The notes under the pieces were generated by a model. The model ran no database searches, was not told the DNA's origin, and saw only the letters and a program-made list of their open reading frames with translations. From the NCBI RefSeq assembly GCF_014646875.1, contig NZ_BMOC01000008.1, positions 1 to 64,000 on the forward strand: a DNA stretch of 64,000 nucleotides. Direction: 5' to 3'. This document shows, in pieces, positions 1 through 64,000 of this stretch (its first letter is position 1; each line of letters starts with the position of its first letter). Source of the stretch: Halobellus salinus (lineage in GTDB: Archaea; Halobacteriota; Halobacteria; Halobacteriales; Haloferacaceae). The position numbers and the translations under genes were made by a program.

Positions 1-69
1 TCCGTGGGCGGGTAAGCGATACCCCCAGCGTGAGGAAACCCCGGCGTTCACGCTGGGGAGGATGTCATC
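1..69 (+). mobile_element. Right end of an IS200/IS605 (TnpB-type) element, remnant
   Basis: A perfect 11-bp inverted repeat (23-33 with 48-58, 14-nt loop) is followed at once by GAGGATGTCA. From memory, a hairpin followed by this tail is the usual right end of haloarchaeal IS1341-type (tnpB-only) elements, where the 3' end also specifies the omega-RNA. The transposase gene would lie left of base 1, on the plus strand, and is not visible. DNA after the tail would be host sequence, so this may be the boundary of an insertion. No transposase fragment can be read in the 69 bases. Confidence 0.45.
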
Positions 70-109
70 TGCTGTTGTGTGCCGCGCCTCGCTGGACCCA
101 ATCACCCGA

Positions 110-127
110 CCGAACAACCCGGTTCGG
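110..127. terminator. Short hairpin after the first CDS
   Basis: CCGAAC pairs with GTTCGG (110-115 with 122-127, 6-nt loop). It lies past the stop codon of the minus-strand gene ending at 184, but has no T-run on that strand. It could be a weak terminator or chance. Confidence 0.2.
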
Positions 128-183
128 GTTCCGACTGGTCACGGCGACAACGACCCGTGTGCCGGGAGCCCCGACGGTGTCTC

Positions 184-468
184 TCAGTGGCTGTGGTCCA
201 TGGCGTCGTCGAGCGGGACCCCGAACCGCTCCTCGAAGAGGGCTTCCATCTTCTCGTTGATCGACTCCAGGTCCGCGGGCGTGTCCCCCTGGCTGTGGTG
301 GACGACCGCGTGAGCCTGCTGTGCGAACGACTGGACCAGGAGGTCTCCGACGACCGCGGTCGTGGACTCGCCCTCCTCGGTGAACACGTCCGCGAGCCCC
401 TCGGGAAGTTCGATCTCCTCGGCGTCGCCGTTCGGCGCTTCGACGGTGTAGGTTTCAGTCGCAACCAT
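184..468 (-). CDS. Small conserved haloarchaeal protein of unknown function
   Basis: 94 residues from the ATG at 468 (MVATETYTVEA). The longer upstream reading is basic and Ser/Pro-rich, unlike haloarchaeal protein. The product is acidic and soluble, with no membrane segment, Cys cluster or recognisable catalytic motif. I believe it belongs to a small haloarchaea-specific family (perhaps DUF7545), but this is recall. It is a single gene, about 180 bp from the MFS gene on the same strand, with the IS-type end just beyond its stop. No function is proposed. Confidence 0.7.
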   Translation of the reverse strand: MVATETYTVEAPNGDAEEIELPEGLADVFTEEGESTTAVVGDLLVQSFAQQAHAVVHHSQGDTPADLESINEKMEALFEERFGVPLDDAMDHSH

Positions 469-645
469 ACAACGACTCCGGCGGCTCAACTTAAGGGTCT
501 GTGGGAATCGGGCGCCGGGGACGAACGGGATCGGTGCTCCTCCGTGTCGGGCCGGAGTCAACGGGGCCGTGCTCGGTCCTGTAGTCATACACCGGCCCGA
601 AGGAGTGCCCGTCCCAGGCGAACGGGGCGCCGTCGGAGCGGACGC

Positions 646-1950
646 TCAGTCGACCGTCGCGGCGCCGGCCCGACCGGCGGTATCGTCCTCCCGGAGCCGC
701 CCCAGCTGCCACCGGAGCGCCACGACCGTCACGAGCCCAACGACGAGCACCGCGTTCATCACGTATAGGGCGTTCGTATACCCGCCCGTGGTCTCAAGGA
801 TGAACGAGGCCAGCTGCGGGCCCGCCACGCCGGCGACGCCCCAGGCGGTGAGCGCGTAGCCGTGGATCGCGCTGACCTCCTTCGTACCGAAGAGGTCACT
901 GAGATACGCCGGCAGGCACGCGAACCCGCCGCCGTAGCACGTGATCACGAGGAACATCGTCCCCGCGAGGACCCACACCCCGACGAGCTGTGGCATCACC
1001 AGGAAGGCGCCGATCTGAATGATCATGAACGCGCCGTAGGTTGTCGTCCGGCCGACGTAGTCCGACAGCGACGACCAGAAGATGCGGCCGCCGCCGTTGA
1101 AGATGCCGATGTAGCCGGTGATGAACGCTGCCGTGGTGGCGGTCGCACCGCCGATCTGCTGGAGCATCGGCGACGCGAACGCCAACAGCATAATTCCCGC
1201 GGAGACGTTGATGAAGATGACGAGCCACACCATCCAGAACCGGACGGAGGTTCGTGCCTCGGCGGCGCTGAGCGTCTCGATCCCCGAGAGCGCGCTGGTC
1301 GCTTTCTCGTGGGCGTCCTCTTCGTCTTGCATCCCCTCGGGGAGCCACCCGTCGGCGGGCTTTGCGAGGTAGCTCGCACCCAGCGTCATCAGGACGAAGT
1401 AGAGCGCGCCGAGCGCGTAGAACGCGGTCGCGACGCTGAACTCCTGGATGAGGTAACTCCCCACCGGACCGGTCAGCAGCGCTCCGGCGCCGAACCCCAT
1501 CACCGCCAGACCGGTCGCCATCCCCCGTCGGTCCGGGAACCACTCGAGCAGCGTTCCGATCGGCGAGATGTATCCCAGCCCGATCCCCATCCCACCGACG
1601 ACCCCGAACGTCGCGAGGAACAGCGGGAGGCTCCCGAGTTGGACGCTCAGGCCCGCCCCGATCATCCCGGCTCCGTAGAGGACGGCCGCAGCCAATCCGG
1701 CCAGCCGCGGGCCGTACTCCTCGACGTACGTGCCGAGGAACGCGGCGGTGAACCCGAGAACGAACACCGCAATGGAGAACGCGAGTGTGACCTGAGACGT
1801 CGCCCAGCCCTGTGCCTCCTCGAGTGGGAGTTGGTAGATGCTGTACGCGTAGATCGATCCGATTGACAGGTGGATCGCCACCGCCGCGAGGGCGATCAGC
1901 CGGCGATCCCTGTTCGCTTCGACGTTGCCTGCCTCCGTGTCAGACATCAT
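646..1950 (-). CDS. MFS transporter, oxalate/formate antiporter (OFA) type
   Basis: 434 residues (ATG at 1950, or at 1947 since the gene begins ATGATG). It has about twelve hydrophobic segments and a hydrophilic central loop with an EEDAHEKATS stretch near residue 215, the six-plus-six layout of the major facilitator superfamily. The N-terminal SIGSIYAYSIYQLP region and the GIGLGYISPIGTLLEWFPDRRG stretch are typical of the OFA family, which exchanges small carboxylates across the membrane. The substrate cannot be read from sequence. An AT-rich ATTAATTA box at about 1970-1977 sits at leaderless-promoter distance. Monocistronic. The C-terminal tail is hydrophilic. Confidence 0.85.
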   Translation of the reverse strand: MMSDTEAGNVEANRDRRLIALAAVAIHLSIGSIYAYSIYQLPLEEAQGWATSQVTLAFSIAVFVLGFTAAFLGTYVEEYGPRLAGLAAAVLYGAGMIGAGLSVQLGSLPLFLATFGVVGGMGIGLGYISPIGTLLEWFPDRRGMATGLAVMGFGAGALLTGPVGSYLIQEFSVATAFYALGALYFVLMTLGASYLAKPADGWLPEGMQDEEDAHEKATSALSGIETLSAAEARTSVRFWMVWLVIFINVSAGIMLLAFASPMLQQIGGATATTAAFITGYIGIFNGGGRIFWSSLSDYVGRTTTYGAFMIIQIGAFLVMPQLVGVWVLAGTMFLVITCYGGGFACLPAYLSDLFGTKEVSAIHGYALTAWGVAGVAGPQLASFILETTGGYTNALYVMNAVLVVGLVTVVALRWQLGRLREDDTAGRAGAATVD

Positions 1951-2485
1951 TATATTGTACGAGTGTGTGTAATTAATAGTGTCTCCGGGGGGACAGAGAG
2001 ACCGGGAATATGAATTGTTACCCGTTATTATTCAGGTATTTATATTTGTATCCGGGTGGACGCCGTGTAACCGTCACAAAACCCGTATGTGTCCCGGCGT
2101 GTCCGGGCGCTCCCACCGTCGACGCGTAGCCCGATGGGACGCGGTCGGCGCCGACACCGCCGTCCAGGAGGGACAGTCACCGGCCGCTACCCCGGGTCCG
2201 GTCCCGGTGGGGCTCACTAGCGGTCCCTCGCCGGGGGCGCGTTGGGTACCGCACTGCGTCCACTCGCTCGGATCCGGTCGGACAGTCCGACACGCTCCGA
2301 AACGGTGACGAGGAGGGCGACGAGGCCGTGACCGAACTGCTCACTGTCTGCGGGGCCGGGGGGCTGGCGCCGTTCCGGAGCGGCGGTCGGGTGTGGGCGA
2401 GAGCGCGGCGGTCGGGTGTGGGCGAGAGCGCGGTGGTCGGGTCGTATCGGTCACCCAGCACTCCTGTCGGGGCGGTCGGCCGGCC
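1951..2485. other. Intergenic region with MFS promoter, otherwise no gene seen
   Basis: 535 bp. The right edge is the 3' end of the winged-helix gene and the left edge holds the minus-strand MFS promoter. An AT-rich stretch (about 2005-2060) contains further TATA-like sequence. The remainder is GC-rich with no reading frame of convincing haloarchaeal composition. A short tandem repeat lies at 2381-2441. Confidence 0.5.
2381..2441. repeat. 25-bp tandem repeat, about 2.4 copies
   Basis: A 25-bp unit beginning CGGCGGTCGGGTGTGGGCGA starts at 2381 and again at 2406. A third partial copy starts at 2431 with one mismatch. It is non-coding, about 45 bp downstream of the winged-helix gene's stop codon, and looks like a recent slippage product. 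Confidence 0.8.
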
Positions 2486-2725
2486 TCAGCAGAGGGCGTA
2501 GGCTTCGGCGTCCTGATCGATCAGGCCGCGTTCACACAGCGTCGAGAGAATACTGTACAGCGAGATCTTCTTCATACTGAGGCCGGATTGGAGTTCGGAG
2601 ACGGTTGCCTCCCCGTGTGTCGAGAGGAACAGATAGACCAACTTGGCTCGCGGGGATTCGAGCTCCGACGGGATTGACGGCGCATCGAGTGTGGGTGTTG
2701 TTCGGGAGTGCGTCGTACTCTGCAT
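2486..2725 (-). CDS. Small winged-helix (TrmB/MarR-like) regulator
   Basis: 79 residues. After about 22 polar N-terminal residues comes a compact winged-helix domain (residues 25-75): ESPRAKLVYLFLSTHGEATV (helix 1), SELQSGLSMKKISLYSILST (helix-turn-helix), CERGLIDQ (wing). This resembles the DNA-binding half of TrmB-type regulators without a sensor domain. Haloarchaea encode many such one-domain proteins. It probably binds DNA as a dimer. The target is unknown. The flanking DNA upstream is AT-rich, and a TATA-like AATAATAAAAG block lies just before the ATG. Single gene. Confidence 0.75.
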   Translation of the reverse strand: MQSTTHSRTTPTLDAPSIPSELESPRAKLVYLFLSTHGEATVSELQSGLSMKKISLYSILSTLCERGLIDQDAEAYALC

Positions 2726-2955
2726 TGTGGTTACCTACCGGTTGTGTTCGACAATAATAAAAGTCTCGCACGACGATCGTCGAAAAAGACCTAATCACCG
2801 AATCCGGTTCACGTGCCCGCTAACTCCCGTATTTTTGGGTGTGCGTCATTGTGTATCGAGGTTTCGGCCGAGAACCGAACGGTGGTTTCGACTTGTGACG
2901 TAATCGATCCCGGAGTCACCGGACATAATCAAGCGGCGGTGGGGCCGTTGGAGAG

Positions 2956-3049
2956 TGGAAGGGGCGGGAATCGAACCACGCGAAGCCGTAGGTCGGCACA
3001 ACCGTACGACGGCTGCTGCCGAACTGCTCTACCACTGAGCCACCCTTCC
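2956..3049 (-). tRNA. tRNA-like sequence, anticodon unassigned, possibly degenerate
   Basis: Read on the minus strand from 3049, a 7-bp acceptor (GGAAGGG with CCCTTCC), discriminator A, the D arm GCTC-AGTGGTA-GAGC and a T-loop TTCGATT with CCCGC on its 3' side are present, 94 nt in all. The T stem pairs only if one T is bulged (GCG-T-GG). The middle 35 nt has alternative helices and no clear 7-nt anticodon loop with U33. It may contain an intron of about 20 nt or be a pseudogene. It lies just downstream of sdhA. Confidence 0.45.
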
Positions 3050-3096
3050 GAGCGACGGTAGACAGCGCGGGGATATATGAATGACGGCGGGGGGTG

Positions 3097-4932
3097 TCAG
3101 TAGCTCCGGATCTTCGGCTCGTACCGCTTGGTCTCGCCTTCGAGCAGCACCGGCCGGTACCAGAGCTCGGGCTGGCCGCTGTTCCACGACAGCAGCGTGT
3201 GTTTCAGCCAGTTCTCGTCGTCGCGCTTCTGGTGGCCCTGTCGCCAGTGGGCGCCGCGGAACTCCTCGCGGGCCAGGGCGCCGAGCGTGATCGCCTCCGC
3301 GAGGTCGATCACGTTCCGGGTTTCGATGGTGTGGATCAGATCCGTATTGAACGTCCGCGACTGGTCGGCGACGCCGACGTCCTCGTAGGCCTCGCGCGCC
3401 TCGCGGATGTCCGCCAGCGCCTCTTTGAGCCGTCCGCCCTCCCGGAACACGTTGACGTTGTCCGTCATCGACTGTTGAATCGATGCTCGGATTTCGGAGT
3501 GGTTCCGACCGTCGTCGTTGTCCAGCAGCGCTTCCACGCGGGCTCTGGCCCGCTCCGTGGTCCGCTTGACGACCGCCCCCGGCTCGAGGTTCGTGGCCCC
3601 GCCGTCGGCGACCGCCTCGCCGGAACTCACGCCGGGTTCGCCCGGCTCTACCGGGGTGTCGACGTCTCCGGGCTCCCACTCGCCGGTCTGGCCAGTGGGG
3701 ATCTCCGCCTCCGCGAGGTCGCCACCCGCAGCGTGGGACCCGGCGCGGGCGCCGAACACGATGAGCTCCGGGAGGGCGTTGCCGCCGAGCCGGTTCGAGC
3801 CGTGGACCGACGCACACGCACACTCGCCGGCGGCGTAGAGCCCGCTGATCGCGGTCTCGCCGTTCTCGTTGGTCTCGACCCCGCCCATGGCGTAGTGTTG
3901 GCCGGGCTTGACCGGCATCGGCTCCTCCAGCGGATTGACGCCCTCGAAGTCCTCCGAGAGGTGGATGATGTTCTCCAGCCGGTCGGTGATCCGCTCCTCG
4001 CCGAGGTGGCGCATGTCCAAGTGAACGTACTCGTCCTCAATGCCGCGGCCCTCGTTGATCTCGGTGAGTTCTGCCCGGGAAACCACGTCGCGGGAGGCGA
4101 GTTCGCCGTCGTTGTTGGCGTACCCGTGCTCGAACATGAACCGCTCGCCCTCGGAGTTGTAGAGGATGCCGCCCTCCCCGCGGACACCCTCGGTGATCAG
4201 GACGCCGGTCGAGGGGAGCGTGGTGGGGTGGAACTGGATGAACTCCATGTCTTCGACCGGGGCGCCGGCGCGGTACGCCATCGCGACGCCGTCACCGGTG
4301 TTGGCAACCGCGTTGGTGGTGTGGTCGAACACCTGGCCGGGGCCACCAGTCGCGAGGACGACCCCGTCGCGGGCGCGGAACCCCTCAATGGTGCCCGATT
4401 TGATGTCGTAGCCGACGACACCGTGACAGCTCCGATCCTCGGGAGCGGGTTCGTCGCTCACCGCCAGATTGAGGACGTACCACTCGTCGTAGACCTCGAT
4501 GCCGCGTTTGACCAGCTGTTCGTACATCGTATGCAGGAGCTGGTGGCCGGTCTCCGCGCCGGCGTAGGTGGTCCGCGGGAACGATAGCCCCCCGAACGGC
4601 CGCTGGCTGACCCGCCCGTCGTCGTCGCGCGAGAAGGCCATCCCCCAGTGTTCCAGTTGGATGACCTCTTCGGGGCTGTCCTGCGCGAGCGTCTCGATCG
4701 CGGGGGCGTCGCCGAGGTAGTCCGACCCTTTCATGGTGTCGTAGGCGTGATCCTCCCAAGAGTCGCCCTCTCTGAGTGCGGCGTTGATGCCGCCCTCGGC
4801 GGCCCCGGTGTGGCTCCGGACCGGGTGGAGTTTCGAGACAATGGCCACGTCGGCCCCCTCTTGTTGTGCTGCGATGGCCGCCCTGAGGCCCGCGCCTCCG
4901 GCGCCCACCACGATGACGTCGTGTTCGTGCAT
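3097..4932 (-). CDS. sdhA: Succinate dehydrogenase flavoprotein subunit
   Basis: 611 residues. Oxidises succinate to fumarate using covalently bound FAD, in complex II on the inner face of the membrane. The N-terminal Rossmann motif VVGAGGAGLRAA (residues 8-19) binds FAD. SKLHPVRSHTGAAEGGINAA contains the conserved His that takes the flavin bond. HPTTLPSTGVLITEGVRGEGG is the substrate/capping region, and the C-terminus is the usual helical domain. The ATG at 4932 fits the family start. In most haloarchaea sdhA directly follows sdhB. Here 1.7 kb intervenes, so sdhA probably uses its own promoter (TATA-like CGTTTATG, minus strand, near 5112-5120). Confidence 0.97.
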   Translation of the reverse strand: MHEHDVIVVGAGGAGLRAAIAAQQEGADVAIVSKLHPVRSHTGAAEGGINAALREGDSWEDHAYDTMKGSDYLGDAPAIETLAQDSPEEVIQLEHWGMAFSRDDDGRVSQRPFGGLSFPRTTYAGAETGHQLLHTMYEQLVKRGIEVYDEWYVLNLAVSDEPAPEDRSCHGVVGYDIKSGTIEGFRARDGVVLATGGPGQVFDHTTNAVANTGDGVAMAYRAGAPVEDMEFIQFHPTTLPSTGVLITEGVRGEGGILYNSEGERFMFEHGYANNDGELASRDVVSRAELTEINEGRGIEDEYVHLDMRHLGEERITDRLENIIHLSEDFEGVNPLEEPMPVKPGQHYAMGGVETNENGETAISGLYAAGECACASVHGSNRLGGNALPELIVFGARAGSHAAGGDLAEAEIPTGQTGEWEPGDVDTPVEPGEPGVSSGEAVADGGATNLEPGAVVKRTTERARARVEALLDNDDGRNHSEIRASIQQSMTDNVNVFREGGRLKEALADIREAREAYEDVGVADQSRTFNTDLIHTIETRNVIDLAEAITLGALAREEFRGAHWRQGHQKRDDENWLKHTLLSWNSGQPELWYRPVLLEGETKRYEPKIRSY

Positions 4933-5190
4933 TGTGTTGGTGTGTGGTTCGGTGTGTGCTGTGCGGTTCTCGCGTGGTGCAGTCTGCCTACGAGTGAGTT
5001 ACGACCGTACCCAAATGTGTGTTCCGGTCATTCCATCGGTGAAGCCATCGGCTGGTTACCCTTTGGACAGAGCCCGTTCCCTCAAAAGTACTGCTGCAGA
5101 TAGAAGGGACATAAACGAGCGGACTCGTCCGGTCGATCTACCCTTTTGATCTCGAAACCGCGATGGACCCGAGTGCGTACAGATCTATCA

Positions 5191-5466
5191 TTATCCTCGG
5201 TTCGCTAACTCCAGCACAACGCCGTCTTCTTGCAGGTCATCCCAGGTATCGGGGTGAACTTTTGAGAGATGGTTTGTGAGTCCACGCTCGGTGCGCAGTT
5301 CGCGGCCACACACGGAGCAGCGGTATCGATCGCCACGCTGAGCCAGCGATTCGCCGTGAATCTGCTTATGATGGATTCGCATCGCCCGTTCACTCCCGAA
5401 GTCGTCCCGATCACAACTCGGGCAGCGGACAGTCTTTTCGAACTCGTCGAGGGTCTGTTGGGTCAT
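5191..5466 (-). CDS. Small two-zinc-finger protein
   Basis: 91 residues. Two C2H2-like fingers: CPSCDRDDFGSERAMRIHHKQIH (residues 15-37) and CSVCGRELRTERGLTNHLSKVH (residues 50-71). Both have the x-L/M-x-x-H-x(3-4)-H layout of DNA- or RNA-binding fingers, uncommon in archaeal housekeeping genes. Its ATG overlaps the stop codon of the HNH gene (ATGA), so the two are translationally coupled. It may help target the nuclease or regulate the pair. Part of the cargo between sdhB and sdhA. Confidence 0.75.
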   Translation of the reverse strand: MTQQTLDEFEKTVRCPSCDRDDFGSERAMRIHHKQIHGESLAQRGDRYRCSVCGRELRTERGLTNHLSKVHPDTWDDLQEDGVVLELANRG

Positions 5467-5864
5467 CGTTCACCTCCGTCAGCCACGGCTACTGACTCTT
5501 GAGACTCACTTACTTCTCGGACGACTTCCTCCTCGAAATCGGCCTTCGGGATCCGCCAGACCTCCTCGTCACTGTCGAATCGGGCCGTCGGGAGCTCCCG
5601 AAAGAACTGGAGGAACGTACCGAAAGAGTCGGTATTCATTTTACCTGTGCTCCTGAAATCGACTGTGGGAGCCGTCGCCTGCTCGTGTGACGCATCGTGA
5701 CATTGGCGGCACAGGAGGACAAGATTGGACATCCTATCGGATCCTCCTCGGCCTCGCGGCACGATGTGGTGGACGTCGAGCGTCACGTCGGGACCCGAGG
5801 CCCGACAGTTGGCACACTGCCCTCGGTCCCGAACGTGGACGGCTTCCCTGGTTTCTTTATCCAT
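5463..5864 (-). CDS. HNH endonuclease
   Basis: 133 residues from the ATG at 5864 (MDKETREAVHVRDRGQC). An upstream ATG at 5969 would add 35 residues that look non-coding. The HNH fold is clear: first zinc pair CANC (residues 17-20), core HHIVPRGRGGSDRMSNLV (35-52), second pair CRQCH (55-59). The second His of HH is the likely catalytic base. The C-terminal half (80-133) is unassigned and polar. HNH enzymes of this small type occur in mobile elements, phages and restriction systems. It forms a two-gene operon with the downstream zinc-finger gene and lies inside the sdh operon. Confidence 0.85.
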   Translation of the reverse strand: MDKETREAVHVRDRGQCANCRASGPDVTLDVHHIVPRGRGGSDRMSNLVLLCRQCHDASHEQATAPTVDFRSTGKMNTDSFGTFLQFFRELPTARFDSDEEVWRIPKADFEEEVVREVSESQESVAVADGGER

Positions 5865-6048
5865 CTCGATCACCTCTGGCCGAAGGCGAGAGCCGTAGCT
5901 ACCGGTATCGTTAGCTTTGGCCCCTTCAGCGGGCCAAAAACCCTCTCTCGCGCTTCGACCTACCTCCACCTGTATTGTGGTATCTGCAAAAGCGTTCTGA
6001 AGGGCATATTCTGTGATTTTTTATATACCCTCAACAGTTGGCAAAGTA

Positions 6049-6423
6049 ATGAGTAACGAGTGGAGGGAAGGTTATGAACTTATTTCGACAGCGAAAATTA
6101 GGACCGTACTTGAAGGAAAGAAACCTGATGGTGTCCTCACCGAAAAAATAAGATACAGAACAATTGACAGAGACACGGGTAAGGAGTATATCAGTGAATC
6201 AAGGGTCCAAGCCCTCGCGGTCGGGATACTGATCGAAAATTACGGTATAGACCCAGAGGAACACAATAGCGATTGTATCCCGATTGAGATTGTTACAGAC
6301 AGTAACCCTGCTATTGTTGCATATCTGCTTGGAGCACTGGGTTACAGCCGAAGGGACGTATGTCAAATTCTTGATATCTCTAACCAAACGGTAGCCAAGT
6401 ATATCGCCAGAATGAGACGGTAG
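6049..6423 (+). CDS. HTH protein of foreign appearance
   Basis: 124 residues from MSNEWREGYELIS. A TATATA box at 6021-6027 sits about 26 bases before this ATG, which supports a leaderless start rather than the GTG/ATG codons upstream. The C-terminus (LGYSRRDVCQILDISNQTVA, residues 97-116) is a helix-turn-helix of the sigma-70 region 4/MerR-like type. The N-terminal 80 residues are alpha/beta and unassigned. Codon use is visibly AT-rich (AAA, ATA, GAA, TTA) in contrast to all flanking genes, which points to recent acquisition, perhaps from a virus or plasmid. It is antisense to the sdh operon. Confidence 0.75.
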   Translation: MSNEWREGYELISTAKIRTVLEGKKPDGVLTEKIRYRTIDRDTGKEYISESRVQALAVGILIENYGIDPEEHNSDCIPIEIVTDSNPAIVAYLLGALGYSRRDVCQILDISNQTVAKYIARMRR

Positions 6424-6457
6424 TGCAACTGAGAGACTAATCTTCCTGCTGTGTAGT

Positions 6458-6480
6458 GAAACTACACCGCTCGTAGTTTC
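6458..6480. repeat. Inverted repeat downstream of the HTH gene
   Basis: GAAACTAC (6458-6465) pairs with GTAGTTTC (6473-6480) across a 7-nt loop. A third copy, CTGAAACTAC, spans the sdhB stop codon region (6672-6681), inverted relative to 6472-6481. This may be a terminator for the HTH gene or an edge of the inserted segment. Confidence 0.4.
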
Positions 6481-6675
6481 AGTTCTACCTACGGTGACGG
6501 TACGATCATACCCCCGAGACAAAGAACGGGCGTTCGCTTCCGATAGCGACGACTGCGTCCCGAAACCTCTTTTTACTCGTTACCGTCAGTCGCGTCTCTT
6601 GTGTGCCGTCGGCACCGAGTAGATCCTGACTAACGTGATTTCTATATAAAAACGTGAATTTATATTAAGCTGAAA

Positions 6676-7563
6676 CTACCAGAACTTCAGGTTGTTCTTC
6701 ACGGCTTCGCGTTTGATCTCCTGGATGTGCTCCGTGAGGGGAATGTCCTTCGGGCAGACTTCCGTACACGAGAACTGGGTCTGACACCGCCAAACGCCGT
6801 GTTCCTGTTCAAGGATCTTCAGCCGCTGCTGTTTCATCTCCTCGCCCTCGCGTTCGTCCATCGTGAAGCGGTACGCCTTGTTGATGGCGGCGGGGCCGAG
6901 GTACTCGTTGTCGCCGGCGGCGACGTTGCACGACGACATACACGCACCGCACCAGATACACCGCGTCGACATCTTCACCTTCTCGCGGTTCTCGGGGGTC
7001 TGACGCTGCTCTTCGAGTTCGCCGTCGGGGTAGTCGTTCGTCTGGAAGTACGGCTCGACCGCCTCCATTTGGTCGTAGAAGTGTTGCATGTCCACCACGA
7101 GATCCTTGACAACCTCGGCGTGGGGGAGGGGTTCGATCCGGACCGGCGCCTCCAGATCCGAGAGCTGGGTCTTACAGCACAGCCGCTGTTGGCCGTTGAC
7201 GAACATGGCGTCCGACCCACAGACCGCCTGCCGGCAGGAGTGCCGGAAGGTGAGACTGGAGTCGTAGGTGTCCCGAGCGTACATCAGGGCGTCAAGTACG
7301 GTCATCCCCTTCTCGAAGGGAACGTGGAAATCGTCGAACCGGGGTTCTTTTTTACCCGCGATCTCGGGGTCGTACCGGAACACCTTCAGGTGGTAGGTGT
7401 CGTCATCAAGCGCCTTGTCGGCCTCCTCGGCCTGACGCCGTCGGTCGGCCTCGCCGGCGCGGTCACGCTTGCTCGCCAGCCGGCGCTCCTGGGGCGCGGC
7501 CGTCGGCTCCGCGTCGGTTTCGGTCGATTCTTCTTCGACTTGGTCTGGGAGTTGTGTGCTCAT
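6676..7563 (-). CDS. sdhB: Succinate dehydrogenase iron-sulfur subunit
   Basis: 295 residues. Passes electrons from the SdhA flavin to the membrane anchor through three Fe-S clusters. After a charged N-terminal extension of about 50 residues, the ferredoxin-like domain holds the [2Fe-2S] ligands (SCRQAVCGSDAM, then CC in LCCKTQ). The C-terminal domain holds CIWCGACMSSCN and CTEVCPKDIP for the [4Fe-4S] and [3Fe-4S] clusters. The last residues NNLKFW are typical. It follows sdhD by 15 bp, so it is co-transcribed with sdhC and sdhD. Confidence 0.96.
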   Translation of the reverse strand: MSTQLPDQVEEESTETDAEPTAAPQERRLASKRDRAGEADRRRQAEEADKALDDDTYHLKVFRYDPEIAGKKEPRFDDFHVPFEKGMTVLDALMYARDTYDSSLTFRHSCRQAVCGSDAMFVNGQQRLCCKTQLSDLEAPVRIEPLPHAEVVKDLVVDMQHFYDQMEAVEPYFQTNDYPDGELEEQRQTPENREKVKMSTRCIWCGACMSSCNVAAGDNEYLGPAAINKAYRFTMDEREGEEMKQQRLKILEQEHGVWRCQTQFSCTEVCPKDIPLTEHIQEIKREAVKNNLKFW

Positions 7564-7578
7564 CGGTTGTGGTTCGGG

Positions 7579-7950
7579 TTAGATCGGGACGCCGCCGGCC
7601 CACGCGAGTGCGGTTCGGACGCCCTGGACGATCAGAACGATGCTTGCGACCCCGAGGACCGCTTTCACGGCCGTTTCCTGGGTGCCGGAGAGCCCCTGGT
7701 TGACGAGGGCGTTGTAGACGCCGTTGACGCCGTGGAACGTCGCGGTCAGCAGAAACAGGATCATGAGCGAGAAGTAGGTGAGCTCCTGCATCCGGCCTTG
7801 GGACATTCCGAACGTGACCTCGTCGGCGTGGTTGACGAAGTGCAGGAGAAAGAAGTGAAAGGCCAACACGGCCACGAGGAACGCCGCGGTGATGCGCTGC
7901 CACAGCCACCGGCGGCCGCCGACCTTGAACGAGGAGTAGCGTTCGGCCAT
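7579..7950 (-). CDS. sdhD: Succinate dehydrogenase membrane subunit D
   Basis: 123 residues. Membrane anchor of complex II. It has three hydrophobic helices: residues 18-40 (ITAAFLVAVLAFHFFLLHFV), 57-78 (LTYFSLMILFLLTATFHGV) and 97-118. The His residues in FHFFLLHFVNHAD and TFHGVNGVYN are candidates for haem b ligation or the quinone site. Its ATG follows the sdhC stop codon without a gap, and sdhB follows 15 bp later. Confidence 0.88.
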   Translation of the reverse strand: MAERYSSFKVGGRRWLWQRITAAFLVAVLAFHFFLLHFVNHADEVTFGMSQGRMQELTYFSLMILFLLTATFHGVNGVYNALVNQGLSGTQETAVKAVLGVASIVLIVQGVRTALAWAGGVPI

Positions 7951-8346
7951 TCAGCCGAACACCCCGGCGAGAAACGTCGGCACGCTCGCGACCACAATGG
8001 CGCCGGTGAGAACGAGCGACGCGTAGAAGCTCTTGTCCTGCGATTCCAGCCCGACCCCGAGGTCGACGAACAGCAGTCGAAGGCCGTTGAGGATGTGGAA
8101 CACCGCCACGGCCAACAGCCCGACCTCAAGGATGCGGACGACGAGCAGGCTTTCGAGCGACTGGATCGTCGTCGTGTAGGCGTCGGGGCTCTGCAGCGCG
8201 GTCGAGAGGACGGCGATGTGGGTGAACAGATACCCCACCAGCACCCACCCGGTGAACTTGTGGAAGATCCAGGCCCACATACCGGCTGTGAACTCCCGCC
8301 ACCGGCCGAAGTCCTCGACGAGGCCCCGATCGTAAGACTGACTCAT
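7951..8346 (-). CDS. sdhC: Succinate dehydrogenase cytochrome b subunit C
   Basis: 131 residues from [21 protein letters not shown]-like element TCTATACTGG (minus strand, 8371-8380) lies about 26 bases upstream, favouring this ATG over the one at 8370. Three membrane helices; [20 protein letters not shown] (residues 25-44) carries the conserved H-x-x-G and downstream His of SdhC cytochromes, and [19 protein letters not shown] contains the second haem-binding His. It is the promoter-proximal gene of the sdhC-D-B set. Confidence 0.9.
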
Positions 8347-8441
8347 ACTCCGCTGAAGGTCGGGCCGCAACCAGTATAGACCTTACGTGTGTTGGCCGCG
8401 GTCGGTTATGGCCGCGTTCCGCGTCTCCGCCGCTCTTACCC

Positions 8442-9461
8442 TCACGATGTCGCGTCCCTCGTCTGCTCGCGCTCGACAACCCGCCGCACGTCGTCGTCGA
8501 GTTCGATCAGGTGACACAGCGGGTTGCCAGGGTAGACCACGGGGTTCTCGAGGACACCCACCAACAGCCCGGTGAACGGCGCCTCGACCGCGACGGTGTC
8601 GCTCTTGAACGGGTCTGTCAACGTACAGATCCGGTCGCCTTCCCGCACGAGTGACCCCGACTCGTGGTGCATGTCGACGATCCCGCCGACGTCGGCGCGG
8701 ATCCAGGTCCGCTCGTTGGTGTCGTGGATGACCGTCCGCCACCCGGGCCACCGGACAACGGACGGTTCGCGGAGTTCGTACTCGGCGAAGACGCTCTCGA
8801 CCCCGGCCAAGGCGTCGTCGATGAGGTCCCGCTGGAACCGGTGGGCCTCCCCCATCTCGACGGTCACGGTCGGAATCCCCGAACGGGTCGCCTCGGACCG
8901 CAGGAGGCCGTCGCCGCCTTGGCTGTCGATGATGACGTTTGAGCCGAACGCCTGCGCCAACCGCGCGACCGCGTCGTCGGACATGTCAGCACGGACGTGG
9001 AGCATATTCGTCCGCCCGCGGGTTGAGGTGTGGAAGTCGATCCCGAAATCGCACGGCGCGATGAAGTTGTCGAAGATCCGGGCGGCCATCCGCTTCGCGC
9101 TCGTCGAATCCTCCCGCCCCGGGAACGATCGGTTGAGGTCGCGGTCGTAGATCGGAAGGTAGCGTTGCTGGGCTAAGAAGCCGGGGACGTTCAGAACCGG
9201 GAGACACACGAGCGTGCCCACCAGGTCCGAGAGGTCCCACTCGTAGGCCACTTCACGGACCACCTCGATGCCGTTGAGTTCGTCGCCGTGGGAGGCTGCC
9301 GAGAGAAAGACCGTAGGGCCCTCGCGCTCGCTGTTGACGACTGTGACCGGGATCCGGATCGGGTCGCCGAGGTAGGTCTCGCTGATCGCATAGCGGAGGT
9401 TCCGGCGGGTGCCGGGGGCAACCCGGCCGCCGTCGTACTCGAACGCCGCGTCGCTACCCAT
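8442..9461 (-). CDS. Succinylglutamate desuccinylase/aspartoacylase-family zinc hydrolase
   Basis: 339 residues from the ATG at 9461 (MGSDAAFEYD). A CGTTTATG box (minus strand, 9483-9491) about 26 bases upstream supports this start. M14-like zinc carboxypeptidase fold: His58 and Glu61 in SHGDE and His144 in DFHTST are the zinc ligands, and Glu202/Glu205 in VEMGEA are candidates for the catalytic base. The C-terminal 80 residues form a small beta domain, as in AstE/AspA-like proteins. The family cleaves amide bonds of N-acyl amino acids. The substrate is not known. It is divergent from a RimK-retropepsin fusion, suggesting it hydrolyses an amide made by that ligase (inference). Confidence 0.85.
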   Translation of the reverse strand: MGSDAAFEYDGGRVAPGTRRNLRYAISETYLGDPIRIPVTVVNSEREGPTVFLSAASHGDELNGIEVVREVAYEWDLSDLVGTLVCLPVLNVPGFLAQQRYLPIYDRDLNRSFPGREDSTSAKRMAARIFDNFIAPCDFGIDFHTSTRGRTNMLHVRADMSDDAVARLAQAFGSNVIIDSQGGDGLLRSEATRSGIPTVTVEMGEAHRFQRDLIDDALAGVESVFAEYELREPSVVRWPGWRTVIHDTNERTWIRADVGGIVDMHHESGSLVREGDRICTLTDPFKSDTVAVEAPFTGLLVGVLENPVVYPGNPLCHLIELDDDVRRVVEREQTRDATS

Positions 9462-9692
9462 ACCCGCGCTCGCCACCCTGGAGACATAAACGGTCGCAAT
9501 TCGTGTCTGGGAGTCCCGCCCGTCAACCATCGGCATAGGGTGTCCGCCGGGGCGCTCCGACACGAACCGATAGCAGCGATTACATCCGGTGACACAACGG
9601 CGTGGAGTCGAGCGAGCGGAGGGGGCGACAGGTCGTGCAGACAGTTCCGGGCGGTCGGCACCTCTTTAGACGGCCACGAGAAGACAACGGGT

Positions 9693-11045
9693 ATGACTGA
9701 CGACGGAGGTTCGGTCCGAGTCGGCGTGCTCTCACTACACAACAGCAAGGAGACCAAAGCGATCCTCAACGCGGTCGACGACCTCGGCCACGAGGGCGTC
9801 TGGCTGCGCCGCGAGAACACCGCCGTGTCGGTGAGAGACGGCGACGTCACCATCGAACCGGAGGTCGATATCGTGGCGAACCGGCTCCTGCTCTCGAACT
9901 CGGAGGCGCCCGTGGAGCTGCTGGGGCTGGCGACGACGTTCGAGCGGATCCGGCCGATGCTGAACGAACCCGCTGCGGTGCTGACCGCGATTCACAAGTT
10001 CGCGACGGCGGCGACACTCGCGAACTGGAACATCGCGGTCCCGGACGCGCTGTTGGCGCTGTCGAACGACCGCTTGAACAAGGGCCGGGGCGGGTTCGGT
10101 GACGTCGGGGTCTACAAGTCCGCGATCGGGACCCACGGGGGCGGAACGTGGAAAGTCGACCTCACCGAGCCGGTCAACCCGCAGGTCGGCAACAGACAGG
10201 CCTTCCTCCAGTCGCTTATCGAGCGCGACGACGACACGCACCGGGACCTCCGCGTGTACGTCGTCGGCGGCGAGGTGATCGGCGCGATGTACCGGTACGC
10301 CCCCGAGGGGGAGTGGCGGACCAACGTCTCCTTCGGCGGGGAGGTCGCCGACGCCACCGACGACATGCCGGAGGCTGCGAGGGAGACTGCGCTCTACGCC
10401 GCCGACGTGATGGGGCTCGACTACGTCGGCGTCGACCTGATCGAGGGTGACGACGGATGGTTCGTGCTGGAGACGAACCCGACGGCGGGGTTCCGCGGGC
10501 TCCACCGCGCGACCGGCCGGAGCCCCGCGCCCCACATCGCGAAACTCGCGATCGAACGCGCCGGCGGCGAGGTCGACGACGACCGCGTCGCGGAACTCTC
10601 GGCGACGCTCGACGACTCGCGGCCGGCGGGGATGCCGCGGATCGAGACGGGGCCGACCGGCGAGCGGCCGACCATCGGCTACATCGAGGAGGTTGTCGTC
10701 TCGGGCACCAGCGGGTCGACGCAGGCCGCGGCCAAGTCCGACACCGGCGCGACGCGGACGAGCATTGATACGTCGCTTGCGGCCGAGGTCGGGGCCGGGC
10801 CAATAAAAAGCATGACGCGCGTGCGCTCGGGGTCGTCGAGTTCCGGCACCGCCCGGCCGGTTGTGGATCTCGTCATCGGGATCGGCGGCACCCAACACAC
10901 CGTCACCGCGAGCGTCGGCGACCGCTCGCACATGGACTACCCGCTGTTGCTCGGTCGCGACATTCTCAAACATTACCAGGTGGACGTGAACCGGCGAGCA
11001 GACGACGGAAGCGACGCGGACGGCGAGCCGGAGTTTCTCGAGTAG
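9693..11045 (+). CDS. RimK-type ATP-grasp ligase fused to a RimB-like retropepsin domain
   Basis: 450 residues from the ATG at 9693. A CTCTTTAGA box at 9663-9671 supports a leaderless start. Residues 1-320 are a RimK/LysX ATP-grasp ligase: an N-terminal pre-ATP-grasp domain, a central nucleotide fold (LNKGRGGFGDVGVYK, 128-142), and the Mg-binding end FVLETNPTAGF with Glu260 and Asn262. Residues 325-432 match the domain once called ATP-dependent zinc protease (PF05618): DTGATRTSID (350-359) has the aspartyl-protease DTG triad and LLLGRDILKHYQVDV ends the fold. RimK enzymes add amino acids, often glutamate, to peptides, and RimB-type domains are associated with RimK in pseudomonads. Here both are in one chain. 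Confidence 0.85.
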   Translation: MTDDGGSVRVGVLSLHNSKETKAILNAVDDLGHEGVWLRRENTAVSVRDGDVTIEPEVDIVANRLLLSNSEAPVELLGLATTFERIRPMLNEPAAVLTAIHKFATAATLANWNIAVPDALLALSNDRLNKGRGGFGDVGVYKSAIGTHGGGTWKVDLTEPVNPQVGNRQAFLQSLIERDDDTHRDLRVYVVGGEVIGAMYRYAPEGEWRTNVSFGGEVADATDDMPEAARETALYAADVMGLDYVGVDLIEGDDGWFVLETNPTAGFRGLHRATGRSPAPHIAKLAIERAGGEVDDDRVAELSATLDDSRPAGMPRIETGPTGERPTIGYIEEVVVSGTSGSTQAAAKSDTGATRTSIDTSLAAEVGAGPIKSMTRVRSGSSSSGTARPVVDLVIGIGGTQHTVTASVGDRSHMDYPLLLGRDILKHYQVDVNRRADDGSDADGEPEFLE

Positions 11046-11105
11046 CGATGGGCGCGGTCGGGTCGCCGGCAGTACTTTACGTTCACACCGGTCTATATAC
11101 CACCG

Positions 11106-12218
11106 ATGGGGTCGGAACCGGTTGAAGAACTGCCCGAGGATCTGGAGGCGTGGGTAGCCGAGCGAGCGGCCGACAGCGACGCCTCACGGGTGGACGTCGT
11201 CCGCCGGCTGCTTGCGGCCCACAAACTGCTCGACGACCACCCCGGCTGGCTGGCTGACGCCGCTGTTCCCGGCCGCACGGACGTGACGGTCGGCCCGCCA
11301 AGCGGGGTTGATGAGTTCGACGCCCGCGCGAGCGGTCTCGCAGAACGGGTCGAGGTGTTGGAGGGTGATCTCGACGAGCAGATCGCCGACGTGCGACAGC
11401 GGGTCATCCAGGTCAAACGGGAGGCCGACGCGAAGGCGCCGGCCGACCACGACCACCCGTCGCTCGAGCGCCGGGTCGACGAGGGGTTCGAGAACTACGA
11501 GGAGGTGTTGGAGTATCTCACCGAGCGGGCCGAGACGCTGGAAGACGAGGCCGACGACCGGAGCGCGAGGCTCCGTACCGTTGCGAACGCGGTTGTCGAT
11601 CTCAGACGCCGGGTGGCGGCACTCGAACGCGAACGCGAGAAGCGCGATGCCGTCGCGAGCCTGCGCGAGGCGGCGAACCGGCGCGGCGTCCCGGAGGCGG
11701 CGTGCGGCTCCTGCGGGGAGTCGGTCCACGTCGGCCTGCTCGATGAACCGGCGTGCCCGCACTGTGAGTCGTCGTTCGACGGCGTGGAGTCCGGCGGGTG
11801 GTTCAGACCCGACACGTTGACTGTCGGCGACCGCCCCGCCCTGGAGCCGGGGCCCGCGGCATCAGGACCCAACGCAACCGGCTCGCCGGAGACAACCGGG
11901 TCGTCGGGGGCTACGTCATCGTCACCCTCGGACGCGGGAGGGGCCGAGCCGTCCGGTTCCGATCCGTCCGCCGCGGTCGCGGGCGAGAGAGCCGAAGACA
12001 GAACCCACCAGGGGGCCGGTTCCGGCTTCGGCGACATCGTCAACGACGAGTCAAGCGGGCCCAACGGCGACGCTGAACCCGCCTCCGGCAGCCGCGGGTT
12101 CGCGGGTGACCCCGCTGAGGGCAGCGACGACACCGTGTCCGACGACCCGTTGGCGCCGGGGGGGCTGAGCGACGAGCGGACAGAGATCGACCGTGACGAG
12201 GAGGCGGATGATCGATGA
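11106..12218 (+). CDS. Coiled-coil protein with RHH-like N-terminus and a zinc ribbon
   Basis: 370 residues. Residues 8-45 (LPEDLEAWVAERAADSDASR onward) resemble a ribbon-helix-helix/CopG segment. Residues about 65-195 form a long coiled coil broken by an ADHDHPSLERR insert. Residues 200-225 hold a zinc ribbon, CGSC and CPHC. The last 130 residues are a disordered Ser/Gly/Asp-rich tail. A TATA-like CTATATAC at 11092-11099 is close to the ATG. The stop overlaps the next gene (ATGA), which encodes another acidic, Cys-containing protein, so the two probably act together. Family unknown to me; a DNA-binding or scaffolding role is a guess. Confidence 0.75.
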   Translation: MGSEPVEELPEDLEAWVAERAADSDASRVDVVRRLLAAHKLLDDHPGWLADAAVPGRTDVTVGPPSGVDEFDARASGLAERVEVLEGDLDEQIADVRQRVIQVKREADAKAPADHDHPSLERRVDEGFENYEEVLEYLTERAETLEDEADDRSARLRTVANAVVDLRRRVAALEREREKRDAVASLREAANRRGVPEAACGSCGESVHVGLLDEPACPHCESSFDGVESGGWFRPDTLTVGDRPALEPGPAASGPNATGSPETTGSSGATSSSPSDAGGAEPSGSDPSAAVAGERAEDRTHQGAGSGFGDIVNDESSGPNGDAEPASGSRGFAGDPAEGSDDTVSDDPLAPGGLSDERTEIDRDEEADDR

Positions 12219-12838
12219 GCGACGACAACCCGACGGAGTCCGGGGAACACTCACCCTTCGACGGTCAGGACGGTGGGTCGGACGCGGAACGAGCCCGCGC
12301 CGAGGCGTCCGACGAGGCGTCGGGCGACAACGCCCCGTTGTCGGACCTCGCCCGCCGGGTGGGTCGGAAGCGCCGCGACCGGGATGACGGGGACGCCGAC
12401 GACTCGGCCGACTCGAGCCCCGGGGCCGATATCGACCCGGAGTTATCGACCGGCTCGCCGCCGGACCCCGACGAGGATCCGTTCGAGCAGATGTCGGTCG
12501 GGGAGATCGATGAGGAGACGCTGTGGTCATCGCTCGGCTCCGACGACACCGCGGGTGTCGGTGCCGACACGGCTTCGGACGCCGAACCCGGGTCCCCGGG
12601 CGATGTCGGCCCCGCGTCCGGGGTCGGATCCGTCGGGGACGCCGGGGACGCCGGGTCGAAACTACCGGAACACGTCGTCCCGAAGGACACGTACTGCCAG
12701 TCGTGTCCGTACCTGGATGGGCCGCCCGCGCTGGCGTGCACCCACGAGGGCACCGAGATCGTGGAGGTCGTCGACAACGAGCGGTTCCGGGTGCGGAACT
12801 GCCCGATGGTCGAAGACGGCGTCGAACCGACGGAGTAG
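12215..12838 (+). CDS. Acidic protein with a C-terminal Cys cluster
   Basis: 207 residues. The first 150 are low-complexity, acidic and disordered (Asp/Ser/Gly/Pro). The last 50 are ordered: YCQSCPYLDGPPALACTHEG and RVRNCPMV provide four Cys, probably one zinc site or a small Fe-S site. Translationally coupled to the upstream coiled-coil gene by an ATGA overlap and followed by tfs after 78 bp. I recognise it only as a haloarchaeal conserved hypothetical. The pairing with a second zinc protein suggests a complex. Confidence 0.7.
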   Translation: MSDDNPTESGEHSPFDGQDGGSDAERARAEASDEASGDNAPLSDLARRVGRKRRDRDDGDADDSADSSPGADIDPELSTGSPPDPDEDPFEQMSVGEIDEETLWSSLGSDDTAGVGADTASDAEPGSPGDVGPASGVGSVGDAGDAGSKLPEHVVPKDTYCQSCPYLDGPPALACTHEGTEIVEVVDNERFRVRNCPMVEDGVEPTE

Positions 12839-12916
12839 CGGGTCGGCCGCGCGGTTCCAGCAGGCCGCTCCGACGGGTCCGGGGAGCACTTGTGTCTCCG
12901 AGGCGGAGTTCGGTGT

Positions 12917-13246
12917 ATGCAGTTCTGCGACGACTGCGGGACGATGATGGTCTCCCGGGACGGGACGATGGTGTGTACGAACGACGACTGCGGCGCCGAG
13001 GCCGAACAGGACGCGGCGTTGGCTGCGGAGTTCGTCTCCACGGAGTCCCAGACCGACGACGACGTGATCGAGACCGAGGAGGGCGCGAACTTCGAGGGGA
13101 AACCCACCGCGACCGACGTGGTCTGTGCGGAGTGTGACAACCGCGAGGCGTGGTACACGATCAAACAGACCGGCTCCGCCGACGAACCGCCGACGCGGTT
13201 TTTCAAATGCACCGAGTGCGGTCACCGGTGGCGCGGGTACAACTGA
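12917..13246 (+). CDS. tfs: Transcription factor S (TFIIS/RPB9-like cleavage factor)
   Basis: 109 residues from the ATG at 12917 (MQFCDDCGTMM). It has an N-terminal zinc ribbon (CDDCGTM with CTNDDCG) and a C-terminal TFIIS-type ribbon (CAECDNREAWYTIKQTGSAD then CTECGHRW). The functional DE acidic pair at the tip of the second ribbon is in SADEPPT. TFS reactivates stalled RNA polymerase by stimulating cleavage of backtracked RNA. The length is normal for archaea. Upstream in-frame codons from 12890 lack coding character and were left out. Confidence 0.95.
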   Translation: MQFCDDCGTMMVSRDGTMVCTNDDCGAEAEQDAALAAEFVSTESQTDDDVIETEEGANFEGKPTATDVVCAECDNREAWYTIKQTGSADEPPTRFFKCTECGHRWRGYN

Positions 13247-13304
13247 TGCTGTCGGCCGAACAGACGGTGTGTCCCGCCGCCGTTGCGGCCTCGTTCGCGG
13301 CGGG

Positions 13305-13991
13305 CTACCGCCGGGAGTCGGGGTGAAGCGACGGTCCGAGGAAATCAACGGTCGCGGCCGCGACCTCTGCGTCGTGCCCGACGAAGAAGTGGTCCGCGTC
13401 GAACGCCCGCACCACAGCACCCCGCTCGTGGGCGCAGTCGACAACCGGACCCACGTCCGCGGTGTCGTCGCGAGAGCCGTAAAGGATGCCGACACACAGG
13501 GATGTCGGAATCGCGACGAGGGCGGCGACCGTGTCGATACCGCGGACGTCGCCGGCTGCCGTTTCTCCCGCGGCGCCGGCGCGTGCGGGCGGTGCGAGCG
13601 CGGCGACCGCGACCACGTCGGCGCCGTGGGCCGCCGCCGCGATCGCGACCGCCCCACCGAAACTGTAGCCGAACACCGCCACCCGTTCGTACCGCCGGTC
13701 CGCCCACTCAACAGCGGCCGACGCGTCCGCCCGCTCGCCGCGGCCGCCGTCCCAGGGGCCGTAGTCGAACCGGAGGCAGTCTGTGTCGGTGGCGTTCAGT
13801 TCGGCCGCAACGGCGCGGAGCAGCCGGTCACCGCGGTGGCCGCCGTGGTCGGGGTGTGGCGGGCACGCGACGACGCAGGCGTCAGCCGTCGAACCGTCGG
13901 CACCGGCAGACCGGCTCCCAGCGCCCTCCGCGGCGGTATCCAGCGTGCCCCGAGCGCCGCGACCGCCGGGGAGGAAAATTGGGTCCGACAT
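13305..13991 (-). CDS. Alpha/beta hydrolase, dienelactone-hydrolase-like
   Basis: 228 residues. Alpha/beta hydrolase with nucleophile elbow GYSFGG (Ser near 109), oxyanion region CPPHPDHGGHRGD (residues 43-55), and a late Asp-His pair (AFDADHFFVGHD) that would complete the triad. CPPHPDHGG is characteristic of a family of archaeal and bacterial small serine hydrolases annotated as alpha/beta superfamily hydrolase. The substrate is unknown. It converges on tfs and is divergent from pspA (about 55 bp between starts). Confidence 0.85.
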   Translation of the reverse strand: MSDPIFLPGGRGARGTLDTAAEGAGSRSAGADGSTADACVVACPPHPDHGGHRGDRLLRAVAAELNATDTDCLRFDYGPWDGGRGERADASAAVEWADRRYERVAVFGYSFGGAVAIAAAAHGADVVAVAALAPPARAGAAGETAAGDVRGIDTVAALVAIPTSLCVGILYGSRDDTADVGPVVDCAHERGAVVRAFDADHFFVGHDAEVAAATVDFLGPSLHPDSRR

Positions 13992-14046
13992 CCGAACCGG
14001 GGTTCGGCACGTGAGGTTTTAATTCCGGCGCGCCCCAACCAGGCGT

Positions 14047-14889
14047 ATGGGAATCCTCTCACGCGCCTCCTACGTCGTTCGGTCGAAGGTTAACTCGCTT
14101 CTCAACCGGGCGGAGGACCCGACGGAGTCGCTCGACTACTCCTACGAGCAGATGCGCGACGAGCTTCAGGATGTCAAACAGGGGATCGCGGACCTTACAA
14201 CGCAGAAGAAACGCCTGGAGATCCAGAAGCGCCGGCTGGAGGATAACGTCGAAAATCACAACGATCAGGCCCGGGAGGCGGTGCGGCAGGACCGCGACGA
14301 CCTCGCCCGCCAGGCCCTCGAAAAGAAGCAGGCGAAGATGGGTCAGATCGAGGAGCTGGAGGGCCAGATCGCGGACCTCCAGGCGACGCAGGACGACCTC
14401 GTGGACAAGAAAAACGAGCTCCAGGGTCGGATCGAGGAGTTCCGGACGAAAAAGGAGACTATGAAAGCCAGGTACGAGGCCGCGGAGGCGTCGACTCGCG
14501 TCTCGGAGGCGATGAGCGGTGTCGGCGACGAGATGGGGGATGTGACCCGGTCGATCGAGCGCGCGGAGGAGCAGACCGACGAGATGGAGGCGCGCTCGGA
14601 GGCCATGGACGAACTCGCCGACACTGGCGCGTTCGACGACGCGGTGTCGGACAAAGACAACATCGACCGCGAACTCGAGACCGGGCGATCCAACCGGGAA
14701 ATCGACACCGAGCTCGAAACCCTGAAATCCGAGGTGGGCGGCTCCGGCGGCGACGGATCGGGGTCCGAAGACGCCGACGCCGACGCCGACGCCGACGTGT
14801 CGGACGCGAACGCCGGAACGGCCGACGTCGACGTCTCCGACACGGAAGTCGAGGCCGAACTGGAGGAACTGAAAGACGACGAGGAGTGA
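14047..14889 (+). CDS. pspA: PspA/IM30 family membrane-stress protein
   Basis: 280 residues. Opens with MGILSRASYVVRSKVNSLLN, the amphipathic helix and following segment of PspA/Vipp1 proteins, then DPTESLDYSYEQMRDEL and a long coiled coil to about residue 215. The C-terminal tail is acidic with an alternating Asp-Ala run (DADADADADVSDA), a haloarchaeal addition. PspA-type proteins assemble on and protect the cytoplasmic membrane. No pspB/C-like genes lie nearby. A TATA-like GGTTTTAAT at about 14015-14023 lies upstream at leaderless distance. Confidence 0.92.
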   Translation: MGILSRASYVVRSKVNSLLNRAEDPTESLDYSYEQMRDELQDVKQGIADLTTQKKRLEIQKRRLEDNVENHNDQAREAVRQDRDDLARQALEKKQAKMGQIEELEGQIADLQATQDDLVDKKNELQGRIEEFRTKKETMKARYEAAEASTRVSEAMSGVGDEMGDVTRSIERAEEQTDEMEARSEAMDELADTGAFDDAVSDKDNIDRELETGRSNREIDTELETLKSEVGGSGGDGSGSEDADADADADVSDANAGTADVDVSDTEVEAELEELKDDEE

Positions 14890-14973
14890 CCGCCGACGCA
14901 GCGGGAACAACCGCCCGGTCCGTCGACACCCGAGTCGATAGTATCAGTACCCGTCGGCTGTCATGTGTGGGCA

Positions 14974-16521
14974 ATGACCGACACGACCGACGCCGTCCGT
15001 GCGGCGCTCGACCCCGATCGGCGCGCGGCCTTCCAGCGACGCGTCGAGAGCGAGGCCGAGTCGCTGCGTGACGACATCCACGCCGGCGTCTTCGACGCCG
15101 ACGGGTTCGCGGTCGGGATGGAACTCGAAGGCTACGTCGTCGATAGCGAGGGTCTGCTCGCGCCCGCCCCAGAGGACCTCTTCGGGATTGACGGGTGTAG
15201 CCAGGAGCTCGGCGTCCACAACGCGGAGCTCCACACCGACCCGGACGTGGTCTCCGACGTCGGACTGCGGCGACAGTTCGACGGGCTCGGGTCGACGTAC
15301 CGGGCGGTCCAGGCCCACCTCGACGAGGTCAACCGACGGTTCGTCCTCGACGCGCTGTGGACGGTCCCGCCCGCGGAGGGGACTCGGACGTACATCGGGG
15401 CGACAACCGAAACCGACGGGTTCGGACTCCCGACAAATATGCGCCCGGTCCCGCGGTACGTCGCGCTGGACGCCGAAATCAGGGCGCGAAGCGACGGGAC
15501 GCTCAACCTCGACATCCACGGTTTCACCTCGGCTGCGTCGATGCTCGCGGAGTCGCTCGCGACGTCGATGCAGCCACACTTCCAGGTGCCCGATCCGACG
15601 GCGGTCCCGACCTACCTGAACGTCGCCACGCGGACGATGGGACCCATCCTCTCGTTGACGTCGAACTCGCCGTTCCTGCCCACGGACCTCTCCGACGGCC
15701 ATACGGCGGAGACGGTGTTCGACCGGACACCCCACGAACTCCGGATCCCGTTGTTCGAGCGGTCGGTCGACGAGGGGTCGCACAAGTGTCGTGTGCCCGA
15801 GGACGTGCCTGACCTCGACACCCTGATCGACCGGATCGTGACGGACCCGACCCTCGTCGCCCCGCCGGACCTCGACGGGGACGCCGGCGACGGTCATCGG
15901 AGCGGGGATCCGGGCGACCGGTACCCCGCGATCGGGGCGAAGCGCGGCACCTACTGGCGGTGGGTCCGGCCGGTGTTCGGCGGCGACGTGCCCAGAGCGG
16001 CCGACGGCGACCGGGTCGATGGCGGCGACGGGGGGTCGGTGCGGATCGAATACCGACCGCTGCCGACCCAGCCGACGATCAGGGACACTGTCGGCGTCCA
16101 GGCGCTGGTCACCGGGGTGTTGCGCGGCGTCGTCGCGGCCGACCACCCGCTCGCGACGCTCCCGTGGGACGCCGCAGAGGAGTCATTCTACGCCGCGGTC
16201 GACGACGGGCCGGACGCCGACCTCCACTGGGTGACGCGGGCGGGCGACCGGACGACGGCGACACCCCGGATCTACGACGAACTGTTCGCGCTTGCGCGTC
16301 GGGGGCTCGACGAACTCGGGGTCGGCGCCGAGACGATCGAGTGGGCGCTCGCGCCGGTCGAAGCCCGGCGGGAGGCCGACCACACCGCGCCGAGCGCGTG
16401 GAAACGGGCCCAGGTTCGAGAGGCGGTCGACGCGGGGGCGTCGCTCCGGACGGCCATCGAGGGGATGCAGGCCGACTACGTCGAGCGCGCCCGACGCGGA
16501 ACACCCTTCGCTGAGTGGTGA
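14974..16521 (+). CDS. GCS2-like glutamate-amine ligase (gamma-glutamylcysteine synthetase family)
   Basis: 515 residues from MTDTTDAVRA; an ATG three codons earlier is also possible. GMELEGYVVDSEG (near residue 48) is the metal-binding E-x-E strand that opens the glutamate-cysteine ligase/YbdK fold. HNAELHTDPD, RPVPRYVALD and LNLDIHGFTSAAS are further active-site strands. The C-terminal half is divergent with a charged Asp/Gly-rich insert (about residues 290-350). Longer than typical YbdK proteins (about 370). These enzymes form gamma-glutamyl amide bonds. The acceptor is not predictable. Haloarchaea use gamma-glutamylcysteine as their main thiol, but this may be a paralogue of the enzyme making it. 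Confidence 0.75.
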   Translation: MTDTTDAVRAALDPDRRAAFQRRVESEAESLRDDIHAGVFDADGFAVGMELEGYVVDSEGLLAPAPEDLFGIDGCSQELGVHNAELHTDPDVVSDVGLRRQFDGLGSTYRAVQAHLDEVNRRFVLDALWTVPPAEGTRTYIGATTETDGFGLPTNMRPVPRYVALDAEIRARSDGTLNLDIHGFTSAASMLAESLATSMQPHFQVPDPTAVPTYLNVATRTMGPILSLTSNSPFLPTDLSDGHTAETVFDRTPHELRIPLFERSVDEGSHKCRVPEDVPDLDTLIDRIVTDPTLVAPPDLDGDAGDGHRSGDPGDRYPAIGAKRGTYWRWVRPVFGGDVPRAADGDRVDGGDGGSVRIEYRPLPTQPTIRDTVGVQALVTGVLRGVVAADHPLATLPWDAAEESFYAAVDDGPDADLHWVTRAGDRTTATPRIYDELFALARRGLDELGVGAETIEWALAPVEARREADHTAPSAWKRAQVREAVDAGASLRTAIEGMQADYVERARRGTPFAEW

Positions 16522-16539
16522 CTGGGGATCGAACGGCGG

Positions 16540-17277
16540 CTACCCCTCGATCACGGTTCCCGCGGGGTCGCCCGCCAAGAACGCCGACAGCGACTCGGGC
16601 CCGAAGACGTGTGCGGGGGCGTCGAGGTCGAGCAGCGCGCGGACCTTCGCCGCCATCCCGCCGGTGACGTCGGTCGCGTCCGACCCGCCGACGGCGTCGG
16701 CGACCGAGTCGAACTCCGTAATCCGGGGGAGCACCTCGCCGTCGTCGTCGTACACGCCGGTGACGGTCGAACAGAGCCCGACGCGGTCGGCGTCGAGCCC
16801 GGCCGCGAGCCGGGTGATCAACTCGTCGCCGCTGACGACCGTCGCCCCCGCGCCGGCGTGGCCGACGACGTCGCCGTGGAGGACGGGGACGAACCCCTCG
16901 CCGAGAAGCGTCGCGGTCGAATCGAGCGGGAGCGCGAGTGCGTCGCCCCCGTCGCGGGCGGCAACCGACAGGGGGTGGACCGGGACGGCCGCCACGCCGG
17001 CGTCGTGGAGCCGGCGGAGCACCGCGTCGTTCAGCCGTCGCATCGCGTCGTGGACCGCCCACACGTCCGCGGCGTCGTGGCTCCCCGCCTCGCGGCTGAT
17101 CCCGCGGTCGGCGGCGGCGACGTGACCGAAGCTTCCGCCGCCGTGGACGAGCACTAGCCGGTCGGGGTCAGCGGCGGCGATGGCGTCGGCAGCGGCCTCG
17201 AGAGCAGCGTCGTCGACGGTCTCGGGCGCGTCCTTGTCGGTGATCACGCTGCCGCCGAGTTTGAGCACGACCGTCAC
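16540..17277 (-). CDS. ipk: Isopentenyl phosphate kinase
   Basis: 245 residues from a GTG that overlaps the mevalonate kinase stop codon (GTGA). Amino-acid-kinase fold: VVLKLGGSVITDKD (residues 3-16), HGGGSFGH (44-51) with the His that marks isopentenyl phosphate kinases, and TDVTGGMAAKV near the C-terminus for ATP. It phosphorylates isopentenyl phosphate to isopentenyl diphosphate, the last step of the archaeal alternative mevalonate pathway that feeds ether-lipid synthesis. Coupled with the upstream mevalonate kinase. No upstream ATG has coding character. Confidence 0.92.
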   Translation of the reverse strand: MTVVLKLGGSVITDKDAPETVDDAALEAAADAIAAADPDRLVLVHGGGSFGHVAAADRGISREAGSHDAADVWAVHDAMRRLNDAVLRRLHDAGVAAVPVHPLSVAARDGGDALALPLDSTATLLGEGFVPVLHGDVVGHAGAGATVVSGDELITRLAAGLDADRVGLCSTVTGVYDDDGEVLPRITEFDSVADAVGGSDATDVTGGMAAKVRALLDLDAPAHVFGPESLSAFLAGDPAGTVIEG

Positions 17278-18293
17278 CGTCGGCCGGCCTCCCTGACGCC
17301 CTCGCGGTCGAGTTCGGCCCGGAACGCGTCGCGGCACTCGGCGGTGTAGCTGAGCGCGGTCCGTGTCTCGGGCGTTTCGTCCAAGGCGACGATGCAGCCG
17401 CCGCCGCCGGCGCCGGTGAGTTTCGCGCCGTGAGCGCCGGCCTCGCGGGCGGCCCACACCATACTATCGAGCGTGCGCGAGGAGACGCCGAGCGCCTCCA
17501 GTAACCCGTGGTCGAAGTCCATAAGCCGGCCGAGTTCGGCGAGGAGATCGGGGTCTGGATCGGCAGCGGGGTCGGCGCCGGCTAGGAGCGACTCCCCACG
17601 CCGGACGATGTCGCCGATGTTCCCGACGGTGTCGGCGGCGAAGCCGTACTCCCGCTTGAGGCGGCGGACACCCGCGACCAGTTCACCCGTGTCGCCGGCG
17701 CCGCCGTCGAACCCCACCACGAACGGCAAATTGGGAGTATCGATCCGGCGGCAGTCGTCGCCCTCGACTCTCACGGCGCCGCCCATCGCCGAGCAGAAGG
17801 TGTCCGCGCGAGAGGCCTGGCCGTCTTGGACGTCGTACTCCGCGCGGTAGGCGCGGTCCGCTACCTCCTTCGGACCCAGTGGCGCGCCGAGTTCGCGGGT
17901 CGCGGCGTCGATCCCGGCGACGGCCACCGCCGCGGAGGAGCCCAGCCCCGCGCCGAGCGGGATCTCGCTTTCCACCCTGATGTCGAAGCCGGCGTCGGGT
18001 GCGTCGGCCGCGTCGCGGGCCTGTTCGACCGCGGCGTCGATGTACCCCATCGCGGCGTCGACGAGGTCGGTGGGCGCGTCGACGTCGGGACGGCCGTCGG
18101 TGTCGCCGGCGTACTCGACAGTAAACCCGTCGAGGCTCAGATCCCTGGCTTCGACCCGGATGTGGTCGTCGTCGCGCTCGTCGACGGCGACCCTGGCTCG
18201 GCGTTCGATCGCACACGGGACCGCGGGTTCGCCGTAGACCACCGCGTGTTCCCCGAAGAGGTACACCTTCCCGGGGGCGGTCGAGACGGTCAT
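17274..18293 (-). CDS. mvk: Mevalonate kinase
   Basis: 339 residues. GHMP kinase: PGKVYLFGEHAVVYGEPA (residues 7-24) is the signature start of mevalonate kinases, PLGAGLGSSAAVAVAG (about 112-127) is the phosphate loop and KLTGAGGGGCIVAL is the third GHMP motif. It phosphorylates mevalonate with ATP for isoprenoid ether lipids. First gene of a two-gene operon with isopentenyl phosphate kinase. The divergent gene on the right encodes an M42 peptidase. A TTAAGTTA-like box at 18318-18325 lies about 26 bases upstream of the ATG. Confidence 0.96.
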   Translation of the reverse strand: MTVSTAPGKVYLFGEHAVVYGEPAVPCAIERRARVAVDERDDDHIRVEARDLSLDGFTVEYAGDTDGRPDVDAPTDLVDAAMGYIDAAVEQARDAADAPDAGFDIRVESEIPLGAGLGSSAAVAVAGIDAATRELGAPLGPKEVADRAYRAEYDVQDGQASRADTFCSAMGGAVRVEGDDCRRIDTPNLPFVVGFDGGAGDTGELVAGVRRLKREYGFAADTVGNIGDIVRRGESLLAGADPAADPDPDLLAELGRLMDFDHGLLEALGVSSRTLDSMVWAAREAGAHGAKLTGAGGGGCIVALDETPETRTALSYTAECRDAFRAELDREGVREAGRR

Positions 18294-18406
18294 ACCGAAC
18301 GGGTATGGGGGCCGCCGCTTAAGTTACCCGACCCGAACCGCCCAGCCGACGGTCGCCACCGCGTCGACGTCGGTGGATTCAGGTGTGGCGCGGATGAAAT
18401 GTGGGT

Positions 18407-19465
18407 ATGGACGACGACAGACGCGCGTTCCTCACGGACCTGTTGACGACGCCGAGCCCCTCGGGGTACGAGGTAGTCGGCCAACGAGTGTGGACCGACT
18501 ACGTCCGGGAGTTCGCCGACGACGTGTGGACCGACGACTACGGAAACGCGGTCGCAGTCCACGAGGGCGACGCCGACGCGTCGATCGCGTTCGGCGGCCA
18601 CGCCGACGAGATCGGGTATATTGTGCGTGACATCACCGACGACGGGTTCCTCCGAATCAGTCGGATCGGCGGCGCTGACCGCACCGTCTCGAAAGGCCAA
18701 CACGTCACGGTCCACGCCGAGACGCCCGTCGCGGGCGTGATCGGCCAGACCGCGATTCACCTCCGGGAGGGTGACGAGGAGGGCCACGACGACATCGCCG
18801 AGCAGTTCGTTGACGTTGGTGCCGAGGACGGCGACGAGGCCCACGCGCTGGTGGAGGTGGGCGACCCGGTCACGGTGGAGACACGGGTTCGACCCCTCCA
18901 GGGCGACCGGATCGCAGCGAGAGGCATGGACAACCGCGTCGGGATCTGGTCCGCGGCCGAAGGGCTCCGCGCCGCGGTCGACGCCGACGTCGACGCCACG
19001 GTGTACGCCGTCAGTACCGTCCAGGAGGAGGTGGGGGTCCAGGGCGCGAAGATGGTCGGGTTCGAACTCGACCCCGACGCGGCGGTCGCCGTCGACGTGA
19101 CACACGCCACCGACAACCCCGGCATCCCGGGCAAGCGGGTCGGCCCCGTCGAACTCAGCGGCGGGCCCGTGGTCTCCCGCGGGAGCGCTAACCACCCTAC
19201 ACTCGTCAAACTCGCCCGCGACGCCGGGCGGGACGCCGAGGTCGACGTCCAACTGCAGGCGACTGGGAGCCGCACGGGCACCGACGCCGACGCGTTCTAC
19301 ACCTCCCGGGGGGGCATCCCCTCGTTGAACCTCGGGATCCCGAACCGGTACATGCACACCCCCGTCGAGGTGATCGACACCGCGGACCTCGACGCAGTCG
19401 CCGAGTTGCTAGGGGCGATGGCGGTCGGAGCCGCCGACGCCGCGCCATTCAGTGTTGATATCTGA
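18407..19465 (+). CDS. M42-family metallo-aminopeptidase
   Basis: 352 residues from MDDDRRAFLTDLL. A GTG two codons upstream is in frame but ATG is preferred. The cocatalytic dinuclear zinc site of the family is visible: GGHADEIGY (His-Asp), RGMDNRVG (bridging Asp), STVQEEVGVQGA (catalytic and metal Glu pair), VDVTHA (Asp) and RYMHTPVEVID (His). These enzymes form large tetrahedral particles that trim peptides in the cytoplasm. The last twelve codons and the stop lie in the first unit of a 64-bp tandem repeat, which duplicates the C-terminal coding end without changing the protein. Confidence 0.93.
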   Translation: MDDDRRAFLTDLLTTPSPSGYEVVGQRVWTDYVREFADDVWTDDYGNAVAVHEGDADASIAFGGHADEIGYIVRDITDDGFLRISRIGGADRTVSKGQHVTVHAETPVAGVIGQTAIHLREGDEEGHDDIAEQFVDVGAEDGDEAHALVEVGDPVTVETRVRPLQGDRIAARGMDNRVGIWSAAEGLRAAVDADVDATVYAVSTVQEEVGVQGAKMVGFELDPDAAVAVDVTHATDNPGIPGKRVGPVELSGGPVVSRGSANHPTLVKLARDAGRDAEVDVQLQATGSRTGTDADAFYTSRGGIPSLNLGIPNRYMHTPVEVIDTADLDAVAELLGAMAVGAADAAPFSVDI

Positions 19466-19706
19466 TGGAGGCGGCGTCGTGGGTCCGCCCGGAGCCGCCG
19501 ACGCCGCGCCGTTCAGTGTTGATATCTGATGGAGGCGGCGTCGTGGGTCCGCCCGGAGCCGCCGACGCCGCGCCATTCAGTGTTGATATCTGATGGAGGC
19601 GGCGTCGTGGGTCCGCCCGGAGCCGCCGACGCCGCGCCGTTCAGTGTTGATATCTGATGGAGGCGGCGTCGTGGGTCCGCCCGGAGCCGCCGACGCCGCG
19701 CCGTTC
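19427..19706. repeat. 64-bp tandem repeat (four full units and a partial) over the peptidase 3' end
   Basis: Units begin at 19427, 19491, 19555, 19619 and 19683, each GGAGCCGCCGACGCCGCGCC followed by A or G, TTCAGTGTTGATATCTGATG and GAGGCGGCGTCGTGGGTCCGCCC (split here for length). The units are otherwise identical; the variable base reads A, G, A, G, G. The first unit carries the peptidase stop codon. Each unit holds a GGCGTCG/CGACGCC inverted pair that could fold as a hairpin. There are no spacers, so it is not CRISPR. Confidence 0.95.
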
Positions 19707-19727
19707 TGGTTGGACGTCTGAAAGAAC

Positions 19728-20201
19728 TCAGGTCTCGCTGTCGGGCGCTGGCGGATCCGCAGCGGACGGCTGCGAGGCGCGCTCTCCTTCGGGGGGCGAT
19801 CGGCGGCCGGGTGGGGACGTGTCTGCCCGATACAGCCGGAGGATCTCCTCCAGCAGGATCGCGTGGCGGTCGCTCGGGGTGTACTGGTGGTCGATGAAGT
19901 CCTCGGCGTCGCTGAAGTTGCCCCGCAGGGCGAGTTTCCGCACGAACGACACCGACTCGAGAAAGGGCGGGTGGTCGGCGTCGGCATCGGCCCCGATCTC
20001 CCGCTCCGGTTCCGGCATCACCTCGGAACGGATCGCCTCGTAGTCGATGGTCGTGGGGTCGTAATCCGCCACCATCTGGTTGAGGGCGTAGTCCGAGGAG
20101 AAGCGGTAGAACTCTGATTTGCTCTCGAACTGCTCGGCCTCAACGAGCGATTCGATCTCGTCGACCACCGACTCGGGAAATCGGACCGTGCTTTTCACCA
20201 T
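19728..20201 (-). CDS. Ribbon-helix-helix regulator (CdrL-like?)
   Basis: 157 residues from the ATG at 20201 (MVKSTVRFPESVVDEIE). Residues 1-45 are a ribbon-helix-helix domain: strand KSTVRFP, then helices VVDEIESLVEAEQ and SKSEFYRFSSDYAL. Residues 90-130 (FVRKLALRGNFSDAEDFIDH) form a second helical region, and the tail is disordered. Haloarchaeal cell-division regulators CdrS and CdrL have such domains, CdrL being the longer form with a C-terminal extension. This could be a CdrL homologue, but that assignment is tentative. Divergent from rpl11, sharing a 163-bp promoter region. Confidence 0.8.
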   Translation of the reverse strand: MVKSTVRFPESVVDEIESLVEAEQFESKSEFYRFSSDYALNQMVADYDPTTIDYEAIRSEVMPEPEREIGADADADHPPFLESVSFVRKLALRGNFSDAEDFIDHQYTPSDRHAILLEEILRLYRADTSPPGRRSPPEGERASQPSAADPPAPDSET

Positions 20202-20364
20202 ACGCCGATGCGTTCGGCCACGGGGTATTATAACTTCGTCAGACATCCGACCGGGACGGGGCGTCGCGGCTCCGACGCCGACCATCGGTTCCGGCGTGTC
20301 AGACCGCAACACGCCGGGTCGGGGAAAGAAAACCGTTAAAAGCCACGGCAGGGTGGTATGACGT

Positions 20365-20844
20365 ATGGCTGGAACCATCGAAGCGCTCGTTCCCGGCGGG
20401 GAGGCAAGCCCCGGCCCGCCGCTCGGTCCGGAGCTCGGACCGACCCCGGTAAACGTCCAGGACGTCGTCCAAGAGATCAACGACGAGACCGCCGCGTTCG
20501 ACGGTATGGAAGTGCCCGTGACCGTCGAATACGACGACGACGGCGCCTTTACCATCTCGGTCGGCGTGCCACCGACCGCGGAACTCGTCAAGGACGAGGC
20601 CGGGTTTGAGACCGGGTCGGGCGAACCGCAGAAGGATTTCGTCGCGAACCTCACCGCCGAGCAGGTCAAGAAAATCGCCGAACAGAAGTCCTCGGATCTT
20701 CTCTCCTACGACCCGTTCAACGCCGCAAAGGAGGTCGTGGGCACGTGCACCTCCCTCGGCGTCACCATCGAGGGCAACAACCCGCGGGAGTTCAAACAGC
20801 GGATGGACGACGGCGAGTACGACGACATCTTCGACGAGTCCTGA
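20365..20844 (+). CDS. rpl11: Ribosomal protein uL11
   Basis: 159 residues. Forms the base of the ribosomal stalk with uL10 and binds the GTPase-associated region of 23S rRNA. The proline-rich N-terminal segment GPPLGPELGPTPVNV (residues 17-31), which contacts factors and rRNA, is intact. Residues 75-140 form the RNA-binding C-terminal domain. A CGTTAAAAG box at 20335-20343 gives a leaderless start. The TGA stop codon is the target duplication of a 78-bp MITE, and rpl1 follows only after 450 bp. Confidence 0.97.
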   Translation: MAGTIEALVPGGEASPGPPLGPELGPTPVNVQDVVQEINDETAAFDGMEVPVTVEYDDDGAFTISVGVPPTAELVKDEAGFETGSGEPQKDFVANLTAEQVKKIAEQKSSDLLSYDPFNAAKEVVGTCTSLGVTIEGNNPREFKQRMDDGEYDDIFDES

Positions 20845-20925
20845 TACTGTCGGCTATAACTACGTGAAGATTTTCGACACCCCGGGGTGTCAAAATACGT
20901 CACGCGACTATAGCCGACAGTATGA
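20842..20925. mobile_element. 78-bp palindromic MITE, copy 1, at the rpl11 stop codon
   Basis: The core 20845-20922 begins TACTGTCGGCTATA and ends TATAGCCGACAGTA (14-bp perfect terminal inverted repeats). The centre, CGACACCCCGGGGTGTC, is also palindromic. TGA flanks it directly at 20842-20844 (the rpl11 stop codon) and 20923-20925, as expected from a 3-bp TNA target duplication of the IS1031-like IS5 subgroup. No coding capacity. A copy with one substitution lies at 49035-49112. Confidence 0.85.
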
Positions 20926-20960
20926 GTTCACGACTTGAGTTCACGACTTCAGTCGTGGGG
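20926..20960. repeat. IS200/IS605-like hairpin end next to the MITE
   Basis: GTTCACGACTT occurs twice (near 20926 and 20939). The second copy opens the hairpin CACGACT-TC-AGTCGTG (20942-20957) followed by GGGGTTCAC. Haloarchaeal IS200/IS605 right ends commonly carry this CACGACTTCAGTCGTG hairpin (recall). No transposase is nearby, so it would be a remnant. Confidence 0.35.
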
Positions 20961-21197
20961 TTCACACGGTCACAGACCGCGTGTTACCGCGACGTCTCGA
21001 GAGTGCCGAACTCGTGGCGGGTCGGTTCGGAGCCGACCCAGTACGGCTCCCGGCGCCGCCGTTCGTCACGATCGAACAGCTCCGCGGCCGCGGTGCCCGC
21101 CGATCCCCCCACCGGACCCGCGCCGGGACCGTGCCCACGACTCCCACAATTCGGCGTCTCGGGGGCGTAGACCGCCGATGTTCGGATCCGCTTCGAC
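20961..21197. other. Rest of the rpl11-rpl1 gap, nothing recognisable
   Basis: GC-rich non-coding DNA between the IS-like hairpin and the rpl1 promoter. No convincing reading frame, RNA or repeat was seen. Confidence 0.4.
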
Positions 21198-21294
21198 GGA
21201 CTTAAGGCCGGGATCCACCTCCCCTACGACGAGACAGGCAGACGCCTGTTTCACTGACCCGTAGGAGCAATCCTGCGTACTACGGAGGTGAATA
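21198..21294 (+). promoter_or_regulatory. Promoter and structured leader of the rpl1-rpl10-rpl12 operon
   Basis: A GACTTAAG box at about 21198-21205 is a plausible TATA element, giving a leader of about 70 nt. CCGTAG (21259-21264) pairs with CTACGG (21280-21285), and the hairpin ends inside the Shine-Dalgarno GGAGGTG (21284-21290) that precedes the ATG at 21295. Haloarchaeal L1 represses its own operon by binding the leader, and this hairpin is the obvious candidate site, though I did not match it to the 23S L1 target. Confidence 0.55.
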
Positions 21295-21933
21295 ATGGCA
21301 GATACGATAGTTGACGCAGTCACTCGCGCACTCGACGAGGCGCCGCCGCGGAACTTCCGCGAGACGGTCGATCTCGCCGTGAATCTGCGCGATCTCGATC
21401 TGAACGACCCGTCGCAGCGCGTCGACGAGTCTGTGGTTCTGCCCGGCGGTACGGGCCAGGAGACACAGATCGTCGTCTTCGCCAGCGGTGAGACCGCGCT
21501 CCGAGCAGAGGATGTCGCCGACGAAGTTCTCGACGGCGACGACCTCGAAGAGCTCGGGGACGACACTGACGCGGCAAAGGACCTCGCGGACGAGACCGAC
21601 TTCTTCGTGGCCGACGCCGGTCTGATGCAGGACATCGGCCGCTACCTGGGAACGGTGCTCGGTCCGCGCGGGAAGATGCCGACCCCGCTGCAACCCGACG
21701 ACGACGTGGTCGAGACGGTGGACAGAATGAAGAACACGGTGCAACTCCGCTCCCGCGATCGCCGGACGTTCCACACCCGCGTGGGCGCCCAAGATATGGA
21801 CTCCGACGAGATCGCGGACAACATCGACGTCATCATCCGTCGACTCGAGGCGAACCTGGAAAAGGGCCCCCTCAACATCGACTCGATGTACGTCAAGACC
21901 ACGATGGGACCAGCCGTGGAGGTGCCCGCATGA
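21295..21933 (+). CDS. rpl1: Ribosomal protein uL1
   Basis: 212 residues, the normal archaeal length. Forms the L1 stalk at the E site and, in archaea, represses its own operon. Signature region [11 protein letters not shown] (residues 122-132), with the N-terminal half [20 protein letters not shown] typical of the family. A strong Shine-Dalgarno GGAGGTG lies 5 bases before the ATG, unusual here because most genes look leaderless, and fits translational control. Its stop overlaps the rpl10 start (ATGA). Confidence 0.97.
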
Positions 21934-22982
21934 GCGACAGCGCGACCGCGCGTCGCACGGACACCATCCCCGAGTGGAAGCGCGAGGAGGTGGCCGAACT
22001 GGTCGAGTTCCTCGAGCGCTACCAGTCGGTCGGCATCGTCGACGTGGCCGGCATCCCGAGCCGCCAGCTCCAGAGCATGCGTCGGGACCTCCACGGCAGT
22101 GCGGAGATCCGGATGAGCCGCAACACACTCACCGTCCGCGCACTCGAGGAGATCGGCGAAGGCTTCGAGGAGCTCACCGACTACGTGTCGGGACAAGTGG
22201 CCTTTGTCGGCACCAACGACAACCCGTTCGGGCTGTACAAACAGCTCGAAGCCTCGAAGACGCCCGCGCCGATCAGCGCGGGGGAGGTCGCGCCTGACGA
22301 CGTCGTCATTCCCGAGGGTGACACCGGGGTCGACCCCGGTCCGTTCGTGGGCGAACTCCAGCAGGTCGGCGCGGCCGCCCGGATTATGGACGGGTCGATC
22401 CACGTCACCGAGGACTCGAGCGTACTCGAGGCGGGCGAACCCGTCTCCGAGGAGCTCGAGGGCGTGCTCTCGGAGCTCGGGATCGAACCCAAAGAGGTCG
22501 GACTCGACCTCCGCGGGGTCTTCTCCGAAGGCGTGCGGTTCGAGCCCGACGAACTCGCGATCGACGTCGAGGAGTACCGCTCGGACGTCGCCTCGGCGGC
22601 GGCGGCCGCGCGGAATCTCTCGGTCAACGCGGTCTTCCCGACGGCCGAGACCACGCCGACGCTGCTCGCGAACGCCGCGGGCGACGCGACGGCGCTCGGC
22701 GTCTTCGCCGCGATCGAGGATCCGGACGTGCTCCCCGACCTGATCGGGAAGGCGGACGCGCAGGTCCGTTCGATCGCCGCGGAGATCGACGACGACGAGG
22801 CGCTCCCCGAGGAGCTTCGGGGCGTCGAGGCGCCGGCTGCGTCCGCTGTCGAAGCGGACGATGACGAGGCCGACGCCGACGAGGAACAGACGGACGAAGA
22901 CGACACGGCTGAGGCCGAGGCCGACACCGACGACGACGACGACGACGACGGTGCGGAGGGACTCGGCGCGATGTTCGGATAA
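21930..22982 (+). CDS. rpl10: Ribosomal protein uL10 (P0)
   Basis: 350 residues. Stalk scaffold that anchors L12 dimers. The N-terminal rRNA-binding domain ([20 protein letters not shown]) is followed by the archaeal insertion domain (about 110-200), the helical L12-binding spine (220-300) and a very acidic tail ending [16 protein letters not shown]. The final GLGAMFG parallels the GLGNLFG end of L12 and recruits translation factors. ATGA overlap with rpl1; rpl12 follows after 17 bp. Confidence 0.97.
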
Positions 22983-22999
22983 CTTAGAGGTACACGACA

Positions 23000-23344
23000 A
23001 TGGAATACGTTTACGCTGCGCTCATCCTGAACGAATCGGGCGAAGAGATCAACGAGGACAACGTCACCGCGGTGCTCGACGCCGCCGGTGTCGATGTTGA
23101 GGAGTCCCGCGTGAAGGCGCTCGTCGCCGCGCTCGAGGACGTCGACATCGAGGAGGCCGTCGACACGGCCGCCGCCGCACCCGCGCCCGCCGCGGGCGGT
23201 GGCGCCGCCGAGACCGCCGACGAGAGCGAGGAGGCCGACGAGGAGGAAGCCGACGACGACGGCGACGACGAGGAAGATGCTGCCGACGACGGCGACGACG
23301 ACGAGGAAGCCTCCGGCGAGGGGCTCGGCAACCTCTTCGGGTAG
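23000..23344 (+). CDS. rpl12: Ribosomal stalk protein L12 (P1)
   Basis: 114 residues. The N-terminal dimerisation domain [20 protein letters not shown] (residues 1-20) and helices to about 58 bind uL10. An Ala-rich hinge ([12 protein letters not shown]) precedes an acidic linker of about 30 Asp/Glu and the factor-binding tail GLGNLFG. Its length fits haloarchaeal L12. A GAGGT Shine-Dalgarno lies 10 bases before the ATG. Last gene of the operon. Confidence 0.97.
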
Positions 23345-23503
23345 TTCGGCGTCCGAACTCGCGCCGGTCCGCGGATCGATCCGATATTTTTGCGACCCAC
23401 CGACGCCGGCGAGCGGTAACGCCGTCGAGAGCCGGCCAGCGTGCTTGTGTCGGCAGTCCCACACGCGAATCTTCAAATACCGGACCGGGACCACTCCGTC
23501 GCG

Positions 23504-24754
23504 ATGGCGTCGCCCGTAGCGGTCGTGGGATACGCGTGTGTCGGTGTCGGCCTCGGGACCGTCACGGGGCTGGTGCCGGGGCTCCACGTCAACAGCGTCG
23601 CGTTCGTTCTGGTCGGCGTCGCGCCGAGGGTAGACGGGCCGGCGGCGGCCGTCGCCAGCGCGGTCCTGGCCGCGGGCGTCGTGCACACGTTCCTCTCGAT
23701 CGTCCCCGGACTAGTCCTCGGCGTCCCGGACGCCGCGACCGCGCCCGGCGCACTCCCCGGGCACCGTCTGGTTCTCGCCGGGCGGGGTCGAGAGGCGATC
23801 CGGCTGTCGGCGCTCGGAAGCGGGGTGGCACTTGTGGCGTCGGTCGCGGTCGCGCTCCCGCTGTCACGGGTGGTCGCCGCGGGCCGGGAGTGGTTGTTGG
23901 CTGCGCTGCCGTTCCTCCTGGCCGTGATCGCCGGGTTGCTGATTCTCGCGGAACCGACTCGTCGGGGGAAAATCGGCGGTGCGATCTGTCTGGCGGTCGC
24001 GACCGCGCTGGGGCTTCTGACCCTCGATCTCCCCGCGTCGGGACCGTTGAGTCCAGACGGCGCGGCGTCGATGCTCGCCCCGATCTTCGGCGGGTTGTTC
24101 GGGGCGCCGATCCTGCTTGACGCGCTCGACGCCCGCGGGGCCATCCCGCCGCAGGACGGGGCCGACCTCGGGTTGGCGCCCCGTGGGGTGGCGCGAGCCG
24201 CGCTCTCCGGCGTGGGTGGCGGGACGCTCGTGGGGTATCTCCCCGGGGTGTCCGCGGGCGTCGCCGCGGTGCTCGCACTCGGCGGTGCGGGCGGGAGCGG
24301 GCCCGCCGGGCGGGGGTCGGACCGCGCGTACATCGTGGCGACCAGCGGTGCTGACACCGCAACCGCGGTGTTCGCGGTCGCGTCGCTCGCGGTGCTCGGC
24401 GCGCCCCGGAGCGGCGTGACGGTCGCGGTGGCCGAGCTCGGCAGCGGGGGCGGGTCGGCCCCTGGAATCGGGCTCGCGGGGATGCTCCTCGTGATCGTGT
24501 TCGCCGCCGGACTGGGCGTCATACTCCTGGTCGTCCTGGGCGACAGGTATCTGTCCGTGGTCCGTCGGCTCCCGCGGCGACCGTTGGTGGCCGGGGTGCT
24601 CGGCCTCCTGCTCGCGTTGTCGGTCGGATTCGCCGGCGTCGTGGGCGGAGCGGTGTTCTGTCTGGCCGCGGTCGTGGGGCTGCTGCCGCCGCGGGTCGGC
24701 GCCCGCCGGGTCCACCTGATGGGGGTGCTGCTCGGGCCGGTCGCGCTCGGGTGA
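23504..24754 (+). CDS. TctA/DUF112-like polytopic membrane protein
   Basis: 416 residues from the ATG at 23504, supported by a CTTCAAATAC box about 26 bases upstream. About ten membrane helices with conserved Gly/Pro loops: GTVTGLVPGLHVNSVAFVLV (residues 15-34) and GGTLVGYLPGVSAGVAAVLA (about 240-260) are repeated halves of the same G-x-x-P-G motif, the inverted-repeat layout of the TctA permease family. No TctB or solute-binding partner is nearby, so it is probably a stand-alone archaeal TctA-like carrier of unknown substrate. Confidence 0.8.
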   Translation: MASPVAVVGYACVGVGLGTVTGLVPGLHVNSVAFVLVGVAPRVDGPAAAVASAVLAAGVVHTFLSIVPGLVLGVPDAATAPGALPGHRLVLAGRGREAIRLSALGSGVALVASVAVALPLSRVVAAGREWLLAALPFLLAVIAGLLILAEPTRRGKIGGAICLAVATALGLLTLDLPASGPLSPDGAASMLAPIFGGLFGAPILLDALDARGAIPPQDGADLGLAPRGVARAALSGVGGGTLVGYLPGVSAGVAAVLALGGAGGSGPAGRGSDRAYIVATSGADTATAVFAVASLAVLGAPRSGVTVAVAELGSGGGSAPGIGLAGMLLVIVFAAGLGVILLVVLGDRYLSVVRRLPRRPLVAGVLGLLLALSVGFAGVVGGAVFCLAAVVGLLPPRVGARRVHLMGVLLGPVALG

Positions 24755-24812
24755 GCCGCGAGGGGAGCCCGGAAAGACAACCGTTAAACCTCGCGCCCGG
24801 ATCGGGTAGGGT

Positions 24813-24992
24813 ATGAGTCAGTCCGAACAGCGACGCACCAAACAGTGTGTGTCCTGTGGCATCAATATCTCCGGGATCAGCGCAGCGACGTTCGACTGCC
24901 CGGACTGCGGTCACGAGATCTCCCGCTGTGCAAACTGCCGGAAGCAGAGTAACCTCTATGAGTGCCCCGACTGCGGGTTCACGGGACCGTAA
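24813..24992 (+). CDS. Small four-CPxCG zinc-finger protein (HVO_2753-like)
   Basis: 59 residues with four CxxC knuckles: CVSCG, CPDCG, CANC and CPDCG, giving two zinc sites. It closely resembles Haloferax volcanii HVO_2753 (recall), a structurally characterised small zinc-finger protein linked to biofilm formation, and like that gene it directly precedes EF-1beta (2-bp gap). A CGTTAAAC promoter box sits about 26 bases before the ATG. Confidence 0.92.
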
Positions 24993-24994
24993 CG

Positions 24995-25261
24995 ATGGGA
25001 AAAGTAGCAGCCAAGATCAAGGTGATGCCGAGCGGGACCGAAATCGACCTCGACGAACTCCAAGAGCGGCTTGAACAGTCGCTGCCCGAGGGCGCGAAAA
25101 TCAACGGTTTCGAGCGCGATGACGTCGCGTTCGGGCTGGTGGCGCTCCTACCGACAGTGATCGTCCCCGACGACGCCGGCGGGACCGAAGCGGTCGAAGG
25201 GTCGTTCACCGAGGTCGACGGCGTTGAGAGTGTCGCGGTCGAGAACGTCGGTCGGATCTGA
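24995..25261 (+). CDS. ef1b: Translation elongation factor 1-beta
   Basis: 88 residues from [14 protein letters not shown]. The archaeal aEF-1beta fold (ferredoxin-like) is guanine nucleotide exchange factor for EF-1alpha. The C-terminal [13 protein letters not shown] is the conserved end. An in-frame ATG at 24962 overlaps the zinc-finger gene and was rejected because family members start at MGKV. Co-transcribed with the zinc-finger gene. Confidence 0.95.
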
Positions 25262-25387
25262 GCCCGAACAGCGCGCTCAACGAGCCTACGTCTTCCCGGC
25301 GGGTGACCACCGTGCGGGCCGTTTTCGGAGCACGCTACCGTTCCGGAGAGCAACAGCGCTGGCCGTGAACGCGGGCGGTCACCCGCC

Positions 25388-25654
25388 TTACTCCGCCCGC
25401 CAGAGCACGGCGAGCCCAACGACCGGTGAGAACAGGAATCCGAGCCCGAGCGCGACGAGGAGCGGTGTGCTGCCCGCCCCGAGTGACCAAGTCGCCGCGA
25501 CGCCGACAACAGCGCCGAGGAGGATGCTGGCCGAGACGCCGATCCCGAACGTCTCAAGCTGCGAACTGGAGTTGTCGTGCGGGGAGCCGCCGTCGCCGAT
25601 CGCGACCTCGGCCTCGTCGTGGACCTGCCCACTGGAAGCGTGTGTGCCTGTCAT
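25388..25654 (-). CDS. Small two-helix membrane protein
   Basis: 88 residues from [14 protein letters not shown]. About 35 polar residues, then two hydrophobic helices ([20 protein letters not shown] and [20 protein letters not shown]). Haloarchaea-specific, perhaps DUF7525. No catalytic residues. A TATA-like box is expected near 25680 in the minus direction (AAAGTTGAAA region). Function unknown. It lies convergent to the EF-1beta pair and divergent from rpl21e. Confidence 0.7.
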
Positions 25655-25768
25655 ATAGACCAGTACACGACCCCGGGGTTTCAACTTTGTCGAGTTCGGC
25701 CGCGATCGGAATCGCGAGCCTGGAGCGTGCGTTTTATAACCGCGTCAGGTGTAAGCCGGGTAACGACT

Positions 25769-26059
25769 ATGCCTAGCTCCAACGGTCCACTCAACGGAAC
25801 ACGACACAAACTCTCGAACGATCCGCGTGACCGGGGCACCTCGCCGCCGCAGCGTGCGATCCAGGAGTTCGACGAGGGGCAGAAGGTGCACCTGACGATC
25901 GACCCCAGCGTTCGTGAGGGCCGATTCCACCCCCGGTTCAGCGGCCGGACCGGCGAGGTCACCGGCAAGCAGGGCCGAGCGTTCACCGTCCGGATCGTCG
26001 ACGGCGGCAAGGAGAAGACGATCATCGCGAATCCGGCTCACCTGCGCGCCCAGGAGTAA
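25769..26059 (+). CDS. rpl21e: Ribosomal protein eL21
   Basis: 96 residues. Archaeal/eukaryotic 50S protein. [18 protein letters not shown] and [20 protein letters not shown] (beta-barrel) are the family hallmarks, followed by GRTGEV. TTTTATAA at 25732-25739 is the TATA box. First gene of the conserved archaeal rpl21e-rpoF-DUF655-ksgA cluster; rpoF follows after 12 bp. Confidence 0.97.
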
Positions 26060-26071
26060 CTCCCGCCCCCG

Positions 26072-26428
26072 ATGACCATTTTCAAGCGGAAGGAAAGCGA
26101 GGAGTATTTGACCGTCGCAGAAGTCAAAGCGTTCCTGGAGGACGTCGAGGCCGAACGCGCCGCCGACGAGGACCGCGAACTCCGGTACGAACTGGCCCGC
26201 GCAATCGAACACGTCAACCGCTTTGCCCACCTCGACCCCGAGGAGTCCCGGGAGTTGGTCGAACACCTGCTCGAACTGGAGAAGGTCGATGGGCCAACCG
26301 CGATCAAGATCGCCGACCTCCTCCCGCAGAGCCGGGACGAACTCCGCGCGGTCTACGCCCAAGAACGGTACGCGCTTGACGGCGACGAACTTGACGAGGT
26401 TCTGAACGTCGTCGCGAAGTACGTGTGA
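26072..26428 (+). CDS. rpoF: RNA polymerase subunit F (Rpb4)
   Basis: 118 residues. Helical protein that pairs with RpoE (Rpb7) in the polymerase stalk. The HRDC-like core HLLELEKVDGPTAIKIADLL (about residues 65-84) and LPQSRDELRAVYAQER are typical. Normally it is followed closely by DUF655, but here a 333-bp gap with a dispersed repeat separates them. Confidence 0.95.
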   Translation: MTIFKRKESEEYLTVAEVKAFLEDVEAERAADEDRELRYELARAIEHVNRFAHLDPEESRELVEHLLELEKVDGPTAIKIADLLPQSRDELRAVYAQERYALDGDELDEVLNVVAKYV

Positions 26429-26439
26429 CGGCCGGAGTC

Positions 26440-26725
26440 GTGTTTCGTTAGGCGGGTTTCAGTCCCGAAAGGGGCCTCCGCCGGGACTGGAAGGGGCCGC
26501 GCTCTCGGCGAACCCGGACGTTCACGGCGGCTCGCCGCCGGTGACGGAGTGAGCGGCGAAGAGCGTCGTCAGAGAGGGCGAAGCCTTCCTGTGATCACGA
26601 ACGACGCTGCGCGGCTCTCGAACGACAACGATTCCGGGGAGTTGAGACCGCGGGGGCTTCCGAGGCGCTCACTCTCCTGTTCCCCTCGAGTTGGGTCCGA
26701 ACCAACCAGTACCGCGGCCAGCGGC
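26440..26725 (+). repeat. Dispersed repeat, copy A
   Basis: Shares blocks with copies at 43.4-43.9 kb (+) and 50.0-50.35 kb (-): GGGGCCGCGCTCTCG (near 26493), a GTTCACGGCGG segment (near 26520), GAGGGCGAAGC with GATCACGAACGACGCTGCG (26574-26614), and GAGACCGCGGGGGCTTCC (26644-26661). A degenerate tail CCAGTACCGCGGCC follows. It splits rpoF from DUF655. The gene downstream has its own TATA box (TATTTAAATAG, 26728-26738). I do not recognise this as a named element. Confidence 0.7.
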
Positions 26726-26761
26726 CAACTATTTAAATAGAGCCTGGTCGTACGTCGTGGT

Positions 26762-27373
26762 ATGACTACCACCGAGAGCGGAGACACCGACGCCGACACC
26801 TCCGGCGCCGACCCCGGAGACGTGCGTCAGGCGGTTGTGTTAGACCACCTCCCGCACGGTCGCGCCGACGACGACCGCCCCCGACACCGGAAGTCGCCGC
26901 TGGCGTACGCGCTGGGCGAGCGGGATTTCCGGCTCTTTGAGCTCACGCTCGTTGACGACGCAGGCATCTCGATCGGCGACCGCGTGGTGATCGGTCCGAC
27001 CGGAGAGCGGGAGGCCGTTGACGGGTTCAAACAGGTCACGCACGAGGACCTCTCGAACACCGCGGTCGGGGAGTTGGAGTACGCGGTTGAGGCGATCGTG
27101 GAGGCCGACGAGCAGCGGTTCGTGGCGTTCTACAACGACGCCCAGCCGATCACGCTCCGGCTCCACCAACTGAACCTGCTGCCCGGAATCGGGAAGAAAC
27201 TCCGTAACAACGTCTTAGACCAGCGAAAGCGCGGCCCCTTCGAGAGTTTCGCGGAGGTCGAAGACCGCGTTTCGGGACTCCACCGGCCGAAAGAAGTGCT
27301 CATCGAGCGGATCCTGGAGGAACTCCAGGACGACGACCTGAAATACAAGACCTTCGTGGGCCGGAACGGGTGA
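26762..27373 (+). CDS. DUF655 family protein, putative RNA-binding
   Basis: 203 residues. Archaeal DUF655: an S1/OB-like N-terminal region (YALGERDFRLFELTLVD to EREAVDG) and a helix-hairpin-helix, LHQLNLLPGIGKKLRNNVLD (about residues 138-157), followed by QRKRGPFESFAEVEDRVSGL. The HhH suggests nucleic-acid binding, probably rRNA, given its constant position beside ksgA and rpl21e in archaea. Leaderless start from the TATTTAAATAG box 26 bases upstream. ksgA follows after 64 bp. Confidence 0.9.
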   Translation: MTTTESGDTDADTSGADPGDVRQAVVLDHLPHGRADDDRPRHRKSPLAYALGERDFRLFELTLVDDAGISIGDRVVIGPTGEREAVDGFKQVTHEDLSNTAVGELEYAVEAIVEADEQRFVAFYNDAQPITLRLHQLNLLPGIGKKLRNNVLDQRKRGPFESFAEVEDRVSGLHRPKEVLIERILEELQDDDLKYKTFVGRNG

Positions 27374-27437
27374 CACCGAAACACCCCGGTGACGACAAGT
27401 CGAGATATTTACACGCGCTCGGCCACAATCGGTCGCA

Positions 27438-28301
27438 ATGACGGACACGACGCCCGATGGGGTCGAGACTCGCGATCCCGACGCCCTCCGTCGGCGGGCG
27501 GGCGTGCGGGGGGACCCCGGCCGCGACCAGCATTTCCTGGTCGACAACCGGATCCTCGATCGGCTTCCGGGCTACCTCCCACCCGAGGCCGACACCGCCC
27601 ACCTGCTGGAGGTCGGCGGCGGGACCGGCGGACTCACCGACCGGCTCCTCCGGACCGGCGATCGGGTGACCGTGATCGAACGGGACCCGGCGCTGGCGGG
27701 GTTCCTCGGCGAGGAGTTCAGCGGGGCGGTCGAGGCAGGCCGGCTTGACGTCGTCGACGGCGACGCGGTGGAGGTCGATCTCCCCGAGTTTTCGGCGTGC
27801 GTCTCGAATCTTCCCTATGGAATCTCCTCGCCCATCACGTTCCGGCTGTTGCCCCGGTCGCGCCCCCTAGTACTGACCTTCCAGCGGGAGTTCGCCGAGC
27901 GGATGGCGGCCGACCCCGGCAGCGGCGACTACGGTCGGCTGTCGGTGACTGCGGGCCACTACGCCGACGTCGAAGTCGTGGAAGTGATCCCGCCGTCGGC
28001 GTTCGACCCACAACCCGAGGTCGAGAGCGCGGTCGTCCGCGTCACCCCCCGCGATCCCGACTACGAGGTCGACGACGAGGCGTTCTTCTTCGACTTCGTG
28101 AAGGCACTGTTCACACAGCGCCGGAAGACCGTCAGAAACGGCATCCGGAACACGGCCCACATCTCGGGGCTCTCCGATCCCGACGCTGTCGTCGACGCGG
28201 TCGCTGCCGAGGATGAGGGCCTACTGCGGGCCCGGCCGGGATCGCTGGCGCCGTCGGAGTTCGCCGCGTTGACCGGTATCGCGGCCGAACACGGCCGGTG
28301 A
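27438..28301 (+). CDS. ksgA: 16S rRNA dimethyladenosine transferase
   Basis: 287 residues. Methylates the two adjacent adenosines of the helix 45 loop with SAM. QHFLVDNRILDRL (residues 34-46) is the N-terminal signature, LEVGGGTGGLTDRLL the SAM-binding motif I, and NLPYGISSPI (about 121-130) the catalytic NLPY motif. The C-terminal helical domain is present, so the length is normal. The gene downstream begins with a GTG 2 bp after its stop. A GATATTTACAC box at about 27403 precedes the start. Confidence 0.96.
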   Translation: MTDTTPDGVETRDPDALRRRAGVRGDPGRDQHFLVDNRILDRLPGYLPPEADTAHLLEVGGGTGGLTDRLLRTGDRVTVIERDPALAGFLGEEFSGAVEAGRLDVVDGDAVEVDLPEFSACVSNLPYGISSPITFRLLPRSRPLVLTFQREFAERMAADPGSGDYGRLSVTAGHYADVEVVEVIPPSAFDPQPEVESAVVRVTPRDPDYEVDDEAFFFDFVKALFTQRRKTVRNGIRNTAHISGLSDPDAVVDAVAAEDEGLLRARPGSLAPSEFAALTGIAAEHGR

Positions 28302-28302
28302 G

Positions 28303-29460
28303 GTGACGCAGGTGTTCCCCCCGATCGCACTCCAGAGCGTGCTCGCCCGGGTCGGCACCGCGTTGGCGTCGCTGTCGGAACTGATCCCGTCGACGGCCGG
28401 TCGGACGGTCGCGACGTTCGGGATCGCGGTCGCGGTGACGGCGATCCTGAGCCGGACCGATCGGTTGCACGCGCTCGAACCCGAGCGACTCCCGAAAACC
28501 GGGTGGCATCTCGTCGTGACGCTCGGAACGATGGTGGTCGCCGCGACCGGTGGGCTGGTGATCGTGGCGGTGTGGGGGCTCTCCGACCAGCTGCTGGGCG
28601 TGTTCACCACCAACCTCGGGCCGGAGGCGCTGGTTCGGGTCGGGATCTCGGTTCTGTTCCTGATCGGGGCGTACACTATGACCGGGCTGATCAGGCAGTT
28701 GGTCGAGGAGATCGCCCAGGCGCGGGGCTCGCTCGGGGAACACGAACGCGAGATCGCATTCCGGGTGGGGCAGGTCACGCTCTACATCGTCTCCGTGCTC
28801 TTAATCCTCACGCTGTGGCAGGTGAACATCGGCGGGATCCTGGTCGGGGCGGGGTTTCTGGGCATTGTAGTCGGTATGGCGGCCAGACAGACCCTCGGCG
28901 CCCTGCTCGCAGGGTTCGTACTGATGTTCTCCCGGCCGTTCGAGATCGGCGACTGGATCGAGGTCGGGGACAACGAGGGGATCGTGACAGACATCACCAT
29001 CGTCAACACACGGATCCAGACCTTCGACGGCGAGTACGTGATGATCCCCAACGACGTGGTCTCCGCTCAGAGCCTGATCAACCGCAGCCGGAAGGGTCGG
29101 CTCCGGATCGAGGTCGAGGTCGGCGTCGACTACGACGCCGACGCCGAGCGGGCGGCCGAGGTCGCACAGAGCGCGGTGAAGGACCTGGACGACCCCATGA
29201 CGGTTCCGACACCGCAGGTGGTCCTCAAGCGCTTCGGTGACTCCGCGGTGGTCCTTGGGGTTCGGTATTGGATTGACAACCCTAGCGCGCGCCGACGGTG
29301 GCGGTCGAGAACCGCGGTGATGGGCGCGGTCAAGCGCGCCTTCGAGGCCGAGGGTATCAAGATCCCGTTCCCGCAGCGCGAACTGATGGGCCGCGAGGAG
29401 GCCGAAGGCGTCGTGCTCGCGGGCGGGGACGGAGACGGCACCGAGGGCAGAGAACAGTGA
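28303..29460 (+). CDS. MscS-type mechanosensitive channel
   Basis: 385 residues from a GTG 2 bp after ksgA. Three or four N-terminal membrane helices (about 30-160), the pore helix region GAGFLGIVVGMAARQTLGAL (about 180-199), then the beta domain beginning FSRPFEIGDWIEV and the C-terminal alpha/beta domain. The Gly/Ala packing and the R-x(T) turn match small-conductance channels, which release solutes on osmotic downshift. The C-terminal 25 residues are acidic. Stop overlaps the start of the next methyltransferase (GTGA). Confidence 0.93.
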   Translation: MTQVFPPIALQSVLARVGTALASLSELIPSTAGRTVATFGIAVAVTAILSRTDRLHALEPERLPKTGWHLVVTLGTMVVAATGGLVIVAVWGLSDQLLGVFTTNLGPEALVRVGISVLFLIGAYTMTGLIRQLVEEIAQARGSLGEHEREIAFRVGQVTLYIVSVLLILTLWQVNIGGILVGAGFLGIVVGMAARQTLGALLAGFVLMFSRPFEIGDWIEVGDNEGIVTDITIVNTRIQTFDGEYVMIPNDVVSAQSLINRSRKGRLRIEVEVGVDYDADAERAAEVAQSAVKDLDDPMTVPTPQVVLKRFGDSAVVLGVRYWIDNPSARRRWRSRTAVMGAVKRAFEAEGIKIPFPQRELMGREEAEGVVLAGGDGDGTEGREQ

Positions 29461-30104
29461 CCGACGGATCGCGGGACGACCTTGCCGCCCGCCGGGGAGT
29501 CGAGCGGAAGGTGTACAGCCCCGCGGAGGATTCGGGGTTACTCGCCGACGCCATCGCGGAACGCGGGCGGGGCCGGCTGTTGGAGGTTGGGACCGGGTCG
29601 GGGTGGGTGGCGGAGCGGGCCACCGCGGCCGATGCCGTGACCGAGGTCGTCGCGAGCGACCGGAGCCCACACGCCTGCCGGGCGGCGCGGGAGCGGGTGA
29701 CGACGGGCGGTGGGGCCGGCTCCGGTCCGTCTTTCGGGGTGGTCCGGGCGGATATGGTTGCGCCCTTCGCCGACAGCGTGTTCGACACCGTGGCGTTCAA
29801 CCCGCCATACCTCCCCACTGATCCCGAAAACGAGTGGGACGACTGGATGGAACGGGCGCTGTCGGGCGGGGAGTCGGGTCGCGAGTTGATCGAACCGTTC
29901 GTGGAGTCAGTTGGGCGCATCCTCGCGCCCGATGGCGTTGTGCTGCTGCTCGTGAGTTCGCTCGCGGGGTACGACGCGGTGCTCGAGTACGCGGCCGGGT
30001 GTGGGTTCGACACCGACGACCCGGTGGTAGTCGAAGAGTCGTACCCCTTCGAGACGCTCTCGGTGGTAGCGCTGACGCCGTTGTCGGGAAAATCTGATAA
30101 CTAA
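29457..30104 (+). CDS. HemK2/PrmC-type class I methyltransferase
   Basis: 215 residues from a GTG overlapping the MscS stop. VYSPAEDSGLLADAI (residues 19-33) is the start of the HemK2 family, LLEVGTGSGWVAERA the SAM motif, and NPPYLP (about residue 118) the catalytic NPPY that methylates the glutamine of a GGQ-type release factor or a related substrate. No N-terminal PrmC domain, as usual for archaeal/eukaryotic HemK2, which act with Trm112. Translation-coupled to mscS, in the ksgA cluster. Confidence 0.9.
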   Translation: MTDGSRDDLAARRGVERKVYSPAEDSGLLADAIAERGRGRLLEVGTGSGWVAERATAADAVTEVVASDRSPHACRAARERVTTGGGAGSGPSFGVVRADMVAPFADSVFDTVAFNPPYLPTDPENEWDDWMERALSGGESGRELIEPFVESVGRILAPDGVVLLLVSSLAGYDAVLEYAAGCGFDTDDPVVVEESYPFETLSVVALTPLSGKSDN

Positions 30105-30159
30105 GGGGTATATTTTGGTTTAGTAAATATTAAGCAACGGCATTTCTTACGGTTCGACG

Positions 30160-31173
30160 ATGACTGAATTCGTTGGAACGACGCCCGGTCTGTTCCCACT
30201 GCCGGACCACGCAAAGTCCGAGCTAGCGGACCTGAAGGGCCACCAGAAGGGCGACCTCATCTCCGGGGACGAACCCGAGTCGATAACGGATGTGTACGAC
30301 GACGCGCGGTCGACAGTCGTCGCCGAACAACGCGACGCCGGCCTCGACCGCGTCGTTGAGGGGTGCCTGCGGTGGGACGACATGCTCGCTCACCCGCTCG
30401 CGGTTCACGACAACGTCGGGACCGGTGGGATCGTTCGATACTACGACAACAACAACTTCTACCGCGACCCCTGTGTCACCGGCGAACTGACGCCGTCCGG
30501 TGACGTGCCGTCGGAGGTGGCGGCCGCCGCCGACCTGCTGGACGACACCGACCCGCCGCTGCAGGCGACCCTTCCGGGGCCGTACTCGCTTGCGGATCTC
30601 GCGACCGACGAGTTCTACGGCGACGACCGGGAGTTCCTCGCTGCGGTCGCGTCGTTTCTCGCCGCCGAGGTCGAGGCGTTCCCCGCCCACGGGACGCTGT
30701 TCCTGCTCGATCCGTCGCTCGTTGCGACCCCGCCCGACGACGACCTCGCGGCGGCCGTTCCCGAGGCGATCGACACCGTCGCGGGCGCGACCGACGCCGA
30801 CGTGGTCGTCTACACCTACTTCGGCGCGCTCGACGAGAAGACCTACGCCCACCTGCTGGACGCCGACATCGACGCCGTGGGGCTCGACCTCGTGGATGCG
30901 GACAGGGAGACGACGGTCTACAACGCCGTCGAGTACGGGATCACTGACGACGTCGCGCTCGGCGTCGCCGACGGCCAGAACACGCTGGTCGAGTCCCCGG
31001 AGACCCTCCGGGAGCGCGCGGCGTGGTTCACGGACCAGGTCCCCGCAACCGACTTCGAGCGGGTGTATCTGAGTACGAACACCGAGCCGTTCTACCTGCC
31101 TGTGAACAAACACCGGGCGAAACTCGACGCCGTGGGAGCCGCGGCCGACCTCGAGCGGGAGGTGCACGCCTGA
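30160..31173 (+). CDS. MetE-like protein without the zinc site (first half of a two-gene MetE)
   Basis: 337 residues. Fold of the MetE/UROD barrel (LPGPYSLADLATDEF, VVVYTYFGALDEKTYAHLLD, VYLSTNTEPFYLPVNKHRAK), but it lacks the His-x-Cys zinc pair where the second protein has HVCYGD. Haloarchaea often have two adjacent metE genes. This one probably acts as a partner or acts on another corrinoid or folate substrate. The stop overlaps the start of the catalytic gene (TGATG). AT-rich promoter TAAATATTAAG at 30125-30135. Confidence 0.85.
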   Translation: MTEFVGTTPGLFPLPDHAKSELADLKGHQKGDLISGDEPESITDVYDDARSTVVAEQRDAGLDRVVEGCLRWDDMLAHPLAVHDNVGTGGIVRYYDNNNFYRDPCVTGELTPSGDVPSEVAAAADLLDDTDPPLQATLPGPYSLADLATDEFYGDDREFLAAVASFLAAEVEAFPAHGTLFLLDPSLVATPPDDDLAAAVPEAIDTVAGATDADVVVYTYFGALDEKTYAHLLDADIDAVGLDLVDADRETTVYNAVEYGITDDVALGVADGQNTLVESPETLRERAAWFTDQVPATDFERVYLSTNTEPFYLPVNKHRAKLDAVGAAADLEREVHA

Positions 31174-32240
31174 TGGCCCGGAACGCCGACAACCGCGCGC
31201 AGTTCCGGCCCGACGGTCACGACGCCGACCATTTCCTGCTGACGACCGTCGTGGGGAGCTACCCCAAGCCCAAGTGGCTCAACCGCGCCACGGATCTCGC
31301 CGAGGACCCCGACTCGAAGTTCGATAACGGCGACCTCAAGGAGGCCCACAACGACGCCGCACAGCTGATCACGGAGGAACACGAACGGGCCGGGCTGGAC
31401 ACCGTCGTCGACGGCGAGATGCGCCGCGAGGAGATGGTGGAGTATTTCGCCCACCGCATCCCGGGTTACGAGTTCAACGGCCCCGTGAAGGTGTGGGGCC
31501 ACAACTACTTCGACAAGCCCTCCGTGGTTTCTGAGGTCTCCTACGACGAGCCGTGGCTGGTCGACGAGTTCGAGTTCACCGCGAACGTTGCCACCAAACC
31601 GGTGAAGGTGCCGATCACGGGACCGTACACCTTGGCACGGTGGTCGTTCAACGAGGCGTACGACGACGAGGAGACGCTTGCGTACGACCTCGCGGACCTG
31701 GTGAACCAAGAGATCGGGAAACTCGTCGACGCGGGCGCGCGGTACATCCAGATCGACGAGCCCGCGCTGGCGACCACGCCCGACGACCACGCCATCGTCG
31801 GCGAATCCCTCGAACGGATCGTCGACGGGGTCGACGACGACGTCCGGATCGGGCTCCACGTCTGTTACGGCGACTACTCCAGGATCTACCCCGAGATCAA
31901 CGACTTCCCGATCGACGAGTTCGACGTGGAACTGTGCAACGACGGCTACGAGCAGATCGAGGTCTTCCAGGATCCCGATTTCGAACCGGACCTCGGGCTC
32001 GGCGTCGTCGACGTCCACGACGCAGCGGTCGAGACCGTCGAGGAGATCAAGCGCAACATCCGCCAGGGGCTGAAGGTCGTCCCGCCGGAGAAACTCACCG
32101 TCTCGCCGGACTGCGGCGTGAAACTCCTGCCACGGGAGGTGGCCTACCAGAAGACCGAAAACATGGTCCAGGCGGCCCGCGAGGTCGAGGCGGAACTCGA
32201 CGCGGGCGAACTCGACGTCGCCGCCGCGACCCGACCGTAG
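31173..32240 (+). CDS. metE: Cobalamin-independent methionine synthase core (MetE catalytic half)
   Basis: 355 residues. Transfers a methyl group to homocysteine. The zinc ligands keep the spacing of E. coli MetE: His229 and Cys231 (LHVCYGDY), Glu253 (FDVELCN) and Cys314 (SPDCGVKLL), i.e. +2, +24 and +85, as in His641/Cys643/Glu665/Cys726. VVGSYPKPKW (residues 27-36) opens the barrel, and IDEPAL and GEMRREEM line the substrate side. It lacks the large N-terminal half of bacterial MetE, as in other archaeal core enzymes. The methyl donor (possibly a methylated corrinoid or pterin) is unknown. Confidence 0.92.
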   Translation: MARNADNRAQFRPDGHDADHFLLTTVVGSYPKPKWLNRATDLAEDPDSKFDNGDLKEAHNDAAQLITEEHERAGLDTVVDGEMRREEMVEYFAHRIPGYEFNGPVKVWGHNYFDKPSVVSEVSYDEPWLVDEFEFTANVATKPVKVPITGPYTLARWSFNEAYDDEETLAYDLADLVNQEIGKLVDAGARYIQIDEPALATTPDDHAIVGESLERIVDGVDDDVRIGLHVCYGDYSRIYPEINDFPIDEFDVELCNDGYEQIEVFQDPDFEPDLGLGVVDVHDAAVETVEEIKRNIRQGLKVVPPEKLTVSPDCGVKLLPREVAYQKTENMVQAAREVEAELDAGELDVAAATRP

Positions 32241-32249
32241 TCCGGTCCG

Positions 32250-33440
32250 ATGGCCGACAACCGCAACGGTGCCCCGAACTGGGGGCTCGTCGGCGTCGGA
32301 GCTGACGGCGCGGAGATGGCCTCTCAGGTCGTGACCGACGCGACCCACGACGTGTTCGACGACCGCATCGCGTTGCTCGGGAGGGCCGTCGCCGACGTCC
32401 GGGCGTACGCGGAGCAGATCGGAGTGATCGGGACGGCAAGCCTCGGGGAAGCAGCCGCCGACACCGACCGCATCGTGACGTTCGACCTCCCGTTCGGCAT
32501 GCAGTTCGATCTCTCCGGCGTCGTCCCGGAAGAGCGACAGTTCTGTGCGAACACCGAACGGGTCGTCGAATCGCTGCGGAGCGTACTCGACGGTGCCGAC
32601 GCGATCGCCTACCTCACCGTACCCGGCGGCAAGGCGAGTTGGGTCGTGCCGGCGCTCGTGGAGCGGATCGGCGCTACTGCGAACGGACACCCCCCGGACG
32701 CCCCCGCCAGAGGGGGTCGGCCGCAACAGTTCGTCGTCGCGACGCTGCCGTCCGAGACTGACCCGATACAGACCCGTTTCGACGCGTGCTACACGCTCTT
32801 CGGGCTGTTGGGGCCCGATGAGCGACGGTCCGCGGCAACGACGTTTCTCGTGTCGAAGCCGACCCTACAGGAGCAATTCCTATTGGAGCCGGTGGACAGT
32901 ACCCCGGGCGCCGGGTCGACGGGACTGCCCCACGGTCCCATCGCTACCGCGGTGAATCAGTTCATCGCTGCGGGCCGTCGGTCCGATCGCAGCCCGCACG
33001 GGACGTTCGGCATTGCCCGCGACCGCCCACTCGGTCTCGATCTGACCGTCGCAATCGAGGCGGCGGCCGACGCGACGTTCGTCCCGGTGGATGTGTCGAC
33101 GGTCGAGTCGGTTTCGCTGATCGTCGGCGCTCCCGAAGAGCGGATCCGGTCGGACGCGATCACCGCCGTCGGCGTCGCGGACGCGTTCGGGTCGTGGGCC
33201 ACGGAGCGGGGGATCTCGGACCGAACGCGCGGCTCAACGCTCGTCTCGCGGCCGGGGGACGGCCAGACGTTCGACGTCCTCTTCGTCCCGACGGGATTCG
33301 ACCTCGGACCGGTGCTCGATCCGCTCGAGGACGCATACGAACAGGGCAAAGCGGTGCTCGAACGAGCCGAATCCTCCCGTGACCTCGCCCGCGCGGAGCG
33401 GCTGGAACGGCGAGTACGGGGCGACGACACCAACGACTGA
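32250..33440 (+). CDS. Possible divergent tubulin/FtsZ-superfamily protein
   Basis: 396 residues, 9 bp after metE. I recognise no family outright, but the order of elements resembles FtsZ/CetZ: GLVGVGADGAEMASQVV (residues 12-28, like T1 and helix 1), AIAYLTVPGGKASWVVPALV (119-138, at the place of GGGTGSG and helix 4), FVVATLPSET then TRFDACYTLFGLL (161-187, like strand 6 and helix 6), TFLVSK, and IATAVNQFIAAG (231-242). The GTP-binding GGGTGSG motif itself is absent, so it may be a non-nucleotide-binding relative. The C-terminal coil (360-396) is charged. Confidence 0.6.
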   Translation: MADNRNGAPNWGLVGVGADGAEMASQVVTDATHDVFDDRIALLGRAVADVRAYAEQIGVIGTASLGEAAADTDRIVTFDLPFGMQFDLSGVVPEERQFCANTERVVESLRSVLDGADAIAYLTVPGGKASWVVPALVERIGATANGHPPDAPARGGRPQQFVVATLPSETDPIQTRFDACYTLFGLLGPDERRSAATTFLVSKPTLQEQFLLEPVDSTPGAGSTGLPHGPIATAVNQFIAAGRRSDRSPHGTFGIARDRPLGLDLTVAIEAAADATFVPVDVSTVESVSLIVGAPEERIRSDAITAVGVADAFGSWATERGISDRTRGSTLVSRPGDGQTFDVLFVPTGFDLGPVLDPLEDAYEQGKAVLERAESSRDLARAERLERRVRGDDTND

Positions 33441-33490
33441 TCGCTCTCGGTGTGAGCGTCGTCAACGACAGAATCGAAGCGGAGCGACGG

Positions 33491-33964
33491 TCAGTGGTCT
33501 TCGTAGAGCCAGGCCGCGTCGATCCGCTCGTAGTCGAGCAACTCCTCATCGTCGAAGAAGAGGTCGATCTCGCGCTCGTTGGCGCCCTCGTCCTCGTGGT
33601 CGGAGGCGTGGATGACGTTGCGGCCGAGATCCAGCCCGAAATCGCCGCGGATCGTGCCGGGGGCCGACTCCGCGGGGTCGGTCTCGCCGACCATCGAGCG
33701 GACCTGGCGGGTTGCGTCCGCGCCCGCCCAAACCATCGCGAAGACCGGGCCCGAACTAATGAACTCGACGAGGTCGTCGAAGAACGGTTTGTCCTCGTGT
33801 TCGCCGTAGTGGTCGTGGGCGAGGTTGTCGTCGATCTGCATAAACTTCCCGCCGACGAGCTTCAGCCCGCGCTCCTCGAACCGGGAGACGATGTCGCCGA
33901 CGAGGCCGCGCTGGACGCCGTCGGGCTTGACCATCACGAAGGTGCGTTCGTCGTGATGACTCAT
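33491..33964 (-). CDS. ndk: Nucleoside diphosphate kinase
   Basis: 157 residues from [20 protein letters not shown]. Balances NTP pools through a phosphohistidine. The active-site block is [12 protein letters not shown] (family NxxHGSD, His near 118), with [11 protein letters not shown] for nucleotide binding. A haloarchaeal acidic insert lies near the end. Start overlaps the rpl24e stop (ATGA). Last gene of rpl7ae-rps28e-rpl24e-ndk. Confidence 0.97.
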
Positions 33965-34152
33965 TCCGAGTCCCCGTCGGCGCCGCCGGACTGCGTCCAC
34001 TCCAGATCTCGGGGCTCACGCCCCAGCTGGTAGTTTTTCTCGGCTTTCGAGTCTTTGAAGTGGAGAACCGTTCCGTCGTTTTTCACGAGCATCGTCCCCG
34101 TGCCGGGCTCGATCTCCTCGCCGGTGAAATCGCAGGTTCGTGTTTCGACCAT
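33961..34152 (-). CDS. rpl24e: Ribosomal protein eL24
   Basis: 63 residues. Normal archaeal short form. [19 protein letters not shown] has the first Cys of the usual zinc knuckle, but only this Cys is seen, so the knuckle looks incomplete. [18 protein letters not shown] is the family core. Start one base after the rps28e stop codon. Confidence 0.93.
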
Positions 34153-34153
34153 G

Positions 34154-34378
34154 CTATCGGCCTCCGATGGAGTCGGCGTCGCGCTGGGTCTCCCGGAGCT
34201 GGAGGATGTCGCCCTGCCGGACCGGTCCCAGGACGTTCCGTGTGATGATCCGGCCCTGGTCCGAGCCCTCGCGGATGCGACACTTGACCTGCATCGCTTC
34301 GCCGTGCATCCCCGTCTTGCCAACGACCTCGATGACCTCGGCGGACGTGGAGTCGCTGGCGGTCTCTTCTGCGCTCAT
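34154..34378 (-). CDS. rps28e: Ribosomal protein eS28
   Basis: 74 residues. OB-fold protein of the 30S head. Core [19 protein letters not shown]-like region (family VIEVVGKTG then [19 protein letters not shown]) is intact, ending LRETQRDAD. Located 6 bp after the rpl7ae stop and 1 bp before rpl24e, the common archaeal order. Confidence 0.95.
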
Positions 34379-34384
34379 CGTGGC

Positions 34385-34747
34385 TTACCGGAGTTCCTCA
34401 ACCTTGCCGGCGATGTCCTCGACGTCCCCTTCGGCGTCGCCGGCGTCAACGATGGCAGCGGCGGCCGAGCCGACTTCGAGGCCCGCGGCGCGGCCGACCT
34501 CGTCTTGGGTCTCGATGAAGACGTACGCGATGCCCTTCTCGTCTGCGAGTTCGGGGAGATGCATCACGATCTCTTCGGGGGAGACATCTTCCGCGATCAA
34601 GACGAGTTCGGCGGTGCCGCGCTCGACGGCTTTGGTTGTCTCGTTGGTTCCTTTCTTTACTGTACCCGTGTCTCGGGCGACCTCAAGCGCCTCGAGGGCG
34701 TCCTCTGCGAGGTCGGCCGGAACGTCGAATTCTACGTAGACTGACAT
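34385..34747 (-). CDS. rpl7ae: Ribosomal protein eL8 (L7Ae)
   Basis: 120 residues. Binds kink-turns in 23S rRNA and is shared with box C/D and H/ACA RNPs and RNase [21 protein letters not shown] (about 33-52) is the kink-turn-binding signature, and the [10 protein letters not shown] tail is acidic. First gene of the rpl7ae-rps28e-rpl24e-ndk operon, transcribed from the region 34748-34880. Confidence 0.97.
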
Positions 34748-35032
34748 TGGTGTTCACCTCTCCTGCTCGCGGGCTCGACTGCCCCGCCGGAACCGCGGCG
34801 CGTCCCTATCGGCGAGGAGCATCATCAACCCCGGGCAGGCTGTAGACAGGATTTGCTCGGGACGGCATAAAAGCGCTTTCAATGGCGGTCTGGCGTGGGA
34901 CGCCGACACACGGGAGCACCAGGCAGCAACGGCCACGTTCCCGGCGTCGCGAGAGAGGCAGCAACGGCCACGTTCCCGGCGTCGCGAGGCCCGAGCGCAA
35001 CCCCCTTACCCCGTGCGGTCGACGGGAGTGGT
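34748..35032. promoter_or_regulatory. Divergent promoter region of rpl7ae and tmcA
   Basis: 285 bp. The rpl7ae promoter lies on the minus strand (GACGGCATAAAAGCG at 34861-34875 gives a CGCTTTTATG box read toward rpl7ae, leaving a leader of about 95 nt). Toward tmcA there is a CCCTTACC sequence near 35011-35018 but no clear TATA. A 35-bp tandem repeat fills 34921-34990. Confidence 0.5.
34921..34990. repeat. 35-bp tandem repeat upstream of tmcA
   Basis: AGGCAGCAACGGCCACGTTC begins at 34921 and again at 34956, period 35, two copies. It lies 43 bp before the tmcA ATG. A stretch resembling its start (CACCAGGCAGC) precedes it. Reading-frame extension upstream of tmcA runs through it but is not coding. 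Confidence 0.85.
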
Positions 35033-37333
35033 ATGAACGTCGCCGGGCTGGCCGGAGCCCTTCGGACGGCGGCCGAACGGGCCGACCATCGGCGGGTGCT
35101 CGTGCTCGCTGGGGATCGGGACGCCGGCATCGACGCCGCGTTCGACGCCGTCGAGGGCGCGGGCGTGTCCGGCGATGACGTCACGGTCGTCACGACCCGC
35201 GAGGGGTTCCGGTTCGAGCGGGTCCCGCCGCAGCGTGCCGACCGGCTGCTCGGGACGACCCGGGAGGTCGTCGTCTGCGACGCCCACGAGGGCTTTTCGC
35301 CGAACGTGGTCGGTCAGTTGGTGGGCGTCGTCGACGGCGGGGGGCTGTTCGTGCTGCTGACGCCCCCGCTCGAGGCGTGGCCCGACCGTGTGGGATCGTT
35401 CGACGACTCGCTGGCTGTCCCGCCGTTCGGCGTCGGCGACGTCGGTGGCCGGTTCCGGGAACGGCTGGTGGACACCCTCCGGACGCATCCTGGTGTCGCT
35501 GTCGTCGATGTCGACGCCGGAGAGATCGAACGCCGGGGCGAGGTCGAGAGGTCGCCGCCGGTCCGGGCGTCGACGACGACGCCCAAAGCAGCGGTGCGGC
35601 GGTTCCCGACCGCGGCGTACGAGGCGTGCGTGACCGCAGATCAGTCGCGGGCGCTCCACGCACTGGAGTCGCTGGACGCCGCGGACGGGACCGCTCCGGC
35701 CGCAGTCGTCGTTGAGGCGGACCGCGGACGGGGGAAATCGAGCGCTGCGGGGTTGGCCGCGGGATCGCTCGCGGCTGCGGGTCGCGATGTCCTGGTCACC
35801 GCGCCGGCGCGCCGGAGCGCGGCGGAGGTCTTCGACCGGGCAGCGGCGGTGCTGTCGGAACTGTGCCAGCTCGACCACCGGAGCGAGGGGGCGATCGCGA
35901 CCGACGCCGGCGGCCGGATTCGGTTCCGGGAGCCGGGAGCGGCCACGAGGCTGCCCGGAGGCCCGGACGTCGTACTGGTCGACGAGGCCGCGGCGCTCTC
36001 GGTCCGCCGGCTCTCGTCGTTTCTGGCCGCCGACGCGGTCGGGTTCTTCACCACAGTCCGCGGCTACGAGGGTTCGGGGCGGGGGTTTTCGGTCCGGTTC
36101 AGGGATCAATTGGCCGACGCCGACCACGACCTGACGGGCATATCGCTGTCGGAGCCGGTCAGGTACGCGCCGGGAGACCCGGTGGAATCGTGGGCGTTCC
36201 GCGCGCTGCTTCTGGACGCACGGCCCCCGGTCACCCCGCTTGTCGCCGACCCGTCGCCGTCGTCGGTCACCTACGAGGCGCCGTCGGCAGCCGACCTCGC
36301 GGCCGACGAGCATCGCCTCCGGGAGGTGTTCGGGCTCTTGGTGATGGCTCACTACCGAACCGAGCCGGACGACCTAGCGCGGGTGCTCGACGCGCCGAAC
36401 CTCCGGGTCCGGACGCTGGAGCACGGCGGTCACGCCGTGAGCGTCGCGCTGCTCGCCCGCGAGGGTGGGCTCGATAGCGACACCAGAGAGTCGATGTACG
36501 AGGGCGATCGGGTCCGCGGGAACATGCTCCCCGACGTGCTCACGAGCCAACTCCGCGACGAGGCCGCGGGTGCGCCGGTTGGGTGTCGAGTCGTCCGGAT
36601 CGCCACCCACCACGCCGCACGGTCGCGGGGGCTGGGGTCGGAGCTGCTCGCCCGGATTCGCGGAGAGTTCGACGGTGACACCGACTACCTCGGGGTCGGG
36701 TACGGCGCGACCCCGGAGCTCGTGGACTTCTGGGCGGCGAACGGCTACCGGACGGTCCACCTCTCGACCACCAGAAACGACGCGAGCGGGGAGTACTCAG
36801 CGCTGATGATCGACCCGCTCTCCGAGGCGGGCGAGTGTCTCGCGCGGCGCCACGCCCGGTGGGTCCGGCGCCGACTCCCCGGCCAGCTCCCGGATCAGCT
36901 CCGCGACGCCGACCCCGACGTGGTCCGTGGGGTGCTGTCGGCGTGCGACGCGGGTGATCCCCCCAACCTCACCGACCGGGAGTGGCGGGTCGTCGTGGGT
37001 GTCGCCGCCGGTCCCGGGCAGTACGCCACCGCGCCGGCACCGTTCCGTCGGCTCGCGGTCGCGGCATTGACACGGACGCCCGCCGGTGACGGGGGCAACG
37101 ACAGTAGTAGCGCCGGGCCGCCCGAGGACGTGCTGACGCCGCGTGCGGAGCGGCTGCTGGTGCGGAAGGTGCTCCAGGGCCACCCCGCCGACGAGGTGGC
37201 CGCGGAACTCGACTACGCCTCCGAGCGCACCTGCCTCCGGGCGTTGGGGTCGGCGTACGACGCGCTCGTCGACCGCTACGGCGGTGACCTCGGCGTGGTG
37301 ACGCGGGAGCGCGACCGGTTCGAGGGTGAGTAA
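35033..37333 (+). CDS. tmcA: tRNA(Met) cytidine acetyltransferase
   Basis: 766 residues from MNVAGLAGALRTAAERADHR. N-acetylates cytidine, making ac4C in tRNA and other RNAs with acetyl-CoA and ATP. Domains: N-terminal region (1-170), RecA-like helicase with EADRGRGKSS (about 226-235) as Walker A and DEAAALS as motif II, a GNAT domain around CRVVRIATHHAARSRGLGSE (acetyl-CoA loop), and a C-terminal tRNA-binding end. Length is typical of archaeal TmcA/NAT10. Long upstream in-frame extension is repeat DNA and not part of the protein. Confidence 0.93.
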   Translation: MNVAGLAGALRTAAERADHRRVLVLAGDRDAGIDAAFDAVEGAGVSGDDVTVVTTREGFRFERVPPQRADRLLGTTREVVVCDAHEGFSPNVVGQLVGVVDGGGLFVLLTPPLEAWPDRVGSFDDSLAVPPFGVGDVGGRFRERLVDTLRTHPGVAVVDVDAGEIERRGEVERSPPVRASTTTPKAAVRRFPTAAYEACVTADQSRALHALESLDAADGTAPAAVVVEADRGRGKSSAAGLAAGSLAAAGRDVLVTAPARRSAAEVFDRAAAVLSELCQLDHRSEGAIATDAGGRIRFREPGAATRLPGGPDVVLVDEAAALSVRRLSSFLAADAVGFFTTVRGYEGSGRGFSVRFRDQLADADHDLTGISLSEPVRYAPGDPVESWAFRALLLDARPPVTPLVADPSPSSVTYEAPSAADLAADEHRLREVFGLLVMAHYRTEPDDLARVLDAPNLRVRTLEHGGHAVSVALLAREGGLDSDTRESMYEGDRVRGNMLPDVLTSQLRDEAAGAPVGCRVVRIATHHAARSRGLGSELLARIRGEFDGDTDYLGVGYGATPELVDFWAANGYRTVHLSTTRNDASGEYSALMIDPLSEAGECLARRHARWVRRRLPGQLPDQLRDADPDVVRGVLSACDAGDPPNLTDREWRVVVGVAAGPGQYATAPAPFRRLAVAALTRTPAGDGGNDSSSAGPPEDVLTPRAERLLVRKVLQGHPADEVAAELDYASERTCLRALGSAYDALVDRYGGDLGVVTRERDRFEGE

Positions 37334-37540
37334 CGCCTGGTGCCCGGCGACCGAGGCGCTGTCGGCGGCCACACGGAGGTTTATACGCGAATCCGCGACC
37401 ACTGCCCCTGTGACGTAGCTCCCGTCCCGCATCGTCTCGCGGGTGTCCGGCACGCCGGTGCGGGGGTCGAAGTGCCGGCTGTTCGCTATGTCGTCCCACG
37501 ATCCCGGCGGGTTCTTCGGGGTCGGGGCCCACGGTCCGGT

Positions 37541-38020
37541 ATGGAACCCCTCGTCTGGGTCGGACTCGCGCTGGTCGCCGCGGGGGTCGTCGGGTCGGTC
37601 CTGCCGCTGGTGCCCGGCGGGCTGCTCTCCGTGGCCGGCGTCCTCATCTACTGGTGGTCGATGGGGTACGCCGAGCCGTCGGTACTCCTCGTCGCGACGC
37701 TCGTGGCTGTGGGATTGGTGGCGACGCTCGTCGACTACGCTGGCGGCGCGATCGCCGCCCGGGCCGGGGGTGCCTCGCTTCTGACGACCGCCGTGGCGGT
37801 CCTCGTGGGGCTCGTTCTGCTACTGGTCGCCGGCCCGGTCGGCTTCCTGGTCGGACTCGCCGCGACCGTGTTCGTTGTCGAGTTCGCCCAGCACGCCGAC
37901 GCCGAGGCAGGGCTTCGGGTCGCGCTGTACGCCACGGTCGGGGTGTTGGCGTCGACCGTCGTCCAGGTGCTCATGACCGGGTCGATCCTGGTCGTGGTCG
38001 TCATCGTCGCGGTTGTGTGA
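37541..38020 (+). CDS. DUF456-type membrane protein
   Basis: 159 residues from MEPLVWVGLALVAAGVVGSV. Five or six hydrophobic segments covering almost the whole protein, with LPLVPGGLLSVAGVLIYWWS and a short polar stretch QHADAEAGLR. Matches the small integral membrane family DUF456 (function unknown). The 207-bp gap after tmcA has a GGTTTATACG box at 37379-37388 but 150 bp from the start codon. Convergent with the alpha-glucosidase gene. Confidence 0.75.
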   Translation: MEPLVWVGLALVAAGVVGSVLPLVPGGLLSVAGVLIYWWSMGYAEPSVLLVATLVAVGLVATLVDYAGGAIAARAGGASLLTTAVAVLVGLVLLLVAGPVGFLVGLAATVFVVEFAQHADAEAGLRVALYATVGVLASTVVQVLMTGSILVVVVIVAVV

Positions 38021-38055
38021 ACCGAGCTCCGTAACGAGTTCTCGGTCGTCTTCGG

Positions 38056-39753
38056 CTACGGCGACTCCGACGGACCCGATCCCCGGGGCTCGGTCTCGTA
38101 CAACCGCGCCTCGTAAGGCCGGAGGTCGACCGCCCCGTCGGGCGACTCCGGCACGTCCTCGTGGTTTCCTAAGAGCAGCGACGCCGACCCGTCGAGGGGG
38201 CCGAGGTCGATGGCCCGGTCGTCGGCCGAGAAGTTGATCACGACGACGACCCGCCGGTTATCGCCGGTCCGGGTGTAGACGAACAGCTGCTCGTCGTCGG
38301 GGTAGTGGAGGTTGTAGCGCCCCGAGACCAGCGGCGGCGTCGACGCGCGGAGTTCGATCAGCCGGCGATAGTAGGCGAGTACCGACGGCGACTCCGACCG
38401 CTCGCGGGCGACGTTGACCTCGGGGTAGTCGTCGTTGACCGGGAGCCACGGGTCGCCGTCAGTGAACCCGGCGTTGGGCGAGTCGTCCCACTGGACGGGC
38501 GTCCGGGCGTTGTCGCGGGAGCGGTACTCCACGACGTGGCGGATGGCGTCGTAGTCCTTGACCACGCCACCGTCGATGAGTTCCCGCACGTTCCGGACCG
38601 AGTCGACGTCCGCGACATCGTCGAGGGACGCGAAGGTGCTGTTTGTCATCCCGATCTCCTGGCCCTGGTAGACGAACGGCGTCCCCCGGAGGGTCAGGAT
38701 GATCGTCGCAAGCGCGGTGGCGGACTCGTACCGATACCGCTCGTCGTCGCCGAACCGGGAGACGCTCCGGGGCTGGTCGTGGTTCTCGAAGAAGAGTGTG
38801 GTCCACCACTCCTCGTCGAGGCCCCGTTGCCACCGGTCGAGGATGGACTTCAGCTCCGGGAGGCGCCACTCGCCGATATCCCACCGTCCCCGGTCGCCGA
38901 AGTCGAGTTCCACATGCTCGAAGGGAAACACCAGGTCGAGCGGGCCGTCGCCGGTGTACTCGCTCGCGGTTTCGAGGTCGAGCTGGGGCATCTCTCCGAC
39001 CGAGACGGTGTCGGTGCCCGCGAACACCTCGTCGTGCATCTCCCCGAGGTACTCGAAGATCCGGGGGCCGTCAACGAAATGCTCGCTCCCGACCCACTCC
39101 CCACTCGGATCGCCGTCCGGGAGCCCCTCGGCCTTCGAGAGGAGGTTGACGACGTCGAGCCGGTAGCCGTCGACACCCTTCTCCAGCCACCAGTTCATCA
39201 CGTCGTAGATCTCTTCTCGGACCCGGGGGTTCCGCCAGTTGAGGTCCGGCTGGTTCGTATCGAAGAGGTGGAGGTACCACGCCCCCCGCTCGTCGTCGTA
39301 CTCCCACGCGGAGCCGCCGAATGCCGACTCCCAGTTGTTCGGGGGGGCCTCGGGATCGCCCTCGCGCCAGACGTAGTAGTCGCCGTGCTCCCCCTCGGGG
39401 GTCGAACGGGACTGCCGGAACCACTCGTGTTCCGAGGAGGTGTGGTTCGCCACCATATCCATCACCAGCCGGATGTCGCGGTCGTGGAGCCCCTCCAGCA
39501 GGCGCTCCCAGTCGGCCGTCGTCCCGAACCCCGAGTGGATCGCCCGGTAGTCGCTGACGTCGTACCCGTTGTCGTGCTGCGGCGACTCGTAGACCGGACT
39601 GAGCCAGACAGCGTCGATCCCGAGATCGTCGAGGTGGTCCAGTCGCTCGATGATCCCGGGAATATCGCCGACTCCGTCGCCGTCGGAGTCGTTGAAGCTC
39701 CGCGGGTAGATCTGATACACGACCGCGTTCTTCCACCAGGGGAGTTCGCTCAT
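38056..39753 (-). CDS. GH13 alpha-glucosidase/oligo-1,6-glucosidase
   Basis: 565 residues from MSELPWWKNAVVYQIYPRSF; upstream in-frame codons are basic and not coding. Hydrolyses alpha-glucosidic bonds of short malto- or isomalto-oligosaccharides in the cytoplasm. Regions of GH13: DMVANHTSSEH (region I), GYRLDVVNLLS (nucleophile Asp), VGEMPQLD (acid Glu), FFENHDQPR (transition-state Asp). A C-terminal beta domain ends YEARLYETE. No sugar transporter is nearby. A TATTAATTG-type box at 39924-39932 (minus) is 170 bp upstream. Confidence 0.95.
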   Translation of the reverse strand: MSELPWWKNAVVYQIYPRSFNDSDGDGVGDIPGIIERLDHLDDLGIDAVWLSPVYESPQHDNGYDVSDYRAIHSGFGTTADWERLLEGLHDRDIRLVMDMVANHTSSEHEWFRQSRSTPEGEHGDYYVWREGDPEAPPNNWESAFGGSAWEYDDERGAWYLHLFDTNQPDLNWRNPRVREEIYDVMNWWLEKGVDGYRLDVVNLLSKAEGLPDGDPSGEWVGSEHFVDGPRIFEYLGEMHDEVFAGTDTVSVGEMPQLDLETASEYTGDGPLDLVFPFEHVELDFGDRGRWDIGEWRLPELKSILDRWQRGLDEEWWTTLFFENHDQPRSVSRFGDDERYRYESATALATIILTLRGTPFVYQGQEIGMTNSTFASLDDVADVDSVRNVRELIDGGVVKDYDAIRHVVEYRSRDNARTPVQWDDSPNAGFTDGDPWLPVNDDYPEVNVARERSESPSVLAYYRRLIELRASTPPLVSGRYNLHYPDDEQLFVYTRTGDNRRVVVVINFSADDRAIDLGPLDGSASLLLGNHEDVPESPDGAVDLRPYEARLYETEPRGSGPSESP

Positions 39754-39960
39754 GGTTGTGTCCTGAACCGGGAGTGTGAGGCGGCGCCGCCGGGGGTCGA
39801 CCGCTGACGGCCAGGAGTGAAGCGTGGTTCGAACCACAGTCGGTCGCGGCGACGAAACGCCGGCTGCGACCGGAGAAGTTCGACACCGAGCCCGGTTCGT
39901 TACTCCGAGCGTACCAGCCATCTCGTATTAATTGTTGTGAGAAGCACTCCAGGGAGAGTA

Positions 39961-39982
39961 CACTCTCTTCGGGGAGAGAGTG
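39961..39982. promoter_or_regulatory. 8-bp hairpin upstream of the alpha-glucosidase
   Basis: CACTCTCT (39961-39968) pairs with AGAGAGTG (39975-39982) across a 6-nt loop, directly after a GGGAGAGTACACTCTC segment that forms a second, overlapping inverted repeat. It lies between the glucosidase promoter and the usp stop codon, so it may be an operator for the former or a terminator of the latter. Confidence 0.4.
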
Positions 39983-40035
39983 TGGCAGTCACGCCAGCAG
40001 CTGTCAAAAAACGGGGGCGTCGGTCGAACCCCGCT

Positions 40036-40494
40036 CTACGCGGCGCGGACGAACGTCACCGGGCAGGAGGATTCGAGCATAACTTCCTGGGCGGTCGACC
40101 CGAAAAGCGCCTTGCCGGCGGGCGACCGGCCACGGCCGCCGAGGACGACCATATCCGCGTCAACCTCGTCGGCGAGTTCGGCCAGTCGCCGGCCCTGGGA
40201 CGCGCCGTTGCTGAGCCGGCCGGAGGTTGTGACCTCAACGTCGGAGGTGGCGAGCGTCTCACCGAGGTCACGGACGGCGGCCTTCCGCTCGGCGATGACA
40301 CTCGGGGTCACCTCGCTGTCGTCGGTGAAGTTCAGCCGATTGCGTGCGTTCTCGTACTCCTCGTCGTCGAACACGTGCGCCAGGACGATTTTCGCGTTCG
40401 ATGGGTCGGCGATGTCCGCGGCCGTGGCTGCGAGTCGATCCGCTACGTCTTCGTCCCCGCTTTCGGCGGCGAGAACGATCGTTTCTAAGCTCAT
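40036..40494 (-). CDS. Universal stress protein (UspA family)
   Basis: 152 residues. Single Usp domain: MSLETIVLAAESGD, KIVLAHVFDD and the C-terminal ATP-binding loop VLGGRGRSPAGKALFGSTAQ (G-2x-G-9x-G-S/T, residues about 118-137), which suggests an ATP-binding member. Ends EVMLESSCPVTFVRAA. Promoter: AT-rich TAAATTTAC (minus strand, about 40532-40540). Monocistronic. Confidence 0.93.
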   Translation of the reverse strand: MSLETIVLAAESGDEDVADRLAATAADIADPSNAKIVLAHVFDDEEYENARNRLNFTDDSEVTPSVIAERKAAVRDLGETLATSDVEVTTSGRLSNGASQGRRLAELADEVDADMVVLGGRGRSPAGKALFGSTAQEVMLESSCPVTFVRAA

Positions 40495-40632
40495 ACACGA
40501 ACGGAAGAGCCGATCAGGCTTAACTCTTCCGTAAATTTACTCTATCTGTAGTAATTATTTATCGGACGGGGAAGCAACACACCGGGTTGTGACGACGGTG
40601 GAATTATATCTATCCTGATCATACACCGCCGC

Positions 40633-41124
40633 GTGAGCGTCAACGTTGAGACACGGGTGGATGATCTCGGATCCACGGAGCACGCGTCGGACGCGTGGGA
40701 CCTGAAAGAACGGATCCGGGAGAGAGAGGAGGTACTCAAGCAGCGCCGGTCGTTTTTTATCGACGCCTACCGCCGGGCACGGGACCACCTCCTCTTCGTG
40801 GAGGATGACCTCGTGGGGTTCGCGTCGGTCCGCCGCGACGGCTACATCCTCTTTCTCGGCGTTGCGCCCGAACACCGCAGCGAGGGCCACGGCAAGCGCC
40901 TCGTCGCCGCCGCGCTTCAGGATCACGACTCGGTCTCGTGTCACGCCCGCGCGACCAACGAGTCGGCGCTGTCGTTCTACGAACACCTCGGGTTCGACGT
41001 CGAGCGGCGGATCACCGGCTACTACGAGGACGGTGGGGACGCCTACTACCTCCGCTTGGGCGATGGGTCGTCGCTCCGCGGACGGTTCGCCGACTTTTTC
41101 CGCCGATCGGTGGTCGGCGAGTGA
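40633..41124 (+). CDS. GNAT-family N-acetyltransferase
   Basis: 163 residues from a GTG. ATTATATC at 40600-40607 sits about 26 bases upstream, so the start is well supported. GNAT fold with the acetyl-CoA loop VAPEHRSEGHGKRLVAAALQ (about residues 76-95) and the ESALSFYEHLGFD end typical of RimI-like enzymes. An N-terminal segment of about 30 residues (helix REREEVLKQRR) is extra. Substrate unknown; protein N-terminal or small-molecule acetylation are both possible. Confidence 0.85.
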   Translation: MSVNVETRVDDLGSTEHASDAWDLKERIREREEVLKQRRSFFIDAYRRARDHLLFVEDDLVGFASVRRDGYILFLGVAPEHRSEGHGKRLVAAALQDHDSVSCHARATNESALSFYEHLGFDVERRITGYYEDGGDAYYLRLGDGSSLRGRFADFFRRSVVGE

Positions 41125-41227
41125 CGCCTCGCGTGTCGGACGCTGACGACCCGGCGACGGACGCGCTGGCGGATTCAACTACCGGTTCGCCTCCGCGGTC
41201 CGGCACGCCGGCGGACTAACCGATCGC

Positions 41228-42076
41228 TCAGACGCTCTGGACGCCGTTGTCGGTGATCACCTCGTCCGCTAGTTCCACAGGGGTCGCGTCGTAGGCGGGG
41301 TTCTCGATGACGACATCCTCAATCGGCTCCAGCGAGATCTCCCCCGGCGGCCGGATCTCGTTTTCGAAGACGAACCCGCTGTCGACGATCTTCGCCGCTG
41401 ACCCCACCACCGTCACCGGGACGTCGAGGTGGGCCGCGGTAGCGACAATCGGGTACGTCCCCACGCGGTTGTAGAGGGTATCGTCGACGATGCAGTCCAT
41501 CCCGATCACGACCCGGTCGCACTCGGCGAGGAACGATCCGGCCGCACCGTCAACCAGCAGGTGCGGTTCGACGCCATCGATCCCGGCGAGTTGGCGCGCA
41601 CACTTCCGACCGAGGTACCGCGGCCGGGCTTCGGTCACGTACGCCGTGAGGTCGGCGCCGTCGTCGACCGCCCCCTCAACCGCCTCCAACACTGTCGAGG
41701 AGAAGTCGTGCGTGAGGAAGGCGTCGCCGTCCTCGAACGTCGGGGCGGCGCGTCTGGCCGCGCGAGATTTGCCCTGGCGGACGTCCTCGACGACACGATC
41801 TGTGACCTCCTCGAGCAGCGCCTTCGATTCCTCGGCGGTGTCTTTCCGGTCGATGACGTTGACAAGAACGGTCTGCATGGCGTTGAACAGCGACGCGTGG
41901 GAGGGGTTCGCCCGCTTCAACGCGCTGGCGTTGCGCTCGAGGTCGCGCTCGAACTCCTCGACGGTGGCGTGATCGCGGTCGAGCAGTTCCGAGAGCGCCC
42001 GCGTCGCCTTGACCGCGACGACCGAGGAACTGTGTGTCTGCATCTCCTGGATCTCCGCGATCGTCTCGTCGATCAT
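41228..42076 (-). CDS. Ribose-1,5-bisphosphate isomerase
   Basis: 282 residues from MIDETIAEIQEMQTHSSSVV. eIF2B-alpha-like isomerase (e2b2): helical N-terminus to about residue 110, then RPRYLGRKCARQLAGI, the catalytic Cys/Asp region VIGMDCIVDD and VVGSAAKIVDS. It converts ribose 1,5-bisphosphate to ribulose 1,5-bisphosphate, feeding type III Rubisco in the archaeal AMP (pentose bisphosphate) pathway. Other isomerases of the family act on methylthioribose phosphate, but the GKCARQL...GMDC pattern favours this one. No deoA or rbc gene lies in the window. Confidence 0.87.
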   Translation of the reverse strand: MIDETIAEIQEMQTHSSSVVAVKATRALSELLDRDHATVEEFERDLERNASALKRANPSHASLFNAMQTVLVNVIDRKDTAEESKALLEEVTDRVVEDVRQGKSRAARRAAPTFEDGDAFLTHDFSSTVLEAVEGAVDDGADLTAYVTEARPRYLGRKCARQLAGIDGVEPHLLVDGAAGSFLAECDRVVIGMDCIVDDTLYNRVGTYPIVATAAHLDVPVTVVGSAAKIVDSGFVFENEIRPPGEISLEPIEDVVIENPAYDATPVELADEVITDNGVQSV

Positions 42077-42251
42077 ACCGGAGAGTCGGCGACTCGGGGC
42101 AAAGTCCTTCCGGCAATACGGGTACGGCCCGGTTATCGCGGGTGCTCCCGAACCCATCGGAGTGCTGACTCCGGAAGTCCCGTCCGACTGCGGATGTCAG
42201 ATCGGCAATCGCGCACGCAACGGTCGCCAGCCGTCCTCGGTCGCCGCCGAT

Positions 42252-42554
42252 TCACTCCTCCGCGGACGCGTCGGATCCACCGTCGGCTTCTTTTGAGACC
42301 GCGTCGGGGTCCTCGCCGCCATCGCCGGCGTCGATCCATCGGGCGTAGACGAACACCCCGATCGCGACCAGGAACCAGACCACGGCGCCCACCCGAATCG
42401 CGAACTCCACGCGAGCGCCCCAGGTCGGGAGGGTCCGCGGGACCGAAAGCAGGGCGACAATCGGTGCGCCCACGACGATCGTGAGCACGAACGTGGTCTG
42501 CATCACCCACCCGTAGTCGACCCCATCGGGGTCAGACGTCTCGACCGGTTGCAC
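42252..42554 (-). CDS. Small haloarchaeal two-helix membrane protein
   Basis: 100 residues from a GTG (VQPVETSDPDGVDYGWVMQT). Two hydrophobic helices, TTFVLTIVVGAPIVALLSVP and IRVGAVVWFLVAIGVFVYAR, and an acidic tail of 30 residues. I recall DUF5822 with this N-terminal motif QPVETSDPDGVDYGWVMQTT, which fixes the start despite the GTG. Follows the alpha/beta hydrolase gene by 47 bp on the same strand. Function unknown. Confidence 0.75.
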   Translation of the reverse strand: MQPVETSDPDGVDYGWVMQTTFVLTIVVGAPIVALLSVPRTLPTWGARVEFAIRVGAVVWFLVAIGVFVYARWIDAGDGGEDPDAVSKEADGGSDASAEE

Positions 42555-42601
42555 GCCTCGGCCTTCGTCGGACAGCACAAATCGGTGCCGGTCGGCGTGC
42601 G

Positions 42602-43372
42602 TCAGGCGCGCGAGAGAAACCCGGAGAGTTCGCGGTTGAACGCCGCGGGCACCTCCAGCATCGCGAGGTGGGCGGCGCCGTCGACCGCGGTCACCTCGCA
42701 CTCGGAGAGCTCTTCACATAACTCCTCGTGGTAGTATGGCGGCGTGAGCCGGTCGTATGCGCCGACAAGCGCAAGCACCGGGACGTCAACACCGGAGAGT
42801 TGCCCCCTGAGGTCGACCCCGTGGGCGGTCTGGAGGTCGCGATCGAGGACGGCTGACCCCGTCTGCCGGAGCGCCGCGCGCGAAACGTTGAGGGTCTCCT
42901 TGTCGGCGTCGTGGAAGAGGTGGTCGGGTCTGTGGAGGAACTCAACGGCCCGCGGGAAGTCCGCAGAGACCCACTCCAGGAGGTCTTCCGGGACGGGGAG
43001 TCGGGGACCCACGCCGGCCAACACCGCGCCCGAGACGTCGAGGTCGCGCTCAACAAGCGCCGTGAGGGCGACCGCACCGCCCAGGGAGTTCCCGAGCAGG
43101 ACGTCCCCGCCGGCGGCCTCAGCGACCGCCACGACGTCGTCAACGTACGCCGACAGCGTCTCGTACCCCGGCTCGGCCGAGACGTCATCGCTCTCGCCGT
43201 GCCCGCTCAGATCGAGCGCAACGACCGGGTGGTCGGTCGCCACCGCCGACTGGGCGGTCCAGATGCGGTGGGAGCCGCCGCTGCCGTGGACCGCAAGCAA
43301 CCTGTGTCCGTCGCCCCCGCGGTCGAACGTCCGGTAGGCCGTGGTCCGGCCGTGGTGTGTGACAGTTTGCAT
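42602..43372 (-). CDS. Alpha/beta hydrolase
   Basis: 256 residues. Nucleophile elbow GNSLGG (Ser near 94), oxyanion motif HGSGGSHRIW (residues 29-38), Asp in LVGAYDRLTPP and His in VDGAAHLAML complete the triad. Similar to 3-oxoadipate enol-lactonase/epoxide-hydrolase-like proteins; substrate unknown. A GGTTTATGCGG promoter box (minus strand, 43394-43404) is about 26 bases upstream and lies at the edge of dispersed repeat copy B. Confidence 0.87.
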   Translation of the reverse strand: MQTVTHHGRTTAYRTFDRGGDGHRLLAVHGSGGSHRIWTAQSAVATDHPVVALDLSGHGESDDVSAEPGYETLSAYVDDVVAVAEAAGGDVLLGNSLGGAVALTALVERDLDVSGAVLAGVGPRLPVPEDLLEWVSADFPRAVEFLHRPDHLFHDADKETLNVSRAALRQTGSAVLDRDLQTAHGVDLRGQLSGVDVPVLALVGAYDRLTPPYYHEELCEELSECEVTAVDGAAHLAMLEVPAAFNRELSGFLSRA

Positions 43373-43389
43373 ACCGGTTCTTCGGGGAG

Positions 43390-43900
43390 TGGCCGCATAA
43401 ACCCCGATACCCTCCCCGGGAGGTCGTGTGTCGGTACGCGATTGCCGGCCGGAAACCCGCCCTCGGGCGGGAGTCCCGCGAGTCGGGCGGGACCCGAGGT
43501 CCCGCTGGAAGCCGGCGCGGAGCGTCGGCGATGGAACGAGCGGGACATCGATGGACGCGAGCGTCCGTCGGGGCCGGACGGGGCCGCGCTCTCGACGACG
43601 GTGACGGGAGAGTTCTCGTCAGCCACCCGGAACGCGACGCGTTCGGGTGCAGACGCGCGACGCAAGCAGTGAGGCGTTCACGGCGGTGCGCCGCCGTGGA
43701 CGCGGGAGTGCTCCGCGCTCCCGGTGGCTTCGCCGCCGAAGCCGTGCAAACGGGCGCGAAGCGCCCGTGAGCAGCGACCGCGGGAGCGACCCTGTGAGCG
43801 ACGAGGCGCGTCGTTCGAACGACAGCGAACCCACCGAATCGAGACCGCGGGGGCTTCCACGCCCGTCTCCCTCCGGTTCTCACCGAACTCTCCTCTCGTT
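43390..43900 (+). repeat. Dispersed repeat, copy B (longest)
   Basis: About 500 bp between divergent genes. Begins with a CATAAACCCC sequence that doubles as the hydrolase promoter, continues with ACGCGATTGCCGGCC, GCCGGCGCGGAGCGTCGGCG then ATGGAACGAGCGGGACAT (43511-43547), GGGGCCGCGCTCTCG (43580-43594), a GTTCACGGCGG segment (about 43677) and GAGACCGCGGGGGCTTCC (43841-43858). Copy C (reverse at 50.0-50.35 kb) aligns over most of the first half and the end; copy A over the second half. Confidence 0.75.
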
Positions 43901-44043
43901 AGACACTGCTCCCCAGGGCGTGTTCGCAGCCAGTGAGGTGGCGACCGAATCGCAATTCGACCGCTCGAAGGTGGTACCGGACGCCGTCTTGCGATTAGCT
44001 TGCGATGGGTTTATATAGTAATAGAACTAACGTGGAGTTAGGA
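43901..44043 (+). promoter_or_regulatory. Promoter of the Hsp20-like/Cdc48 pair
   Basis: GGGTTTATATAGTAATAG (44005-44022) contains a strong TATA element. The start codon at 44044 lies about 33 bases after it, giving a short leader. The 3' end of repeat copy B directly precedes this promoter. Confidence 0.7.
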
Positions 44044-44304
44044 ATGCCAATGAACACTGGACAAGAAGCCGGCAGCGACGGGCGGATGCTCCGCCGGTAC
44101 GACTACGACGACAGCTGGGTTCTCGCAGCGGACATCGGAGCGTCGGCCAACGACGTCGACGTCGACATCGACATCGTCGGGACGACCGCAATCGTCGTGG
44201 CCGACACCGGCAGCGGGGTCACCGAGGCGGAGTTCGAGCTCCCGGACGGCGACGCGACCGCCGAGGTCAGAAACGGCGTGGTGACGATCGAGGTGGACCG
44301 ATGA
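44044..44304 (+). CDS. Hsp20-like small protein (DUF7127-type)
   Basis: 86 residues from ATG 44044; a second ATG at 44050 is equally possible. Beta-sandwich pattern [20 protein letters not shown] and [20 protein letters not shown], ending VVTIEVDR, resembles the alpha-crystallin/CS fold. Haloarchaeal DUF7127 proteins commonly precede a cdc48 gene. It overlaps the following cdc48 by 4 bp (ATGA), suggesting it acts as an adaptor or cochaperone of that ATPase (inference). Confidence 0.8.
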
Positions 44305-46562
44305 GACTCACCGTCAAGCCGCTCAAGCAGAAGGACGCCGGCCGCGGGCTCGCCGCGCTCGACCGCGAGGCGATCGAGGGACTCGATCTGGAAGGCGGCG
44401 ACTACATCCGGATCGACGGCAGCAACGGCACCGCCATCGCGCGGGTGTGGCCCGGCTACCCCGAGGACACCGGCACCGGGGTCGTCCGGATCGACGGCCG
44501 GCTTCGGCAACAGGCCAACGCCGGGATCGACGACACGGTCGACGTTGAGGCCGCAGATATCAAACCCGCGAAGTCGGTGTCGGTCGCGCTCCCGCAGAAC
44601 CTCCGGATCAGCGGGAACATCGGCGGCCACCTCCGCGACAAGCTCGCCGGCCAGCCCGTGACCGCGGGCCAGAACGTCCGGGTTCCCTTCGGGTTCGGGT
44701 TCATGAGCTCGTCGAACCAGCCGATCCCGCTGAAGATCGCCTCGACGGACCCCGACGGCACCGTTGTCGTCACCGACTCCACCGAGGTGTCGATCAGCCA
44801 GACGCCCGCCGAGGAGATCCAGTCGGGCAGCGACGCCGACGACGGCACCCCCTCTGTCACCTACGAGGACATCGGCGGCCTGGATCGGGAACTCGAACAG
44901 GTTCGGGAGATGATCGAGCTGCCTATGCGCCACCCCGAGCTGTTCCAGCGGCTCGGTATCGAGCCGCCGAAAGGCGTGCTGCTTCACGGCCCGCCGGGGA
45001 CCGGCAAGACGCTGATCGCGAAGGCGGTCGCAAACGAGATCGACGCCTCCTTCCACACCATCTCCGGCCCGGAGATCATGTCGAAGTATTACGGCGAATC
45101 GGAGGAGCAGCTCCGTGAGATCTTCGAGGAGGCCGAGGACGCCGCCCCGGCGATCGTGTTTGTCGACGAGCTCGACTCTATCGCGCCCAAGCGCGGCGAA
45201 GCCGGCGGCGACGTCGAACGCCGCGTGGTCGCCCAACTCCTCTCGCTCATGGACGGGCTCGACGAGCGCGGTGAGGTGGTCGTGATCGGCGCAACCAACC
45301 GCGTTGACGCCATCGACCCCGCGCTCCGCCGCGGCGGCCGGTTCGACCGCGAGATCGAAATCGGCGTCCCGGATAGAGAAGGCCGCAAGGAGATCCTCCA
45401 GGTCCACACGCGGAATATGCCGCTGACCGACGACGTCGACCTCGACGCCTACGCCGACAACACCCACGGGTTCGTGGGCGCCGACATCGCGAGCCTCGCA
45501 AAGGAGGCCGCTATGAACGCGCTCCGGCGCATCCGCCCGGAACTCGACCTCGAGGCCGACGAGATCGACGCCGAGGTCTTGGAGTCGCTGTCGGTCAACG
45601 AGCCGGACTTCAAAGGGGCCATCAAGGGGATCGAGCCTTCGGCGCTGCGTGAGGTCTTCGTGGAAGTCCCCGACGTGACCTGGGAGAACGTCGGCGGGCT
45701 CGAAGGCACCAAAGAGCGGCTCCGGGAGACCATCCAGTGGCCGTTGGAGTATCCGGAGGTCTTCGAGACCCTGGACATGCAGTCCGCGAAGGGCGTCCTC
45801 ATGTACGGTCCACCGGGGACCGGCAAGACGCTGCTCGCGAAGGCCGTCGCCAACGAGGCCGAGTCCAACTTCATCTCGGTGAAGGGGCCGGAACTCCTCG
45901 ATAAGTACGTCGGGGAGTCCGAGAAGGGGGTCCGCGAGATCTTCAAGAAGGCCCGCGAGAACGCCCCGACGGTGGTGTTCTTCGACGAGATCGACTCCAT
46001 CGCCACCGAGCGCGGGAGCAACACGGGTGACTCAGGCGTCTCCGAGCGCGTGGTGTCCCAGCTCCTGACCGAACTTGACGGGCTCGAAACGTTAGAGGAC
46101 GTGGTCGTGATCGCGACCACCAACCGCCCGGACCTGATCGACTCCGCACTGCTTCGGCCGGGGCGGCTGGACCGCCACGTCCACGTCCCGGTCCCCGACG
46201 AAGAGAGCCGCCGGGCGATCTTCGGGGTCCACACCGAGTTCAAGCCGCTGGCAGACGGCGTCGACCTCGACGACCTCGCAGCGAGAGCCGAGGGGTACGT
46301 CGGCGCCGACATCGAGGCGGTCTGCCGCGAGGCGTCGATGGCGGCCAGCCGGGAGTTCATCGACAGCGTCCAGAAGGAAGAAGTCGCCGAATCGGTCGGT
46401 AACGTCCGCGTGACGATGGACCACTTCGAGCAGGCGCTCGAGGAGGTCAACCCCAGCGTGACCGACGAAACCAGAGACCAGTACGAGCGGATCGAAGAAC
46501 GGTTCGACGCCAGCGAACCCGACCGCGGGCCCGAGGCCGGTATGGGCCGGACGTTCCAATAA
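44301..46562 (+). CDS. cdc48: AAA+ ATPase of the Cdc48/VAT family
   Basis: 753 residues. N-terminal double-psi barrel domain (residues 1-180), then two AAA+ modules each with GPPGTGKT (about 232-239 and 510-517), Walker [10 protein letters not shown] and FFDEIDSIA, and second-region arginine motifs. Ends AGMGRTFQ, similar to the hydrophobic C-terminus that docks proteasome or cofactors in VAT. Hexameric unfoldase for proteasomal and other substrates. Coupled to the small Hsp20-like gene. Confidence 0.97.
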
Positions 46563-46616
46563 GTCCGACCCGCCGTCACTCGTTTCCGACCTGTTTTAGG
46601 GAGCTGTTCTGCGCCG

Positions 46617-47684
46617 TCAGGATTCGGTCGCCGGATCAACACCGTCGTCTGGGGCCGGCTTCGGCGGAAGGTAGAACCGAACCGCGTTGCCCCGCGGTGT
46701 CCGGCGGTCGACCCCGATCTCCCCGCCCAGGGATTCGGTGCACCACCGCATCACGAACAGGCCGACGCCGGACCCGTGGAGGGTGCTGGTGCGGGCTTCC
46801 GGCCGGAACAGCACGTCGAGTTCGGCGTCGTCGATCGGCGGGTTCCGGTCGAGCACACTGATCTCCACGCGCCCGGTGTTGGGCGACCGACCGATCCGGA
46901 CCTCGACCGCCGGCACCGACGCGTCGTTGTGGACGATCGCGTTCTCGATCGCGTGCCGTAGCGCGTACGGGAACGCACGGTCGACGGCGATCCCGACGGT
47001 GTCGCGTTCGGTGACCGTGATCACCGCGTCCGGGTAGTCACCCCGACAGTCGGCGGCGATCTCCGAGACCGCCGTCGCGGCGTCACGAACCCTGCGGTTG
47101 GCCGGGTCGGCGGTGACTGCCTGTTGGATCTGCCTGACCGAGGCGGCGGCGTTGCCGAGTTCCGTCGCGGCGTCGGCGATGGTGGCGGCGGCGGCACGCA
47201 TCTCCCCGGGATCGTCGCCGCCCACGATCTCCTCGGCGTACCCCGAGAGTATCGCGGACTTGTTCCTGATGTCGTGCCGAAGGATACGCCAGAACAGCTC
47301 CGCACGATGCTTCGCGTCGTGGTGGTCAGTCACGTCCCGGATCTCCGCGCGGACCCACCGGGTGTCGTCGGCCCGGGGCGACACCCGGATCCGGACCCAC
47401 ACCAGTTCCCCGTCGCCGCGTTTCACCCGCCAGGTGAACTCTCGGGGGTCACCCTCCCACGCCGCGTGGAGCCGTTCGCGGAAGTCCGACGCCGAGAACG
47501 AGTAGGTGTTGGCGGTGTAGCGGTCGACGTCGAGCGACCGGAGCGTCGGGTGGTCGTAGCCGAGTATCGACGCCGCGCGGTCGTTGGTATCCACGATCGA
47601 GCCGTCCGTCGGATCGTACAGCGCGATTCCGACACACAGCGTGTCGTACGCCGGGGACAGTTCGGGGCTGCATCGCGAATCCAT
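46617..47684 (-). CDS. PAS-domain sensor histidine kinase
   Basis: 355 residues from [20 protein letters not shown] (47684; ATG six codons upstream also in frame). PAS domain at about 15-130 ([35 protein letters not shown] region [12 protein letters not shown]). Dimerisation/phosphoacceptor helix [12 protein letters not shown] with the phosphorylated His near residue 143. Catalytic domain with N-box [11 protein letters not shown] and G-box [12 protein letters not shown]. No membrane segment, so it senses a cytoplasmic signal. No response regulator nearby. Converges with cdc48. Confidence 0.9.
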
Positions 47685-47838
47685 ACGCGTAGCTGTCTCC
47701 ACCGGCGTGAGTTAGTACTCGCTATGAAGGGTATATACCGCTCCCGACCGGGGGAGTCCAGTCGACAGCCGCCGGACCGTGACGGGACGCGACAGTTGCT
47801 ACGGGCGGACTGGCCGCGGCGACTCTCTGGCCGATCAC

Positions 47839-48315
47839 CTACGCCGGGTCGGCTCCGAGACCGTCGAGGTCCTCGAGAATTGTTTCGGCGTGGCCCTCGG
47901 GCGAGACGCCCTCGTAGGCGAGCGCGACCTCGCCGTCCGGATCGATCACGTAGGTGTTACGGAACACGCCGTCGAACGTGTTGCCGAACATGTTCTTTTC
48001 GCCGTAGGAGTCGTACGCCGCCGCAACCGTGCCGTCCTCGTCGGACAGCAGCCGGAACGGGAGGTCGTACTCCGCCGCGAACGACGCGATGTCGTCGACC
48101 GGGTCGTCGCTGATTCCGAGCACCGCGACGTCGTGCTCCTCGAACGCTGCGTACCTGTCGCGGAAGCCGCACGCCTCGGTTGTGCACCCGGGCGTGTCCG
48201 CCCGCGGGTAGAAGTAGACGACAACGTGGTCGCCGCGGTGCGACGACAGCGACACGGGGTCGCCGCGGTGGTCGGACAGCTCGAATTCTGGCGCGGTATC
48301 GCCGGGAGCGAGCAT
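47839..48315 (-). CDS. bcp: Peroxiredoxin (Bcp/PrxQ type)
   Basis: 158 residues. Reduces peroxides with a thiol partner. PRADTPGCTTEACGFRD (residues 37-53) holds the peroxidatic Cys (Cys44) and the second Cys (Cys49) five residues on, the PrxQ spacing. AAYDSYGEKNMFGN is a typical BCP stretch. Start ATG 48315, close to a poor TATA. Downstream of an acetyltransferase gene on the same strand, 72 bp apart. Confidence 0.95.
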   Translation of the reverse strand: MLAPGDTAPEFELSDHRGDPVSLSSHRGDHVVVYFYPRADTPGCTTEACGFRDRYAAFEEHDVAVLGISDDPVDDIASFAAEYDLPFRLLSDEDGTVAAAYDSYGEKNMFGNTFDGVFRNTYVIDPDGEVALAYEGVSPEGHAETILEDLDGLGADPA

Positions 48316-48387
48316 CGCTTTCCTTTTCGAGGGCGGCGGTTTGAGACTGTCGGAGGGAGAAGACGTGGAGAAACCCCCGGTCCGGTG

Positions 48388-48954
48388 TCACTCGGCCGAA
48401 TCGAGTTCCTTGATCACGGTCGCGGGGGTCCCGCCAACGACGACGTCGTCGGGGACGTCCGACGTGACGACCGCCCCGGACGCGACGACCGCGTTGTCGC
48501 CGACCGTCACGCCGGGGTTGAGCACCGACCGCCCGCCGAGCCAGACGTTGTCGCCGACGGTGACGGGGGCGCCGGACTCCACGCCCGCGGCCCGGTCATC
48601 CGGGTCGAGCGGGTGGGTAGCGGTGTAGACGTGGACCCCCGGTCCGACGTCGCAGTCCCGGCCGATCTCCACCCGGCAGGCGTCCAACACGACGCAGTCG
48701 AAGTTGATGTAGGCGTTCTCACCGATGTGGATGTTGTACCCGTAGTCACACCGGAACGGCGGCTCAACGTGACACCCGTCGCCGAGACCGCCGAGGAGAG
48801 CCTCCAGGAGGCGGTGTCGCCGGTCGGAGTCGTCGGGCGTCGTCCGGGTGTACTGGTCGGTGAGTTCGCGCGCACGCTCCCGGTCGGCCACGAGTTCGGG
48901 GTCGTCGGGGTCGTACACCGCCCCGTTCAGCATCCGTTCTTTGGCTCCGTCCAT
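48388..48954 (-). CDS. Maltose/galactoside O-acetyltransferase (hexapeptide LbH fold)
   Basis: 188 residues from MDGAKERMLNGAVYDPDDPE. MERMLxG start and PFRCDYGYNIHIGENAYINF (about 75-94) are family hallmarks of LacA/Maa sugar O-acetyltransferases. The left-handed beta-helix repeats (VTVGDNVWLGGRSVLNPGVT then VTVGDNAVVASGAVV) and the catalytic His (YTATHPLDPDDR) are present. It acetylates the 6-hydroxyl of sugars; role in haloarchaea unknown. Confidence 0.92.
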   Translation of the reverse strand: MDGAKERMLNGAVYDPDDPELVADRERARELTDQYTRTTPDDSDRRHRLLEALLGGLGDGCHVEPPFRCDYGYNIHIGENAYINFDCVVLDACRVEIGRDCDVGPGVHVYTATHPLDPDDRAAGVESGAPVTVGDNVWLGGRSVLNPGVTVGDNAVVASGAVVTSDVPDDVVVGGTPATVIKELDSAE

Positions 48955-49031
48955 ACCGTCGGGAGGCCGGCCACGCCCAACACCCTTCCGGAACACCGCC
49001 CGGAGGCGTGTCCGCCGCCCGTTCGACAGCC

Positions 49032-49115
49032 TGATACTGTCGGCTATAACTACGTGAAGATTTTCGACACCCCGGGGTGTCGAAATACGTCACGCGACTA
49101 TAGCCGACAGTATGA
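49032..49115. mobile_element. 78-bp palindromic MITE, copy 2, overlapping a start codon
   Basis: Core 49035-49112, identical to the copy at 20845-20922 except for one base in the centre (CGAAATACG here, CAAAATACG there). TGA lies directly on both sides (49032-49034, 49113-49115). Its last base and the flanking TG form the ATG of the winged-helix gene starting at 49112. The element also replaces the usual promoter position of that gene. Confidence 0.85.
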
Positions 49116-49483
49116 ATATCCTCCTCGGAAACCGGACACACGTGATCGAACGAATCGAAAACGAGGTCGAGATGCTGGAGCGACACCTGCGGGTGCTTCG
49201 GCTGGTGATCCGGAACGAGCCGATCGGGATCGTCCAGCTCGCCGACGAGCTCTCGATCCCGGATCACAAGGTCCGGTACTCGCTGCGGGTCCTGGAAGAG
49301 GAGGGACTGATCGAGCCGACCGACCGGGGTGCGACGACGACCGATGACCTCCGAACGTACCTCAACGGGGCGAACGATCGGATCGATGGCCTCCGAGAGC
49401 GGGTCGGTGCGTTGGCGATCGGGGGAGGGTCGGGCGACCGCGACAACGCGGCGACCGCCGACACACGCGCGTCCGAGCCGTAG
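49112..49483 (+). CDS. Winged-helix DNA-binding protein with MITE-derived start
   Basis: 123 residues (MNILLGNRTHVIERIENEVE). ArsR/PadR-like winged helix from about 20 to 75: VEMLERHLRVLRLVIRNEPI, LADELSIPDHKVRYSLRVLE, EEGLIEPTDRGATTT. Haloarchaeal relatives of this small family begin with a similar MNxLLxxRT motif (recall), so the protein start is plausible although its ATG sits on the MITE edge. The C-terminal 45 residues are polar and disordered. The target is unknown. Confidence 0.82.
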   Translation: MNILLGNRTHVIERIENEVEMLERHLRVLRLVIRNEPIGIVQLADELSIPDHKVRYSLRVLEEEGLIEPTDRGATTTDDLRTYLNGANDRIDGLRERVGALAIGGGSGDRDNAATADTRASEP

Positions 49484-49520
49484 GCCGGCACCACCGGGCG
49501 TCGGAACCGGATGCGGTCAA

Positions 49521-49970
49521 CTATGTGGTGTGTTTGCCCTCGGAACCGACAGTCAACTCGAGCCGGAGGTCGGCACCGCCCGCCAAGGCGTCAACCAGCG
49601 CCCGGTCTATGTCTGCCGCCGCCGCGTCAGCGCCGACACACACCGTCCGGTTGTCCACGTACTCGCTGGTTCGCCCGACGTGGCTCCGCTCGTTCTCGAA
49701 GGAGAGTTCCGGGTGGCCGCGCCCCGTGATCGTGTCGGTGACGGTGGTCCCGTCGTCGGTGGTCGCGGTGAGCGTCGCGGTGACCGTCGCCGCCGGATCC
49801 TGACACGCGTCGACGAACGCGTCGTCGAAGTCTGCGGGCACCCGATCGGCGTCGACGGCGAGGATACAGTCGCCCGCGGGGGTGAGCCAGTCGTCGCTCG
49901 TCACCTCGAACGTACTCGTGTGTGCGGCAGAAACGTGCTCGTGGCCGCGTGCGTGGACGACTTCGTGCAC
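49521..49970 (-). CDS. DUF371 family protein
   Basis: 149 residues from a GTG (VHEVVHARGHEHVSAAHTST). DUF371 is an archaeal family of about 140 residues with an all-beta, single-domain fold and a conserved start HEV...RGHE; HxxGHxxV-type histidines here may bind a metal. GRGHPELSFENERSHVGR is also conserved-looking. A CGGATTTATGCGG promoter (minus strand, about 49990-50000) 26 bases upstream supports the GTG start. Function unknown. Copy C of the dispersed repeat lies upstream. Confidence 0.82.
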   Translation of the reverse strand: MHEVVHARGHEHVSAAHTSTFEVTSDDWLTPAGDCILAVDADRVPADFDDAFVDACQDPAATVTATLTATTDDGTTVTDTITGRGHPELSFENERSHVGRTSEYVDNRTVCVGADAAAADIDRALVDALAGGADLRLELTVGSEGKHTT

Positions 49971-50039
49971 ACACGACCGTGGATGCCACCCGCATAAATC
50001 CGACACGGTTCCGTCCGCCGGTCGGGGTCCGGCGCCGAG

Positions 50040-50352
50040 TGTGCGCGGCGCGGTCGGTACTGTTTGCTCGGGTACGAGGTCGGTGTGAACGCGACGGTGA
50101 GGACTTCTGAAGCCCCCGCGGTCTCGACTCGATGCGCTCGGTGTCGTGCGAACGACGCGCGCGTCGTTCGTGACCACGAGAGGGCGAAGCGTCCATCCAT
50201 GTCCCGCTCGTTCCATCGCCGGCGCTCCGCGCCGGCTTCCGGCGGAACCTCCGGTCCCACCCGCCCCGCAAGACTGCCGCCCACCGGCGAGTCTCCGGTC
50301 GGTCGTCGCGTAACTGCACGCGACCGCGCAGCCTCGCCGGTGGTTTATATGC
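50040..50352 (-). repeat. Dispersed repeat, copy C
   Basis: Read on the minus strand from 50352: GCATATAAACC, ACGCGACGACCGACCGG, a GCCGGCGCGGAGCGCCGGCG block with ATGGAACGAGCGGGACAT (50197-50237), GAGGGCGAAGC/GGTCACGAACGACGC (50163-50190) and GAGACCGCGGGGGCTT (50111-50126), then a degenerate tail with CAGTACCGACCGCG toward the DUF371 promoter. Same order as copies A and B. Outward TATA-like boxes are at both ends. Confidence 0.7.
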
Positions 50353-50594
50353 GGGTACGGCATCCCCTGACAGCCACTCACACGCCCTCGTTCAGGGTGT
50401 GTGAGGCGTTTCCACCCGATCTGGTATCCGGAAAATTTATATACTGTAGCCGCGAAAATACGAGTACCAGAACGCCTCCGGCGTTCCGGCGGCACAGCAC
50501 GCAGAATGATCGGGAACTCTTATCCACGGTTGGTAGTACTGGGCAAGCGGCCGCCACGGTCCGGAGCGGTGATGGTATCGAGGATTGATCACGC
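50353..50594 (+). promoter_or_regulatory. Promoter and leader of the coiled-coil gene
   Basis: AATTTATATACTG (50434-50446) is a strong TATA element. Transcription would start near 50470, leaving a leader of about 125 nt before the ATG at 50595. It contains GCCTCCGGCGTTCC-type GC hairpins. A second TATA-like box (GGTTTATATGC, 50342-50352) belongs to repeat copy C. No gene is seen. Confidence 0.5.
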
Positions 50595-51518
50595 ATGGTA
50601 ACGCAACAGGACGTTCTTCAGAACCACGACGTAGAAGCATTAAGCGAATCGAACAACATCGATCTCACCGACGACAAGCTCGAAAACGGCTCTAAGGGTC
50701 AGCTCATCAAGGTCGCCGGTCAGCTCCGAGATCGACGAAACGACCTGAACCAGATGGCCTCCGAGCGGGCGTCGGCCCGAGACGACCTCAACGCCAAGAC
50801 GCGCGAGAAGGTCGACGAGGCCCAAGACCACCGCGAGAACCGCGACGAGCTCAACGAGCAGGTCCAAGAACACAAGGAGAGTCGAAACGAGCTCAACGCG
50901 GAGGCCAACGAGCTCTTCGACGAGGTCGAGCAGATGAAAGAGGACCTAGAGCTCGACGACGGCAAGAACATCGAGGAGCTCGAAGACGAGATCGAGCAGC
51001 TCGAGTTCCGCCAACAGACCGAGGTCCTCTCCACCGAGGACGAGCGCGAACTCATCGAGAAGATCGAGGATAAACGCGACGAGCTCCGCGAAAAGAAGGA
51101 GAAAGTCGAAGATAGCGGCGAACTCGAAGCGCTCATCGAGGAGGCCGAGGAGGTCCGTTCGGAGGCCTCGAAACACCACCAGAAGGTCACCGAGCTCGCC
51201 GACGAGGCTCAGGAGCACCACAACCAGATGATCGAGGCCTACCGCGAGGCCGACGACATCCGCGACGAGGCCGACGAGATGCACGAACTGTTCGTGGAAG
51301 CCCAGGAGGCCGCCGACCGCCACCACGAAGACTTCGTCCGCGTCCAAAAGCGGCTCCGCGAACTCGACAAGCAGGAAGAGGAAGAACGGAAGGACGAGCG
51401 CGAGGAGGAGCGCGAGGCCGCAAAAGAAGAGGCCGAAGAGATCTACCAGAAGTTCAAGGAAGGCGAGACCCTCGACACCGAGGATCTCATGAAGCTCCAG
51501 AAAACGGGGCTTCTGTAG
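50595..51518 (+). CDS. Large coiled-coil protein
   Basis: 307 residues, almost entirely coiled coil from about 40 to 290, rich in Glu, Lys, Arg and Asp, with long heptad stretches (RRNDLNQMASERASARDDLN; EAHEHHNQMIEAY-like segments) and no membrane or catalytic motif. Haloarchaeal proteins of this kind are sometimes annotated as phosphoserine phosphatase by mistake; this one has no DxD motif. It has a C-terminal cap IYQKFKEGETLDTEDLMKLQ. Probably structural, perhaps a DNA-condensing or cytoskeletal scaffold (unknown). Terminator follows. Confidence 0.8.
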   Translation: MVTQQDVLQNHDVEALSESNNIDLTDDKLENGSKGQLIKVAGQLRDRRNDLNQMASERASARDDLNAKTREKVDEAQDHRENRDELNEQVQEHKESRNELNAEANELFDEVEQMKEDLELDDGKNIEELEDEIEQLEFRQQTEVLSTEDERELIEKIEDKRDELREKKEKVEDSGELEALIEEAEEVRSEASKHHQKVTELADEAQEHHNQMIEAYREADDIRDEADEMHELFVEAQEAADRHHEDFVRVQKRLRELDKQEEEERKDEREEEREAAKEEAEEIYQKFKEGETLDTEDLMKLQKTGLL

Positions 51519-51534
51519 TTCGAACTGAGCGACA

Positions 51535-51554
51535 CCGAGACGAGTCGGTTTTTT
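51535..51554 (+). terminator. Hairpin with T-run after the coiled-coil gene
   Basis: CCGA (51535-51538) pairs with TCGG (51545-51548), followed by TTTTTT (51549-51554). A T-run on the coding strand just 16 bp past the stop codon is the usual archaeal termination signal. Confidence 0.6.
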
Positions 51555-51618
51555 GTGATCGTGTTGTGACATCCCGTTGACCGGGAATTCTTTAGTGACG
51601 TGTCCCGTGACGTCGACT

Positions 51619-52731
51619 GTGACGACGCTGGTCCTCTGTGTCGACCGGTCCGACGACATCGGCCGGACCACGGGGCTCAAGAGCCCCATCGTGGGATGGG
51701 AGGCCGTCCAGTCGCTGGTCACGGACGTCGGCCTCGACGACCCCGAGGACTCACGTGTCAACTGCCTGCTGGAGACGCTCCGGGTGGCCCGCGACCTCCG
51801 GGACGACCGCGAGGAGCCGGTGCTCGCGGTGGTCTCCGGCGGCGGCGACTCCCTCGTTGGCGCCGACCGGTCGCTGTCGACGCAGGTTGACGACCTCGTT
51901 GCGGAGCACGACCCCGAGTCCGCGATTGTCGTTATCGACTCCGCAAACGACGAGCGGGTGATCCCGGTGATCGAAAGCCGGGTCCGCGTCGACTCCGTCG
52001 ACCGGGTGGTCGTGCGCCAGGCCCACGACATCGAGTCGACCTACTACCTCCTGAAGCAGTTCCTCGCGGACGAAGAGCTGCGGAGCACGGTATTGGTGCC
52101 GCTCGGCGCGACGCTGCTTTTGCTCCCCGTGCTCCTGACACAGTTTTCGACCGCGGTCGCACTCGCCGGGCTCGCCGGGCTCTTGGGTGCCGCGCTGTTG
52201 TACAAGGGACTGGCGGTCGACGACCTTCTCTCCGAGGTCCCCGAACGCGTGCGGTCGGCGCTGTACTCCGGACGGGTGTCGGTAGTGACCTACGCCGTCA
52301 GCTTCGGGCTGGCGCTGGTCGGCGCGTTCTTGGGCGCGCTCGCAGTCACGCCACAAGTCGGGCCGGAGTCGGCGATCGTGAGCGTGATGCAGTTCGCTTA
52401 CAGCGCGGTGCCGTGGCTGGCGTTGGCGGCGCTGACCGCGAGCACCGGCCGGCTGCTCGACGAACTCATCGGGAGCGACGGCGTGAGCACCCCATATCTG
52501 AACCTCCCGTTCGGCGTGATCGCGCTCGGACTCGTGGGCCGCGGCTTCACCGGGTGGTTCCTCCAACGGGAGTCGCTGCTCGCCGACCCACAGATCGCCG
52601 GCTACGCCGTGACGCCCCAACAGCGGCTCGCGGCGTTCATCGTTGCGGGGATCGTTGTCAGCCTCATCGGCGTGAAGGTTGCCGCGAGCGTGAGCAGCGA
52701 AACCTTAGAGGACGCGGTACAGAAGCAGTGA
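51619..52731 (+). CDS. DUF373 family membrane protein
   Basis: 370 residues from a GTG (VTTLVLCVDRSDDIGRTTGL), with CTTTAG-type promoter sequence about 26 bases upstream. DUF373: an N-terminal soluble alpha/beta part (LVLCVDRSDDIG, AVVSGGGDSLVGADRSLSTQ; residues 1-160) and about six C-terminal membrane helices. Archaea-wide family of unknown function. The Asp/Ser pattern could bind metal or nucleotide. Monocistronic after a T-run terminator. Confidence 0.82.
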   Translation: MTTLVLCVDRSDDIGRTTGLKSPIVGWEAVQSLVTDVGLDDPEDSRVNCLLETLRVARDLRDDREEPVLAVVSGGGDSLVGADRSLSTQVDDLVAEHDPESAIVVIDSANDERVIPVIESRVRVDSVDRVVVRQAHDIESTYYLLKQFLADEELRSTVLVPLGATLLLLPVLLTQFSTAVALAGLAGLLGAALLYKGLAVDDLLSEVPERVRSALYSGRVSVVTYAVSFGLALVGAFLGALAVTPQVGPESAIVSVMQFAYSAVPWLALAALTASTGRLLDELIGSDGVSTPYLNLPFGVIALGLVGRGFTGWFLQRESLLADPQIAGYAVTPQQRLAAFIVAGIVVSLIGVKVAASVSSETLEDAVQKQ

Positions 52732-52817
52732 CGCCGGATCCGGGGTGGGACCCGGCGCGCTGTGGTCCCGCGGATCGCACCACTGAAGCGTCTGGTGCGT
52801 CGGAGTACACGCGAGCG

Positions 52818-53252
52818 ATGGATGATCCGACCGACCCGTACGACCTCAGGCGGTTTGTCGACGCCCAAGAGCCGGTCATGTCGCAAGTGAAAGACGAACT
52901 GCGAGCGGAACGGAAGCGCAGCCACTGGATGTGGTTCATTTTCCCGCAGGTCGAGGGACTCGGCAGCAGCCGGATGGCCCGGCGGTACGCGGTCGCCTCG
53001 CGCGGCGAGGCCGACGCGTACCTGAGACACCCGGTGTTGGGCCCCCGGCTCCGGGAGTGCACGGAGCTGGCGAACGGGATCGACGCGCGCTCTGCGACCG
53101 AGGTGTTCGGGTCGCCCGACGACAGGAAGTTCCGGTCGTCGATGACGCTGTTCGAGGCGGTCGCAGACGACCCGGCCCCGTTCGAGACGGCGCTGGAGCG
53201 GTACTACGGCGGCGACCGCGACGAGAAGACGCTCCAGTTCCTCGGGGAGTAA
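52818..53252 (+). CDS. DUF1810 family protein
   Basis: 144 residues from MDDPTDPYDLRRFVDAQEPV. DUF1810 signature: YDLRRFVDAQ near the N-terminus, KRSHWMWFIFPQVEGLGSSR (about 33-52), and the end DEKTLQFLGE. Occurs in bacteria and archaea, often stress- or calpastatin-annotated in databases; the function is unknown. Probably acquired from bacteria at some point, but base composition matches its neighbours. Separate from DUF373 by 86 bp. Confidence 0.88.
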   Translation: MDDPTDPYDLRRFVDAQEPVMSQVKDELRAERKRSHWMWFIFPQVEGLGSSRMARRYAVASRGEADAYLRHPVLGPRLRECTELANGIDARSATEVFGSPDDRKFRSSMTLFEAVADDPAPFETALERYYGGDRDEKTLQFLGE

Positions 53253-53311
53253 CGGGACGGCGAATAGCGTGAGCAGCGAGACCTGGATAGCTACGCCGGC
53301 GGCAGCGTGGG

Positions 53312-53506
53312 CTACGACACCCCCGCGCGGTACTCGCCGTGTTTGACCCCGATGGCGGCACAGACCGCGCCGAAGACGAGCATCGACGGGGCCACCATTG
53401 TGAGCACGATGTTCACGGGCATCACACGCAATGCGACCAGAGCGGCGGTCCCGGCGGCAACCAACGCGATCAGGGCGCCGGCAGTCGTGGGAAGGCTGAA
53501 CGCCAT
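53312..53506 (-). CDS. Tiny two-helix membrane protein
   Basis: 64 residues, nearly all hydrophobic: TTAGALIALVAAGTAALVAL and VNIVLTMVAPSMLVFGAVCA, then a short polar end EYRAGVS. Haloarchaea-specific, perhaps DUF7333 (recall). Divergent from the prkA operon. Confidence 0.65.
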   Translation of the reverse strand: MAFSLPTTAGALIALVAAGTAALVALRVMPVNIVLTMVAPSMLVFGAVCAAIGVKHGEYRAGVS

Positions 53507-53838
53507 ACGGGTCCATTTTGGGGCCCAGGTGTCAAATCTGTTGTTGCCGCGGGGCGGGGGACGCTGGTCCGGCAGACCCGACCTGTCCGGAGGTGGGCGT
53601 TGCCGGTCACCGCAAGAAGGCTTATGTGTGCGTGTCCCTCACACACTTTCAGTCTCGGTCAATCGGATCGAGCGACTGTCCGCGCGCACTGTCCGCCGGG
53701 GTTCGATGTTCTGTTGGTCCACGCCGTCACGTCGCCGTCGCACTGTGCGCCGCGGTCGACCCGTTCGGTCTCCACTCGCGTGGGGGCAAGGCGGAAACCG
53801 CACCACGGAGTGGGAGTCGCTCCCCGAGACCCACAACA
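53507..53838 (+). promoter_or_regulatory. Promoter and long leader of the prkA operon
   Basis: 332 bp before the prkA ATG (53839). AAGGCTTATGTGTG at 53614-53627 is TATA-like, which would leave a leader of about 190 nt. Other AT-poor stretches show no gene. The left part must also hold the promoter of the minus-strand membrane protein (start 53506). Confidence 0.4.
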
Positions 53839-55908
53839 ATGAACGGTGACAGAGCAACCCTCGAATCACTCAGTCGGCAGTACAAGGAGTCGGTGCCCGA
53901 AGACCTCCGGGAGGCGAAGTCCTTCGAGTGGTATCTCGACGCAGTCTACGAGGACCCTCGGACCACCCGGAACGCACACCAGCGCGTCGCGGATATGTTC
54001 GACCACTACGGGACCGACTACGACGAGGACGCCGGCGTGGTGGAGTACCGAATGGCCTCGGAGGACCCGCTCCACGACGGCGAAAACACCTTCTACGGAC
54101 GGGAGATCCACGAGTCGATCCACGAGTTCGTCAACAAGGTGAAATCCGGCGCCCGGGGATTGGGCCCGCAAAAGCGGATCAAACTCCTCTTGGGTCCGGT
54201 CGGGTCGGGGAAGTCGCATTTCGATTGGATGGTGCGGCGGTACTTCGAGGACTACACCGCGACCGACGCCGGGCGGATGTACACGTTCCGGTGGACCGAC
54301 CTCGGAGACGTCATCCGGGACCAAGACCCCGAGGACGACACCGTGGTCTCCCCGATGAACCAGGATCCGTTGGTACTCCTGCCGCAAGAGCAACGCGACG
54401 GCGTGCTCGAGCGGCTCAACGAGGATTTGGACGCCCCCTACACGATCCGGAACGACCAGACGCTCGACCCCGCCTCGGAGTTCTACCTCGATTCGCTTCT
54501 GGCGCACTACGACGACGACCTGCAAGCCGTCCTGGAGAACCACATCGAAGTCATCCGGCTGGTCGCCTCCGAGAACAAACGGCAGTGCGTCGAGACCTTC
54601 GAGCCGAAGGACAAGAAGAATCAAGACGAAACCGAACTCACCGGGGATGTCAACTACTCGAAGCTGGCGATCTACGGCGAGTCGGACCCCCGTGCGTTCG
54701 ACTACGCCGGCGCGTTCTGCAACGCCAACCGGGGGCTGTTCTCCGGTGAGGAGCTGTTGAAACTCCAGCGGGAGTTCCTGTATGATTTCCTGCACGCCTC
54801 CCAGGAGCAGACGATCAAACCGAAGAATAACCCCCGGATCGACATCGATCAGGTGATCGTCGGCCGGACGAACATGCCCGAATACAGGGAGAAAAAGGGC
54901 GACGAGAAGATGGAGGCGTTCAACGACCGCACCAAGCGGATCGACTTCCCGTACGTCTTAGAGTACGACGAGGAAGCCGAGATCTACCGGAAGATGCTTC
55001 GGAACGCCGACGTGCCGGACATGCACATCGAGCCGCACGCGCTTGAGATGGCGGGGCTGTTCGGTGTGCTCACCCGGGTCGCCGACCCCGACGGGGGAGT
55101 CTCACTGGTTCAGAAGGCGAAGGCGTATAACGGAGAAATCGACGAGAGCGACGACATCGACGCCCGGAAACTCCGGGAGAACGGCGAGGAGTCCGCGGAC
55201 ATCGGCGAGGGGATGGACGGCGTCTCAGCGCGGTTCATCGGCGACGAGATCGCCGAGGCGATCATGGACTCCACGCACCGCGGCCGGTCGTACCTCTCGC
55301 CGCTGTCGGTGTTTTCGCATTTCGAGGCCAACCTCGAGAACCACGGGTCGATCCCCGAGGACAACGTCGAGCGGTACTACCGCTACCTCGAACTCGTTCG
55401 GGAGGAGTACAAAGAGCGCGCCATCGAGGACGTTCGCCACGCCCTGGCGTACGATCTCGAGGAGATCCAGCGCCAGGGTGAGAAGTACATGGACCACGTT
55501 ATGGCGTACATCGACGACGACACCGTCGAGGACGAACTCACCGGCCGCGAGCAGGAACCGGACGAGACGTTCCTCCGGTCGGTCGAGGAGAAACTCGAGA
55601 TCCCCGAGGACCGGAAAAACGACTTCCGTCAGGAGGTGTCAAACTGGGTCTCCAGACGCGCTCGGGACGGCACCTCCTTCGACCCGCAGGACAACGACCG
55701 GCTGCGGCGGGCGTTAGAACGGAAGCTCTGGGAGGACAAAAAGCACAACATCAATTTCTCGGCGCTGGTGAGTGCGAACGAACTCGACGACGACGAACGC
55801 AGCGCGTGGATCGACGCCTTGGTGAACCAGGGCTACTCCCCGGAGGGCGCGCGGGAGGTGCTCGAGTTCGCGGGCGCCGAGGTCGCAAAGAGCGAACTGG
55901 AAGGGTGA
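53839..55908 (+). CDS. prkA: PrkA family serine protein kinase
   Basis: 689 residues. PrkA AAA+ core: YGREIHESIHEFVNKVKSGA then LLLGPVGSGKSHFDWMVRRY (about 126-145, Walker A). Regions FSGEELLKLQREFLYDFLHA and the helical C-terminal kinase-like domain (400-689) follow. In E. coli YeaG (PrkA) works with YeaH and YcgB (SpoVR) in nitrogen- and stationary-phase stress. Operon with a second prkA, yeaH and spoVR; all four genes are on the same strand with gaps of 7, -10 and 19 bp. Long leader, see the promoter entry. Confidence 0.92.
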   Translation: MNGDRATLESLSRQYKESVPEDLREAKSFEWYLDAVYEDPRTTRNAHQRVADMFDHYGTDYDEDAGVVEYRMASEDPLHDGENTFYGREIHESIHEFVNKVKSGARGLGPQKRIKLLLGPVGSGKSHFDWMVRRYFEDYTATDAGRMYTFRWTDLGDVIRDQDPEDDTVVSPMNQDPLVLLPQEQRDGVLERLNEDLDAPYTIRNDQTLDPASEFYLDSLLAHYDDDLQAVLENHIEVIRLVASENKRQCVETFEPKDKKNQDETELTGDVNYSKLAIYGESDPRAFDYAGAFCNANRGLFSGEELLKLQREFLYDFLHASQEQTIKPKNNPRIDIDQVIVGRTNMPEYREKKGDEKMEAFNDRTKRIDFPYVLEYDEEAEIYRKMLRNADVPDMHIEPHALEMAGLFGVLTRVADPDGGVSLVQKAKAYNGEIDESDDIDARKLRENGEESADIGEGMDGVSARFIGDEIAEAIMDSTHRGRSYLSPLSVFSHFEANLENHGSIPEDNVERYYRYLELVREEYKERAIEDVRHALAYDLEEIQRQGEKYMDHVMAYIDDDTVEDELTGREQEPDETFLRSVEEKLEIPEDRKNDFRQEVSNWVSRRARDGTSFDPQDNDRLRRALERKLWEDKKHNINFSALVSANELDDDERSAWIDALVNQGYSPEGAREVLEFAGAEVAKSELEG

Positions 55909-55915
55909 TGACGCG

Positions 55916-58213
55916 ATGACTTCCAGCCCCGCGTCGAACCCGGCCCGCGAGTACGTCGACGCCGCCGACGACCACCTCCGCGGCACCTACGAGGAGCCGA
56001 TGAGCCTCGCGGAGTACGTCGACAGGGTGTTCGAACGGCCGTCGATCGCGGCCCACGCCTCGAAATACCTCCTCGACGCCATCGAGTCGATGGGGACGAG
56101 AACGGTCCTAGAGGAAGGCGAGACCAGGGAGCGGTACCGGTTCTTCGACGACCCCGAAAACGACGGCGAACACGCCGTTCTCGGCAACACTGAGGTCCTG
56201 AACCGGTTCGTCAACGACCTCCGGACTATCGCGGCCGAGCGCGGCAAATCGGAGAAGATCCTGTGGTTCGACGGTCCCACGGCGACGGGGAAGTCAGAGC
56301 TCAAGCGGTGTCTGGTCAACGGGCTGCGGGCGTACTCGACGACTGAGGCGGGCCGGCGCTACACTGTGGAGTGGAACGTCACCGCCGCCGACGACACCCG
56401 CGGGCTCTCCTACGGCGGGGAGACAACCGGGAGCGACCGGGACTCGGACTGGTACGAGAGCCCGGTCCAGTCGCACCCGCTGTCGGTGTTCCCCGCCGAC
56501 GTGCGCGAGGAACTCCTGGCCGAACTCAACGACGCCTCCGGCGACCACGTCCCGGTGACGGTGGGCGGGGAACTCGATCCCTTCTCCCGGGAGGCGTACG
56601 ACCACCTCGAGGAGCTCTACCGTCGAAACGGCACCCACGACCTGTTCTCGGCGGTCACAGACTCCTCGCACCTCCGGGTAAAAAACTACGTCGTCGATGT
56701 CGGCCGGGGGATCGGCGTTCTCCACTCCGAGGACGACGGCACGCCCAAAGAGCGGCTGGTGGGGTCGTGGATGCCGGGAATGTTGCGCGAACTCGACTCC
56801 CGCGGCCGGAAGAATCCCCAGGCGTTCAGCTACGACGGGGTGCTCTCGCAGGGCAACGGGCTGCTCACGGTTGTCGAGGACGCCGCCCAGCACGCCGACC
56901 TGCTCCGGAAGCTCCTGAACGTCTCAGACGAGGGCCGGGTAAAACTCGACAAGGCGGTCGGTATGGACGTCGACACCCAACTGCTGATCATCTCGAACCC
57001 CGACCTCGACGCCGAACTCGACCAGTACGCCGACAGAAACGGCCGCGATCCGCTGAAGGCGCTGAAGCGCCGGCTCGACAAACACGAGTTCCGGTACCTC
57101 ACCAACGTCTCCTTGGAGGCGCAGTTGATCCGTCGGGAGCTCACTGACGAGACCGCAGTCTGGGACATCGAGAGCGAGGACGAACTCGACAGGCGGGTCC
57201 GCGCGCCGCTCGTGGCCGACATCCGGGGGAGCGACGGGACGGTTCGGACCCGGGAGCTCGCGCCTCACACCGTCGAGGCCGCCGCGATGTACAGCGTGCT
57301 CACCAGACTCGACGGCGAGGACGTGCCCGCTGGCTACGACCTCCTCGACAAGGCGCTGTTGTTCGATCACGGCCACATCCAGGAGGGCGACACCCGGGTC
57401 ACGATCGATGACATCGGGTTCGAGGGCGTCGACGAGGGGATCCACGGGATCCCGGTGACGTACACGCGCGACATCATCGCGGACCGGCTCCACGAGGAGA
57501 CCGATCGGTGGCACCCCGACCTTGACGTCGGCAGCGTGGTGCTTCCCGGCGATGTGCTCGACGCGATGGCCGAGGGGCTGCCGGACGCGCCGGTGTTCTC
57601 CCGTTCCGAGCGCGCGGAGTACGAAGAGCGGGTGACGCTCGCGAAAGAGCACGCGCTCGACAGACAGGAAGCCGACGTGTTGGCGGCGCTTCTGGCGGAT
57701 CGGTCGGTCGACCGGGAGACGGTCGGAGAGTACGTTGAGCACGTGTACGCGTGGGACGGCGACGAGAAGGTTGACACCGCGCGTGGGCCGGTCGACCCTG
57801 ACCCCCTGCTCGTGAAGCTGTTTGAGACCGAACAGCTCGGGCGGTTCGACGACGACGACTACCTGGGCAATCAACCCACCGAGAGGGTGAAAACGTTCCG
57901 CCGGGAGAAGGTCATCACCGCGTTGAACCGCTACGCGTGGCGGAACCGCGACGAGGGGTTCACCGTCGACGACGTGGATCTCTCGGCGATCCCGGTGATC
58001 CGCTCGGTGCTTGACACCAACGACTGGGACGACGTCCGGCGGCTCTACGAGGACTTCGACCCAACACAGTGGGACGACCCCCCGGAGAACACCGAGACCG
58101 AGCGATTGAAGACGCAGACGATCGACGAACTCGTCGATCGCGGGTACACCCCCGCGTCGGCGGAGCTCACCAGCCGCGCGGTGATGCGGGAGGTGCGTCA
58201 CCGATGGGACTGA
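55916..58213 (+). CDS. Second PrkA-like protein kinase, divergent paralogue
   Basis: 765 residues. Same architecture as the first Prk[41 protein letters not shown] (Walker A, about 110-118) and a C-terminal helical domain. It differs in a longer linker and in residues around the catalytic part. Archaeal PrkA pairs are known from haloarchaea and may form hetero-oligomers (inference). Its last codons overlap the yeaH start by 10 bp. Confidence 0.88.
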
Positions 58214-59559
58214 GAGAGGATCTCGAACGCTTCCGGGAGGTCGGCGAGGAGCGCCGCCAGGATCTGGAGGAGTTCATTCAGTACGGCGACCTCAGCGGGT
58301 CCGATTCCGACCGGATCGAGATCCCGATCAAGGTGGTCGACCTGCCCGAGTTCACTTACGATCAACTCGACCGCGGCGGCGTCGGCCAGGGCCAGGGCGG
58401 CACGCCCGACGTGGGCCAGCCGATCGGCGAGCCCGAACCCGGTGAGGCCGACGACGACGGCGACGAGGCGGGCGAACCCGGCGAGGAAGGCGGCGAGCAC
58501 GGCCACTACGAGATGGATCCCGAGGAGTTCGCCGAGGAACTCGACGAGGCGCTGGGGTTGGACCTCGAACCCAAGGGCAAGGAGGTCATAGAGGAGATCG
58601 AGGGCGACTTCACCGACGTCACGCGCACCGGCCCCAACTCCACACTGGATTTCGAGCGGCTGTTCAAACAAGGGCTCAAGCGGAAGCTCGCAACCGACTT
58701 CGACGAGGGGTTCGTCCGCGAGGCCATGAGAGTCGCCGGCGAGACGCCGAAGTCGGTCTACCAATGGTGTCGCGAGAAGCGGATCCTCGTGTCGCTGTCG
58801 TGGATCGACGCCGAGTGGGACGACATCCCCGACGACGAGCGGAGCCGGTGGAGGTCGTTCGCTGAGATGGAGCGGGAGGTCGACCGCGACAGCGCGGCCC
58901 GGCGGCTCCGCCGGGAGGGGATCGAGCAGATCCCGTTCCGCCGGGACGACGAGCGGTACCGCCACCCCGAGATCGAGGAGGAAAAACGGAGAAACGTGGT
59001 TGTTGTCAACATCCGCGACGTGTCGGGGTCGATGCGGGAGACCAAACGCGAACTCGTCGAGCGGACGTTCACGCCGCTGGACTGGTATCTCCAGGGGAAA
59101 TACGACAACGCGGAGTTCGTCTACATCGCCCACGACGCCGACGCGTGGGAGGTCGACCGCGAGGAGTTCTTCGGGATCCGCTCGGGCGGCGGCACCAGGA
59201 TCTCCAGCGCGTACGAACTCGCGGGGGAGATCCTGGACGAGGCGTACCCCTGGTCGGAGTGGAACCGCTACGTGTTCGCCGCGGGCGACTCCGAGAACTC
59301 CTCGAACGACACCACAGAGAACGTGATCCCCCTGATGGAAGGGATCGACGCCAACCGACACGCCTACGTCGAGACGCAGCCGGGGGGCACCGCGATCAAC
59401 GCGACCCACGCCGAGGAGGTCGAACGCGCGTTCGACGGGGACGACGGCGTGGTCGTCGCGTCGGTGGGCGCGCCCGATGATGTGACCGACGCCATCTACC
59501 AGATCCTCCGGTCGCCGTCCGCGGAGCGGGCGACGACGCCGGACGCACCGGGACCGTGA
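58204..59559 (+). CDS. yeaH: YeaH/YhbH family protein (DUF444)
   Basis: 451 residues from [20 protein letters not shown]. Von Willebrand A-like domain in the C-terminal half: [20 protein letters not shown] (about 270-289) is a MIDAS DxSxS motif. Gly/Glu-rich acidic linker [20 protein letters not shown] lies near 60-100. Member of the PrkA-YeaH-SpoVR trio, in which it acts with the kinase. Start overlaps the second prkA. Confidence 0.9.
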
Positions 59560-59578
59560 CCACACCACACCACAGACC

Positions 59579-61594
59579 ATGACCGAACGACTACGACGTT
59601 TCAGGCGGACAGCACGCGCGGAGGCCGATCGGCTCGAGGAGCCGGTGGCGGAGGCCGCCGCCCTCGCCCGGAAGCTCGGGCTCGACCCGTACCCGGTGAA
59701 CTACTGGGTGGTCGACCACGACGAAATGAACCAGCTCATCGCCTACGGCGGGTTCCAGCACCGGTACCCCCACTGGCGGTGGGGCATGACCTACGACCGC
59801 CAGCGGAAGCAGGACCAGTTCGGGATGGGGAAGGCGTTCGAGATCGTCAACAACGACGACCCCAGCCACGCGTTCCTCCAGGAGTCGAACTCGCTGGCGG
59901 ACCAGAAGGCGGTCATCACCCACGTCGAAGGTCACGCCGACTTCTTCCGGAACAACGAGTGGTTCAGTCGCTTCTCGGGCGATCGCGAACTCGACGCCGC
60001 GGCGATGCTGGAGCGCCACGCCGAGACCATCCAACGATACATTGACGACGCCGACATCGACCGCGAGGACGTCGAGCGGTTCGTCGACGCGGTGACCTGT
60101 CTGGAGGACACCATCGACCAGCACCGGCCGCTCTCGGACGACCCCGACACCGAACGGGTCGAGCCGGCAGACCTCCGCAAGCGGCTCGACGGCATAGACC
60201 TCTCGGCGGACGTGAAAGGCGAGGTCTTCGACGACGAGTGGCTCGACCAGCTCGCGGAGTCGGAGGCCGCGGCCGCGGATCTCGACCGCCCGCGAACGGA
60301 CGTGTTAGGCTTTCTCAGCGAGCACGGGATGGTCTACGACGACGACGCCGGTGAAGCCGCCGAGATGGAGTCGTGGCAGAAGGACGTGCTCGATATCCTC
60401 CGACGGGAAGCGTACTACTTCGCGCCCCAGAAGATGACGAAGGTCATGAACGAGGGGTGGGCGGCCCTGTGGGAGTCGCTCATGATGGGCGAGGAACGCT
60501 TCGCCGGCACCGACGAGTTCCTCACCTACGCCGACCACCAAGCGCGGGTGTTGGGGTCGCCGGGAATGAACCCCTACAAACTCGGGAAGGAACTGTGGGA
60601 GTACGTCGAGAACACCGAGAACCGCCGGGCGGTGGCCGAGACGCTCCTCCGTGTCGAGGGGATCACCTGGCGGAACTTCCACGACACGGTCGATTTCGAC
60701 CGGGTGCAGTCGCTTCTGGAGCCCGCACCCGAGATCGACGCGATCCGCAGCGACACGCTAGAGGACCTCACTGCGCTGCCCGACGACGACCCACGGGTCG
60801 ACTGGGAGACGCTCGACCGGGCGCTGTCCGAGCCGGACGCCGTCGGCGTCGACCGGTATCCGTGGAAGGTGTTGACATACGAGGGGCTGGCCGAACGCCA
60901 CTTCTCGCTGGTGAAGCCGCAAAACAGGGGGTTCCTCCGGGGGATCCAGCGGTCGGAGCTCGAACAGCTGTCCAGGTACATGTTTGACGATAACAAGTAC
61001 GCGGACATCGAGGCCGCGATCGCGGACGTCGACCGGACCGCCGGGTGGGACCGGATGCGGGCGGTCAGGGAGAGCCACAACGACGTGACGTTCGTTGACG
61101 CGTTCCTCTCCCGGGAGTTCGTGACGGACAACGACTACTTCACCTACGAGTACACCCGGTCGACCGGCGACTTCCGGGTGGCCTCGACCGACCCCGACGA
61201 CGTGAAAAAGAAACTGCTGTTGCAGTTCACCAACTTCGGCAAGCCCACGATCGCCGTGTTCGACGACAACTTCGAGAACAGGGGTGAACTCCTCTTGGGC
61301 CACCGCTACAACGGCATTATGCTCGACATCAACGAGGCTCGCGACGTCGTAAAGCGGGTCCACGACCTGTGGGGGCGGCCGGTGAACCTGATGACGATCC
61401 GGAAGGACTACGACGACCACGAAGTCGAGGTGGCGCGGCGCCGCAATCGAGAGCCTGAGCCGACCGAGCACGGCGTCCGGATCCGGTACGACGGCGACTC
61501 CTTTTCGGAGTCCGACCTCGACCCCGAGTTGGAAGAACGGATCCAGGCGTCCGACGTCGACTACGACACGAAGCCCGACGAGTGGCTGTCGTAG
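59579..61594 (+). CDS. spoVR: SpoVR family protein
   Basis: 671 residues. SpoVR family (E. coli YcgB). ARKLGLDPYPVNYWVVDHDE (about 30-49) and LAYGGFQHRYPHWRWGM-type block (GGFQHRYPHWRWGMTY) are diagnostic; EGHADFFRNNEWF and QESNSLADQKAVITHVEGHA lie near 100-125 and may coordinate metal. The C-terminal end is charged. Fourth gene of the stress operon, role in spore cortex in Bacillus but unknown in archaea. Confidence 0.92.
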   Translation: MTERLRRFRRTARAEADRLEEPVAEAAALARKLGLDPYPVNYWVVDHDEMNQLIAYGGFQHRYPHWRWGMTYDRQRKQDQFGMGKAFEIVNNDDPSHAFLQESNSLADQKAVITHVEGHADFFRNNEWFSRFSGDRELDAAAMLERHAETIQRYIDDADIDREDVERFVDAVTCLEDTIDQHRPLSDDPDTERVEPADLRKRLDGIDLSADVKGEVFDDEWLDQLAESEAAAADLDRPRTDVLGFLSEHGMVYDDDAGEAAEMESWQKDVLDILRREAYYFAPQKMTKVMNEGWAALWESLMMGEERFAGTDEFLTYADHQARVLGSPGMNPYKLGKELWEYVENTENRRAVAETLLRVEGITWRNFHDTVDFDRVQSLLEPAPEIDAIRSDTLEDLTALPDDDPRVDWETLDRALSEPDAVGVDRYPWKVLTYEGLAERHFSLVKPQNRGFLRGIQRSELEQLSRYMFDDNKYADIEAAIADVDRTAGWDRMRAVRESHNDVTFVDAFLSREFVTDNDYFTYEYTRSTGDFRVASTDPDDVKKKLLLQFTNFGKPTIAVFDDNFENRGELLLGHRYNGIMLDINEARDVVKRVHDLWGRPVNLMTIRKDYDDHEVEVARRRNREPEPTEHGVRIRYDGDSFSESDLDPELEERIQASDVDYDTKPDEWLS

Positions 61595-61628
61595 TCGGCG
61601 TCGGTGGGGTCGGCCGGGAGGTCCCGTT

Positions 61629-61901
61629 CTACCGCCCGCCGGTCACGGGCGGGAACATCGCGAGTTCGTCGCCGTCGGCGACCGACTCTGTCGGGTCCGC
61701 CGGCGACCCGTTCCGCATCAGGTTCACGTCGTCGGCGATGGTGTCGCCGTCGAAGATCCGCTCCCGCAGCCCCGTTGACTCCGCGAGCAACGCGTCGATG
61801 GCGTCGCCGACGGTGCCGTCGGGGTCGACGGAGACAGTGTGTTCCCGCCCCTCCGCGACCTCGGCGAGGTCCGCGAACAGCCGCCAAGTGACCGTTCCCA
61901 T
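61629..61901 (-). CDS. SAMP1-like ubiquitin-fold (MoaD/ThiS) protein ending Gly-Gly-Arg
   Basis: 90 residues from MGTVTWRLFADLAEVAEGRE. Beta-grasp fold resembling H. volcanii SAMP1 (WKLFADLAEVAG... FPPVSGG, recall): RLFADLAEV, GTVGDAIDALLAE, RNGSPADPTESVADGDELAM and the end FPPVTGGR. SAMP1 modifies proteins and provides sulfur for molybdopterin synthesis; its C-terminal GG is adenylated. Here a final Arg follows GG, which must be cut off for either function unless the protein is inactive. Monocistronic, convergent with spoVR. Confidence 0.88.
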   Translation of the reverse strand: MGTVTWRLFADLAEVAEGREHTVSVDPDGTVGDAIDALLAESTGLRERIFDGDTIADDVNLMRNGSPADPTESVADGDELAMFPPVTGGR

Positions 61902-61924
61902 ACCCGTTCTCGCGCGTCGTTGGA

Positions 61925-61936
61925 GTTGATACTGTC
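61925..61936. other. Single TGATACTGTCGG end, possible third MITE/IS relic
   Basis: TGATACTGTCGG matches the left flank and first bases of the 78-bp MITEs, then diverges (TTGTGGGTGC). No matching right end was found within 200 bp. It lies just upstream of the SAMP1-like gene start (61901). Probably a decayed element; could be chance. Confidence 0.25.
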
Positions 61937-62172
61937 GGTTGTGGGTGCAGTCCGGGGTCGCCACCCCGTCGGTCGCTGGTAGCCCCACGGGTGACGGACG
62001 CCAGCGTCGGACCGCGTCGGGGGCCACCAGCCGCCTCCGGAGTCCACCCCGACCCCGGGGTGTGACTATGTACCGGTATAGTCCACTAGTAGCAAGCCAT
62101 TAATCCGTGCCGGAAGAACCGGCACGCACGAACGTCAGCCGCGGGCGACGCGGCGACACGACCGATCCGTCC

Positions 62173-62859
62173 ATGATCGAACCCCCTGCATTCAGCCCGG
62201 CCGTCGAACCGGGGCACGAACGAGTCGACAGCACCGCATACCGTGACATCTACGTCGTCGGCGACGTCCACGGAAGCCGGTCCGCGTTGGAAGCGTTGCT
62301 CGCGAGCCTCGATCCGGGCCCCGAAGACCTCGTCGTCTTCGTCGGCGACCTCGTCCGGAAGGGCCCCGACAGCCCTGGCGTGATCGATCTGGTCCGCGAC
62401 GACGACCGGCTGGTGAGCGTCCGCGGGAACAACGAACAGAAGATCGTCCGCGGCGACAAAGATCCCAGCTGGCTTCGGCACGGCGACCGGGCGTACTTCG
62501 AGTCGTTACCGATCGTCGTCTCGTTCGACGACGCCATTGTGGTCCACGGCGGCATCGACCCCGAGCGCGCGCTGACGACACACGCGGCCGAGGAGCTCCT
62601 GACGATGCGTGCGCCACACGGGTCGGGGTACGACGGTCCGTTTTGGTACGAGGACTACGACGGCCCCTACCGCGTGTTCTTCGGGCACACCGTCCACGAG
62701 CGCCCGGTGGAACGCGACCACGCGATCGGGCTCGACACCGGGTGCGTGTACGGCGGCCAGCTCACAGCCTACGACGACCGCCGCGGGGAGTTCGTCACAG
62801 TCGACCCGGCGACGACGCACCAGAGCCGCAGTGCAGAGAAGATCGCGCCGGTACCCTGA
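62173..62859 (+). CDS. Serine/threonine-phosphatase-like metallophosphoesterase
   Basis: 228 residues from the ATG at 62173. A GTG at 62107, with a GGTATAG box about 28 bases upstream, would give 22 more residues and cannot be excluded. Calcineurin-type phosphoesterase: YVVGDVHGSRSALEAL (D-x-H), VFVGDLVRKGPDSPGV (GD-x-x-x-G), VRGNNEQ (GN-(H/N)E), VVHGGIDP (H) and FFGHT. Similar to diadenosine tetraphosphatase/PrpE-like phosphatases. Substrate unknown; protein or dinucleotide. Confidence 0.85.
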   Translation: MIEPPAFSPAVEPGHERVDSTAYRDIYVVGDVHGSRSALEALLASLDPGPEDLVVFVGDLVRKGPDSPGVIDLVRDDDRLVSVRGNNEQKIVRGDKDPSWLRHGDRAYFESLPIVVSFDDAIVVHGGIDPERALTTHAAEELLTMRAPHGSGYDGPFWYEDYDGPYRVFFGHTVHERPVERDHAIGLDTGCVYGGQLTAYDDRRGEFVTVDPATTHQSRSAEKIAPVP

Positions 62860-62912
62860 GGCGGGTTGTCGGCGTCACCCTCCGTCGAAGGAGGACCCCG
62901 GCTTGGCCGCAA

Positions 62913-64000
62913 CTACTCGTCCGGTGCGCCTGCTTCGCCCGCCTCGTCCGTTCTGTCCGGTTCGTCTACTCCGTCCGACCCATCCAGTCCATGTGATCCG
63001 GCTGTTTCGTCCGGTTCGTTCGCCTCGTCCTCGCTGTCCGTTCTGTCGCCCTCCGACCCCGCTCCGGGGCCCGAGTCGTCGCTCCACGCCCTGGTGTCGG
63101 CGTCGTGTCCCCCGGACGACGGCTGCTCTGCGGACTCGACGGACGGCTCCACGAGGAGGTCGCCCTCGATCAGGTCCTCGTCGACGACGATCCCCGCCCC
63201 GTGGCCGCGGTCGAGCGCCGCGTCGGTCGCCCGCATCAGGATCTCCTGGATGTCCCGCACCGGATCCTCGCCCGGTACCACCTGGTCGTAGCTCCCGTCG
63301 GAGCGCATCTCCCATCGGCGGCGGTTGTCCGCCAGCGACGCTTCGAGGATGAACCGGAGCTGTTCTCTGAGCGCCACCGTCTCGACCGGGGTGACGGCCT
63401 CAACTCGGTTGTCGAGGTTGCGCGTCATCCAGTCGGCCGACCCGAGGTACCATTTCGGGTCGCCCGCGTTCTCGAAGTAGAAGACGCGGGCGTGTTCAAG
63501 AAAGCGCCCCACGATCGAGTGGACCCGGATCGTGTCGCTCAACCCCTCGATTCCGGGGCGGAGCCGGCAGATGTCCCGGACGATCAGGTCGATCTCGACG
63601 CCGGCCATCGACGCCCGGTAGAGCTCTTCGACCATCTGCGGGTCCTCGAGCCCGTTGACTTTCACCACAATGCGACCCCGGCGACCGGCACGGGCGTGCT
63701 CAGCCTCCCGGCGGACCATCCGGGTGAACCGCTCTCGCATCGTGACCGGGGCGATCAGCAGCTTCCGGAAGCGGTCGTCGAGGGTCGGGCCGGTAAAGAA
63801 GTTGAACACCTTCGTGAGGTCCTGGCCGACGTCGCGGTCTGCGGTCAGGAGGCCCAGGTCGGAGTATCCCTTCGCGGTCTCGGAGTGGTAGTTGCCGGTC
63901 CCGACGTGGGAGTACAGCTCCACACCGTCGTCCTCCTGGCGGACAACCAAGGCGGTCTTGGTGTGAGTTTTCAGTCCGACGGTGCCGTACGCGACGTGGA
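62913..64000 (-). CDS. ppk: Polyphosphate kinase PPK1, 3' part only
   Basis: C-terminal ~362 residues; the 5' end lies beyond the window. Makes polyphosphate from ATP. The PPK1 end is clear: LKTHTKTALVVRQ holds the autophosphorylated His (E. coli His435 in VKVHAKL), SHVGTGNYH, FLEHARVFYFENAGD the second active His (His592 in YLEHDRVY), and SADWMTRNLDNR. A haloarchaeal acidic/Ser-rich tail of about 90 residues follows the conserved domain and is not present in bacterial PPK1. Confidence 0.93.
   Translation of the reverse strand, partial: HVAYGTVGLKTHTKTALVVRQEDDGVELYSHVGTGNYHSETAKGYSDLGLLTADRDVGQDLTKVFNFFTGPTLDDRFRKLLIAPVTMRERFTRMVRREAEHARAGRRGRIVVKVNGLEDPQMVEELYRASMAGVEIDLIVRDICRLRPGIEGLSDTIRVHSIVGRFLEHARVFYFENAGDPKWYLGSADWMTRNLDNRVEAVTPVETVALREQLRFILEASLADNRRRWEMRSDGSYDQVVPGEDPVRDIQEILMRATDAALDRGHGAGIVVDEDLIEGDLLVEPSVESAEQPSSGGHDADTRAWSDDSGPGAGSEGDRTDSEDEANEPDETAGSHGLDGSDGVDEPDRTDEAGEAGAPDE

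Follow-up and report, generated by a model that had tools for sequence, protein, structure and literature searches.

RimK is an ATP-grasp ligase that adds glutamate to a C-terminal carboxylate (PMC11957791, PMC10092738). In Pseudomonas, its partner RimB, a retropepsin, trims the tails of ribosomal bS6 and also stimulates the synthesis of free polyglutamate by RimK. RimB further recognises polyglutamate at the C-terminus of unrelated proteins (PMC11957791). Bacterial hybrids with both enzymes on one chain (RimBK) were described by Little et al. in 2025 in a survey restricted to bacterial accessions, namely DP2392 from Desulfotalea and proteins from Flavobacteriales and Rhodobacterales; DP2392 is an active polyglutamate protease and showed no bS6 ligation (PMC11957791). 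The RloA proteases are required under hypo-osmotic stress (PMC12239564).

A window of 64,000 nucleotides from the haloarchaeon Halobellus salinus contains a gene for which a fusion of RimK with a RimB-like retropepsin, divergent from a zinc hydrolase, had been predicted. The haloarchaeal locus shares the ligase/retropepsin pair and its catalytic motifs with the RimABK system of Pseudomonas (PMC11957791, PMC7343187, PMC10092738). It differs in that both enzymes form one polypeptide with an AstE-type partner, bS6 is absent and no RimA was seen at the locus; in addition, the pocket residues are partly changed and the protease domain is shorter than RimB. As in the bacterial RimBK hybrids, the two domains lie on one chain, but the order is RimK-RimB and not RimB-RimK (PMC11957791), which is also the order in Thioclava and Aureibacter. 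An adjacent AstE gene and a Glu-ended tail are present in haloarchaea, while the bacterial hybrids examined have neither. RloA-RloB-RloC of P. aeruginosa likewise combines a RimB-family retropepsin, to which the structure 9g59 belongs, with an ATP-grasp protein; in that system, the protease is secreted, RloB is a membrane protein, the components are unfused, no AstE is reported and the role is in hypo-osmotic tolerance (PMC12239564).

The fusion of a writer and an eraser is therefore not new in principle, as had been supposed, given the hybrids published in 2025 (PMC11957791). What appears to be new in haloarchaea is the RimK-RimB architecture, its near-universal conservation, the cross-domain link to AstE and the glutamate terminus. 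A survey of amidoligases by Iyer and colleagues from 2009 may have noted related neighbourhoods. In the literature searched, neither a link in this sense between RimK and a desuccinylase or aspartoacylase nor a reported activity of any haloarchaeal member was found, and the AstE link is not put forward as a first report.

Domains of the fusion protein

The fusion gene (9693..11045, plus strand) starts with ATG and encodes 450 residues, with the ligase first and the protease second. The RimK-type ATP-grasp ligase domain comprises residues 1-300 (9693..10592, plus strand). PF08443 matched residues 102-279 with an E-value of 2e-20 and 73.6 bits against a gathering cut-off of 21, and the nearest solved structure by sequence is E. 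coli RimK 5zct (E 6.6e-15). The Mg ligands of the ATP-grasp fold lie in Glu260-Thr-Asn262 (10470..10478, plus strand), as placed by the alignments with orthologues and with E. coli RimK.

The second domain, a compact RimB/RloA-like retropepsin, covers residues 325-435 (10665..10997, plus strand). It was matched by PF05618 (Zn_protease/RimB) at residues 370-435 with 38.8 bits against a cut-off of 27 (E 1e-9) and by the Pfam model Asp_protease_2 at residues 343-423. Aligned with bacterial and methanogen RimB in hhalign, the haloarchaeal domain reached a probability of 96.7% over 115 columns (E 3.6e-10), and its best PDB match by sequence is the RloA/RimB-type protease 9g59 (E 4.6e-11). The DTGA motif at residues 350-353 (10740..10751, plus strand) contains the predicted catalytic Asp350 and is invariant in chromosomal orthologues; together with Glu260 and Asn262, it is invariant in all 20 rows of the orthologue alignment. 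A second conserved retropepsin motif, LLLGRD at residues 418-423 (10944..10961, plus strand), aligned to MLLGR of RimB. Approx. 20-30 residues of bacterial and methanogen RimB are missing from the haloarchaeal domain; this gap lies after the DTGA strand and ahead of the next conserved block. The RimB equivalog NF052261 did not match the fusion at E<=0.1 among the matches listed, and RloA models matched it at 35-40 bits, which is below their own cut-offs. The retropepsin fold is backed by sequence profiles; AlphaFold models of the whole fusion (mean pLDDT 51, 20 sequences) and of the C-terminal domain alone (pLDDT 39, 42 sequences) were too low in confidence for a fold search. With PF08443, PF05618, Glu260/Asn262, DTGA and LLLGRD all present, the proposed combination of ligase and retropepsin on one 450-residue protein was confirmed, including the PF05618 similarity of its C-terminal domain above the cut-off.

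A profile built from the C-terminal domain of the haloarchaeal proteins was searched against 393 genomes of the phylum, and copies were confined to haloarchaea. Near-full-length matches fell in open frames that could hold the whole fusion, with the exception of one shortened frame, and the search also returned a small number of solo paralogues, 117-135 residues long. Two plasmid paralogues from Natrononativus and Natronosalvus (L118:5023-6330 and L190:4023-5348) keep the ligase residues and have lost DTG, with NPAH and DPTS in its place; they have no AstE neighbour and both end in Glu-Glu. No Rfam match was obtained in positions 8300-11300 and no tRNA within the window.

The ligase missed the cut-off of TIGR00768 (RimK family alpha-L-glutamate ligase) with 126 vs 143.4 bits and clearly that of the equivalog NF007764 (bS6--L-glutamate ligase RimK) with 57.6 vs 331 bits. 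The scores for MptN (108.8 bits) and LysX (88.9 bits) were higher than the one for the S6 ligase, and the equivalog cut-offs of MptN, LysX and CofF were all missed. Within the RimK tree, the haloarchaeal ligase forms a clade of its own (96/97) outside the group of bacterial and methanogen RimK and closer to MptN and LysX, with long branches. The haloarchaeal ligase keeps ATP-grasp residues and several residues of the acceptor site (S14, R64, R187, E260 and N262). Since R64, R187, E260 and N262 are common to LysX and MptN, they do not single out glutamate. Two positions that contact poly-Glu in Pseudomonas RimK (PMC10092738) are altered in the fusion, namely R8 to Leu15 and S14 to Glu20, so that the added amino acid could differ from glutamate. 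The row of E. coli RimK in this alignment agrees with the residues displayed in the 5zct match. Judged by these residues, glutamate is a likely but unproven substrate of the fusion ligase.

The AstE-type neighbour and co-inheritance of the pair

The divergent neighbour gene (8442..9461, minus strand) starts with ATG and encodes an AstE/AspA-type zinc amidohydrolase of 339 residues. PF24827 (AstE_AspA_cat) matched it with 162 bits against a cut-off of 25 (E 1.4e-47). The zinc motif His58-Gly-Asp-Glu61 (9279..9290, minus strand) is invariant in an alignment of 17 rows, and so are His144 and Glu202, the other likely active-site residues. The open reading frame agrees with its earlier description, and the zinc motif is intact. 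Its nearest solved structures are the DoeB-type 3na6 and 6twl. It shares the catalytic domain family and the zinc motif with the DoeB, AstE and aspartoacylase amidohydrolases, but it misses all their equivalog cut-offs (DoeB 87.8 vs 402.7, AstE 18.8 vs 305.7 and aspartoacylase 34.9 vs 180). In the AstE tree, the haloarchaeal proteins group instead with AstE from rim clusters and apart from AstE-like paralogues of the same genomes; the support for this is 99/97 with DoeB and other distant rows left out and falls to 82/69 once these are added.

Both genes start from a shared region of 231 bp. A TATA-like TTTATG (9485..9490, minus strand) lies 24-29 bp ahead of the start codon of AstE and is kept in Halobellus, Haloferax and relatives. 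On the other side, a promoter-like CTCTTTAG (9662..9669, plus strand) precedes the start codon of the fusion by approx. 24-31 bp and shows a conserved CGGCA...CTTT in the alignment. The leaderless promoters that had been proposed for both genes are consistent with these conserved elements approx. 24-31 bp from the two starts, which are no proof of them.

At a threshold of E<=1e-100, orthologues of the fusion were found in 258 of 293 sampled genomes of the order. Both genes were present in 256 genomes and neither in 31, while the fusion occurred alone in 2 and AstE alone in 4. Thirteen of the genomes counted as lacking a fusion match were those that did not appear among the positives. Of the six genomes with just one of the two genes, four are incomplete (72-86%). 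Fisher's test gave p 3.8e-35, a value that ignores relatedness; the joint loss inside six genera, in which other species keep both genes and the genomes are at least 94% complete, is a better measure of the coupling. Both genes thus belong almost to the core of haloarchaea, and their co-occurrence in other genomes bears out the original prediction. In 65 of the 71 named loci, 101-228 bp (<300 bp) separate the two divergent genes, and such pairs also occur on plasmids of Halorarius and Halolamina. In one family (f7, loci L169-L174), both genes are retained although they are not adjacent; approx. 1-4 kb lie between them there, usually with a gene resembling a GNAT acetyltransferase. Haloferax also has the pair, and the genetics of this genus makes the role of a RimK without bS6 directly testable.

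Neighbour frequencies were obtained from targeted searches of the loci with full flanks (n=63). An sdh block (window 3097-8370) adjoins AstE and the fusion in 33 of these 63 loci and in most of the distant families examined. This sdhCDBA operon is the sole other recurrent neighbour, and no co-conserved gene for a target was found at the locus. A GCS2-like open reading frame (14965-16521, 518 aa), which the original prediction had brought into connection with the system, was ruled out as a part of it because it matched no Pfam or NCBIfam family and lies near the fusion in just 4 of the 63 loci.

Clusters of rimB, rimK and astE in methanogens and bacteria

The same three families occur side by side beyond haloarchaea. 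In Methanosarcinaceae, all 15 loci that were fetched and had a strong match to RimB contained a tight rimB-rimK-astE operon. Weaker PF05618 matches were left out of this count; they belong to a second methanogen family (L157-L162) of approx. 180-200 residues that covers profile positions 25-137 and has no rimK or astE neighbours. On annotated plasmids, the trio was found as adjacent genes in Salinivibrio, Vibrio europaeus, V. nigripulchritudo, Acaryochloris and Phaeobacter. Counter-examples are the RimB-RimK hybrids of Thioclava and Aureibacter and several lone rimK genes, which do not have AstE next door. The clusters of Methanosarcinaceae, Vibrionaceae, Phaeobacter and Acaryochloris consist of three separate genes, in contrast to the fused rimK-rimB of haloarchaea, and their RimK scores as true S6-ligase type (433-480 vs 331 bits), which the haloarchaeal ligase does not.

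These clusters indicate that a module shared across domains has AstE as a genuine third member. Together with co-occurrence and co-loss, they support the proposed coupling of the fusion to its AstE-like neighbour, and the haloarchaeal locus is probably a form of a three-enzyme RimK-RimB-AstE module that is genetically linked and co-inherited. The Rim module thereby becomes an enzyme set with a third hydrolase that extends across domains and beyond the modification of bacterial ribosomes.

Concerning the target, bS6 (PF01250) was not matched in six haloarchaeal and Methanosarcinaceae genomes, while it was matched in 10 control bacteria. As it is absent from the archaeal genomes tested, ribosomal bS6 cannot be the target, which agrees with the earlier view that the target differs from that of pseudomonads. 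RimK from Methanosarcinaceae (L151:6964-7869 and relatives) nevertheless passes the S6-ligase equivalog with 472-480 vs 331 bits. Its automatic names are thus likely wrong given that no S6 gene was found, and this is a warning that the name of S6 ligase can be attached to archaeal rimK genes in genomes that have no gene for S6.

The hybrid gene of Aureibacter (L219:5559-8329) is followed by three DUF1843 open reading frames, a radical SAM protein and a methyltransferase, an arrangement that resembles a peptide-modification cluster.

The glutamate terminus and a proposed cycle

The protein ends in a variable acidic tail (10998..11042, plus strand) with Glu450 as last residue. Of 149 distinct fusion proteins, 145 have glutamate as last residue, 120 of these with Glu-Glu, and Asp is the last residue of none. 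The haloarchaeal open reading frames nearby, which were used as background, end in Glu in 20% and in Asp in 13% of cases. In a set of 125 distinct tails, Glu makes up 97% of the last position, whereas the entropy from position -3 inward is 2.3-3.6 bits. On a tree made without the tail, the last residue changed 4 times compared to 39-77 changes at positions -3 to -12. The partner AstE has no such preference (8 of 87), and the tails of the bacterial hybrids, separate RimK and separate RimB that were examined are not Glu-ended. Terminal Glu is retained in divergent plasmid paralogues including two without the protease motif.

An ATP-grasp ligase is fused to a retropepsin with its catalytic motif and is divergent from a dedicated AstE/AspA-type hydrolase with which it is kept and lost. 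The best overall explanation, and a fairly probable one, is a cycle that builds, cuts and recycles C-terminal (poly)glutamate without involvement of ribosomal S6. The ligase would spend ATP to attach amino acids, with alpha-L-glutamate as the most likely one, to a C-terminal carboxylate. The resulting chain would be cut internally by the retropepsin, which probably acts as a homodimer, and the zinc enzyme would free either the fragments or the last residues so that they can be used again. Fusion of the domains would fix the coupling of RimB and RimK at one to one.

Since RimK extends a C-terminal carboxylate with Glu, a Glu end on the chain of the ligase itself suggests self-modification or a regulatory pseudo-substrate. 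The sequences point to the fusion's own Glu-terminated tail as the best candidate for an acceptor, primed in cis or between subunits and perhaps serving as primer for polyglutamate; the fusion may thus carry its own acceptor. A self-contained tail machine, in which the ligase builds (poly)glutamate on its own C-terminal Glu, the retropepsin trims it and AstE recycles the products, is a tentative extension of the cycle. If it were true, the enzyme would serve as substrate for itself, in a lineage that lacks the ribosomal target. The Glu-ended tail makes this a concrete and cheap prediction on the intact mass of one protein. The Glu terminus could also serve a purpose other than ligation.

It is likewise possible, though doubtful, that a separate haloarchaeal protein is modified at its C-terminus as bS6 is by RimK and that the fusion's own Glu tail plugs an active site as regulatory pseudo-substrate. 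Bacterial RimK does act on a separate protein, RimB accepts unrelated proteins with C-terminal polyglutamate (PMC11957791), and the lack of Glu-ended tails in the bacterial enzymes fits this as well. However, sdhCDBA and no target gene recurs at the locus, and the Glu terminus is kept even in copies without the protease motif.

A cycle on a small metabolite or cofactor appears unlikely. In that case, the ligase would be of the MptN, CofF or NAAG-synthase sort, the AstE-like enzyme would remove the acyl group from an N-acyl amino acid or peptide, and regulation would be the main role of the retropepsin. DoeB and aspartoacylase relatives, to which the AstE-like gene is similar, act on small N-acyl amino acids, and the ligase scored higher for MptN and LysX than for the S6 ligase. 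Against this stand the three missed equivalog cut-offs of MptN, LysX and CofF, the grouping with rim-linked AstE and the retropepsin motif that is invariant in chromosomal copies.

The same invariance of DTGA in chromosomal orthologues argues against a retropepsin domain that drives the ligase allosterically and is no protease in vivo, with AstE as sole hydrolase; one bacterial hybrid is, moreover, an active protease (PMC11957791). This quite improbable reading draws on the stimulation of RimK by RimB in P. fluorescens (PMC11957791) and on the Natrononativus and Natronosalvus paralogues that keep the ligase residues without DTG. That AstE and the fusion share a promoter region by ancestry only and are unrelated in function can practically be dismissed: the adjoining sdhCDBA operon is also widely kept, so that linkage alone is weak evidence, but the two genes were lost jointly in six genera, are both retained where they are not adjacent (f7), occur as paired plasmid copies, recur as the same trio both in methanogens and in several lineages of bacteria, and are found one without the other in just 6 of 293 genomes.

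For the preferred cycle of building, cutting and recycling, the surrounding genes allow a guess at a role in stress or ionic balance. The bacterial and methanogen rimB-rimK-astE clusters (L151-L155, L163, L166, L185, L220 and L221) are repeatedly flanked by genes for mechanosensitive channels or for transporters of Mg, K or other cations, among them MgtE, CorA/ZntB, CNNM, TrkA, an ion channel and cation ATPases or antiporters. The guess concerning ionic balance is a reasonable one that derives from these neighbours of the clusters and from the hypo-osmotic role of RloA (PMC12239564). Genes for universal stress proteins adjoin several plasmid-borne copies of the fusion or of rim genes (L118, L189 and L185).
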